From NCBI GenBank assembly GCA_947505105.1, contig CANNKG010000023.1, forward strand, positions 1 through 41,969: 41,969 nt of DNA, read 5' to 3'. The notes beneath the pieces are model-generated. The model searched no databases. It was not told where the DNA came from and saw nothing but the letters and a program-made list of their open reading frames with translations. Made by a program: the position numbers and the translations under genes. The DNA is from Methylococcaceae bacterium. Its GTDB lineage: Bacteria; Pseudomonadota; Gammaproteobacteria; Methylococcales; Methylomonadaceae. Positions 1 to 41,969 of the stretch are shown piece by piece; position 1 is the stretch's first letter; each line of letters opens with the position of its first letter.

Positions 1-441
1 ATGTGGAATGCCCTTTTCACCGGCATTTTGATACATTTCATCAACTTCTGTCACGGTATCTAGCAGAGGTGTTCGTATGCACGCATCAGCCGCAAAGCCT
101 TGCAGTTTATGGCGGCGCTCAAGTAAATGTGAGCGATCCAGATGCAGTTCCTGTGACAAATGTAACGTTGATGTGCCTTGCGCAATTCCTTGTAAAATAC
201 GAATAATCACTGAACACTTTTGATGCGTCCCTTGCCAGACCGTGTTAGTAAACAGGTTAAAAAAATGTCCATTTTTACATTCGTAACATAAAATCGGCGC
301 GCGATCCCTTCTGTGGAGTTTCGAGTTGTGTAATGAACATTGACATTTTGGACAATGCAGGCTCATTGGGTGCAGTACTATTTCTAAGGCATCGTAGCAT
401 TTCTGTTCATCAAGCAAATCTACCAATGAAAAAATAATCAT
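1..441 (-). CDS. Transposase, IS1595-like, 5' part only (runs off left edge)
   Basis: Reading the minus strand from the ATG at 439-441 gives 147 uninterrupted codons to the window edge, with no stop. The protein has a zinc-ribbon-like pair (CPKC near residue 35, CYEC about 25 residues later). A helical region follows, then the motif TEVDEMYQNAGEKG. From memory of the family, an acidic EVDE motif followed by NAGEKG is typical of IS1595/ISXO2-type DDE transposases, and the N-terminal zinc ribbon also fits. The catalytic core beyond this point lies outside the window. The IS end should lie between 442 and 544, since copD starts its 3' end at 545. A possible terminus is near 485-500, but I could not confirm an inverted repeat. 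The family call is from motif recognition only. Confidence 0.75.
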   Translation of the reverse strand, partial: MIIFSLVDLLDEQKCYDALEIVLHPMSLHCPKCQCSLHNSKLHRRDRAPILCYECKNGHFFNLFTNTVWQGTHQKCSVIIRILQGIAQGTSTLHLSQELHLDRSHLLERRHKLQGFAADACIRTPLLDTVTEVDEMYQNAGEKGIPH

Positions 442-544
442 TTTTGCGACTCCATCAAAATAGCTGTCTGATTGAGTGCATTATTAACCCTAGACGACAA
501 ATTTAAAATACTGCCACACGATTCGCTTCATGAGCCGTGATCTT

Positions 545-2209
545 TTAATACAGTGGTTCCCGATAGAACATCAGGATGATACCGATTTGAAACAGTGCTG
601 TGACTGAGATAAAGCCAGCAATATCTTTACCTGGACGATCCAGTTTTAATTCCAGCCAGCGACCGCTGGCTAAAATCAACGAAAAAATCCCCATCGTAGT
701 GTGTCCGACTTGAATTAAAAAAGCACTTTTGGCCTGGAAGCCGACATGTGAATGCGTTAATAACATTAAACCACCAAAAGCCGCTAATACCGGAAAAATG
801 AAGGGAAGTTTTGATTCCGGATCTTTAGTTACTCGCGCCGAAATTTCGATAACACCAAGCACGAACACCAATAACGTGGCGATACGATGCTGCAAGACTT
901 CGCCGTTATTAAAAGTGCTTTCCCAAAAACCGATCGGGCCTAAAGGCCAAGTTTCAGCATCGCTGCGGAAAAACAGAAAAATTCCCAATGCAATAAAGCC
1001 AATCGGCCAAAATTTGCTATACGCGACTAATTTATTTAATGGGCTAAATGGCGCAGGCAATGGTTTGAGATAAGAAAGCATTGCGAAGAAGCTCATCGTC
1101 GTTAGAAAGATGCCCGCAATGTTATGGTTATAATTTGACCATTCGGTTGCGGCGATTGAAGGCACTTGGTTAATAATTGCCACACGTCCTGCTTCGCCTG
1201 CAATCAAAGCGGTATGGCTAGGTGAATTTGTTTGAGGAATCTGCGGAGCAAAGGTCGCGAAGACTTCTTGCCAACTGGCCGTCAATGTTGGAATGTCAAT
1301 CGCGGGTGGCTGGGAAGCAAGACTGGCGGCGGTAAACAGTAGAGTAATTAACACCAGCGCTTCAGCTTCAATGTAATAGGGTACTCGATGATTCAAAGGA
1401 TACATATTGCCGGACAAACCATATTGAGTGACTGCGTTCTTATTGAGGAAGGCAAACCCCAAAGCAAGCGATAATAAAATTATTTTAACGAGTAATAAAT
1501 TACCGTAACCGGTGCCGATGAAGCCATTCCATGAATCGATATACTGGAAGGCGATCGGAGTGCCTGAAATAATAATCATCGCTACTGAAATTTTGCCGAA
1601 GGTTGAAAACTTCTTTAATAACGTAGGCCATAATTGTTCAGGGATGTGTTGTTTGTTCTTTAGCATCCAGATATTAACTAACTGAAATACTCCGCCAATC
1701 CAGGCGGCTGCGAAGACCTGATGCAGCAAGGTTAAACTCATCAGGATAGCCTGATTTTCGAACCGACCGGCAGCATGTACCAGCCAAGCGCCCGAAATGA
1801 TCATCGGCAGCGCAACGATTCCAGCCCGATACCAGTGCTGTTTGGATGCCGGCTGTTTGCTCAAAAAATAATGGCAATAAAATGCCAGCACCAAAGTAAG
1901 AAAGGTACGAATAATACCGCCAACAAATTGAGTTGTTTCGGCAAATTCCGGAAATGGCCAGCGATCTAGTACCGCAGTCATCAACCAGACTTTGAGGACA
2001 ATCTTAAAAAATTGGGCAAAGGCGAGGACGAAGGCCCCTTTAGTGATCAACTTAACCGTCGAATTTAATAATGCGTCATTGTAATTGGTCACTGTCTGCC
2101 ATGGACGTAATACTAACAATCCCCATAGCAGCCCGCCCACGACAAGGGCGTAACATATCAAAGCAAATCCACCAATCAGGGAGTCCAGAAAATCAGCAAT
2201 TCCAGCCAT
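545..2209 (-). CDS. copD: CopD-type copper membrane protein
   Basis: The 554-residue protein is almost entirely hydrophobic, with about a dozen predicted membrane helices. It is therefore an inner-membrane protein. The stretch around residues 205-265 (KISVAMIIISGTPIAF, then GYGNLLLVKIILL) matches the CopD domain pattern, in which a GT/GYGxLLLVK motif precedes a long helix. CopD proteins are associated with copper passage across the inner membrane, usually with periplasmic CopC. Here copC lies directly upstream with only 8 bases between the genes, so the two are one operon. It is longer than a bare CopD domain; the extra C-terminal helices hold several histidines (for example THSHVGF) that could bind metal. 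In a methane oxidiser with copper-dependent pMMO, a copper supply role is plausible but inferred. Confidence 0.82.
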   Translation of the reverse strand: MAGIADFLDSLIGGFALICYALVVGGLLWGLLVLRPWQTVTNYNDALLNSTVKLITKGAFVLAFAQFFKIVLKVWLMTAVLDRWPFPEFAETTQFVGGIIRTFLTLVLAFYCHYFLSKQPASKQHWYRAGIVALPMIISGAWLVHAAGRFENQAILMSLTLLHQVFAAAWIGGVFQLVNIWMLKNKQHIPEQLWPTLLKKFSTFGKISVAMIIISGTPIAFQYIDSWNGFIGTGYGNLLLVKIILLSLALGFAFLNKNAVTQYGLSGNMYPLNHRVPYYIEAEALVLITLLFTAASLASQPPAIDIPTLTASWQEVFATFAPQIPQTNSPSHTALIAGEAGRVAIINQVPSIAATEWSNYNHNIAGIFLTTMSFFAMLSYLKPLPAPFSPLNKLVAYSKFWPIGFIALGIFLFFRSDAETWPLGPIGFWESTFNNGEVLQHRIATLLVFVLGVIEISARVTKDPESKLPFIFPVLAAFGGLMLLTHSHVGFQAKSAFLIQVGHTTMGIFSLILASGRWLELKLDRPGKDIAGFISVTALFQIGIILMFYREPLY

Positions 2210-2217
2210 GAGTCAAC

Positions 2218-2628
2218 CTATTGTGTTTGAGATGAAGGTGAAGTTAAGGCAGCAGGACTCGCATTCACTTGAGCGACAGTAAAATGGATAACATCTTCGG
2301 TTAAATGACCATCTGCTGCGAAAACTTTAAATTTAAGCGCGTATTTTCCGGGCTCGAGGGCAGGCATATTAATGCTGATGACGCCTTGTTGCTTACCCTT
2401 GGCAAAGGTGAGCGGTTCTTGTCTGTCACCGGCTCGAACTAAAAAAACTTGGGATAAGCCGAGTTCTATTTTTGAATTAAACGTTAAACTCACAACCTCG
2501 GGTTGATTAGGATGAACTGGTGACAGTTTTAATGAATGATCGGTGACGACCGCATGGGCGAAGACTCCGACAGACTGGCACATCATCAACAAAAAAAAGC
2601 TTATCTGAAATATATTTTTCATACCCAT
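2218..2628 (-). CDS. copC: CopC-type periplasmic copper-binding protein
   Basis: The protein has 136 residues. A signal peptide (about residues 1-24, ending SVGVFA) is followed directly by HAVVT. The new N-terminus would therefore be histidine, the first ligand of the Cu(II) site in CopC proteins. The C-terminal AADGHLTEDVIHF carries the conserved Asp-x-His of the same site. Length and the beta-sandwich pattern fit one CopC domain, with a short Thr/Ser/Gln-rich tail after it. I see no methionine-rich Cu(I) site, so it would be a Cu(II)-only CopC. It precedes copD by 8 bases and is probably co-transcribed with it. The likely role is copper binding in the periplasm and hand-over to CopD. Confidence 0.85.
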   Translation of the reverse strand: MGMKNIFQISFFLLMMCQSVGVFAHAVVTDHSLKLSPVHPNQPEVVSLTFNSKIELGLSQVFLVRAGDRQEPLTFAKGKQQGVISINMPALEPGKYALKFKVFAADGHLTEDVIHFTVAQVNASPAALTSPSSQTQ

Positions 2629-2858
2629 TCTTATGGTTCTTTATCGCATGAATTAAAATACAATCAGCCTCGATTCTATTCTAAGATGGTTAAAAATTAA
2701 GAGTAAAACCAGTGCTGATCAGGCAGCATGGAAGTCTAAACGAATACCACATGAATTTGAAGAGTTTTCTAAGCAAATGAAAAAAATTCATAACGCCTTT
2801 GCTCTCGAATTATCAAGGAAGATATTCTGACTGAAACTCTCGGCGAGCTGTTTACTAT

Positions 2859-3002
2859 ATGCCTTGCAACATTCTGGAAGTCACAGTTAGAATTGGGCAG
2901 AACATCACCGTAGGTAAAAGCGGACTCATTACCGAGGCGATGAACATGAAAACCGAGATTACCGCACTGATCAATCTGGATGAAATCTTGATTGAATCAT
3001 GA
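2859..3002 (+). pseudogene. Small Mop/TOBE-like ORF, possible gene relic
   Basis: An ATG-started 47-codon frame lies in the copC-tsaC gap. Its second half (SGLITEAMNMKTEITALIN, then DEILIES) follows the pattern of a molybdate-binding Mop/TOBE domain: an I..IIT segment, a helix, then V/ITALIKASEVI. The first half is shorter than a full 65-residue Mop domain and no good ribosome binding site precedes it. It looks like the 3' end of a degraded gene rather than a full molbindin. The preceding 2629-2858 holds short open stretches (for example one ending at the stop near 2830) but nothing I recognise. The family assignment rests on a weak pattern. Confidence 0.35.
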
Positions 3003-3032
3003 TTGACCCCGTTTAACACTCAATGGAACTTT

Positions 3033-4046
3033 ATGCCGGAAAATATATCCCGAACCGCAGATAACATCAGCATTGCTGACGCTGCACAGCTTTTACGAGA
3101 GGGTCGTCTGGTTGCCTTCCCAACCGAAACTGTCTATGGTCTCGGCGCTGATGCCAGTAATGTTGAAGCGGTCAAAGGGATTTTTAGGGCTAAAGGCCGC
3201 CCGGCGGATCATCCGTTGATTGTGCATATTCCAGAGAGCGCCAAGCTCTCGGACTGGGCAGAAAACATCCCGGAAGTGGCTTACATACTTGCGGAACATT
3301 TCTGGCCTGGTCCCCTAGCGATGATTCTACCCAAAAAAACCACCGTTCCTTTGGAAGTCACTGGTGGCCAAAATACGGTTGCTCTGCGCATACCAAATCA
3401 TCCAATTGCACTGAAACTCTTGCAAGCTTTCGGCGGTGGCATTGCCGCGCCTTCTGCCAATCGCTATTGCCGAATCAGTCCGACGACGGCTCAACATGTC
3501 CTGGAAGAACTTGGCAATGCCGTGGATTTGATTCTTGATGGCGGTGCGTGTTCAGTCGGCGTAGAATCAACCATTATCGATCTCACCAGCTCTCCGCCAA
3601 GACTATTGAGACCGGGGCACATCAGTTATCAGGAGCTTGAAGCGGTTTTACAAAGTCCAGTCGCTGTTCCGGAAATATTGTCTGGCACACCGAGCATTGA
3701 CCCCGGCAGTCCGCGAGCACCGGGCATGATGGCTTTGCACTATGCCCCAGAAACCAAAACCTGGCTTTGTAGTTCAGAAACGATAGGAATCATTGCCAAA
3801 CAACTACAATTATCAAATCAACACCTTGGCCTACTGCGCTATCGAACGTTAATTCCCGATTCGCCAAACATCACGCAATTGACACTGCCTGAACAACCCG
3901 ATACTTATGCTCAAGGTCTATATGCGGCTTTGCGGCAGCTTGACGAGCTACAATTGGATATATTGCTGATTGAACGTCCACCGCTTATTGAGGCTTGGCG
4001 TGCCGTTAATGATCGTTTGAATAAGGCGGCCACGCTGATTGAATAA
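3033..4046 (+). CDS. tsaC: L-threonylcarbamoyladenylate synthase, Sua5 type
   Basis: This enzyme makes threonylcarbamoyl-AMP from threonine, bicarbonate and ATP, the first step of t6A formation at position 37 of ANN-decoding tRNAs. The YrdC/Sua5 core motifs are present: FPTETVYGLGADA, KGRPADHPLIVHI, VALRIPNHPIA and APSANRYCRISPT. The C-terminal extension with SPRAPGMMALHYAPE is the Sua5 domain, so it is the long two-domain form (337 residues) rather than the short TsaC form. I chose the ATG at 3033. The open frame extends to a TTG at 3003, but the added residues are unlike the family. It converges with the TPR gene on the other strand, with 5 bases between them, leaving little room for a dedicated terminator. 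Confidence 0.9.
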   Translation: MPENISRTADNISIADAAQLLREGRLVAFPTETVYGLGADASNVEAVKGIFRAKGRPADHPLIVHIPESAKLSDWAENIPEVAYILAEHFWPGPLAMILPKKTTVPLEVTGGQNTVALRIPNHPIALKLLQAFGGGIAAPSANRYCRISPTTAQHVLEELGNAVDLILDGGACSVGVESTIIDLTSSPPRLLRPGHISYQELEAVLQSPVAVPEILSGTPSIDPGSPRAPGMMALHYAPETKTWLCSSETIGIIAKQLQLSNQHLGLLRYRTLIPDSPNITQLTLPEQPDTYAQGLYAALRQLDELQLDILLIERPPLIEAWRAVNDRLNKAATLIE

Positions 4047-4051
4047 TACGA

Positions 4052-5653
4052 TTACATGGCCGGCCTGATATCAAAAGCCACACACACTCGTTCCTGATCT
4101 GATTGAAACGGAATGGTGCGATGGAACAGTGATGAAGGAAACAATACTAAATCTCCAACCTGTTGGTCGACGATTTTGCTCGGAAAATTATCATGCAGAC
4201 GAGGGTAATCGTCGCCATCGGTACTATATTCAAAACTGCCCTCATGAGCATTTTGCTTATCCGGTAATTTCAAGTAGACACAACCGCTAATCCAACCTTC
4301 TTCATGGATATGCGATGTTAAATGCCCCCCCTGATTCATCCGCAAATACCAGGAGCTTGCAAACTCAAGATCGTCAGGAAAATTTGCAATCAATGCACAA
4401 TCACTTCCCACAAAACGCTGGCGGTAGGCCAATACTTTGTTTCGAATTAATGAAGCAAGTTTCTGAAAAGATGCTTCAGAACGTTGCAACAAATTTCCCG
4501 CAGATTGCATTCCATAATAAAGCCGTCCCTGTTTCCGCTCCGCAATCGCTAAATGTTGAATATCATTCAACAAGGCCGCCAGCAACAGACTATCGACTTC
4601 GGCCAGTTCATCGATTCTGGTATGTTCGACATAAGCCATCGGCTCTTTACAAAAATTGTAGGCGTTATCGATCTGAAAATTAGTCGCGTAATGCGTAGAT
4701 AATGCTCCGAGCAACACCGAAGTATGCGTTTCGTGCTGCGTCATCTGATCAAGTCTTTGTTTAAAGATCTCAAACTGGCGAGTTTTATAAAAACACTGCA
4801 ATGCTCGATAAGGCGCATCGGCAAACGTCGAACGCTCAAAATAAGGAATCGCATCTAAGAGTTGATCGGCCAAACACAAAAATTCGCCCATATTATAATT
4901 TGCGCGCCCATGATCTGCTTGTGCTGCCAAAGCCTGCTGATAACAGCGAATCGCTTCGTCCATCTCGCCGCGATCACGTAAGGTTTCACCCAGATTATTC
5001 CAGGCATCGGCAAACTGCGGGTCGAGTCGAACGGCTTCTTGAAAGGCATGTAAGGCATCTTCATGTTCACCTTGATCGTGCAAGGTGGTACCAAGGTTGA
5101 AATACCCGCGTGCATCGGGTTTCAAGGCAAGCGCATTTCGATAACATTGCTCTGCTTCATCGAGTAGACCTTGCAATTGAAGCACAGCTCCAAGATTTCC
5201 AAGTGCCTCGAAAAAAACCGGCTCAATCTTCAAGGCCTCTCGGTAATGATATGCAGCCTCTTGCAATGAATTACGCGCCTGTAACAAAATACCTAGATTA
5301 AAATGGGCAACCGTGAAATCAGGTTTAAGCTGCAACGCTTTGCGATAACTCGCGATTGCTTGTGCAGCGTCACCTAGTTCGGTGAAGAGTGCTGCAACAT
5401 TGAAATGAATTTCCGGAATACGCGGATTGAAAACCAGCATGTTTTGAAAACTTTCAACTGCTTCACGATATTTTCCTTGTCTCTGCTGACAAATTCCCAA
5501 CAGATTATAAAGACCTAATGCCTTGGGATATTGCACCAGCATGGGTTGAATTTTTGCCTCGGCTTGGATTAACAGACCAGATTGCATCAATTGCTGCACA
5601 CTTTGAATTTCTGCCTGAGATGGCTGAAGCATCTGTTTGGGGGGTAGGTTCAT
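4052..5653 (-). CDS. TPR protein with C-terminal 2OG-Fe(II) oxygenase-like domain
   Basis: The first two thirds are tandem tetratricopeptide repeats, seen as repeated units such as ALQLKPDFTVAHFNLGILLQ and AVRLDPQFADAWNNLGETL. The last 100 residues contain HLTSHIHEEGWISGCVYLKL, then LFPSSLFHRTIPF and VCVAFDIRP. This fits the putative 2OG-Fe(II) oxygenase family PF13759: an HxH-type iron ligand region, a distal His, and an Arg for 2-oxoglutarate. No signal peptide is visible, so it is probably cytoplasmic. Related TPR-oxygenase fusions occur near glycosylation or secretion genes, but none is adjacent here, so the substrate is unknown. I start at the ATG at 5653, which has a GAGGTG ribosome site at good spacing; that GTG itself (5662) is the alternative start. 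Confidence 0.8.
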   Translation of the reverse strand: MNLPPKQMLQPSQAEIQSVQQLMQSGLLIQAEAKIQPMLVQYPKALGLYNLLGICQQRQGKYREAVESFQNMLVFNPRIPEIHFNVAALFTELGDAAQAIASYRKALQLKPDFTVAHFNLGILLQARNSLQEAAYHYREALKIEPVFFEALGNLGAVLQLQGLLDEAEQCYRNALALKPDARGYFNLGTTLHDQGEHEDALHAFQEAVRLDPQFADAWNNLGETLRDRGEMDEAIRCYQQALAAQADHGRANYNMGEFLCLADQLLDAIPYFERSTFADAPYRALQCFYKTRQFEIFKQRLDQMTQHETHTSVLLGALSTHYATNFQIDNAYNFCKEPMAYVEHTRIDELAEVDSLLLAALLNDIQHLAIAERKQGRLYYGMQSAGNLLQRSEASFQKLASLIRNKVLAYRQRFVGSDCALIANFPDDLEFASSWYLRMNQGGHLTSHIHEEGWISGCVYLKLPDKQNAHEGSFEYSTDGDDYPRLHDNFPSKIVDQQVGDLVLFPSSLFHRTIPFQSDQERVCVAFDIRPAM

Positions 5654-6148
5654 TAAAATCACCTCGTTTTGAAAAGTTACCAGAATTCTAACATAAGGCT
5701 TTCAGTAGAAAATCAGCTTAACCCATTGAGATTCCGTATTGAAATAATCAGGATATTCATCATTGGAACTTGTAATTTTACTATCTATGACTAATCTTAA
5801 TCTTATGATCTGTTCACAAAATTACATTTGGCTTGCATCTTAGGTATATCAACAAGTAAACCGTCGCTACGAACCAACTAAAGCTTAATTAAATATAAAG
5901 CTTCGATAATTTTCAACTAAACGGCATGTTATTACTCTTGAAATAATAAAAATTAGTTAAATGATTATCAAAAACAATATCAATTGTTGATCGTCTTATT
6001 CTTTAGAAAATTGTGAGTACTTAATTTTTTAAATTTTTGTTGCAGGCGAATCAGGCGTATACAGGCGATTGAGATGAGTCATCGGGCGGACAATCTCAAT
6101 ACGAATTTTCTACAGATATCAGGTTGGTGAACTTTTTTGGGGGCGCGA
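5654..6148. other. AT-rich intergenic region upstream of the hydrogenase unit
   Basis: This 495-base divergent region separates the TPR-oxygenase gene from the hydrogenase genes and must hold promoters for both. It is very AT-rich up to about 6040 and then changes character. I found no convincing sigma-54 -24/-12 pair and no clear sigma-70 pair. The last 110 bases hold short direct repeats and an inverted repeat, listed separately. Confidence 0.6.
6043..6100. promoter_or_regulatory. Three CAGGCG repeats plus an 8-bp inverted repeat
   Basis: CAGGCG occurs at 6043-6048, 6052-6057 and 6062-6067, spaced about one helical turn apart. It is followed by the inverted repeat ATTGAGAT (6068-6075) and ATCTCAAT (6093-6100). 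The block sits 50-100 bases before the hydrogenase start codon, in the likely leader or promoter. It could bind a regulator or form an RNA hairpin. No function is proven. Confidence 0.4.
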
Positions 6149-7078
6149 ATGACAATTAATGCTTATTGGATGCAAATTGGTGGATGCGGGGGAGATAGCC
6201 TCTCATTTATGAATGTCGAATCGCCTAATATCGATGAATTATTTAGATCGCTTGACATCAATTTGTTGTGGCATCCTTCTTTATCTAATCAATCCGCTAA
6301 GGCACATGATCAACTTGTGAACGATATCCTGAGTGACCAACTGAAAATGGATATTTTTATTGTCGAGGGTAGTGTGATACAAGGCCCTGCCGGCTCCGGA
6401 CTATTCGATACCCGTAATGACATACCGACGAAAGATCTGGTTTATGCCCTCGCTCAACATGCCGAAATTGTGGTAGCAGTAGGCACCTGCGCGGCGTTTG
6501 GAGGATTCGGCGTAGACGACATCATTGAATCAACCGGTTTACAATTTTGTAAAAGTAATAAAGGTGGGTTATTGGGAGCAGCTTTTACCGCACGCTCAGG
6601 TCAGCCCGTGATTAATCTGGCAGGTTGTCCGTGTCATCATGACATTATTGCCGGCACCTTTAATGCGATCGGGAACAACATTCCGCTCTTACTCGACGAC
6701 TTCAATCGACCTCAAGAATGGTATATGACACTCGTACACCAAGGGTGTACGCGCAATGAATATCATGAATATCGTGTTGAAGAAGATGATTTCGGTGAAA
6801 AGGGTTGCTTATTTTTTCATTTAGGATGTGAAGGTCCGTTAGTTTCCGGTATCTGTAATACCAAACTGTGGAATCAACATTCATCTAAAACGCGTGCGGG
6901 CGTTCCCTGTTTCGGTTGTACCTCACCTGACTTTCCAAAACAGACTCCCTTCTTTGAAACTAACAGCATCGTGGGAGTTCCGGTCAAGTTACCTTCAGGT
7001 GTTGATCGAGCTCATTACATGGTTTATAAAGACATGGCCGCAGCGGCAGCCCCAAAACGACTTAAGCACAAAGGATAA
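6149..7078 (+). CDS. [NiFe] hydrogenase small subunit, group 2-like, cytoplasmic
   Basis: This is the electron-transfer subunit carrying three iron-sulfur clusters. It has 309 residues and starts directly with the flavodoxin-like fold, with no Tat signal peptide, so the enzyme is cytoplasmic like HupSL/HupUV (group 2). Cluster motifs in order are GGCGGDS (residues 11-17), VGTCAAFGG, LAGCPCHHD, HQGCTRNEYHEY with a following GCLFFHLGC, then GICNTKLWN and RAGVPCFGC. Unusually, the second position of the usual proximal CxxC is Asp16. From memory, cyanobacterial HupS also lacks this cysteine (Asn there). The LWHPSLS segment is also group 2-like. I start at the ATG at 6149, preceded by a GGGGG run; the open frame reaches back to a TTG at 6137. 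The large subunit follows after 4 bases. Confidence 0.9.
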   Translation: MTINAYWMQIGGCGGDSLSFMNVESPNIDELFRSLDINLLWHPSLSNQSAKAHDQLVNDILSDQLKMDIFIVEGSVIQGPAGSGLFDTRNDIPTKDLVYALAQHAEIVVAVGTCAAFGGFGVDDIIESTGLQFCKSNKGGLLGAAFTARSGQPVINLAGCPCHHDIIAGTFNAIGNNIPLLLDDFNRPQEWYMTLVHQGCTRNEYHEYRVEEDDFGEKGCLFFHLGCEGPLVSGICNTKLWNQHSSKTRAGVPCFGCTSPDFPKQTPFFETNSIVGVPVKLPSGVDRAHYMVYKDMAAAAAPKRLKHKG

Positions 7079-7082
7079 CGTA

Positions 7083-8624
7083 ATGATCTCAGAATCTAAA
7101 ATCATTCATTTACCCTTTAATCGGGTAGAAGGCGACCTCGAAATCACTCTTGAAATTACCGACGGTCAAATCAGTCGAGCCTGGAGTAAAGGCACCATGT
7201 TTCGTGGATTTGAACGAATGATGCAAGGCAGGGCGGCTCTGGATGGTTTGGTCATTACACTTCGCATTTGCGGCATTTGCAGCCTAACGCACTTAAGTGC
7301 TGCAGTTGAGGCATTGGAAGCTATTGCCGAGATAAAACCGCCGGATAATGCGCGACGCTTACGCAATCTTGCGCTAATGGCTGAAACCATTCAAAGCGAT
7401 ATGCGTCAATCCATGCTAATGTTTCTTGTCGATTTTGCTAATCCAGAAAGCTATCGACATCATCCTTTAAGTCTCGAAGCCTTTAATCGATACACACCCT
7501 TATCGGGAACCTCGGCGCTTAGTGCTATAAAGGAAACCAAAAAATTACTCGGCGTAGTGGCTCTGATCGGCGGGCAATGGCCGCATACCTCCTTTATGGT
7601 ACCTGGAGGAGTCACTTGTCAGTTGAATCTAACGGATGCGCTGAAATGTCGCTCAATTTTGACGCATTTCCAATCTTGGTTTGAAACATCTGTCCTCGGC
7701 TGTTCGATTGATCGCTGGCTGGCGATCGATTCATTGGAAGCACTAAATGTCTGGCTAGATGAAGACCCAGCACACCAACGAGGAGACGTCGGTTTTTTCA
7801 TTCGTTTTGCCAGACTAGCCGGTTTAGATAAGATCGGTCGTGGTTATAACAACTTCATCTCCTATGGTAGTCATCCGCTCCCTAGCGAAAATATAGCCAC
7901 GGGAACAGCGCAACGATTATATCCTTCCGGTTTCGCGCAAGGAACTCAAATAATGCCCCTGGACCTAACCCAGATCCAGGAAGATGTATCGTATAGCTGG
8001 TATCAGCAAGAGCAACCATCAATTCATCCTTATCAAGGGCAAACTACCCCTCTTTTCGATGATGAAAACAACGCTCGCTATTCATGGGTTAAAGCACCGC
8101 GCTATGGCGGAATTCCCGCTGAAACAGGCCCCTTAGCCGAAAAAATCATCGGTAAAGATCCATTATTTACGAATTTAATTGATCAATTAGGCGCAAACGT
8201 CTTGACGCGACAATTGGCTCGTTTAACCAGACCCGCTAATTATTTACCGATTATGCACCAATGGCTCAATGAAGTTCTTAAAAATCCCGGTGCCGAATTT
8301 TATCGACCATTTGTTGAAATTCCCGATGGCCAAGGTGCTGGTTTAGTGCAAGCTGCTCGTGGAGCATTAGGTCATTGGGTGACGGTAGAGAATGAAACCA
8401 TCAAAAATTACCAAGTCATCACTCCAACGGCCTGGAATGGCTCGCCTCGAGATAGTGCCGACATGCCCGGTGCCTGGGAACAAGCTTTACAAGGGACACA
8501 CATTCTCAATGTGGAACATCCTATCGAAGCAGGACATGTCATTCGCTCATTCGATCCGTGCTTGGTGTGCGCGGTTCATACCGTCTACAAGGGTAAAACC
8601 GTAGGTAAAATGCGTCTAGGCTAA
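7083..8624 (+). CDS. [NiFe] hydrogenase large (catalytic) subunit, group 2-like
   Basis: This subunit holds the NiFe(CN)2CO active site. The N-terminal motif NRVEGDLEI, the L2 motif RICGICSLTH with its two nickel cysteines, and the C-terminal DPCLVCAVH with the other two are all intact, so it should bind nickel. After the final His there are 14 more residues (TVYKGKTVGKMRLG). That is a cleavable extension, removed by a specific endopeptidase after nickel insertion, and such an endopeptidase gene follows 5 bases downstream. From memory, classical H2-sensor large subunits (HoxC/HupV) end at or near this His and are not processed. This protein is therefore either a processed sensor or a cytoplasmic uptake-type enzyme. 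It has 513 residues; the ATG at 7083 directly follows the small-subunit stop. No hyp genes lie in the window. Confidence 0.92.
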   Translation: MISESKIIHLPFNRVEGDLEITLEITDGQISRAWSKGTMFRGFERMMQGRAALDGLVITLRICGICSLTHLSAAVEALEAIAEIKPPDNARRLRNLALMAETIQSDMRQSMLMFLVDFANPESYRHHPLSLEAFNRYTPLSGTSALSAIKETKKLLGVVALIGGQWPHTSFMVPGGVTCQLNLTDALKCRSILTHFQSWFETSVLGCSIDRWLAIDSLEALNVWLDEDPAHQRGDVGFFIRFARLAGLDKIGRGYNNFISYGSHPLPSENIATGTAQRLYPSGFAQGTQIMPLDLTQIQEDVSYSWYQQEQPSIHPYQGQTTPLFDDENNARYSWVKAPRYGGIPAETGPLAEKIIGKDPLFTNLIDQLGANVLTRQLARLTRPANYLPIMHQWLNEVLKNPGAEFYRPFVEIPDGQGAGLVQAARGALGHWVTVENETIKNYQVITPTAWNGSPRDSADMPGAWEQALQGTHILNVEHPIEAGHVIRSFDPCLVCAVHTVYKGKTVGKMRLG

Positions 8625-8629
8625 GGTCA

Positions 8630-9082
8630 ATGAACTGGACGGTTATAGGTATCGGTAATCGCTTTTTAAGCGGAGACGCTGCGGGAATATTAGTTTATCA
8701 GGAATTGCAACAGCGCATATTGCCTGACAACGTCAGTTTAGTGGAAGGTGGCTTGATGGGTTTAGATTTACTACCATTTCTCGAACGAGGTGGTGGAGTG
8801 ATCTTTGTTGACGTAGTAAGTGGTTTTGCCTCCGAAAGCTCAATAATTGTCTTGAACCAGGAGCAGATTTTGTGTGACATCCACGAAGCGTATAGCCATA
8901 ATACGGGGTTGAGTTATCTATTGGGAGTTTTACCGAAAGTGTATGAAGGTGAGCTTCCTGAACAGATACTATTAATAGGCATTGAAGGCCCACTTACCCC
9001 GCAATTGGTGATCGACGCAGCAAATCGAGTATTAGCCATCGTATCGGAGGATGTTGGAACATGTCAACGCAACTCAATATAG
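8630..9082 (+). CDS. Hydrogenase maturation endopeptidase (HupD/HybD family)
   Basis: It removes the C-terminal peptide of the hydrogenase large subunit after nickel insertion. The 150-residue protein opens with [12 protein letters not shown], the family's GxGN motif. The three metal-binding positions known from HybD (Glu16, Asp62, His93) correspond to Asp16, Asp61 (FVDVVSG) and His90 (AYSHNTGL). Asp replaces Glu at the first position, as in other family members. The C-terminal GIEGP is also typical. It sits between the large subunit and the kinase gene. Its last 22 bases overlap the kinase start at 9061, implying translational coupling of the kinase with hydrogenase maturation. The dedicated protease argues that the large subunit's C-terminal tail is really processed. 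Confidence 0.88.
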
Positions 9083-11883
9083 ATCTCATCAAAGAAAATC
9101 AATTATTGCGAGAAGAGTTGAGATTAGCCCGGGAAGCCGCAAAAATAACATCGGAACAAGTCGTTAATCAGTTTGAAAACACTGAACGGGTATTGCGTGA
9201 TTATCAGGACATGGATGCTGAGCACCGTGCGATTCTGGATGCTGTGTCGCAATTATCAATTATTGCGACTGATCTGCAAGGCACTATTACTTTATTTAAC
9301 AAAGGAGCCTGTAATCTATTAGGTTATTCGGTTAAAGATGTTCTGAATAAAACGAATATCTTAAAAATTTACCAGCCAGAAGAATTGCAGTTGATGAGCA
9401 AGAAACTGGCGCAATCATCACGAATCTCGATCACTGGCTTGCAGATTTTTGATCAAATAGTGCGTCGTAAAATATCGGAATCTCAAAATTGGCACTACCT
9501 TCGGAAAAATGGCAAATTATTGGCCGTCAGTGTTTCTATTACCGGTATTTTCGATGCCAAAAGCAAACACATCGGCTATCTGCATGCGGCGATGGATATT
9601 ACCAAACACATCCAATTGGATAGGGATTTATTAGAAGCCAAAGAGCTTGCAGAGCGAGCGGACAAGGCTAAAAGTGATTTTCTTGCCTGTATGAGTCATG
9701 AAATTCGGACACCTATGAATGCTATTATTGGTATGTCGCACCTAATGCTAAAAACAGACATCTCCGATAAGCAACGTGATTACATTAAAAAAATTCATGG
9801 CTCGGGACAACACTTACTCGGAATTATTAATAACATTTTGGATTTCTCGAAAATCGATGCTGGTAAACTGACCCTTGAAGTTGAAGTTGAAGTTGAAGTT
9901 GAAGTTGAAGATTTTGATTTAAGCAAGGTATTAGACGATGTTACGGTTCTGATCTCGGAAAAAACCAGTGCTAAAGGATTGGAACTTGTTATTGATATCG
10001 ATATGATGGTTCCGAATTATCTTAAAGGTGACTCGCTACGACTGGCACAAATTCTCATAAATTACGCCAATAATGCTGTCAAATTTACTGAAAAAGGTGA
10101 AATCGTTATCCGTATTAAAGTCAAAGAAGATCACGATGACAAAGTGCTGCTATATTTCGGGGTGATTGATACTGGAATTGGGATTACCGAAAAGCAAAAA
10201 GATCTGTTATTCCAATCATTTCAGCAGGCCGATAGTTCAACAAGTCGTAAGTACGGCGGTTCGGGTCTTGGACTTGCAATATCCAAACAACTTGCCGGCT
10301 TGATGGGGGGGGATGTTGGCTTAGAAAGTCAATTCGGTAAAGGCAGTAATTTTTGGTTTACCGCATGGCTAGGTAAATCGGTTGGAAAGCGCAAAAACTT
10401 GATACCTGCCCCCGATTTACGTGGTCGTAGCGTGTTAGTAGTAGACGATAACGAAGTTGCGCGTCAGGTCCTGTGTGAAATGCTTGCCAGTATGTCATTT
10501 ATGGTTCATCAAGCCAAATCCGGCGAAGATGCGCTCAAATTAATCGAACAAGCCTCGGCGAATGGAGCATCCTTCGAAATTATTTTCCTTGATTGGTGGA
10601 TGCCCGGCATGAATGGGCTTGAAACGGTCTCTCAACTTCATAAGCTTCCCTTAACGAATTCCCCTCGTTTAGTGATGATAACCGCTTACGGCGCCGATGA
10701 AATTATCAAAGAAGCTGAATATTGTAACTTGGATGCGTTTCTGGTTAAACCGGTCACGCCTTCGATACTCTTCGATACCACTATACGACTCCTCGGTGGT
10801 CAGATTGATGAGAAATATAGCTCAATTCGTGAATCTGAAGTTTCTAATATCATTGAAAAACTTGGCGCAATCGAAGGGGCTTCCATTTTGTTAGTGGAAG
10901 ATAATTTGCTTAATCAGGAAGTCGCGACAGGGCTTTTAATGGATGCCGGATTTCGAATAGACATAGCCAATAATGGCCAGGAAGCTTTAGACATGGTGTA
11001 TCAGTGTAATTACGACATTGTCTTGATGGATATGCAAATGCCTGTGATGGATGGTATTACCGCTACGATAAATATTCGCCAAGATCCATTGTTCAAAGAC
11101 TTGTCCATTGTTGCCATGACTGCTAATGCAATGAAGCAAGACAGAGATAGATGTCTGGTAGCTGGCATGAATGACTATATCGCCAAACCGATAGATCCTG
11201 ATGAATTATTTAGAGCATTACTTAGATGGATTAAACCAAAACGCAACCTCACTCATGAAGTTCTTACCAGGCCGCCCAAATTAACGCGAGAGCGAGAAGA
11301 ATGGGTTGAATCACTTGTTATTGATCAACTCAACGTTGAATTGGGTCTTAAGCGCGTTCTTGGCAAAACAGACTTATATTTAAATATGCTACGTACTTAC
11401 GTTGAAAATCAGGTAAATGCCCCCGCAGAGCTACGCGCGGCATTTAAGGCACGGCAGTTGGATTTGGCTGAACGCATTTCCCACACTATGAAAAGCCTAA
11501 ACGGTAATATTGGCGCGATCAGCCTTCAGAACATGGCGGCAGAATTGGAGCAAATGATCAAAACTCCGATCAATTTCGAATTGATTGAAGCCAAAATTGA
11601 TGCCTATGAAATCGCGCAATCAGCAATGATTAGCGCACTTAGCACAGCGCTACCACCTAAAAAAATCATCGAAAAAGTAGAGTTGCTGGATACTGAGAAG
11701 AATGAAGAACTGATTAGCCGATTAGTGGAGCTACTATTTAATAATGATAGTGAAGCTTATGATATTTATGAAGAAAACTCCGATCTACTAAACAGCATTC
11801 TTGAGGCAGAAACATTTAAAAATTTAGCTGAGGCCATCAAACAATTCGATTTTAGAAAAGCCTTTGATGTTCTTAAAAATTAA
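9061..11883 (+). CDS. Soluble PAS hybrid histidine kinase (HK-REC-REC-HPt), hydrogenase-linked
   Basis: This is a 940-residue multi-step phosphorelay kinase with no membrane segment. Order: N-terminal coiled coil (about 8-55), PAS (about 57-185), HisKA with His213 ([10 protein letters not shown]), a (Val-Glu)5 tract at 274-283, and a HATPase with an N box (NYANNAVKF, about 334-342), DTGIG and GGSGLGL (about 399-405). REC1 has Asp511 (DWWMPGMNG) and Lys563. REC2 has Asp657 (DMQMPVMDG). A C-terminal HPt domain has His808 ([11 protein letters not shown]). All phospho-acceptor residues are present, so a full His-Asp-(Asp)-His relay is possible. It overlaps the endopeptidase gene by 22 bases, so it belongs to the hydrogenase unit. 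By analogy with HoxJ/HupT, which are controlled by the regulatory hydrogenase, it probably receives a hydrogen signal. No response regulator follows, so the output is unknown. Confidence 0.9.
9874..9909 (+). repeat. In-frame GTTGAA hexanucleotide repeat (five perfect units plus one variant)
   Basis: One CTTGAA (9874-9879) is followed by five perfect GTTGAA copies (9880-9909) inside the kinase gene, encoding Leu-Glu then (Val-Glu)5 at residues 272-283. The tract lies between the HisKA helices and the ATPase domain, where related kinases usually have a single LEVEDFDL-like segment. Copy changes are six bases long and keep the frame. They would alter linker length without breaking the protein. 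Confidence 0.9.
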
Positions 11884-11986
11884 GATTTAATGAAATCAGA
11901 AATTTTGTATCATTCCACCTTTTCATCACTTCGAACAAATTCATATACAATTGCCATTTTCGGTAGCCATTAACAAATCAATTCCT

Positions 11987-13324
11987 ATGCATCAAGCTTC
12001 CGAGCAGTCTATTCCTACTCAGTGCACCGTACTAATTATCGGCGGCGGTCCTGCCGGGAGCAGCGCGGCTACCTTTCTTGCGCAAAGCGGCATTGATGTT
12101 GTGCTGCTCGAAAAACAGGCGTTTCCGCGCAATCAGGTTGGCGAAAGTCTGATCCCGCATTTTTGGAAATTTGCCGATTTATTAGGCGTTACCGAAAAGA
12201 TAAAAGCGGAGCAGTTTGTGATCAAATCGGGCGGCATTTTTGCCTGGCAAGATAAAGTTAGACAGGTAAAATTTGCGGAATTCGGATATGACCGCCCCGG
12301 TTTGCACGTCGAACGCGACCGCTTTGATCATATATTACTGGAACATGCGAAGAGTATTGGTGTTTCGGTCATTACTGAAGTCATCGTTAAAAGAGTCGAT
12401 TTTTCGAATTCCGAATTACCTACGGTGTTCTATACCGACAAACGTGGCGACACTAATCGAGAAAGCAAAATTCGCTGTCGCTACATTATCGACGCTAGTG
12501 GTCATAGCTCGTTTCTCGCCAGTCAACTCGGTACCCGTCAAACCATTAGTTCCGAGCTCAAATTTCTATCGTTGTGGGGCTACTATCGTAACTCCCGCTA
12601 TCTCGGTGTTGATCGCGCCTGTCATACGCCTGATCAAATACAACAGCAGTTGCCGGTCACCTTTGTGATGTCGTTTTCCGACGGTTGGATCTGGCATATC
12701 ATTCTGCGTGAATCCACCAGTGTTGGTCTGGTTGTGCATAACGACAAAACTCGCGGGATGGATAAAGCACAACGCGAACTTTTTTTTAAACAGACCTGCG
12801 CCGAGGTCCCTTATCTGCGCGAACTACTGCGCGATGCTGAATTCATCGAAGATTCATTGCAATTCCGGCCTGATTATTCCTATTATTCAACTCAAATTTG
12901 CGGCGAAAATTATTACTGCATTGGCGATGCTGCCGCGTTTGTAGATCCGATTTTTTCACATGGCGTTCAAAATGCCTTTTACAATGCCTCAATCAGCACC
13001 ATCGCGATCAAAGAATCCTTAAAAAACCCAAGACAGCGCGCCCGCTACAGCCAGCTATGCGAAAGCCGGATGCAGCAGTTTTATGGGTTCTCACGGGCGC
13101 TGTCATTGGGCGATTACGGTATTAATGGCGTGAATAGGGAGCTGGTTAAGCCGTTGATGAAAACATTACCGCCGCTTGAATTGGAACTAATTTACCTCAT
13201 TTCGCAAGTCACTAACCGCTCGGAAAATTTTATTCAACTCGCGCAAGAAACCGGTGTGTGGAATTCGTTTGCTGAACAACATATTGAGCGACTAACCGAA
13301 AATATTCACCTGGATTTTAGTTGA
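11987..13324 (+). CDS. FAD-dependent oxidoreductase, tryptophan halogenase-like
   Basis: The protein begins with a dinucleotide-binding fold (VLIIGGGPAGSSAATFLA, then VVLLEK). It continues with GESLIPHFW and, near the C-terminal third, GDAAAFVDPIFSHGVQNA, both typical of the flavin-dependent halogenase/geranylgeranyl reductase group. The halogenase WxWxIP motif is only partly kept (DGWIWHIIL, no proline), so halogenation is doubtful. It may be a related monooxygenase or reductase. I start at the ATG at 11987 (445 residues); the frame extends to a TTG at 11951, but the added residues do not fit the family. Neither start has a clear ribosome site. The stop TGA shares its last base with the ATG of the next gene, so the two are coupled. 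Confidence 0.78.
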   Translation: MHQASEQSIPTQCTVLIIGGGPAGSSAATFLAQSGIDVVLLEKQAFPRNQVGESLIPHFWKFADLLGVTEKIKAEQFVIKSGGIFAWQDKVRQVKFAEFGYDRPGLHVERDRFDHILLEHAKSIGVSVITEVIVKRVDFSNSELPTVFYTDKRGDTNRESKIRCRYIIDASGHSSFLASQLGTRQTISSELKFLSLWGYYRNSRYLGVDRACHTPDQIQQQLPVTFVMSFSDGWIWHIILRESTSVGLVVHNDKTRGMDKAQRELFFKQTCAEVPYLRELLRDAEFIEDSLQFRPDYSYYSTQICGENYYCIGDAAAFVDPIFSHGVQNAFYNASISTIAIKESLKNPRQRARYSQLCESRMQQFYGFSRALSLGDYGINGVNRELVKPLMKTLPPLELELIYLISQVTNRSENFIQLAQETGVWNSFAEQHIERLTENIHLDFS

Positions 13325-13959
13325 TGCTTTACTCATTTCCGCAAGCAGTTTTGCAGATTTTTTGTAAAGCGCCGGTTCCTGGTCAGGTAAAAACTCGTCT
13401 GATGCCAAATTTGAACGCTTTTGAAGCCGCTGAGGTGCATAAAAAATTGACCGAACGAGCCTTAGACCTTGCGTGTTCGTCTCCGTTATGTCAGGTACAA
13501 TTATGGTGTGCTCCGACGACTGAACACCCTTTTTTTTGCCAAGTTGCCCAAAAATATCCCCTGACTCTAAAAAGTCAGTGCGCTGGCGATTTAGGTGAGC
13601 GCATGCATCATGCCTTGAGCGAAGGTCTTGAGCAATTCGAACAAGCGATATTGATTGGTTGTGATTGTCCATCGTTAACCGTAGCGGATTTACATACCGC
13701 GTTAACAGCGCTGCGGGAAAGCAACACCTGCGTGTTGGCGCCCACCGAAGACGGGGGTTACAGTTTAATCGGGCTGAATCAGCCGCATTCCGAACTATTT
13801 ACGGAAATGCGCTGGAGCTGTGCAGAAGTCTTCGATGAAACACGTAAGCGTATGCAACGATTGGGACTCAACTGTTTTACCTTACCAAAGCAATGGGATG
13901 TGGATTGCTATTGCGACTATTTGAGATTTACGGAATTTTCAGCGCACTCGTCTACTTGA
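13324..13959 (+). CDS. DUF2064 / TIGR04282-type glycosyltransferase
   Basis: This is a 211-residue protein of the nucleotide-diphospho-sugar transferase fold. Motifs are FCKAPVPGQVKTRL near the start (nucleotide-binding loop, like CofC/MobA relatives), GDLGERM, IGCDCPSL (metal-binding DxD-like site), and LAPTEDGGYSLIGL. These are characteristic of the TIGR04282/DUF2064 family. Its substrate is not established. The start ATG overlaps the preceding TGA stop (TGATG), so it is translated with the halogenase-like gene. Its 3' end overlaps the convergent methyltransferase gene by 8 bases. The three genes may act together on a small molecule or lipid, but this is inferred only from position. Confidence 0.8.
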   Translation: MLYSFPQAVLQIFCKAPVPGQVKTRLMPNLNAFEAAEVHKKLTERALDLACSSPLCQVQLWCAPTTEHPFFCQVAQKYPLTLKSQCAGDLGERMHHALSEGLEQFEQAILIGCDCPSLTVADLHTALTALRESNTCVLAPTEDGGYSLIGLNQPHSELFTEMRWSCAEVFDETRKRMQRLGLNCFTLPKQWDVDCYCDYLRFTEFSAHSST

Positions 13960-14569
13960 TTGCCTGAATTAATTTGATAATGTCGCTGCTGCGTGAATCG
14001 ACCAGCACTTGGTTAAAACCACAGGCTCGAACACTTTTTATCGTCTGACGATTAATGTTGGCACCAACAGCGCGCACCACCAAAGGATTCAACAAATTCA
14101 TCAGCATCGCCAGCCAGCGCCTGGAGCTTAATACGTGTTCCAACAAAATAACCTGTCCACCGGGTTTGCAGACTCTATACAGTTCACGTAATCCAGCACG
14201 CGGCGCAGGCACCGAGCAAAATACAAACGTCGCAACCACGGTATCAAAGCTGTTATCGGCATAATACAGTCGTTCTACGTCCATTAAGTCCAAATGCACA
14301 GCAATATTTTTATTTTTCTGTTTTTGTTGCGCCAATTCGAGCATTTTAGGGCTAAAATCTAGTGCCGTCATGCGCGCATCTTTCGGATAATACCGAAAAT
14401 TTTTGCCCGTGCCAACGCCGACTTCCAGAATGTGTTCGCCGGTCACTTTAGACCATAAGCGCTTGCGCCAACGACTAAACAATACACCTTCCAGAATCGC
14501 TTCAAGACCGTCAAAATAAGGTGCGAGTCGATTGTATCGCTTGATAATGGTGCAGCTCTCGATGGTCAT
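13952..14569 (-). CDS. Class I SAM-dependent methyltransferase (UbiE/PmtA-like)
   Basis: The 205-residue protein has the Rossmann-type methyltransferase motifs: motif I EVGVGTGKNFRYYP (about residues 49-62), the acidic end of strand 2 in TALDFSPKMLELA, and later VVATFVFCSVP with LREL and GGQVILLEHVL. The pattern is that of methyltransferase family 11, near UbiE or bacterial phosphatidylethanolamine N-methyltransferases. LLEHVLSS is common in that lipid branch. The substrate cannot be told from sequence. It converges with the DUF2064 gene with an 8-base overlap. The 242 bases upstream, towards the EamA gene, are divergent promoter space with no site I can name. Confidence 0.8.
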   Translation of the reverse strand: MTIESCTIIKRYNRLAPYFDGLEAILEGVLFSRWRKRLWSKVTGEHILEVGVGTGKNFRYYPKDARMTALDFSPKMLELAQQKQKNKNIAVHLDLMDVERLYYADNSFDTVVATFVFCSVPAPRAGLRELYRVCKPGGQVILLEHVLSSRRWLAMLMNLLNPLVVRAVGANINRQTIKSVRACGFNQVLVDSRSSDIIKLIQAIK

Positions 14570-14811
14570 AAAACTCCCGACATAAAAATAAAACTTGGAA
14601 TATTATCGTCCATAGCGAATTTTTAGCAATAAGCATTTAAACTGTAAGGAAACTTAGCATTAAAGCTGTTGTCTCGATAATAAGCTTCAGGATTGCTCTT
14701 CTTGCCCTGGAGTGCAAACCACAGTAAAGTTTCAGAAGTCGCTAAAGCGGTTTGTGTTGTTTAACAGTCCCCTGGATCTAATCATCAGTTCAGAGTATTT
14801 TCGGAGTTTTC

Positions 14812-15693
14812 ATGCCCGTGTTACTTGCTTATATCAGTCTTATCTTACTTTGGTCAACCACGCCGCTAGCAATTCAGTGGAGCACCCGTGAAGTTGGGTT
14901 CCTGTTTGGTGCGACTGGACGAATGAGCATTGGACTCGTGTGTATCAGTGTAGTACTGCTTTTGAGTCGACAGTCATTGATCATTTCGAAACGGGCGCTA
15001 CTGAATTATCTAGTGGTTGCAATACAACTTTACGGCTCGATGATACTGGTCTGCTGGGCGGCTCAATTTATTCCTTCTGGATGGATTTCCCTGGTTTTTG
15101 GCTTGGTTCCGTTAATGACGGCATTAATCGCCGCGGTAATCCTGAAAGAACGTAGTTTGAGCTTTGGAAAAATACTTTCTTATCTCATGGGGCTTGGCGG
15201 CTTAGGTTTGATGTTTCATTCGGCATTTGCAGTGGGAACAACTGCGGTGTGGGCGATTGCTGCGCTGTTAGTTGCAGCATTGTTTCAGGTGGTTAGTGCG
15301 ATTTGGATCAAGCGCCTGAACGATCACATACCGGCGTTTGTTCAAGTTGCTGGGGGATTGACGCTTGCGGTGCCTGCTTATCTTCTGACTTGGTGGTTGG
15401 CGGATGGTCACTGGCCGGAGGATATTCCCAACAACACTTTGGCGGCTATTGGTTATCTAGGGGTTGTCGCAACCACCTTCGGATTTGCCTTGTACTATTT
15501 CATTCTCAAGCATTTATCGACCACACGGGTAGCATTAATTACTTTAATGTCACCGATGCTTGCATTGTTATTGGGCCATTTTGCCAATCATGAGCCCTTA
15601 ACTTTACATATTATCCAAGGAGCTGGGCTAATTTTAAGTGCCTTATTGGTTCACGAATGGGCAGAATTTCGGCTACGCAGAGGAGGTAATTAA
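14812..15693 (+). CDS. EamA-family (DMT superfamily) transporter
   Basis: The 293-residue protein consists of ten predicted membrane helices in two five-helix halves, the usual architecture of the drug/metabolite transporter superfamily. Typical landmarks are the N-terminal LLWSTTPLAIQWS, the end of the first half (LVPLMTALIAAVILKERSL) and the matching part of the second half (LMSPMLALLLGHFANHEPL). The substrate is unknown; relatives export amino acids or metabolites. It stands alone, with its ATG preceded by TCGGAGTT, a fair ribosome site. Confidence 0.85.
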   Translation: MPVLLAYISLILLWSTTPLAIQWSTREVGFLFGATGRMSIGLVCISVVLLLSRQSLIISKRALLNYLVVAIQLYGSMILVCWAAQFIPSGWISLVFGLVPLMTALIAAVILKERSLSFGKILSYLMGLGGLGLMFHSAFAVGTTAVWAIAALLVAALFQVVSAIWIKRLNDHIPAFVQVAGGLTLAVPAYLLTWWLADGHWPEDIPNNTLAAIGYLGVVATTFGFALYYFILKHLSTTRVALITLMSPMLALLLGHFANHEPLTLHIIQGAGLILSALLVHEWAEFRLRRGGN

Positions 15694-15843
15694 AGCTCCA
15701 GACAGGAATTAGGCGCTATCCACAATTAATACCATATATAACATTGGATTAGGATTATATTTTTTCGTGCGGTCAGCAAAAAAGGCTGGTGAATCATTGT
15801 AGGTATGTGCGTTATGAGTCAAGAGCGTAGTGATGGAGAATGT

Positions 15844-16194
15844 TTAACCTAGTTTAAATCCTGCAAAAAAACCAGTGGCACCGCTGATGCCTCGACTGGT
15901 AATATTCGAGACCCGATTCACGAGAAATTCACCAGATTGTTTTGCGACGTCTGATGCGGCATTGGCTGCTTGTTGCAGCTGGGTATCTGAAATCTGCGTT
16001 ATGCCGTAATATTCGCTAACGAATAATAGTACAAGTAAGCCTCCGGCAATGAAGAGAGCGGTACGTAGCATTTTTTTTGCGAAATATCCGACTGCTAGGC
16101 CGATTACAAATGGCGCACCCACATTACCTAGTAAGAAACTTGATGAGAAAATATCACTAGTGAGGCTTGTTTCGGCTGGGTAGTTATGTTTCAT
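15844..16194 (-). CDS. FUN14-family small membrane protein
   Basis: The 116-residue protein has two hydrophobic segments (about residues 20-40 and 45-62), an amphipathic middle with QLQQAANAASDVAKQS, and ends ATGFFAGFKLG. The glycine-rich N-terminal helix (FVIGLAVGYFAKK) plus the terminal GFxAGFxxG are the signature of the FUN14 family. That family has mitochondrial members in eukaryotes and uncharacterised members in bacteria. The bacterial role is unknown. I use the ATG at 16194; the frame extends four codons to a TTG at 16206. It is transcribed away from pmoCAB. Confidence 0.75.
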   Translation of the reverse strand: MKHNYPAETSLTSDIFSSSFLLGNVGAPFVIGLAVGYFAKKMLRTALFIAGGLLVLLFVSEYYGITQISDTQLQQAANAASDVAKQSGEFLVNRVSNITSRGISGATGFFAGFKLG

Positions 16195-16517
16195 GGTAAT
16201 TTTCAATATATGCGGAGTTGGGTTATGTGGGATTGTTGGTTTGACGATTTTTAATTAACTTAATGACTTTGCAGGCAGCAATTTCAAGGCAAAAAATATT
16301 GGGATAATCGAATTGTTTAATTATATGCGTTGAACTCGAGTTTAGAAAAGGTGATTCTCGGTTGTTTCAGGTTATGGTAAATAAGCACTATAGATATAGT
16401 TGGAGAGTTGCTATTTTTGCGAAAGATTTTTCCGGGCATCCTGCTTGAAAAATCGGCAAAAACTTACCACGACCACTAATGCCTCCGGCGGTCCCTATTC
16501 GTCCTGCGTCCACTCGT

Positions 16518-16539
16518 CAAAACCCGATAAGGGGTTTTG
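16518..16539. repeat. Perfect 8-bp inverted repeat
   Basis: CAAAACCC (16518-16525), a 6-base loop GATAAG, and GGGTTTTG (16532-16539). There is no T-run after it on either strand, so it is not a clear intrinsic terminator. It lies about 260 bases before the pmo -35 box and could be part of an interspersed repeat or an operator. Confidence 0.5.
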
Positions 16540-16801
16540 ACTTAATTCCCACAATGATTTTACGCCGTTTCGCAATGGCTTACAGGTTTTGTCCGCTGAG
16601 CTACAAAAAACATCCGGTATTACGGTTATTGCGGACTAAGAGTCTTAACTTCGCTACCGCTCTGTTTCCAATAATTTCAGCGATAGTGGGACGTGCAAGG
16701 GTTATGGGTAATGTTTTTTGTTTTGTGTATGATGAGCAAAAATCGATTTGATTAGTTTATTTGATGTGGATGATAGGAATTAAATTTAAAACGAAATTGT
16801 C

Positions 16802-16829
16802 TTGACATCAAAATCCGAAGTGGTAGACT
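16802..16829 (+). promoter_or_regulatory. Sigma-70-type promoter of pmoCAB
   Basis: A perfect -35 box TTGACA (16802-16807) is followed after 16 bases by TAGACT (16824-16829), which matches four of six -10 positions. It lies about 125 bases before pmoC, giving a leader of roughly 115-120 nt. The position fits the sigma-70-like promoter known upstream of pmoC in other methanotrophs. The leader could hold regulatory structure. Confidence 0.65.
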
Positions 16830-16955
16830 GGCTACAGACTGAGAGGGTTTCGGTCTTGTTACTTTGTTGATAGTTTAGTAACAATTTATAAGGATATTTT
16901 GGTGATTGATTCTATTTAAAAAATAGAATTTCTTAAATTTAATTAGGAGGTAGAA

Positions 16956-17708
16956 ATGGCTGCTACAACTGAATCAGTGAAAGCTGATGCTGCGGAAGCT
17001 CCGCTGTTAAATGTAAAAAATATGATCTTAGGATCATTAGTGTACTTAGTGTTCTATGCATGGGTTCGCTGGTATGAAGGTGTTTATGGATGGTCTGCAG
17101 GTCTTGACTCATTCGCACCAGAGTTCGAAACATACTGGATGAACTTCCTTTATATCGAAATGATTCTTGAAGTTGTAACCGCATCTATTTTGTGGGGTTA
17201 TATCTGGAGAACTCGCGATCGTAAAGTTATGTCAATCACTCCACGTGAAGAATTAAGAAGACATTTTCATCATTGGGTTTGGTTGGTAATGTATGCTTGG
17301 GCTATTTATTTCGGCGCTAGCTATTTTACAGAGCAAGATGGTACTTGGCACCAAACAATCGTTCGTGATACCGACTTTACACCAAGTCATATCATTGAAT
17401 TCTATTTGAGCTATCCTATCTACATCATCACTGGTGGTGCGTCATTCTTGTATGCAAAAACAAGATTGCCTACCTATCAAGATGGTAACTCACTTCAATA
17501 CATGGTAGCTGTTGTTGGTCCTTTCATGATTCTGCCAAACGTTGGTTTGAATGAGTGGGGTCACACTTTCTGGTTCATGGAAGAGTTATTTGTTGCTCCT
17601 TTACACTACGGCTTCGTATTCTTCGGATGGGCTGCTTTAGGTGCATTGGGTGTATTAAATATCGAATGCCAAGCTATCGGCAAATTATTGAAGAAAGACT
17701 TAGCTTAA
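16956..17708 (+). CDS. pmoC: Particulate methane monooxygenase subunit C
   Basis: This is a membrane subunit of pMMO, which oxidises methane to methanol. The 250-residue protein has several membrane helices. The metal ligands are all present: Asp128, His132 and His145 (EQDGTWH ... SHIIEF) correspond to Asp156, His160 and His173 of Methylococcus capsulatus. Asn199, His203 and His217 (LNEWGHTF ... LHYGF) correspond to Asn227, His231 and His245 of the CuD site. The offset is 28 residues throughout. The start has a strong AGGAGG (16945-16950). It is the first gene of pmoCAB in the usual order. Codon use looks biased for high expression (many GGT, CGT, TTA). Confidence 0.98.
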   Translation: MAATTESVKADAAEAPLLNVKNMILGSLVYLVFYAWVRWYEGVYGWSAGLDSFAPEFETYWMNFLYIEMILEVVTASILWGYIWRTRDRKVMSITPREELRRHFHHWVWLVMYAWAIYFGASYFTEQDGTWHQTIVRDTDFTPSHIIEFYLSYPIYIITGGASFLYAKTRLPTYQDGNSLQYMVAVVGPFMILPNVGLNEWGHTFWFMEELFVAPLHYGFVFFGWAALGALGVLNIECQAIGKLLKKDLA

Positions 17709-17748
17709 TAGCTGGGTTGTAAGGTTCAATAAAACTATCTCCTAATTG

Positions 17749-17780
17749 CTGTCTAGCTCCTCGGATTTGGGGTTAGACAG
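17749..17780 (+). other. pmoC-pmoA intergenic RNA hairpin
   Basis: Twelve pairs, two of them G-T, form between 17749-17760 (CTGTCTAGCTCC) and 17769-17780 (GGGGTTAGACAG), with an 8-base loop. No T-run follows, so it is not a classical terminator. It more likely stabilises or marks processing of the pmoC part of the mRNA, or attenuates partially. Confidence 0.65.
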
Positions 17781-17834
17781 TGGTGATGAAGATAGAAATA
17801 AAAAATATAATTTTAATTTTTAGGAGGTAAGCCA

Positions 17835-18578
17835 ATGAGCGCATCTCAATCAGCTGTACGGTCACGTGCAGAAGCTATCAAAGTTTCTCGTACTTTCGAC
17901 TGGATGATCTGCTTCGTATTGTTCTTCATTATTCTTGGTGGTTATCACATTCACTATATGTTAACCGGTGGTGACTGGGATTTTTGGACAGACTGGAAAG
18001 ATAGACGTCTATGGGTAACTGTAGCACCTATCGTATCAATCACATTCCCAGCTGCTGTTCAGTCAGTTCTTTGGTGGCGTTATCGTTTACCATTCGGCGC
18101 AGTCCTTTGCGTATTAGGTCTGTTATTCGGCGAGTGGATCAACAGATACTTTAACTTCTGGGGCTGGACATATTTCCCAATTAACTTCTGCTTTCCTTCA
18201 CAATTATTGCCAGGTGCTATTGTTTTAGACGTGATTTTATTATTGTCTAACAGCATGGTATTAACTGCAGTAGTTGGTGGTTTAGCTTACGGTTTATTGT
18301 TCTACCCAGGCAACTGGCCAGTTATTGCTCCATTACACGTGCCTGTTGAATACAACGGTATGGTAATGACTTTGGCTGACTTACAAGGTTACCACTACGT
18401 AAGAACTGGTACTCCTGAGTACATTCGTATGGTTGAAAAAGGTACACTGAGAACTTTCGGTAAAGACGTTGCTCCAGTATCAGCGTTCTTCTCTGGTTTC
18501 GTGAGTATCTTAATTTACTTCTTGTGGCACTTCTTCGGTAAATGGTTCGGAAGCACCGCTTTCGTTAAGTCTACCTAA
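17835..18578 (+). CDS. pmoA: Particulate methane monooxygenase subunit A
   Basis: This is the 247-residue membrane subunit of pMMO and the standard phylogenetic marker of methanotrophs. The segments GGDWDFWTDWKDRRLWVTVA, FGEWINRYFNFWGW and YHYVRTGTPEYIRMVEKGT are those of type I methanotroph PmoA, not AmoA. From memory it is close to Methylobacter/Methylomonas-type sequences, with some differences (for example QSVLWWRYRLPFGAVLCV). Seven or so membrane helices are visible. The ATG is preceded by AGGAGG at 17822-17827. It is separated from pmoC by a 126-base spacer with a strong hairpin. Confidence 0.98.
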   Translation: MSASQSAVRSRAEAIKVSRTFDWMICFVLFFIILGGYHIHYMLTGGDWDFWTDWKDRRLWVTVAPIVSITFPAAVQSVLWWRYRLPFGAVLCVLGLLFGEWINRYFNFWGWTYFPINFCFPSQLLPGAIVLDVILLLSNSMVLTAVVGGLAYGLLFYPGNWPVIAPLHVPVEYNGMVMTLADLQGYHYVRTGTPEYIRMVEKGTLRTFGKDVAPVSAFFSGFVSILIYFLWHFFGKWFGSTAFVKST

Positions 18579-18610
18579 GATTTAGTTGAAGAAATAACAT
18601 AAAATAAAGA

Positions 18611-18657
18611 CTGGTGGTGGCTAACATAATTATAAGGTTGCCACTAGATACTCTGAA
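18611..18657 (+). other. pmoA-pmoB intergenic RNA hairpin
   Basis: CTGGTGGTGGC (from 18611) can pair with GGTTGCCACTAG (ending 18657), about eleven pairs with several G-T wobbles, around an AT-rich loop. As in the pmoC-pmoA spacer, no T-run follows. It is probably an mRNA stability or processing element. Confidence 0.5.
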
Positions 18658-18693
18658 AGCTATAGATTCTCTATTATAGAGGAGGATATATAT

Positions 18694-19938
18694 ATGAAAT
18701 TAATTAAAGACAAGGTTGCTAAGTTATCCTTTGTCGCACTGCTGATGACTGTTACAGCAGCGATGTTCTACACACCAACTGCATCTGCTCATGGTGAAAA
18801 ATCGCAAGCCGCTTTCATGCGTATGCGTACTATTCACTGGTATGATCTGCATTGGTCAAAAGAAACTGTTGCAGTAAACGAAACAATGACTGTAAATGGT
18901 AAATTCCACGTTTTCGCTGGATGGCCAGAAACAGTTGATAAACCAGAATCTTCATTCTTGAACATTGGTATTCCTGGTCCAGTTTTTATCCGTCAAGGTT
19001 CATGGATCGGTGGCAAATTAGTGCCTAGATCTGTTGCTTTGGAATTGGGTGAAACTTATGAATTCAAAGTTTTATTAAGAGCTCGTCGTCCAGGTGACTG
19101 GCACGTTCACTCTATGATGAACGTTGAAGGCGGCGGTCCAATCATTGGTCCAGGTAAATGGGTAACTATTACTGGTTCAATGAAAAGCTTCACTAACCCA
19201 GTCACTACTTTGACTGGTGACACCATTGACTTAGAAACATACAACAGAGAAAATACATATTTCTGGCACACTTTCTGGTTCGTGGTTGGTTTAGCTTGGG
19301 TTGGTTTCTGGATTCGTAAACCAGTATTCGTTCCAAGATTGCTTGCTGTTGATGCTGGTAAAGCTAACACTTTAATCACTGATGGTGAGAAAAAAGTTGG
19401 TATGGCATTCGCTGCTGGTACTATGGCTTTGGTTGCGTTCTTAATGCAAACTACTAATGACAAATATCCTGTAACTACTCCGTTACAAGCAGGTTTGTTA
19501 CGTGGCATGATTCCTATTGAAAAACATGCTCCTACCATTAGTGTTAAAGTTGATGATGCTACTTACCGTGTTCCTGGTCGTGCAATGCAAATGACTCTGA
19601 CTATCACCAACAATGGTGACGAGCCAGTTCGTTTAGCTGAGTTCAACACAGCTGGTGTTCGTTTCTTAGACTCTAAAGTTTGGGAAGACGACACTAACTA
19701 TCCAGATGACTTGTTAGCAGAAGACGGCTTATCAGTAAGTGACAACAGTGCAATTGCTCCAGGTGAGAAAAGAACTGTTGAAGTTACTGCATCTGACGCT
19801 GCATGGGAAGTTTACCGTTTAGCTGACTTGATCTATGATCCAGACAGCCGCTTCGCTGGTTTATTGTTCTTCTCAAAAGAAAATGGCCAACGTGAGATGG
19901 TAACTGTTGATGCTCCATTAATTCCATCTTTCATCTAA
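18694..19938 (+). CDS. pmoB: Particulate methane monooxygenase subunit B
   Basis: This is the largely periplasmic copper-binding subunit of pMMO. The 414-residue precursor has a signal peptide ending PTASA before His33, which becomes the N-terminus. His33, His137 and His139 (DWHVHSMM) match the CuB ligands of the M. capsulatus protein at identical positions. His48 (RTIHWY) also matches the bis-His position. Two cupredoxin-like domains flank two membrane helices (about residues 190-210 and 232-252). A strong GAGGAGG precedes the ATG at 18694. It is the last gene of the operon; a terminator follows 47 bases after the stop. Confidence 0.98.
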   Translation: MKLIKDKVAKLSFVALLMTVTAAMFYTPTASAHGEKSQAAFMRMRTIHWYDLHWSKETVAVNETMTVNGKFHVFAGWPETVDKPESSFLNIGIPGPVFIRQGSWIGGKLVPRSVALELGETYEFKVLLRARRPGDWHVHSMMNVEGGGPIIGPGKWVTITGSMKSFTNPVTTLTGDTIDLETYNRENTYFWHTFWFVVGLAWVGFWIRKPVFVPRLLAVDAGKANTLITDGEKKVGMAFAAGTMALVAFLMQTTNDKYPVTTPLQAGLLRGMIPIEKHAPTISVKVDDATYRVPGRAMQMTLTITNNGDEPVRLAEFNTAGVRFLDSKVWEDDTNYPDDLLAEDGLSVSDNSAIAPGEKRTVEVTASDAAWEVYRLADLIYDPDSRFAGLLFFSKENGQREMVTVDAPLIPSFI

Positions 19939-19983
19939 TGATCGATAAGGTTTAATGATCTAATCGTTGAACTTTAGGAATTG

Positions 19984-20017
19984 AAGCCCTCGCTGTGTAA
20001 ACAGCGAGGGCTTTTTT
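19984..20017 (+). terminator. Rho-independent terminator of pmoCAB
   Basis: A perfect stem of at least 12 pairs (AGCCCTCGCTGT, 19985-19996, with ACAGCGAGGGCT, 20001-20012) and a GTAA loop. It is followed by a T-run from 20011. The position just after pmoB and the strength mark the end of the pmo transcript. Confidence 0.95.
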
Positions 20018-20287
20018 ATTTGTGGGTATTTTAAGATTCTAGTTATTCAGACCGTTATATATAAAGCACCCACAATAATATTGGTAGTCGGGCAAGTATG
20101 ACCGTTGTTTAGTTTACAATGATGTGAATTAACCCGCATTGCTTGGTTCCAGGATTTTGGCAATCTCCTGTTTAGATTATGATCCCGAAAAAAAACGAAG
20201 CATTCTAAAAAATGCTAAAATGCACCATTTTTATAAAGCATTTGAGCCTGTGTTTTTATAAATCAACATTACTTGCGAACAATTATC

Positions 20288-20515
20288 ATGACTGAGTCAC
20301 AAGACAATCAACCGTTAGAATTGAGAGAATTAGAAATCACTCTTGATCAACTTATCGCTCAATATGCAGCAGTAAAAAATGAAAATCAGTCATTGAAAGT
20401 AAAACAAGATGAATTACTTAGCGAACGCGCTAAATTACTAGAAAAAACCAATTTAGCCCGCACCAGAATTAACGATATGATTGAACGCCTGAGAGCCATG
20501 GAGCAAGGTTCATGA
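20288..20515 (+). CDS. ZapB-like coiled-coil protein (TIGR02449 family)
   Basis: The 75-residue protein is a single predicted coiled coil with heptad leucines and many charged residues, ending IERLRAMEQGS. Length, composition and its place directly before zapA match the TIGR02449 family, which is thought to act with ZapA at the division ring. The ATG at 20288 is chosen over the in-frame TTG at 20273. Its stop overlaps the zapA start (ATGA at 20512-20515). The extended -10-like TGCTAAAAT at 20213-20221 could belong to its promoter, but no -35 is evident. Confidence 0.75.
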   Translation: MTESQDNQPLELRELEITLDQLIAQYAAVKNENQSLKVKQDELLSERAKLLEKTNLARTRINDMIERLRAMEQGS

Positions 20516-20808
20516 GCAAAAAATTGCCCGCTGTTACTCTGACCATTTTAAATAAAGAATACAAAATAGCCTGTCCGACTGAAGAGCAACCCTCTTTGCT
20601 AAGTACCGCCAAGCAACTTAACGATAAAATGCATCACCTTCACGCTTCGGGTAAGGTAACAGGTACTGATCGAATTGCGGTGATGGCGGCATTAAATCTG
20701 GCTCACGAATGGGATATGGCAAAGCCACAGTCGTCACAAAACGACACAGTGTTACTTGAAAAATTAAGTTCCCTGCGTCAAAAAATAGAAAATGCTCTGA
20801 AAAACTAG
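20512..20808 (+). CDS. zapA: Cell division protein ZapA
   Basis: ZapA promotes FtsZ protofilament bundling at the division ring. The 98-residue protein has the N-terminal beta segment VTLTILNKEYKIACP, then LLSTAKQLNDKM and a long C-terminal coiled coil after DRIAVMAALNLAHE, all standard ZapA features. It overlaps the ZapB-like gene by four bases and is followed by 6S RNA, as in many Gammaproteobacteria, which supports the assignment. Confidence 0.93.
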   Translation: MSKKLPAVTLTILNKEYKIACPTEEQPSLLSTAKQLNDKMHHLHASGKVTGTDRIAVMAALNLAHEWDMAKPQSSQNDTVLLEKLSSLRQKIENALKN

Positions 20809-20831
20809 TAAATTACGATAAACTATTAGCT

Positions 20832-21014
20832 TGTATCTCCTGCAGCGTTCGAAGTAATCTGGGTGTTTCCTGAACCTATATTTACCCCGGGAACTATTTA
20901 GATCATTGGTGCGCATGCCCGTCTTGCACGGGAAGCCTGATGTGATCAGTTGGTTCCCACTTGAACCGTCGGTTCAAGGACGAAAGCTTACTACGGCGCA
21001 GGCGGGAGATGCTT
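20832..21014 (+). ncRNA. ssrS: 6S RNA
   Basis: 6S RNA mimics an open promoter and sequesters sigma-70 RNA polymerase. Directly downstream of zapA, the sequence follows the E. coli 6S pattern. The closing stem is ATCTCCTGC (20835-20843) with GCGGGAGAT (21002-21010). A CCTGAACCTATATTT block (E. coli CCTGAGCCGATATTT) follows, then the GCGCATGCCCGT hairpin ending ACGGGAAGCC. The hairpin CTTGAACC (20960-20967) pairs with GGTTCAAG (20971-20978). The length of about 180 nt is typical. The exact ends are estimated from the closing stem. The gene usually found next, ygfA, is absent here. Confidence 0.93.
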
Positions 21015-21267
21015 TCTCTCTCCTCCATTATTCAAATCGAGATCGCTTCTTGGCAAACGGTTCGGTTTTCACACATCTGCGAAATTGGGTTTTAGTGTTG
21101 ATAATTGGTGTCAGACACGCTAAATAAAGCACAAATTTCTGTAGTAACTTACCTTTCATTGTCAGATAATTTCTTCAAAATTTCTATAAGTAAAATAACG
21201 GGAATAAGTATTTGATTCGCATTGAATTAAAGTAAGTTGATAACCAAGCAACGACGGAGAATATTTG

Positions 21268-22155
21268 ATGTCTAGCAAACCCGGCATTATGCGTTTTTTA
21301 CTAAATCAGACTTAATTGAAACGGATGGACTTCGAGAAAGGTGCTGCTTGATTTTGCGAGTGATCGCCAGCAACTCCTCGGAAATAAGGAGGTATGACGA
21401 AATGGCGATTATTGAGCCTATTTGGTATTACTCGGTACACTAGATGAAGTGCGCATTTGCATTATGCACCTGTTAATGCATGTTTATGGCCGTTAGGTTC
21501 TGTCATACATAGGTCGGCATGTGGTGACGACTGAGGGCATTAATTAAACGTCACTGAATCCTATTCAAGAGGGACTGGTCAAGCAGGGCGCTATTCAATG
21601 CGGTCTTTGCACTCCTGGCATTGTCTCGGTGTCAATGGCCTTTTTTTCAATGGAACTGCAGTTAATTCCATTGATGCTATTGACGCGGATGAGGGTAACA
21701 TGTGCCGTTGTAGCGGTTATAGTGGAATCAAGCGGGCAATTATCCTGCTGTCTGAGTGCTTTGACTCGTCTTGACAATGTGATTAAGTGGGGTTTTCTCA
21801 CGGCATATTTTACCGACATTCCTGCCTAGCACTCAGATTAACTTTTGATGTTATCGAGGATTTCGATCCAGTGGTAATTAAAGTTGCGGGAGGAATACAC
21901 TGATGGATCACATCATCACTGCAAAGTATAAATTTTCTGTCGCCGGTTAGTCATTCCAAGACTGTCAGAATATCTGAACAACACTGGATCGTTGAAGCCG
22001 CAGCGGCTTTCGAGCAACTTAGGTCTTCTCTGAACTTACAATGAGTGTTTCCAACGCTTTGCCGAGGATTCTAAATTGCTTGTTTCTCAACCAAAATAAG
22101 ACAGCGCGCTACGATGGGTAGAAACTTGGCTAATGCTTCGCAGATTGCTGATATG
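21268..22155 (+). pseudogene. xdhA: Xanthine dehydrogenase small subunit (XdhA) remnant
   Basis: Piecing frames together gives recognisable XdhA segments in the right order. The start is MRFLLNQT (after ATGTCTAGC at 21268), then LIETDGLRE, then RQQLLGNKEV, then a ruined first [2Fe-2S] loop in which TGA stops sit at cysteine-like positions. GAIQCGLCTPGIV (second cluster), DADEGNMCRCSGYSGIKRA, a FAD-domain piece VIKVAGG, WIVEAAAAFEQL and RATMGRNLANASQIADM follow. Several frameshifts and stops separate them, so no functional protein is possible. A ribosome site (ACGGAG) still precedes the ATG. In life XdhA binds FAD and two [2Fe-2S] clusters for hypoxanthine/xanthine oxidation. Confidence 0.88.
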
Positions 22156-22490
22156 TTAGAAATGAATAGCTATTTTGCTTGGCTGGATCGCTGCTTCGAT
22201 GCACGGCAACCTTATGCGGCATAGAAACATGGGCAAATGGCACAAGCCTATTTTAATCCGCTTTAGGTTGCGCGGCATCTTGCTAACATTAATGATGTTG
22301 CGGGGAATTGGCAGAGAATTGAGGTTGGATTGATGGCTATTAGTCTGAACTCTTTTGTCCGTGCCATCCCATTCGCGTTGTTGATGAATTATCTAACCCA
22401 AAATGCCATGCCTGCTTTGCTGGCGTTTGCTAGCTAGCGCTCTAAAGACGGCAAGTATGGCGCTATATTATGCCTTGAGTGGGATGATGT
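22156..22490 (+). pseudogene. Decayed sequence between xdhA and xdhC remnants
   Basis: The frame of the last XdhA piece continues here for over 300 bases, broken only by three TAG codons. The reading includes SYFAWLDRCFDARQPYAA, VARHLANINDVAGNWQRIEV and LMNYLTQNAMPALLAFAS. I do not recognise it. It may be eroded XdhA C-terminus, a piece of xdhB, or unrelated joined DNA. The molybdopterin subunit gene xdhB (about 2.3 kb) that should lie here is essentially gone. Confidence 0.5.
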
Positions 22491-22888
22491 TTGGATAATT
22501 TTGTTGCACTCAGGCGATGGCTTTGCGAAAATTTGGAGCATAGGCGCGCAGTAACATTAATGGTCGTTACCGCCAGTTCTGGAAGTTCGCCTAGAACTTC
22601 GGGGGCAAAAATGGGAGTTGTGATGATCATGACGCATCGTCAGCATAATGACGCATTGGTGTTATCTAAACCGCTCGGAAAACAAGTCGGCTATCTCGGG
22701 CTGTTGGGTAGTCGAAGCAAAATCGCCTGGATCAAAGAGACTCTGGCTCAAACGGTGACGGAAGCTGATTGGTAGAAGTTACATGCACCGGGAGGGGGGC
22801 GATCCATAGTCATACGCCAGCCGTGATTGCAGTTAGTATTGCGGTGGACTTCATCCAGTTTACCAATGCGCGAGCTTTACAATGTTAG
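22491..22888 (+). pseudogene. xdhC: XdhC (xanthine dehydrogenase accessory protein) remnant
   Basis: The start is intact-looking: LRRWLCENLEHRRAVTLMVV, then TASSGSSPRTSGAKMGV, the conserved N-terminus of XdhC/CoxI. It then jumps to YLGLLGSRSKIAWIKETL, which belongs to the C-terminal Rossmann domain, so roughly 100 codons are deleted. After a stop at about 22773 a shifted frame gives SHTPAVIAVSIAVDFIQF, the usual C-terminal IAVSI block, ending in TAG at 22886. XdhC inserts sulfurated molybdenum cofactor into XdhB. Internal deletion plus frameshift make this a pseudogene. It ends 5 bases from the convergent aldolase gene. Confidence 0.88.
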
Positions 22889-22892
22889 TCGA

Positions 22893-23567
22893 TTAAACTT
22901 CGTAAGCAAGTTTATTCCCAAAGACTGACTGCCAATCCAAGCCAAATTGCTGCACCGCGGGATTTACGGCAGGATGGCCAAACAACTGATCGGCAACCTC
23001 AATAGGGAGTGTTATTGAGGCGACCCCGAGTTTTAGTACGTCGAGAACTTGCTGAGTGTTTTTAAAGCTGGCCGGTAGCAGTTTGCTGGGCAAATGATGC
23101 TTATCTAGCAATAATTGCAGATCCGCGACGACGCCGACACCATCCATGCCAAAGGTGTCGATTCTGTTGACATAAGGCGCTAGGTAATCCGCACCACAGA
23201 GGGCAGCAAGAAAGCCCTGCTGCACGCTGTAAATTGCTGTTGCTAAGACCGGAAGATTCCTTGCTTTCAAACGTTTAATTGCGCTTAGGCCGATTTCGGT
23301 GGCAGGAATTTTTACGACCAGATTGTAAGGGAGTTCTATTAGGCGTTCGGCTTCGTCGACCATTGCGTTCACATCTTCACTGATGACTTGTACAAAATTT
23401 TGGCTATGTTCGCCTAATATCTCGGTTAGCGCAGGTAATAATTGGCTTAATCGCTGGGTTGATTTAGCGAGTATCGAGGGATTGGTAGTAATACCATGCA
23501 CCGGTAAACAGGCATTAAAACGAGCAACCTGAGCAAGGTCGGCAGTATCGAGGTAGAGTTCAAACAT
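22893..23567 (-). CDS. fsa: Fructose-6-phosphate aldolase / transaldolase-like protein
   Basis: The 224-residue protein matches the short transaldolase subfamily (FsaA/TalC): MFELYLDTADL, GITTNPSILAKS, the Schiff-base lysine at Lys86 in VVKIPAT, YLAPYVNRID, ASFKNTQQVLD and ASITLPIEVADQ. The substrate-binding residues and length agree with E. coli FsaA (220 residues). It would cleave or form fructose 6-phosphate with dihydroxyacetone and glyceraldehyde 3-phosphate, or act as a transaldolase. In a ribulose monophosphate methanotroph either activity could link to formaldehyde assimilation, which is inference. It is monocistronic. Confidence 0.88.
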   Translation of the reverse strand: MFELYLDTADLAQVARFNACLPVHGITTNPSILAKSTQRLSQLLPALTEILGEHSQNFVQVISEDVNAMVDEAERLIELPYNLVVKIPATEIGLSAIKRLKARNLPVLATAIYSVQQGFLAALCGADYLAPYVNRIDTFGMDGVGVVADLQLLLDKHHLPSKLLPASFKNTQQVLDVLKLGVASITLPIEVADQLFGHPAVNPAVQQFGLDWQSVFGNKLAYEV

Positions 23568-23704
23568 CAGGGTAATCCGTCTTCCAAAATAGCTAGTTTA
23601 TCAAAAGGTGGAAGGCGGTTTTTAAAAAAGCACAGCCAAATCGACAGCTAAAGGCAACTTCAGGTAATATTTATATTATTTTTGAGCTACCGGAATTCTT
23701 TGCT

Positions 23705-24325
23705 ATGGCGCAACAACCTTTTACTAATCGTCACGACAATTTTATAACTGAGGATGAATATTTACGCATGGAGCAGAGTTCCGATACTCGGCACGAGTAT
23801 ATTGACGGTTGTGTCTATGCTATGGTCGGTGCAAGTCTCTATCATGCGCGGATTACGGCAAATATTCTTGGAGAGTTTCGTAATCATTTGAAAGGCAAAG
23901 CTTGTGAAGCTTTCATGACCGATGTCAAAATCAAATTGGGCAGCAGTTATGTCTATCCCGATATTGTGGTCGATTGTAGCGGTACTGAAGCGAATGATTA
24001 TTTTGCAAATGCACCGATTTTGATTGTTGAAGTATTGTCTCAAACCACTCGAAAACGCGACTTAACCACAAAATTATTCAAATACATTAATTTACCGACC
24101 TTGCAGGAATACGTGCTGATTGAGCAGAATACCGCTTCGGTAACGGTTTTACGTAGAGCGCATGATTGGCAGTACGAATATTATGTGTTGGGCGACTCGG
24201 TGACTTTTGAATCGATTGGGCTGACCTTGAGGGTCGAGGAAATTTATGATCGGGTCAATAATCACGACATCCAGGAATATCGCTTATTCCGCCAGGACGG
24301 AATCGAACCTGAATGGAATGGCTAG
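23705..24325 (+). CDS. Uma2-family (DUF820) putative restriction endonuclease
   Basis: The 206-residue protein has the Uma2 layout: an N-terminal ITEDEYLRMEQ and RHEYIDGCVYAM, then VYPDIVVDCS and PILIVEVLSQTT, which carry the Asp and Glu of a PD-(D/E)XK nuclease core, followed by KRDLTTKLFKYINLPTLQEYVLIEQ. Such genes are numerous in cyanobacteria and also occur in methanotrophs; their biological role is unsettled. It converges on htpG. Confidence 0.85.
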   Translation: MAQQPFTNRHDNFITEDEYLRMEQSSDTRHEYIDGCVYAMVGASLYHARITANILGEFRNHLKGKACEAFMTDVKIKLGSSYVYPDIVVDCSGTEANDYFANAPILIVEVLSQTTRKRDLTTKLFKYINLPTLQEYVLIEQNTASVTVLRRAHDWQYEYYVLGDSVTFESIGLTLRVEEIYDRVNNHDIQEYRLFRQDGIEPEWNG

Positions 24326-24337
24326 CATGATGAGGTC

Positions 24338-24378
24338 TGAAAACGCCCCACCCTTTGTAAAAGAGCAGGGCATTTTCA
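24338..24378. terminator. Hairpin between convergent Uma2 and htpG genes
   Basis: TGAAAACGCCC (24338-24348) pairs with GGGCATTTTCA (24368-24378) with one mismatch, around a 19-base loop. It lies exactly in the 62-base convergent gap and may terminate both transcripts. The large loop and the A/T tract within the stem make the call tentative. Confidence 0.45.
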
Positions 24379-24387
24379 AATCAACGC

Positions 24388-26328
24388 TTAGTTCAGCAGA
24401 TTTTGCAACAACTCATTAAGTTTGTGAACAAACGCTGCCGGATCGTCAAGTTGACCGCCTTCACTTAAGATAGCTTGATCGAACAGAATATGTGTAATAT
24501 CGGCAAAACGCTGCTCATCGGGCTCGTTCTTGATTTTTTCAACTAAGGCATGGGTCGGATTGATTTCGAAGATCGGCTTGGTACCGCCGCCCATCATGCC
24601 CAGATTTTGACCGGCTTCTTTCATGATGCGTTCCATGTTGAGGCTCATGCCGTAATCGGTCGCCACCAAGCAAGCTGGTGAACTAGTAAGGCGGTGACTG
24701 ACACGCACTTCGCTGACTTTATCGCCGAGCACGTCTTTAATTTGTTTCAGCACCGATTCAAAATCCTTGCCCAATTCTTCCTGTTGTTTCTTGTCTTCTT
24801 CGCTTTCAAGTTGATCTAAATCGAGTTTACCTTTCGCAACCGATTGCAGATGTTTCTCTTGATAATCGCTTAAGTTAGATACCAACCATTCATCGATCCG
24901 GTCGGACAATAACAAGACTTCGATGCCTTTCTTACGGAAAATTTCCAGATGCGGACTGTTTTTGGCCGCTGAGAAACTATCCGCAGTGACATAGAAGATT
25001 TTTTCTTGACCCTCTTTCATTCGGCTGATGTAATCGTCAAGGCTGACGTTTTGTTCGTCGGTATCGCTATGCGTCGAAGCAAAACGCAACAATTTGGCGA
25101 TTTTGTCTTTGTTCTTGAAGTCTTCGATCGGACCTTCTTTAATGACCGAGCCGAATTGTTTCCAGAAGGTTGCGTATTTTTCACCATCAGACTGCGCCAG
25201 ATTTTCGAGCATACTCAACACTTTTTTGACTGCGCCCGATTTGATGTTGCTGATTTGTTTACTCTCTTGCAAAATTTCGCGCGAGACGTTCAATGGCAAC
25301 GCATCGGCATCGATTACGCCGCGGATGAAGCGTAAATAACGCGGCATCAATTTTTCGGCGTCATCCATGATGAAGACTTTGCGCACATATAACTTAACGC
25401 CATGTTTCGCATCGCGGTCCCATAAATCGAATGGCGCACGAGCAGGAACATATAACAACAAAGTATATTCGTTAGTGCCTTCAACTTTACTATGCAAATG
25501 AACCAATGGCTCTTGGTAATCGTGCGATACGTGTTTGTAAAACTCGTTATAAGATTCTTCGGAAATCTCGTCTTTAGATTTCGTCCATAACGCCGAAGCA
25601 CTGTTGACCGTTTCTTCTTCGATGATTGGCTCGGGTTTTGGTGCGTCTTCAGCAGTATCTTCCGGCATTGATGGCGTGACTTCTTTATCCATCACGATCG
25701 GCAACGAAATGTGATCGGAGAATTTTCGAATGATTGAACGTAGACGGTAATCGTTCAAGAAGTCATCTTCATCGGTTTTCAGGTGCAGAATAACTTCAGT
25801 ACCACGTTTGGCGCGTTCACAACTTTCGAGGGTATAATCGCCTTCACCACCTGATTCCCATCGTACGCCTTCTTCTGTTGGAGCACCAGCGCGACGAGTA
25901 AACAAGGTCACTTTATCGGCAACAATAAAGGAAGAATAGAAACCGACCCCGAATTGACCGATCAGTTCACTATCTTTTGCTTGGTCGCCGGTTAAGGCTT
26001 CGAAGAATTGTTTGGTGCCGGATTTTGCAATCGTACCGATATGTTCGCGTACTTCGTCGCGACTCATGCCGATGCCGTTATCGATGACTGAAATCGTACG
26101 TTTTTCTTTATCGAATTCGACGCGAATCTTCAAGTCGCTATCGCCTTCGTACAAACCATCATTGGAGAGCGCTTCAAAACGTAATTTATCCGCTGCGTCC
26201 GAGGCGTTGGAAATCAATTCACGCAGAAAGATCTCTTTGTTGCTGTACAAAGAGTGAATCATTAAATGTAATAAATGTTTAACTTCGGTTTGAAAGCCTA
26301 AAGTTTCTTTTTTTACGTCAACTGTCAT
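24388..26328 (-). CDS. htpG: Chaperone protein HtpG (Hsp90)
   Basis: This is a cytosolic Hsp90 chaperone of 646 residues. The GHKL ATPase motifs are present in order: [15 protein letters not shown] with the catalytic Glu and Asn, [22 protein letters not shown] and [13 protein letters not shown]. The middle-domain Arg motif [10 protein letters not shown] and the C-terminal dimerisation region follow. The N-terminus [40 protein letters not shown] is intact in pattern. A heat-shock type promoter lies about 45 bases upstream, so it is probably under sigma-32 control. Confidence 0.97.
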
Positions 26329-26370
26329 GTTCTAATATCCTAAAGTTACAAAAAAACATCATCAGCTATA

Positions 26371-26399
26371 ATTGTGGGGATGGATTATTTTTTTTCAAG
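26371..26399 (-). promoter_or_regulatory. Sigma-32 heat-shock promoter of htpG
   Basis: On the minus strand CTTGAAA (26399 to 26393) is followed after 13 bases by CCCCACAAT (26379 to 26371). The sigma-32 consensus is CTTGAAA with a spacer of 11-16 bases and CCCCATNT, so the match is close. It ends about 43 bases before the htpG ATG. The divergent response-regulator gene begins only 37 bases away on the other side. Confidence 0.8.
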
Positions 26400-26435
26400 C
26401 CTTCGGTAACACAACGAACCATTAAAAGCCACGTT

Positions 26436-28061
26436 ATGACTATCAATCTAAAAACACAGAAAATTCTTGTCGTTGAAGACTTTTCGATTATGCGCAAGGC
26501 AATCAAAGAGATGTTATTTCGAGCGGAAGCCAGAAATGTTGCGGAAGCCGAGAATGCCAATGTTGCGCTCGATCAAATGGCAAAGGAAAAATTCGACATC
26601 ATTTTATGTGATTACAACTTAGGGACGGGTAAGAATGGCCAACAAATGCTTGAAGAGGCCAAGTATCGAAAACTATTGCCCGCTAATGCGTTGTTTATTA
26701 TGGTGACTGCCGAACAAACCCAAAGTATGGTGCTCAGTGCCATGGATAATAAGCCTGATGACTATCTGACCAAACCGTTTAATTCGCAGCAACTTTTGGG
26801 ACGGATTGAAAAGCACTTTAATCGCAAGCAGTTTTTTGCGGAAATTGAGCTGGCTATTGAAAAAAACAATATTCCACAAGCAATTGTCCTATGTGAAAAC
26901 TTGCTCGCTCAAAAAGATCCCAGAACCCTTTCTCCGTTGCAAAAAATTCGTGCCGAGTTAGCGATTAAGGCGGGCGACCTACAAACCGCTGCCTACTATT
27001 ACCAAGAGGTGTTGAATCAGCGCGAATTGGTTTGGGCCAGAATGGGTCTAGGAGTCGTGGCATTTCACCAGCATGACATAGATCTTGGGATTATGCATTT
27101 TCAAAAAGTGCTGAGTGCTGCGCCGATGATGATGGAAACCTATGATTGGCTGGCTAAAGCCTATGAACTGCAGGGAAAGCATGCAGAAGCACAGGAAATT
27201 TTGCTCAAGGCGGTTGAATTATCGCCACAAGCAATACTTAGGCAACAAAAATTAGCGAATTTGGCAGATAAATCTGAAAATCTCGATGTCGCGCGTGTGG
27301 CCTATAAATCTGCAATAAAACTGGGCGAGCATTCGGTGCATAAATCCAGCGGTGACTTTTCGGGCTTAGCCAAGGTCTATTGCAAGAATAATGATCCTAA
27401 AGAGGCCGTTAAAGTCATCGCAGCATTGCGCAAAGAATTTCAAAACGATCCTGAGGCGGAATTGCGTGCGCTGACCCAAGAAGTTGCTATTTTTAAAGCT
27501 CAAAATAATCCCGATTTATCGGCTGAAACCTACGCCCATTTAGCTGAATTAAGCGCCAAAGTCGAGCATTTACCAAAAGATCTGGCGTTGGATATCGCTA
27601 AAACTCATCAACTCAATGGAAACCTTGAAGCAGCGCAAGAATTGATCGATAAATTGATTATCAACAACATTGATGATGAATTCTTTATCAATGATGTACG
27701 GAGCATGAATAAAACGCTTGGACATGAAGATCAGACCGAAATTTTGATTGAACGCGCTAAAAAAGAATTGATCGATATTAATAATCAGGGCGTAAATTTA
27801 TTTAAACAAGGTAAAATCGCGGAAGCTTTAGACTATCTGAGTAACGCGGCTGAAAAAATGCCTACCAATAAGACGATAATTCTGAATATGGCGACGATTT
27901 TGATCCAGGATATGAAACGTAACGGTTTGACTAAGGAAAAACTGCTTAAATCCAATGATTGCATCAAAAAAGCAACTAACCTTGGCGCAAGTTATGACCG
28001 ATTAACCCATATTCGCATGGAATTTGCCAAATTGACTGAAGCCCGAAACCTCAACTCATGA
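26436..28061 (+). CDS. Response regulator with C-terminal TPR domain
   Basis: The 541-residue protein begins with a complete CheY-like receiver: KILVVEDFSIMRKAIKEML, phospho-acceptor Asp59 (IILCDYNLG), Thr91 and Lys113 (YLTKPF). From about residue 140 to 520 it is all-helical with TPR-like units such as KVLSAAPMMMETYDWLAKAYELQGKHAEAQEIL. There is no DNA-binding domain, so output would be by protein-protein contact. REC-TPR proteins of this layout occur in many Gammaproteobacteria, but I know of no settled function. A soluble histidine kinase follows after 9 bases, presumably its partner. Confidence 0.85.
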   Translation: MTINLKTQKILVVEDFSIMRKAIKEMLFRAEARNVAEAENANVALDQMAKEKFDIILCDYNLGTGKNGQQMLEEAKYRKLLPANALFIMVTAEQTQSMVLSAMDNKPDDYLTKPFNSQQLLGRIEKHFNRKQFFAEIELAIEKNNIPQAIVLCENLLAQKDPRTLSPLQKIRAELAIKAGDLQTAAYYYQEVLNQRELVWARMGLGVVAFHQHDIDLGIMHFQKVLSAAPMMMETYDWLAKAYELQGKHAEAQEILLKAVELSPQAILRQQKLANLADKSENLDVARVAYKSAIKLGEHSVHKSSGDFSGLAKVYCKNNDPKEAVKVIAALRKEFQNDPEAELRALTQEVAIFKAQNNPDLSAETYAHLAELSAKVEHLPKDLALDIAKTHQLNGNLEAAQELIDKLIINNIDDEFFINDVRSMNKTLGHEDQTEILIERAKKELIDINNQGVNLFKQGKIAEALDYLSNAAEKMPTNKTIILNMATILIQDMKRNGLTKEKLLKSNDCIKKATNLGASYDRLTHIRMEFAKLTEARNLNS

Positions 28062-28070
28062 AACTGATTT

Positions 28071-28751
28071 ATGAAAACAACTAACGGTATAGATTTCCCT
28101 TCGATTCTGGCGTTTTCTGTGCATGAAATGAAGAATTCGCTCAGTACGATCAGCGAATTGATTCAAAATTTTGCTAAGCAAAATGCGCTGCAACATCCCA
28201 AAGAATTGGCACAATTGGAGTTTGAGGCCAATCGCATGAATAACAGCCTCATGCAATTGTTGATTTTATACAAAATCGATGAAGCCAAATTTTGTCCTGA
28301 TATTGATGAGCATTTGGTTTCCGAGATTCTGAATGAAGTACTCGCGCAGCAAAATACCCTATTTACGATCAATGGTATTGATCTGGAAATTAACTGCCCT
28401 GAAGATTTATTATGTTACTGTGATTTTAATTTAATCAGTAATGCGCTCAGTACCGTCATCAATAATGCGCAGCGCTATTCCAAAGGTCGGATTTTGCTCT
28501 CGGCAGCGCGTGAAGATGACTACGTCTGCTTTCATATTGAAGACGACGGAAATGGCTTTCCAGGGCATTTTTTGACTCAAGGCAGTGCTGATAATAATAC
28601 CGTCAACTTGAATACCGGAAGTACAGGTTTAGGACTGTTTTTTGTGGCGACCATTGCCGGAATGCATATTAACGGCGCCAAAAAAGGCATGATTAAACTC
28701 AGTAATGACAGTTGCATGGGCGGGGCTAAATTTAGCTTGTTATTGCCTTGA
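28071..28751 (+). CDS. Soluble sensor-less histidine kinase
   Basis: The 226-residue protein has a HisKA-like helix with FSVHEMKNSLSTI (putative phospho-His22 or nearby), then a GHKL ATPase: N box NALSTVINNAQRYS, G1 box DDGNGFPG and G2 box TGLGLFFVATIAG. No input domain or membrane segment exists, so sensing must come from a partner. It lies 9 bases after the REC-TPR gene, in the same operon, and probably phosphorylates or dephosphorylates Asp59 of that protein. Confidence 0.82.
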   Translation: MKTTNGIDFPSILAFSVHEMKNSLSTISELIQNFAKQNALQHPKELAQLEFEANRMNNSLMQLLILYKIDEAKFCPDIDEHLVSEILNEVLAQQNTLFTINGIDLEINCPEDLLCYCDFNLISNALSTVINNAQRYSKGRILLSAAREDDYVCFHIEDDGNGFPGHFLTQGSADNNTVNLNTGSTGLGLFFVATIAGMHINGAKKGMIKLSNDSCMGGAKFSLLLP

Positions 28752-28979
28752 ATTTTGACGAGTTAGTTAGCTTTACTCACAGACCATTAGAGCGATAATG
28801 CTTGAAGTATTACTCACTAAAACCCATATCGGCTAAAGTATTACCAGTAGATTCACTCTTCCTGAAATCGTTGTTGGTTTCTGGATAAGAAATTAGAACA
28901 AGCGCTTGCCGCCTAAACTGTTATGATTTCTTTTCTGAATTTTTAATTCGTTAAGCACTTTCTGTAAACTCAATTAAAC

Positions 28980-30641
28980 ATGTCCTTTGAAAAATTCCCG
29001 TTTCGACTTATAGCACTTATCTTGCTCATTTTATTAATGCCGTTGGCAGTCTGGTTGACGCCGCATTTCTTTTCGGGGCCAAGTGATCAAGCTCCCGGAA
29101 CTGATATGCTGCCGGTAACCACTAAAAATGTTCAAGAGCCGATGTGCAAAAATGAACATCCTGACTGGCGTCCTGCTCAGGAAATCGATGGTGTCAAAAT
29201 TCTCGAAGCGCCACTTTGCGACCCCGACAATCCTTATGACATTGCTTTTGCGGTCAAAGGTGCGAACAACGTGTCGATGAAAACCCTGATGAGCACGCAT
29301 TTTGCTCAAGATGCCCTGACGATGGGTGATGACCTTGATGGCGACGGCGACCCTGATGTGATCAATATCAAGCTTGAGGTGATCGAACTGAATGGTTTTT
29401 CACCCGATGGCGAATTTCTTGCTTTTACTTACAATACTGCGCCGGGTATTCAGCCCGGTTTGTGGGTGTTTGCGCCGAAAACCAGCGATATGGCAACCAA
29501 GAATTTCAGTTCGCGCGAGGCGCATTATGTGTTGCGTGCGCCATCGCCGGTTTTGCGCGTCGAGCAAGGTGACAAAGTAACCGTCACGCTCGAAAATAGC
29601 CATTATTTTCCACATACCATTCATTTTCATGGGGTCGATCATCCTTTTCAAACCGCAAACGGCGAAGATAATGACGGCGTTGATCACATGCCGGTATTTC
29701 CAGGCAGCAGTAAAAACTACGAGTTTCAGCCGCGCCACGCCGGAACCATGCTCTATCATTGCCATGTCCAAACCGACAAGCATTTCTTGATGGGGCTCAA
29801 CGGCATGATTATTGTTGAGGAAAACCGTCCGAACAATTGGGTGCAAACCTTCAATATCGGCGCGGGGCAAGTGCGTCATCCCTCCGTAGCGGTCAGCGAG
29901 AAATACGCTCAGGAATATGATTTGCATTATCAGACTGTCGATAATCAACTCGCCAGTATTATTCAGCGGTTTAACGATCCGCGTTTGATCAGCAAAGCCA
30001 TGCATCGTGATTACAACATCAATTATTCACATGAAGATCTATATTTGCTGAACGGCCATGCCTTCCCGTACACGCTGCGTGATGGTGTTATCGTCGTTCA
30101 GCCCAATCAAAACATTAAGCTCAGGGTCTTGAATGCGCAAAATTCTAATATCGCGCTCCACTTTCACGGTCATAAGGCAACGGTGACGGCGGATGATGGC
30201 GTTGATCGCACACCGGCTCAGCAAATTACGCGCGATGTACTGGAATTGGCACCGGCGCAGCGTATGGATATCAGTCTGCAAACCATTAATGACGGCCTGC
30301 ATAGTTACGGCGACGGCGTGTGGATGTTCCATGATCATGTCGAAAACGGCATTACCACCAACGGTATGAGCCCAGGTGGCAACATGGCTTTGCTGGCGTA
30401 TCGGGACTATCTCGATGAATTCGGCATGCCGAAAGGTCATAGCGGCATGGATGAATTCTTTTCACCCACCTTCTACGCCAAACAGAAACCGTTGTGGGCC
30501 GAAGCTGAATTTACCCATCTCTTGGGCGATGCGGATCGTTTGGCGCCGGATTATGTGAGAATCATTGCCTTTGGTTTGGTTATTGGTTTAATCCTGGCTT
30601 TATTGATTTACTTGTTCCATGCTTTTAAACCGAAATCCTAA
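28980..30641 (+). CDS. Membrane-anchored two-domain multicopper oxidase
   Basis: The 553-residue protein has an N-terminal anchor (about 8-27) and a C-terminal helix (about 526-547), with the body on the periplasmic side. Eight trinuclear-cluster histidines form four HxH motifs: H215/H217 (HTIHFHG), H260/H262 (YHCHVQTDKH), H394/H396 (ALHFHGH) and H451/H453 (FHDHVENG). The type 1 copper site is in the first domain (Cys261, His268). The expected axial Met (NirK HxxxGM) is Leu273. The second domain has no Cys, so there is no second T1 site. This fits two-domain 'type C' oxidases (compare the Nitrosomonas enzyme, from memory). A DDLDGDGDPD segment near 117-126 looks like a calcium loop. It is followed by a cupredoxin gene after one base. 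Confidence 0.85.
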   Translation: MSFEKFPFRLIALILLILLMPLAVWLTPHFFSGPSDQAPGTDMLPVTTKNVQEPMCKNEHPDWRPAQEIDGVKILEAPLCDPDNPYDIAFAVKGANNVSMKTLMSTHFAQDALTMGDDLDGDGDPDVINIKLEVIELNGFSPDGEFLAFTYNTAPGIQPGLWVFAPKTSDMATKNFSSREAHYVLRAPSPVLRVEQGDKVTVTLENSHYFPHTIHFHGVDHPFQTANGEDNDGVDHMPVFPGSSKNYEFQPRHAGTMLYHCHVQTDKHFLMGLNGMIIVEENRPNNWVQTFNIGAGQVRHPSVAVSEKYAQEYDLHYQTVDNQLASIIQRFNDPRLISKAMHRDYNINYSHEDLYLLNGHAFPYTLRDGVIVVQPNQNIKLRVLNAQNSNIALHFHGHKATVTADDGVDRTPAQQITRDVLELAPAQRMDISLQTINDGLHSYGDGVWMFHDHVENGITTNGMSPGGNMALLAYRDYLDEFGMPKGHSGMDEFFSPTFYAKQKPLWAEAEFTHLLGDADRLAPDYVRIIAFGLVIGLILALLIYLFHAFKPKS

Positions 30642-30642
30642 T

Positions 30643-31332
30643 ATGCACATTCTATTTTTTCTAGTGGCGCTGTTGACGGCGACTGTTTTGAACCGCGCCG
30701 AAGCGATAACCATGCAACATCACGGCATGAGCATGGATGAAAAAGGCATGATCATGAATGATAATGCCAACACCTTGCCGCAAGATTGCCCGAAAATCGT
30801 GGCTGATGTCAATCTGACCATTCGAGCCGGTCATAAACATGCCAAGAACTTTAACGGCAAAATGTTTGCGTTCGATCAGCAGCAATGGGAAGTGGCTGGT
30901 TGCACCCGTTTGAATATCACCCTGATTAACGACGATGAGATTCGTCATCAATTGATGATTCACGGCTTGCCGGGTTATTTATATCCGGATGGCATGTTTA
31001 CGATTGAAATTTATGGCAAGGGACAGAAAACCGCCTCGATTATTGTACCCTCCAAACCTAAGACCTATCTAGTGCACTGCGAGGTACCGCAGCATATGGA
31101 AAAAGGCATGAAGGCGCAGTTGAAAGTCGCTGGAGGGGACGGCGATTTGCCGAGCATTCCAGGCCTTACTGCGCCGGTTAAGGCCGATGAATATCAAATT
31201 GCCTGGAATAATCAGACTTGGGCAATGCTTATTATTGCCGGGCTGGTCGGCCCTTTGGGGCTATTGTTGATCAGAAGTTTGCTGCGCAAGCGTAAACTGA
31301 CCCAGGACGCTTTGCCCTTAAATGATGATTAA
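30643..31332 (+). CDS. Membrane-anchored cupredoxin (type 1 copper protein)
   Basis: The 229-residue protein has a signal peptide (about 1-20), a Met/His-rich segment (MQHHGMSMDEKGM, about 24-36), a cupredoxin domain and a C-terminal membrane helix (about 192-211). The type 1 ligands are visible: His102 or His107 (RHQLMIHGLP), Cys146, His151 and Met156 (VHCEVPQHMEKGM). Cys49 and Cys87 could form a disulfide. It is a one-electron carrier by family. The start ATG at 30643 lies one base after the multicopper oxidase stop, so the two are co-translated and it is a likely electron donor to that oxidase. An in-frame ATG at 30619 would spoil the signal peptide. Its 3' end overlaps the convergent ade gene by 4 bases. 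Confidence 0.83.
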   Translation: MHILFFLVALLTATVLNRAEAITMQHHGMSMDEKGMIMNDNANTLPQDCPKIVADVNLTIRAGHKHAKNFNGKMFAFDQQQWEVAGCTRLNITLINDDEIRHQLMIHGLPGYLYPDGMFTIEIYGKGQKTASIIVPSKPKTYLVHCEVPQHMEKGMKAQLKVAGGDGDLPSIPGLTAPVKADEYQIAWNNQTWAMLIIAGLVGPLGLLLIRSLLRKRKLTQDALPLNDD

Positions 31333-32990
31333 TTGTTTAAAGGACGCACGTCTAAGCCCGTAAACCGGAAGTTGCGCCCATCAAACAAACCCTGATCGCT
31401 CAATTTCAACTCCGGAATGACCAGCAGCGCCATAAACGAAAGAGTCATGAACGGGGCGCTCAAGGTTGAACCCATTTGCTTGGCGATGCCATCCAATTCA
31501 GAATAGCGCCGGGCGACGCTATCGCCGTCTTGATCGCTCATCAATCCTGCAATCGGCAATGCCAAGCCGGTACAGTGATGATTATGGACGGTCGCAATGC
31601 CGCCCTGTTGCGCGATAAGGCCATTGACGACCAAGCAAAGGTCATCGATATCTGCACCGACCGCAATCAGGTTATGCGAATCGTGGGCTACGCTTGAGGC
31701 TAACGCCCCAGCATGCAAACCAAAGCCATGAATAAAAGCCACAATAGGTGGCTCAGGATGATAACGATTCACAACCACTAGCAATAACATATCTCGCGCT
31801 GGATCAGGCATTAGAAAACCATTTATAATTTTTGGCGTCATAATGACTTCTTGAGTCAGTAATTCGCCGTCAAAGGCCTTAATAACCCGAATAGCTTCGG
31901 CTTTGCAGGGTAATCTCAAATCGGCAGGTTCAATTTGTCGCGCGTTAAACACATTGAGCGGCTTAACCTCTGAAGATGCTAATAAGCTCCTGTCATGCTC
32001 GGCGACCAAGCAACCGCCAAGCCAAGTTTTTTGTGGGCGTACCGTGGTCAAATCCGATACCAGGACAGCATCCATTTGATCACCTACACGCAATTGACCG
32101 ACCGCCAAGCGGTAATGACGAATCGGATTCAGCGAGGCGCATTGCAGTACATCGAACAATTGATGACCTTTGGCCAGTGCTCGTGCAACAAGCAAATTAA
32201 TATGACCGCGAAGCAGATCGTCGGGATGCTTGTCGTCACTACAAAACATCACGCGATCCGGATAACGGCTAATCAAAGGCTGCAATGCTTCAAAATTTCG
32301 TGCCGCCGAACCTTCCCGAATCAAGATATGCATGCCGCAGGCTAATTTAGCTTCGGCTTCTGCCAGCGTGCTACATTCATGATCGGTGCTGATACCGGCG
32401 TCTGCGTAGCGCTTGAGGTCGGAGCCGATCAACCCTGGAGCATGACCATCGATAGGCCGGTCGAAACGAGATGCCAATTGCAGCTTGGCAAGTAGATCGG
32501 GGTCGCCTGCTAGTACGCCCGGAACATTCATCACTTCCGAGAGGAATCCTACTTCGTTCTGCTCAAACAACTGTTCAAGCTGTTCGGCATCCAGTCGTGC
32601 ACCGGAAGTTTCAAAAGCGGTGGCTGGAACGCATGAGGGTGCGCCGAATAAAATATGGAACGGCGTCTGTCTCGCATTCTCCAGCATAAAACTTACACCT
32701 GCCAAGCCTAAGACATTGGCGATTTCATGCGGATCGGACACTGCGGCAACCGTGCCATGGCGCACCGCAATGCGACCGAACTCGGCAGGGGTCAGCATCG
32801 AGCTTTCAATATGCACATGGGCGTCGACAAAGCCGGGCAACAAATAAGCTAACGCCGTATTTTCAGTGCTGAATTCGCGTATTTCGATGATAACACCATC
32901 TTGCCAGGAAATTTCGGCATCAATAATCCGCCGTTCATGCACGTTGACTACATTGACGCGTAACCTGCCGGAGTTATAACTGAGTGTCAT
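31329..32990 (-). CDS. ade: Adenine deaminase
   Basis: It converts adenine to hypoxanthine and ammonia in purine salvage. The 553-residue protein carries the amidohydrolase metal motifs LPGFVDAHVHIESSM, SDPHEIANV, IDGHAPG and FCSDDKHPDDL, followed by the C-terminal adenine deaminase domain (AVAHDSHNLIAVGAD-type pattern). These identify the Ade family rather than adenosine deaminase. I start at the ATG at 32990 (MTLSYNSG); the frame extends 16 codons to 33038, deep in rmuC. Even so, it overlaps the rmuC 3' end by 17 bases, suggesting coupling. With xanthine dehydrogenase decayed in this window, hypoxanthine would go to salvage. Confidence 0.92.
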   Translation of the reverse strand: MTLSYNSGRLRVNVVNVHERRIIDAEISWQDGVIIEIREFSTENTALAYLLPGFVDAHVHIESSMLTPAEFGRIAVRHGTVAAVSDPHEIANVLGLAGVSFMLENARQTPFHILFGAPSCVPATAFETSGARLDAEQLEQLFEQNEVGFLSEVMNVPGVLAGDPDLLAKLQLASRFDRPIDGHAPGLIGSDLKRYADAGISTDHECSTLAEAEAKLACGMHILIREGSAARNFEALQPLISRYPDRVMFCSDDKHPDDLLRGHINLLVARALAKGHQLFDVLQCASLNPIRHYRLAVGQLRVGDQMDAVLVSDLTTVRPQKTWLGGCLVAEHDRSLLASSEVKPLNVFNARQIEPADLRLPCKAEAIRVIKAFDGELLTQEVIMTPKIINGFLMPDPARDMLLLVVVNRYHPEPPIVAFIHGFGLHAGALASSVAHDSHNLIAVGADIDDLCLVVNGLIAQQGGIATVHNHHCTGLALPIAGLMSDQDGDSVARRYSELDGIAKQMGSTLSAPFMTLSFMALLVIPELKLSDQGLFDGRNFRFTGLDVRPLNN

Positions 32991-34605
32991 GAGCTTGCGC
33001 CTCGTGATGGGCCAGATTGTCGGGTGTTTCGAGCGCAATGTCGATTAGATTCGGTGGCAGGCTACGCGTCGGTTTAATACCCAGTTCTTTTAGCAATTCC
33101 GCTTGCCGGATCACATTACCACGACCGCTGCTGAGCTTGCTAAGCGCCTGATCGTAACTGTTGCGAGCCTGGTTTAAGCGAGTGCCGACTTCGGTTAAAT
33201 CAGTAACGAAGCCAACTAGTTTGTCGTACAACTCGGCGCCGCGTTTGGCGATATCTTGCGCATTGCGATTTTGCTGCTCCTGTCGCCAGAGATGCGATAC
33301 GGTGCGTACTACAAACAGCAAGGTACTCGGACTGACCAGGAGAACGTTTTTGGTCCAGGCCTCCTGCCAGACCTCGCTGTCGTGGGAAATAGCGAGCATA
33401 AAAGCCGGCTCAACCGGCACGAACATAATCACGAAATCAAGTGATTTAAGTTGATAAAGTTCTTGATAATTTTTTGACGACAACCCTTTGATATGGGTGC
33501 GCACCGAATCCAAATGGCGTTTGATTGCGTTATCGCGTTCAAGATCCGATTCAGCATTGACATGATCGTCATAGGCGTTGAGCGACACTTTGGCGTCAAC
33601 TACCAGATGTCGACCCTCGGGTAAACGAATGATCACATCCGGCTGAGCGCGGCTGCCGTCATCACGCGTATGACTCTCCTGGGTTTGATAATGAACGCCG
33701 TTAGCGAGTCCCGACATTTCCAAGACGCGTTCCAAAATTAATTCGCCCCAGTTTCCCTGTGCTTTGGCCTGACCTTTCAAGGCGCGGGTAAGATTATGCG
33801 CTTCCAGAGACAGTTGTTGATTCAGGCCCATCAACTGCCTGACTTGCTCGGCCAGCGCTGAGCGGTCTTTGCCTTCCTGTACATAGACTTCTTCGACTTT
33901 GCCTTGGAATTCCTGCAATCTGATTTTTAAGGGATCAAGCAAGGCGCCGATATTGGTTTGATTTTGTTCGGTAAAACGCTTGGATTTTTCTTCGAGAATT
34001 TCCGAAGCCAGCGCCTTGAATTGATCGGAAAGCTGTTCGCGCGCATTGTTCAGTATCGCCAATTTCTCTTCGCCATGTTGCCGTTCGGCATTCAGTGCGG
34101 TCTGCAATTCGGCGCGTTGTTTAGCGAGTTCGCGTTGTTCAGTCGTCAAAAGCTCGCGTTGCTGAATTAATTCAGTCTTTTCTTGCTGCACACTACGGAG
34201 CAGTTGAGAGCGTTCGGCAAGCTGGGTGGTCATGCGGGTGAGTTCATCTTGAGCTTCGGCATGCGCTTCCGTTAATTGTGCCAATTGCGCTTCAAGGTGA
34301 ATAACCCGGCTGGCGCGTTCAGCCAATTGAGCATTTTCTTGACGAGTTTTTTCAAATTGTTGTCGCCAATGTTCGACTTGTTGCGCTGATTCCTGATGCT
34401 CGCGTTGCATGCGGTTCAGATTGTTGAGCGCTGCCGCAAGTTTTTCCTGCAACTGGGTGATTTCGACCAAGCCTTCATTTTTGTCCTGTTGTCGAATAGT
34501 ATCGATGCGGCTGCGCTGCAAGAGCCAGAAAAGGCCGCAGCCAATCAAGGCCCCGAGCAGCAAGTCCAAGAATAGCGGTAATCCAAATGTACTGGGTGGT
34601 TGCAT
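32974..34605 (-). CDS. rmuC: DNA recombination protein RmuC
   Basis: RmuC limits rearrangements at inverted repeats and has a nuclease-like core. The 543-residue protein has an N-terminal membrane helix (about 10-26), a long coiled coil (about 35-225, rich in Gln/Glu/Leu), then the conserved RmuC domain. That domain includes LTRALKGQAKAQGNWGELIL, QPDVIIRLPEGRHLVVDAKV (restriction-endonuclease-like Asp and DAK), and LVSPSTLLFVVRTV. The length and order are standard. It is upstream of ade and overlaps it. Confidence 0.93.
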   Translation of the reverse strand: MQPPSTFGLPLFLDLLLGALIGCGLFWLLQRSRIDTIRQQDKNEGLVEITQLQEKLAAALNNLNRMQREHQESAQQVEHWRQQFEKTRQENAQLAERASRVIHLEAQLAQLTEAHAEAQDELTRMTTQLAERSQLLRSVQQEKTELIQQRELLTTEQRELAKQRAELQTALNAERQHGEEKLAILNNAREQLSDQFKALASEILEEKSKRFTEQNQTNIGALLDPLKIRLQEFQGKVEEVYVQEGKDRSALAEQVRQLMGLNQQLSLEAHNLTRALKGQAKAQGNWGELILERVLEMSGLANGVHYQTQESHTRDDGSRAQPDVIIRLPEGRHLVVDAKVSLNAYDDHVNAESDLERDNAIKRHLDSVRTHIKGLSSKNYQELYQLKSLDFVIMFVPVEPAFMLAISHDSEVWQEAWTKNVLLVSPSTLLFVVRTVSHLWRQEQQNRNAQDIAKRGAELYDKLVGFVTDLTEVGTRLNQARNSYDQALSKLSSGRGNVIRQAELLKELGIKPTRSLPPNLIDIALETPDNLAHHEAQAHDTQL

Positions 34606-34970
34606 TAAACTTACTTATCCCTATAAATTGATTACATTAGACGAGATGTTAATACCGTTTGCATCGAAAAAATGCATTGCCGAAGAGAGTTTTCGGTACG
34701 CCAATGCCAAATATATATCTTAAATTCAACTATTGGCAGAGTATCGCATTTGCAATGAACAATTGGGCCAGTTCACCATTTTTGCATGAAGAGTACGGGA
34801 ATATTGTTTATATACTACACTTGATCCTATTCGATAGTTCAAAAGCATCAGCCGATCAAGAGTAAGAATTTACCAATGGAGATAAGTATCAAATTAAAAA
34901 GGCATTTCACTTTCTAAAATATATAGATATAAATTTAATTTTTAGATTAAACCTTAAATAAGGCATTGAT
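34606..34970. other. Intergenic region rmuC - metallophosphoesterase
   Basis: About 365 AT-rich bases between divergent genes. An open frame at 34659-34865 exists but has no recognisable product or ribosome site. It must contain promoters for both flanking genes. I could not identify boxes with confidence. Confidence 0.5.
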
Positions 34971-37001
34971 ATGAAATCCAAAATGTATTTTTTTGCATCT
35001 GCATTTTTGCTATCACTAGCAGGCACTGCAAACGCCCAACCAGAACCTCCCACGCTTTCAGTTTTCACAACAGGGAGTCGAGTAGACATTTCTTGGAACG
35101 AAATTAAAGGAGCAACCGGGTATACGTTAAGCTATGCACCCCTACCCTTTACGGGTCCAGCTTCCATTGTCAGTCTGGATATGGGCAACCAAAAAAAACT
35201 ATCCAGTGAACTGCCGCCTAGTGCTAGTTACTATGTGGTTGTTCAAGCCAATGATAATACTGGCATTAGCCAATACTCCAACATTGTCTCTGTTAACATC
35301 GGCTCTTACCCAATCGCTGCCGATGTTTTTACTACCCGTGAAAAGACAGTTTCACCTGTGCCCTTGTCACTGATTACCCCGCAAATTGCTCCAGCCGATA
35401 CTTCTCTCTATGATATTTTTGGTTACAGTGCGTGGCGAGCAGGCCCAGGTCTTTCTGTAGTTAAGCGACTTGACATTATGCCGACCGCTTATACGGGGGC
35501 ATCAACCACGAATGTCGGACGGCTTCTAAATTTCTTCGCGATAACAGACATTCACATCACCGATAAAGAATCTCCTGCACAAGTGATTTACAGTGGTTTA
35601 ACGGCCCCCTTTGGATCAGGCGGTCTATCATTCGGCGCTTACTCACCGATTATTTCCTATACTACTCAGGTCCTTGATGCGGCTATTCAGACAGTCAATG
35701 CTATTCACTATCGGACGCCCTTGGATTTCGGTGTTTCTCTAGGCGATGATATTAACAACACTCAGTTCAATGAGCTGAGATGGTTTATTGATGTATTAGA
35801 CGGCAAAGAAATTAACCCAAGCTCTGGGAATCATATTGGCTCAAACAGTGTTGATTTTCAGAAACCATATAAAGCTGCCGGACTCGACAAGACCATTCCT
35901 TGGTATCAAGTGATCGGCAACCACGATCAGTATTTCACGGGTCTGTTCCGTCAAAGCGATTTTTTACGTAGCATTCATGTTGGCGATACTATCATCAATA
36001 TGGGACTTAATTTTGACCCTCCAGGGATTGATAACCATGGTAATTTTATGGGGGTCGTCGACGGTTCAACACCTGATGGCGCCATCAGAGGAGCGGGCCC
36101 TGAATCTTACTTTAAGTCACCTCCTAAAGTAGTTGCAGATCCAGATCGTCATTCGCTCAGTACCATTAATGTCTCTGGCAACACGATAACGGGCTCCTCA
36201 ACTTTAAACTGGATGAAAGAATTTTTTAATACCTCTTCAACCCCAGTCGGACACGGATTCACTCAAGCCAATATAGATAAAGATTTTGCCAGCTATACCT
36301 TTGAGCCGAAATCGAACATGCCAATCCGGGTGATTGCGCTAGACGACACCTGCAAAGCAAATATCAATGAACAATACCCTTATGATGGCCAAGGCTGTAT
36401 CGACGAGGCTCGCTATAACTGGCTGGTTCAAGAGCTTGAAAAAGGTCAGGCCGAAGGTAAGCTTATGATTATCGCGGCGCATATTCCGATTTTACCTCAA
36501 ACGAGTCTTACGAATCCGACGCCGGCACCGATGTTTTATGTTCCGCCTGCCTCAACTAAAGATCCACATGCATTTAAAACTGAAAATCAATTACTCGCTA
36601 CCTTGCATAACTATCCAAATCTAATACTGTGGATTGCCGGACATCGCCACCTGAACACGATTACCGCGCAACCGTCTCCCGATCCATCTCGTCCCGAATT
36701 GGGTTTCTGGGAAGTAGAAACTGCATCGCTCAGAGATTTTCCTCAGCAGTTCCGTACCTTTGATATCGTTCGCAACAGCGATAATACGATCTCCATTATT
36801 GCCGTCGATGTCGATCCCGCAGTCAGAGACGGATCGCTAGCAGAAAAATCTCGTTCTTATGCAATTGGTATTGCCAGGGTCGGTGGAGGTCTTGCGACTT
36901 TCCCAGATGCCAGTTCCCATGCTAATAACGCCGAGCTGGTGAAACAATTGACGCCCACGATGCAGAAGATCATACAAAACTACGGAGCATCACTAAAGTA
37001 G
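34971..37001 (+). CDS. Exported metallophosphoesterase (TIGR03768-like)
   Basis: The 676-residue protein has a signal peptide (1-22, ending TANA). A fibronectin type III-like domain follows (about 27-110, with WNEIKGATGYTLSY), then a calcineurin-like phosphoesterase. Its metal motifs are complete: ITDIHITD (Asp193, His195), SLGDD (Gly258, Asp259), IGNHDQ (Asn317 to Asp319), IIAAHIPI and WIAGHRHLNT. Long inserts separate them, as in the TIGR03768/RPA4764 family. It is probably a periplasmic or secreted phosphodiesterase or phosphatase. The substrate is unknown. Despite intact motifs it stands alone, with no neighbours of related function. Confidence 0.82.
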   Translation: MKSKMYFFASAFLLSLAGTANAQPEPPTLSVFTTGSRVDISWNEIKGATGYTLSYAPLPFTGPASIVSLDMGNQKKLSSELPPSASYYVVVQANDNTGISQYSNIVSVNIGSYPIAADVFTTREKTVSPVPLSLITPQIAPADTSLYDIFGYSAWRAGPGLSVVKRLDIMPTAYTGASTTNVGRLLNFFAITDIHITDKESPAQVIYSGLTAPFGSGGLSFGAYSPIISYTTQVLDAAIQTVNAIHYRTPLDFGVSLGDDINNTQFNELRWFIDVLDGKEINPSSGNHIGSNSVDFQKPYKAAGLDKTIPWYQVIGNHDQYFTGLFRQSDFLRSIHVGDTIINMGLNFDPPGIDNHGNFMGVVDGSTPDGAIRGAGPESYFKSPPKVVADPDRHSLSTINVSGNTITGSSTLNWMKEFFNTSSTPVGHGFTQANIDKDFASYTFEPKSNMPIRVIALDDTCKANINEQYPYDGQGCIDEARYNWLVQELEKGQAEGKLMIIAAHIPILPQTSLTNPTPAPMFYVPPASTKDPHAFKTENQLLATLHNYPNLILWIAGHRHLNTITAQPSPDPSRPELGFWEVETASLRDFPQQFRTFDIVRNSDNTISIIAVDVDPAVRDGSLAEKSRSYAIGIARVGGGLATFPDASSHANNAELVKQLTPTMQKIIQNYGASLK

Positions 37002-37305
37002 TGAACTGCATTCAAAATATACCGCTATAGTTCCAAAGTCTATCTGAAACAACCCACCAAGAGGCGGTACTGGCGAAACTTTACCGTCTCTTTGCTAATA
37101 TAAAGCATCCAGAATTCAGGAAATAAGTAACCTGCATGAAATAAATTACACAACTCACTCCCTCGCTCGCTCTTTGGGAGAGAATTGGAGTGAGGGGATA
37201 TAAGTTGCCCAAGTTATTCCGTGCAAGTTATTTATAGTGGACTGCTTTTATTGGAAGGACATTTTTGCTGATATTAACGGGTATTATTGAAGTTTGCGAA
37301 GCTGT
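37002..37305. other. Intergenic region with a REP-like palindrome
   Basis: No gene. It contains the inverted repeat CTCACTCC (37154-37161) and GGAGTGAG (37187-37194) with an inner CTCT/AGAG pairing. This is the general style of the interspersed repeats seen between genes in many Gammaproteobacteria. It lies between the 3' ends of convergent genes and could also stop transcription. Confidence 0.55.
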
Positions 37306-37854
37306 CTAACGATTTAGCAGAAATTGCTGAGTCATAAATAATGCGGCAATTGATCGCGCCTCAGTACATTCTCCTGTGGCCAGCAACGCATCGATTTCGC
37401 TGAGCTTCCACGGCACAACTTCCAACTCTTCCGGCTCGTCGCCTTCGAGTTTTTCGATGTAGAGTTGTTCGGCGATGACAGCATCGATCGTATGCTCCAG
37501 ATAGGCGGGGGCAATCGAGAGCGTACTCAGATGATGGAATTGCTCAGCACCATAGCCGACTTCCTCTTTAAGTTCGCGGTTTGCAGCTTCAAACATGTTT
37601 TCGCCCGAATCGATTTTGCCTTTGGGTAAGCCCAGTTCGTACCGATCAAGTCCAGCCGCATATTCGCGTACCAGTAATACCGTTTCAAGATCAAGTAGCG
37701 GGACAATCAAGACTGCGCCACCCGCTTCACCGCGCCTTAAACGCTCAAAGCGGCGTTTTTGACCATTGCTAAACTCGATGTCGAGTGCTTCGATCTGAAA
37801 TAACCGACTACTGGCTAAGGTGGTCCGGTTCAGGATTTTGGGTTTTTGCTGCAT
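37306..37854 (-). CDS. nudE: ADP compounds hydrolase NudE
   Basis: This is a Nudix hydrolase of 182 residues, which hydrolyses ADP-ribose, NADH, Ap3A and related compounds. The Nudix box GKIDSGENMFEAANRELKEE followed by VGYG fits the GX5EX7REUXEEXGU rule exactly. LRRGEAGGAVLIVPLL before it and the N-terminal ILNRTTLASSRLFQIE are typical of NudE rather than NudF. It is the last gene of an apparent nadC-flavin reductase-nudE cluster. Confidence 0.9.
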   Translation of the reverse strand: MQQKPKILNRTTLASSRLFQIEALDIEFSNGQKRRFERLRRGEAGGAVLIVPLLDLETVLLVREYAAGLDRYELGLPKGKIDSGENMFEAANRELKEEVGYGAEQFHHLSTLSIAPAYLEHTIDAVIAEQLYIEKLEGDEPEELEVVPWKLSEIDALLATGECTEARSIAALFMTQQFLLNR

Positions 37855-37872
37855 GGTGACCTTCGCCGGAGG

Positions 37873-38370
37873 TTAGTTTTTGAGCGGATCGGTGTAGAGT
37901 TCACTTGCGCCATCCATGTTGTCGGTTTCTTGATATAACAAAGGTACGCCGCGGGTAAGTTGTCTTGCGTCAAGCACATTGCAGACCACAATTTCATGAT
38001 CTCCCGCCGGTGCAAAATGACTAACCACACAATCGAAATAGACTAAGGCCTGACTTAATATTGGTGCGCTTGATTTGGCGTGTTGCCATTCGAAACCGGC
38101 CATTTTGTCGAGCAAGCCGGGGGTGCCGAAGTGCGCTGCAATGGCTTGTTGATCTTTGCCCAGCACGTTGATCGAGCATTGTCCACCTGATTTTAAAATT
38201 GCATACGAACGATGTTGCGGATTGATGCTGAAGGCCAGGAGCAAGGGCTCAAATGAAACTTGCATGACCCAGGCGGCAGTAAAGGCATGTTGGTGGTGGC
38301 GGTCGTTCACGCCAATCACGTAGACGCCATGGCTAATAAATTTGCATAATGTTTCGATTGATTCACTCAT
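37873..38370 (-). CDS. Flavin reductase-like FMN-binding protein
   Basis: The 165-residue protein is of the flavin reductase domain family. It starts FISHGVYVIGVNDRHHQHAFTAAW (the usual TGVYVVTS...N.FTA..V pattern), then EPLLLAFSINPQHRSYAIL, CSINVLGKDQQAIA and the C-terminal PLLYQETDNMDG. It binds FMN. The partner enzyme is not apparent. It lies between nadC (11 bases upstream) and nudE (18 bases downstream), in one operon, which links it loosely to NAD metabolism. Confidence 0.82.
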   Translation of the reverse strand: MSESIETLCKFISHGVYVIGVNDRHHQHAFTAAWVMQVSFEPLLLAFSINPQHRSYAILKSGGQCSINVLGKDQQAIAAHFGTPGLLDKMAGFEWQHAKSSAPILSQALVYFDCVVSHFAPAGDHEIVVCNVLDARQLTRGVPLLYQETDNMDGASELYTDPLKN

Positions 38371-38381
38371 AGTCGGTACCT

Positions 38382-39215
38382 TTAGGCCTGGATCAATTGT
38401 ATCCGCATGGATAAATCAACCGCTTTGATGTCTTTAGTTAATGCGCCAATCGAAATAAAATCAACGCCGGTTTGAGCGATTTCACGGATATTCTCTAGGC
38501 GAATATTGCCCGAAGCTTCAAGTTCTATGTTTCCGTCCACGAAACGAACAGCCTCGCGTAATTCGGCGACCGAAAAATTGTCCAGCATGATACGGTTCGG
38601 TTTCGCCTGTAATGCCTCCCGAAGTTCGGCCAACGATTCGACTTCGACCTCAATCCAGACCGCCGTTTGTTGTCGTGCTGTATTGACCGCGTTTGCAATC
38701 GAGCCCGCCGCCATAATATGATTCTCCTTGATCAGTACCGCATCATATAAGCCCATGCGATGGTTGTAGCACCCGCCGCAGGTGACCGCGTATTTTTGAG
38801 CAACTCTCAAACCGGGAATGGTTTTACGGGTATCCAGCACTTTGCAGGAAGTTCCGGCGACCGCTTCAGCATAGCGTCGGGAAAGTGTAGCGGTGGCTGA
38901 AAGACTTTGCAGCAGATTCAAGGCGGTGCGCTCGCCGGTTAACAGCGCTCGGGCCGGGCCATCGAGGCGGCACAATAAGGTATCGGCCGGAACGGCGCTG
39001 CCTTCGGCATGCAGCCAGGTGATCTGAATCGACGCATCCAAATAGGCAAAGACCGCCTCGAACCACGCTTGTCCGCATAAGACCACTGCTTCGCGCGTAA
39101 TGACTTCGGCGCTGGCACGGGTGACGGCCGGGATAATTGCCGCGGTAACATCGCCGACCCCCAAATCTTCTTCAATAAAATGACGAATTTGTTCGCCCGT
39201 TATCGTTTGCCTCAT
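38382..39215 (-). CDS. nadC: Nicotinate-nucleotide pyrophosphorylase (carboxylating)
   Basis: It forms nicotinate mononucleotide from quinolinate and PRPP in NAD synthesis. The 277-residue protein has the family features EDLGVGDVTAAIIP, ERTALNLLQSLSATATLS, CKVLDTRKTIPGLRVAQKYAV, GGCYNHRMGLYDAVLIKENHI and IELEASGNI, with the PRPP and quinolinate-binding Arg, Lys and His residues. It starts the minus-strand group nadC-flavin reductase-nudE. ampD diverges on the other side, an arrangement common in Gammaproteobacteria (nadC next to ampD). Confidence 0.95.
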   Translation of the reverse strand: MRQTITGEQIRHFIEEDLGVGDVTAAIIPAVTRASAEVITREAVVLCGQAWFEAVFAYLDASIQITWLHAEGSAVPADTLLCRLDGPARALLTGERTALNLLQSLSATATLSRRYAEAVAGTSCKVLDTRKTIPGLRVAQKYAVTCGGCYNHRMGLYDAVLIKENHIMAAGSIANAVNTARQQTAVWIEVEVESLAELREALQAKPNRIMLDNFSVAELREAVRFVDGNIELEASGNIRLENIREIAQTGVDFISIGALTKDIKAVDLSMRIQLIQA

Positions 39216-39304
39216 CTCAATCGCTCAATTACTGACCAAATGAGGAAACTATACCTTAATCGCCGGTATAATTCAGCGTCTTGGTTAGTTTTTTCAGAGC
39301 TTTT

Positions 39305-39856
39305 ATGCATATTTCCAAACATATCCTGAGTGGTGCGCGCTGGCTGCCTTCGCCAAATTTCGATGAGCGCACCTCGGTGAACGATATTTCGTTACTGGTG
39401 ATTCACTGTATCAGTCTGCCGCCAGCAGAATTTGGACATGATTATATTGATCAGTTGTTTTGCAACCAACTCAATCCAGAAGATCACCCTTATTTCGAAG
39501 GAATTTATCAACTGCGCGTGTCAGCGCATTTATTGATCCGACGAGATGGCGAGATCGTTCAATATGTCCCGTTCGACAAACGCGCGTGGCATGCGGGCGT
39601 TTCAGAATATCAGGGACGCAGCAAATGCAACGATTTCTCGATCGGCATCGAGCTTGAAGGCATTGAGACGATTGCCTATACCGAAGCCCAATATCAACAA
39701 CTTGCCGAGGTGATTAAGGTCTTGCTTGAACAATATCCGAGCTTATCGAGACAGGCGATGGTTGGTCATAGCGATATTGCGCCCGAACGTAAAACCGATC
39801 CGGGGCCGTTGTTTGATTGGGAGCTGCTGAGTCGGTTATTGAATGTTGAAAATTAA
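39305..39856 (+). CDS. ampD: 1,6-anhydro-N-acetylmuramyl-L-alanine amidase AmpD
   Basis: This is a cytoplasmic zinc amidase of peptidoglycan recycling. The 183-residue protein has zinc ligands His34 (LLVIHCISLPP), His155 (VGHSDIAP) and Asp165 (RKTDPGP), and catalytic Glu116 (GIELEG) and Lys163. These agree with the known AmpD positions to within one residue. The ATG at 39305 is chosen; the frame extends to a TTG at 39281, but only the ATG gives the right numbering. Divergent from nadC. Confidence 0.95.
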   Translation: MHISKHILSGARWLPSPNFDERTSVNDISLLVIHCISLPPAEFGHDYIDQLFCNQLNPEDHPYFEGIYQLRVSAHLLIRRDGEIVQYVPFDKRAWHAGVSEYQGRSKCNDFSIGIELEGIETIAYTEAQYQQLAEVIKVLLEQYPSLSRQAMVGHSDIAPERKTDPGPLFDWELLSRLLNVEN

Positions 39857-39910
39857 TGGGGTATTGATTAAGGTAGCCTCGATAAGGCTTGCAAAATCCA
39901 GGGGGTGATA

Positions 39911-40513
39911 TTACTGCTGATCCAGGATTTGATCTGGACTAACTGTTGATTCGCCATCGTAGCCTAGCTCCTTGATTAATCTGCCTACCATACATTCAAT
40001 TATGGAGATATCTCCGGAATTGAAGGGGGTATTACTACCAAATCCGCCATTAGGATAAGAGATAAAACAGTGTTTACTTAAATCTTTACCAATTGGATAT
40101 CTTGCTGAGGAGACTAACTTTATGTGCAGACTTGAGAGGCTAAGTTTTTCTTCTTCGTTTACTGAGAAGTTCGTGACTTGCGCTAATTTAGGTAGATCAT
40201 GGCCACTAATACCTTTTATTCCAACGAATTTGTCGTCTACTACAAACATATTCCCGTGTTTTAGCCACAATGCTTTAAGAAGATTTTCAAGAGCAAAACC
40301 GTAAAGAAGAAACGCAGATGGGAGTAACTTTGCTTCTTGCGGTATCTTCGAGCCTATAGGCAGATCCATGTCAAGGTGGCGGAGTTCAAGGATCAATACA
40401 CGAGCCCCTGCTAATAGGTGGTCGGCAGACATGAACCATGCACTAGTGGCGTTTCCTGCTGACTTGAAGAGTTGTTTTGTGAGGTCGCCGGGTGGTCGTC
40501 TTTGAACTGTCAT
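39911..40513 (-). CDS. Unrecognised protein, HEPN-like pattern
   Basis: The 200-residue soluble protein is mainly helical. The central segment AFLLYGFALENLLKALWLKHG, then SGHDLPKLA and SARYPIG, resembles HEPN-like helical proteins, in which a G-H-D/N-L turn and an RYP segment recur. I see no clear RxxxxH nuclease motif, so no RNase activity is claimed. No signal or membrane segment. Its start is 42 bases after the stop of the other unknown gene (40556-41146), so the two are probably one operon. HEPN proteins often serve in defence or toxin systems; here this is a guess. Confidence 0.6.
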   Translation of the reverse strand: MTVQRRPPGDLTKQLFKSAGNATSAWFMSADHLLAGARVLILELRHLDMDLPIGSKIPQEAKLLPSAFLLYGFALENLLKALWLKHGNMFVVDDKFVGIKGISGHDLPKLAQVTNFSVNEEEKLSLSSLHIKLVSSARYPIGKDLSKHCFISYPNGGFGSNTPFNSGDISIIECMVGRLIKELGYDGESTVSPDQILDQQ

Positions 40514-40555
40514 TTAAAAGGGCTAATGGTTGAGTTTACAGAGTTACGTGGCTTT

Positions 40556-41146
40556 TCACACAGGTCCGATGAAATGATCCGTTTGGTTTGATATGGTCGC
40601 CACAGCGGCTTTGCATGCTTTACAAAAGTCTTCAATTTTAAATTTGGAAATAGTGTTTTGGTTACCCATTCCAGCATTTGCAAAGATGAACAATGTATGC
40701 GAGCCCGAGTGAGCTATTGTAAACTTAACCTTGGTCGTACTACGATGTTTCAATTTATTCAGCGCTTTTTCCAATGTTAGCGCAGTTGGAGTTGTACCTG
40801 CAGGTAAAGCGCCCTGTTCGGGAGAAAGAGACGAAAAGAATGATTCATCGCTCGGAGTGGCAGGGTCGACTAAATCACCGACTCGTGCATCTAGCGCTAA
40901 CTTAAATGGGCTGTTTGCCCAGTTAGGTTGTTTGGCTTTCTCGTCCCGATGGCGAAGAAGTTCATTCTGAATATGATCAAGAAGCTGAAACGCTTCTTCG
41001 CTAGTAGCAAGGGCATCAGCAATTTCGTTGGAAAGCCAACTGCGACAAAAACCGGCGGACAGATCACCAACTTTACGGATAGAATCATAAAGCGATTTCG
41101 GCGTGTATGTTTGGTCGACGAGAAATTTTATGTGTCGGTTGCTCAT
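40556..41146 (-). CDS. Hypothetical protein, paired with HEPN-like gene
   Basis: The 196-residue protein has no recognised family. The N-terminal half is helical with charged residues (LLDHIQNELLRHRDEKAKQP), the middle is rich in Pro/Ser/Thr (about 90-125), and the C-terminal part has beta-like TKVKFTIAHSGSHTLFIFAN followed by FKIEDFCKACKAAVATI. No membrane segment or signal peptide. It lies upstream of the HEPN-like gene, 42 bases apart, with normal codon structure and a normal ATG, so it is probably real. Confidence 0.6.
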   Translation of the reverse strand: MSNRHIKFLVDQTYTPKSLYDSIRKVGDLSAGFCRSWLSNEIADALATSEEAFQLLDHIQNELLRHRDEKAKQPNWANSPFKLALDARVGDLVDPATPSDESFFSSLSPEQGALPAGTTPTALTLEKALNKLKHRSTTKVKFTIAHSGSHTLFIFANAGMGNQNTISKFKIEDFCKACKAAVATISNQTDHFIGPV

Positions 41147-41263
41147 TTGATCTCTAGTGTGGTCAAGTATTGATGGTTGAATACGCTAAGTAATTAATTC
41201 TTCAGACCAATATAATCACTCGAAACATGCTACTACGGCAATGGTAGACCCTAGCTCGCGTAA

Positions 41264-41288
41264 GTCGGAACGCAATAGCGGTTCCGAC
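41264..41288. repeat. Inverted repeat GTCGGAAC / GTTCCGAC
   Basis: GTCGGAAC (41264-41271) pairs perfectly with GTTCCGAC (41281-41288). The 9-base loop can itself form a short GC/GC pairing. It sits in the 230-base gap before the truncated nuclease gene. It may be a REP-like interspersed repeat or the footprint of a mobile element. Confidence 0.55.
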
Positions 41289-41377
41289 GAATGCAGAACG
41301 TGGATAAGTATTTTCATGTTTGTGTCTATCAGAGCGATATCCTGGCGCCAGTTTGATTAAGACATCCGGTCCAAACT

Positions 41378-41818
41378 TCACATGCCCAATACCGTGATCG
41401 CTGAACCGTTCTCGATCAGCTCTTCCCGATACAAACGCTCTTCCCAGGCTTTATTCGCATCGAGTTCAAACAAAATCAGATAGCCGTGGCTCAACCCCAA
41501 GCGGGCGGTATAGCGCGCTAATTGTTTGAGGCCATCATCTTTTGACCATTGGTCGTAATTAAGTTTTAATTCGATCACAAACTGTTCATCGGCAAATTCA
41601 ATCAACAAATCACAGCGACCATTACCGACCGCCATTTCGCGTTCGATATTGCCGCCGCCGTTGATAATGCGCTGCAAGAACGCCATTAGTAACAACTGCC
41701 TGCCGACCTCTCGAAAATCAAATTTCGAAAGCCACGCTTCGGAATGGCGGCGATAGAATTTTTGAAAAGCCATCAGTAAGGCATCCAAATCCAGTTTACC
41801 GTTACCGTGAAAGATACA
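41378..41818 (-). pseudogene. C-terminal PD-(D/E)XK nuclease part of an AAA-ATPase-like protein, 5' truncated
   Basis: The frame is open from a TAG at 41819-41821 and reads CIFHGNGKLDLDALLMAF, then LLLMAFLQRIINGGGNIER, NGRCDLLIEF and FVIELKL. This is the C-terminal nuclease region (Asp ... Glu-x-Lys core) of a family of roughly 500-residue proteins that begin with an AAA-ATPase domain. The ATPase part is missing; upstream lies a different gene end and a terminator. A TTG at 41788 could start a 136-residue product. I treat it as a truncated gene. A short functional nuclease cannot be excluded. Confidence 0.72.
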
Positions 41819-41859
41819 CTATGCGGGAGGCGAGCAAACTCCTGACCTTGAAAGGCCAT

Positions 41860-41888
41860 TAAAAAATCGGCTTAAACAATTTAAGCCG
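41860..41888 (-). terminator. Rho-independent terminator, minus strand
   Basis: A perfect 9-bp stem, CGGCTTAAA (41868-41876) with TTTAAGCCG (41880-41888) and a 3-base loop. On the minus strand it is followed by A then six T residues (41866 to 41861). It overlaps the stop codon of the gene that enters from the right edge. Confidence 0.8.
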
Positions 41889-41969
41889 TTATGTAACCGT
41901 ACTGTTTAAGTTTCTTTATCCAACGTGGAGCATTTCGTTGAACAGATAGTGCTTCGTAATTCATTTCAG
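41881..41969 (-). CDS. 3' end of a gene entering from the right edge
   Basis: Reading the minus strand from the window edge, one frame stays open for 28 sense codons and ends with TAA at 41881-41883. It gives MNYEALSVQRNAPRW then IKKLKQYGYITA. The basic, tryptophan-containing tail could be that of a transposase or DNA-binding protein, but this is too short to name. The terminator directly at its stop supports a real gene end. Confidence 0.45.
   Translation of the reverse strand, partial: EMNYEALSVQRNAPRWIKKLKQYGYITA

What the first reader, a model, noticed from the sequence alone, without database searches (positions are those of the whole stretch)
6149..11883. A [NiFe] hydrogenase built into a complete phosphorelay: a probable hydrogen sensor in a methanotroph
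Four genes in a row with gaps of 4 and 5 bases and one 22-base overlap encode small subunit, large subunit, endopeptidase and a soluble PAS-HK-REC-REC-HPt kinase. Neither subunit has an export signal. From memory, sensory hydrogenases HoxBC/HupUV act on PAS kinases HoxJ/HupT, and a 'group 2c' of kinase-linked hydrogenases has been proposed but little studied. This layout fits that group. What differs from the HoxJ case is that all relay domains (His213, Asp511, Asp657, His808) are in one chain and no response regulator is adjacent. In a methane oxidiser this could set methane or hydrogen metabolism by H2 supply.
Basis: partly seen in the sequence, partly recalled or inferred. Interest (0 to 1): 0.8.

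Follow-up and report, generated by a model that had tools for sequence, protein, structure and literature searches.

The report
Hydrogen-sensor operon with a swapped kinase
A methane-eating bacterium carries a soluble hydrogenase that probably works as a hydrogen sensor wired to a signalling kinase; the set looks imported from a lineage now seen mostly in Desulfobacterota, and the genome seems to hold its missing output gene beside the wreck of a second copy.

Summary
The four-gene operon is real and exactly placed. The hydrogenase is neither uptake type 2a nor classic sensor 2b. It lies in a third clade that includes a Methylobacter tundripaludum (group 2c) enzyme, in a branch otherwise found in Desulfobacterota, Planctomycetota and Actinomycetota. 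Desulfobacterota relatives have the same order plus a fifth gene, REC-GGDEF. The window lacks it. Elsewhere in this genome (contig C105) a paralogous kinase precedes a REC-GGDEF, directly behind a degenerate start of the small-subunit gene: apparently a decayed second copy. The window kinase is a mosaic: coiled-coil+PAS input from the hydrogenase-linked lineage, kinase/relay core from a native (FIST-linked) methanotroph kinase. In 236 other family genomes only one partial 31% match to the input module was found. Best reading: cytoplasmic H2 sensor acting through the coiled-coil/PAS module on a phosphorelay, perhaps also in trans on the C105 pair. All function is inferred. New variant of a known kind.

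The parts
6149..7078 (+). [NiFe] hydrogenase small subunit, 309 aa, no Tat-like leader; first cluster motif C-x-x-D (GGCGGD) instead of C-x-x-C
   Evidence: Pfam PF14720/PF01058; nearest solved relative Huc small subunit; alignment
7083..8624 (+). [NiFe] hydrogenase large subunit, 513 aa, both CxxC motifs, C-terminal extension of 14 aa after the last His
   Evidence: PF00374; trees; alignment
8630..9082 (+). HyaD/HycI-type maturation endopeptidase, 150 aa
   Evidence: PF01750, TIGR00072
9061..11883 (+). Soluble hybrid kinase, 940 aa: coiled coil-PAS-HisKA-HATPase-REC-REC-HPt
   Evidence: Pfam; phosphosites His213, Asp511, Asp657, His808
9061..9633 (+). Input module, coiled coil + PAS (aa 1-191): shared with hydrogenase-linked proteins of Desulfobacterota and Actinomycetota and with the C105 kinase of the same genome
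   Evidence: predicted 62-residue helix then PAS fold
9658..9720 (+). Mosaic junction (about aa 200-220): before it closest to C105, after it closest to FIST-linked kinase C71
   Evidence: 60-aa sliding identities; segment identities; AU test
9661..11883 (+). Core HisKA-HATPase-REC-REC-HPt, related to native Methylococcales kinases (captured core)
9880..9909 (+). Five exact in-frame copies of GTTGAA (Val-Glu repeat) between the HisKA and ATPase domains
5663..6148 (.). Upstream intergenic region, presumed promoter; CAGGCGAATCAG and CAGGCGATTGAG 19 bases apart; promoter-like sites in 5663-12000 no more frequent than in shuffles

Best explanation
A cytoplasmic H2 sensor of the group 2c clade. Inferred steps: the small/large subunit pair, matured by its own endopeptidase, binds H2; its redox or conformational state is read by the coiled-coil/PAS input module of the kinase, probably in a complex; this changes autophosphorylation of His213, and phosphate passes Asp511/Asp657 -> His808 -> a response regulator encoded elsewhere. 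Shown by sequence: the set belongs to a branch whose Desulfobacterota members have a five-gene order ending in a REC-GGDEF cyclase; this genome holds one complete hydrogenase copy (window) whose kinase core belongs with native methanotroph kinases and which has no REC-GGDEF beside it, and a second locus (C105) that keeps kinase + REC-GGDEF but of the hydrogenase only a degenerate start of the small-subunit gene. The likely consequence, not shown, is that one hydrogenase now serves two kinases, one with the old cyclic-di-GMP output and one with a new output.
For: Large-subunit tree: window + Desulfobacterota 100/99, branch with Planctomycetota/Actinomycetota 97/95, whole 2c clade 100/97, 2a and 2b separate at 100/100. 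Same gene order in Desulfobacterota (no protease gene found in L054-L057) with REC-GGDEF next in 8 of 8 loci (in L052 the kinase is split and the gene lies behind the second piece, read by eye). The coiled-coil+PAS module occurs in 10 of 11 genomes of these loci (not in the Planctomycetota one, whose kinase has no PAS), each time in the hydrogenase operon by coordinates, with one further weak match (31%) in one genome. Output differs while input stays: kinase in Desulfobacterota, GGDEF in Actinomycetota L059/L060. In other members of the clade protease and kinase are one open frame: 7 loci confirmed by Pfam, L062 and L082, L063, L065, L069, L085, L111. C105: kinase 43% over full length, REC-GGDEF 57% to the Desulfohalobiaceae one, small-subunit remnant 31.2 bits against 0 of 2000 shuffles (best 23.1). 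C105 carries the only RNase PH found in the genome, 86-87% to the three other genomes of the genus, so it is not foreign contamination. HypD present.
Against: No experiment; H2 binding, docking and phosphotransfer are all untested. The response regulator of the window kinase is unknown: its HPt and REC domains resemble C71/C79 kinases more than C105, so the C105 REC-GGDEF need not be its partner. The genome has many other REC and GGDEF proteins (149 matches at E<=1e-5). The PAS cofactor, if any, is unresolved. Of three small-subunit residues that PMC10017518 names at Huc's menaquinone site one is kept and two are replaced (Lys to Arg, Tyr to Phe; mapped by hand on the alignment), so an uptake role is not excluded. 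The remnant is short (37 aa) and matches the window small subunit clearly but single Desulfobacterota ones only weakly or not at all (profile E 0.00022).
Confidence: 0.68

Rival explanations
1. It is an uptake hydrogenase that feeds electrons to a carrier, like Huc (2a), and the kinase is a separate sensor that happens to share the operon.
For: Nearest solved relative is Huc, about 400 bits for the large subunit (entries named as Huc in PMC10017518); C-terminal extension as in 2a, unlike 2b.
Against: Separate from 2a at full support; four 2a loci opened carry NifU-like or DUF1641 accessory genes that the window operon lacks; a signalling gene follows in 62 of 67 clade loci; protease-kinase fusions.
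Confidence: 0.13
2. The hydrogenase is the sensor, but the system is decaying: the swapped core and absent regulator leave no working output.
For: No adjacent regulator; mosaic kinase; the other copy has lost its hydrogenase; the related C71 kinase has its C-terminal part in another frame.
Against: All four frames open, large-subunit CxxC motifs and all four phosphosites intact; large subunit diverged to 59% or less from any relative found, without frame damage.
Confidence: 0.1
3. The kinase senses something else through its PAS domain (oxygen, redox, light); the hydrogenase is regulated by it and is not its input.
For: Closest PDB folds are heme (FixL), flavin (NifL, LOV) and other PAS domains; the C105 kinase keeps the input module without an adjacent hydrogenase.
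Against: In 10 of 10 genomes with the module the best match is the gene beside this hydrogenase, and C105 has a small-subunit remnant in front.
Confidence: 0.09

Closest known systems
Group 2c [NiFe] hydrogenases, 'diguanylate cyclase-linked (putative)' of HydDB (e.g. Methylobacter tundripaludum)
   Same: Same clade of large subunits; order SSU-LSU-protease-signalling protein; large-subunit C-terminal motif close to the printed 2c consensus (SFDPCLVCAVH against SFDxCLVCTVH, PMC4853749)
   Different: Kinase instead of a PAS-GGDEF-EAL protein; 42-45% identity to the nine 2c enzymes of alignment A1; lies in the other branch of the clade
Five-gene set of Desulfobacterota (Desulfocicer vacuolatum, Desulfamplus, Desulforhopalus, Desulfohalobiaceae MAG)
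   Same: Nearest large subunits (52-59%), same order, same kinase input module
   Different: Window kinase core comes from another kinase lineage; no REC-GGDEF next to it
Group 2b regulatory hydrogenase HoxBC-HoxJ-HoxA of Cupriavidus necator
   Same: Soluble hydrogenase with a kinase gene, no export signal; likely the same working principle
   Different: Separate clade; 2b has CxxC at the first cluster, no C-terminal extension, no adjacent protease, and in C. necator a sigma-54-dependent regulator next door
Group 2a Huc of Mycobacterium smegmatis
   Same: Best match among solved structures; a close relative (L049) also lacks the second Cys of the first cluster
   Different: Separate clade; uptake enzyme (PMC10017518); other accessory genes in its relatives

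Membership tests
Group 2c clade | Large subunit in one clade with a known 2c enzyme, apart from 2a and 2b | tested here: met
   Clade 100/97 with M. tundripaludum SV96 locus L092; that this species carries 2c comes from PMC4853749; HydDB itself could not be run; 2a/2b row labels are mine, anchored on C. necator HoxC and Huc-like enzymes
Group 2c clade | C-terminal (L2) motif SFDxCLVCTVH | tested here: inconclusive
   SFDPCLVCAVH: one of the ten named positions differs (consensus from PMC4853749)
Group 2c clade | Linked diguanylate cyclase (HydDB's descriptive name) | tested here: not met
   Kinase in the operon; a REC-GGDEF only on contig C105. I therefore file it in the clade, not as cyclase-linked type
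Kinase-bearing 2c branch (Desulfobacterota type) | Same branch, coiled-coil+PAS hybrid kinase behind the hydrogenase genes | tested here: met
Kinase-bearing 2c branch (Desulfobacterota type) | REC-GGDEF as the next gene | tested here: not met
   Next gene downstream is an FAD-dependent, halogenase-like gene
Group 2b regulatory hydrogenase | Large subunit within the HoxC/HupV clade | tested here: not met
   2b clade 100/100 without the window
Group 2b regulatory hydrogenase | No C-terminal extension, no protease gene | tested here: not met
   14-aa extension and protease present
Group 2b regulatory hydrogenase | H2-dependent effect on a kinase | not testable with these tools
   needs biochemistry
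Group 2a uptake hydrogenase | Large subunit within the Huc-like clade | tested here: not met
   2a clade 100/100 without the window
Groups 2d and 2e | Tree placement | not tested
   No reference sequences of 2d/2e were fetched

The most novel reading that the evidence does not exclude
An imported five-gene H2-to-cyclic-di-GMP circuit was duplicated and then split by complementary loss: one locus kept the hydrogenase and joined its input module to a native kinase core, the other kept the original kinase and REC-GGDEF cyclase. One hydrogenase now drives both kinases through the same coiled-coil/PAS plug, so H2 is reported to two outputs. The plug is a portable hydrogenase-reading module.
Probability: 0.35. 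Interest if true: 0.82.

Novelty: new variant of a known kind. Interest (0 to 1): 0.62.

Why it matters
Group 2c hydrogenases are listed as of undetermined role (PMC5037454 table). The comparison made here gives a testable handle: a coiled-coil/PAS module that stays with the hydrogenase while the output changes among kinase relay, cyclase and chimera. The mosaic and the decayed second copy are a natural domain-swap experiment in H2 signalling. In a methanotroph it would show that H2 informs the cell, not only feeds it.

Tried and rejected
Group 2a and 2b placement: rejected by the trees. 'Kinase linkage is unique to this genome': rejected. The script had put L071 (kinase split in two frames) and L101 under GGDEF; Pfam shows kinase domains in both. 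My group labels list L077, L101 and L102 under 'GGDEF-EAL', which is wrong for L101 and unproven for the other two; the trees themselves do not use labels. 'C105 is contamination': rejected by the RNase PH test. 'Operon inserted at a conserved place': four regions from relatives around the right-hand neighbour gene showed none of the window's left-flank genes, so nothing can be said. Base composition: the operon does not stand out from its neighbours, so transfer rests on trees and distribution only. Promoter and terminator scans: counts as in shuffles. PAS cofactor by fold search: generic PAS neighbours. The AU test of the kinase core was run on a group named after identities had been seen. 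Trees used 60 and 43 of 103 large subunits extracted, by my choice. The input-module alignment A2 uses 9 rows; L055, L057 and L058 were left out. Family-wide protein searches scored only the best candidates of a first look (13 a genome, 12, 9).

Literature: searches with 'group 2c' were made, with two papers found by 13 and 75; two searches asked for sensory hydrogenases with cyclic di-GMP; 27, 91 and 92 for kinase-linked sensory hydrogenases; for HoxJ/HupT; 76 for Huc. I opened eight papers, passages only; none of these passages describes a kinase-linked 2c branch or this operon. Greening 2016 is not held.
Full report
Observation. The window lies in a 5.1-Mb genome of 307 contigs with pmoCAB 5 kb downstream (recognised by eye).

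Which hydrogenase. Among solved structures both subunits match Huc of M. smegmatis best (entry codes given as Huc in PMC10017518). In the family of the host, 37 of 237 genomes (own included) hold a matching large subunit at E<=1e-60, but none of the others exceeds 47% identity. A careful tree of 43 large subunits gives 2a 100/100, 2b 100/100 and a third clade 100/97. This clade splits into a branch with Methylobacter, Methylomonas, Ideonella, Thiorhodococcus and Enterovibrio (100/100) and a branch with Desulfobacterota, Planctomycetota, Actinomycetota and the window (97/95; window + Desulfobacterota 100/99) (same picture with 60 rows). The 2a and 2b labels of rows are mine, anchored on Huc-like enzymes and on C. 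necator HoxC. HydDB lists 2b as histidine kinase-linked and 2c as diguanylate cyclase-linked (putative) (PMC5037454, passages); a Thiomargarita paper says 2c may be co-transcribed with cyclases/phosphodiesterases and names Methylobacter tundripaludum as a carrier (PMC4853749, passage); a 2025 Methylobacter paper reports 2c hydrogenases in that genus (PMC12810054, passages). Small-subunit alignment: the second Cys of the first cluster motif is Asp or Glu in 10 of 10 rows shown of this clade, Asn in 2 of 2 of 2a and Cys in 2 of 2 of 2b. The large subunit keeps a C-terminal extension (14 aa) and a protease, unlike the 2b rows. In the Desulfamplus loci L054 and L056 the extension is gone, and in L054-L057 no protease gene was found, a parallel to 2b.

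What follows the hydrogenase. Of the 67 non-2b loci, 62 have a signalling gene and 61 a readable output: 26 kinases, 35 GGDEF proteins. Desulfobacterota have coiled-coil-PAS-kinase-REC-REC (with Hpt in the three scanned by Pfam: L050, L051, L054), then REC-GGDEF. The Actinomycetota loci have the same coiled coil and PAS followed by GGDEF. In Thiorhodococcus and relatives the protease is fused to the kinase (7 loci by Pfam). Of twelve regions opened around matches in the host's relatives, eight have a GGDEF protein in this place; the other four are 2a- or 2b-like.

The window kinase is a mosaic. Residues 1-190 are closest to a kinase on contig C105 of the same genome (coiled coil 55%, PAS 66%; Desulfobacterota 35-44% in the PAS), whereas the kinase, REC1 and REC2 domains are closest to the C71 kinase (65, 58, 68%), which follows a FIST sensor gene. 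The switch falls at about residues 200-220. In a tree of 34 cores the window core goes with C71 and other Methylococcales kinases, C105 with the Desulfobacterota ones (98% SH-aLRT); forcing window, C105 and Desulfobacterota together is rejected (AU p 0.00015; group named after the identities were seen). Cores 51-59% alike occur in 6 of 100 other genomes of the relatives searched at E<=1e-180.

The input module goes with the hydrogenase. In the 11 genomes behind L050-L060, chosen because they hold the operon, 10 have the module, and by coordinates the best match is each time the operon's own gene; the Planctomycetota genome has none and one Actinomycetota genome has a further weak match of 31%. 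In 237 family genomes only the host has it (C105 and window) at E<=1e-20, apart from a 31% partial match in one genome.

The second locus. On C105 the paralogous kinase (943 aa) is followed 9 bases later by a REC-GGDEF (309 aa; 57% to the Desulfohalobiaceae one, while matches in other family genomes at E<=1e-85 reach at most 52%). About 70 bases in front of that kinase, on the same strand, 37 codons starting with ATG align to the very start of the window small subunit (43%, 31.2 bits), with the cluster Cys lost; tblastn found no trace of the large subunit or protease in that gap. Of 219 control pieces of the genome only three score higher, all within group 1 hydrogenase small-subunit genes; the next piece (22.3 bits) covers the C67 hydrogenase region, the next 20.4. 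None of 2000 dinucleotide shuffles reaches 31.2 (best 23.1), and a profile of the branch finds the same frame at E 0.00022. C105 holds the only RNase PH match, 86-87% to the three other genomes of the genus. So C105 looks like a second copy that lost the hydrogenase, while the window copy lost (or never had) the REC-GGDEF and changed its kinase core. Base composition does not mark the operon as foreign.

Mechanism. Shown: operon, clade, mosaic, module distribution, C105 arrangement. Inferred: H2 binding, docking through the coiled coil/PAS, relay, output. HoxBC-HoxJ in C. necator is the tested precedent for a soluble hydrogenase steering a kinase (PMC10073562, passages). A predicted model shows a 62-residue helix followed by a PAS fold (mean pLDDT 82); PDB neighbours are heme, flavin and other PAS domains, so a cofactor cannot be named. 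Gas-channel positions equivalent to HoxC I62/F110 are Ile/Met in the window (the choice of these two positions and their meaning are recalled).

Verdict. A kinase-bearing member of the 2c clade with a swapped core: new variant of a known kind. None of the paper passages seen here describes it, but the library is partial and only passages were read.

Noticed in passing
L031, L075, L086, L092, L101, L106 (N-terminus of the signalling gene): Six of 18 signalling proteins examined by motif begin with a Rieske-like pattern (CPH...CPxH or similar); Pfam PF00355 in L031, L092 and L101. They are mostly Methylobacter-type GGDEF-EAL proteins; L101 is a kinase. A possible electron acceptor from the hydrogenase.
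   Followed up: partly
L062, L063, L065, L069, L082, L085, L111: Hydrogenase maturation protease (HycI) in one open frame with a PAS hybrid kinase.
   Followed up: yes
window 9880-9909: Five exact GTTGAA copies in frame inside the kinase gene, a hexamer repeat that could change the linker length without a frameshift.
   Followed up: no
L161:8522-8944 and 8871-10988: FIST-linked kinase C71 of the same genome has the part matching window kinase residues 811-937 (HPt region) in another frame (Pfam calls no Hpt there): a real frameshift or an assembly error.
   Followed up: no
L054-L057: Desulfamplus MAG loci of this branch lack an adjacent protease gene, and in the two checked (L054, L056) the large subunit's C-terminal extension is gone as well, as in group 2b.
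   Followed up: partly
L160:8274-14000: The C105 kinase/REC-GGDEF pair lies beside c-type cytochrome and Lrp-like genes that look, by eye only, like a denitrification (nir) cluster.
   Followed up: no
L162:1561-7466: C79: hybrid kinase followed by REC-HD and REC-guanylate cyclase genes, a candidate partner set for C71-like relay cores.
   Followed up: no
L077:982-5906: Pyrinomonadaceae MAG locus of the clade with protease but no kinase or GGDEF gene in the 2.9 kb behind it.
   Followed up: no
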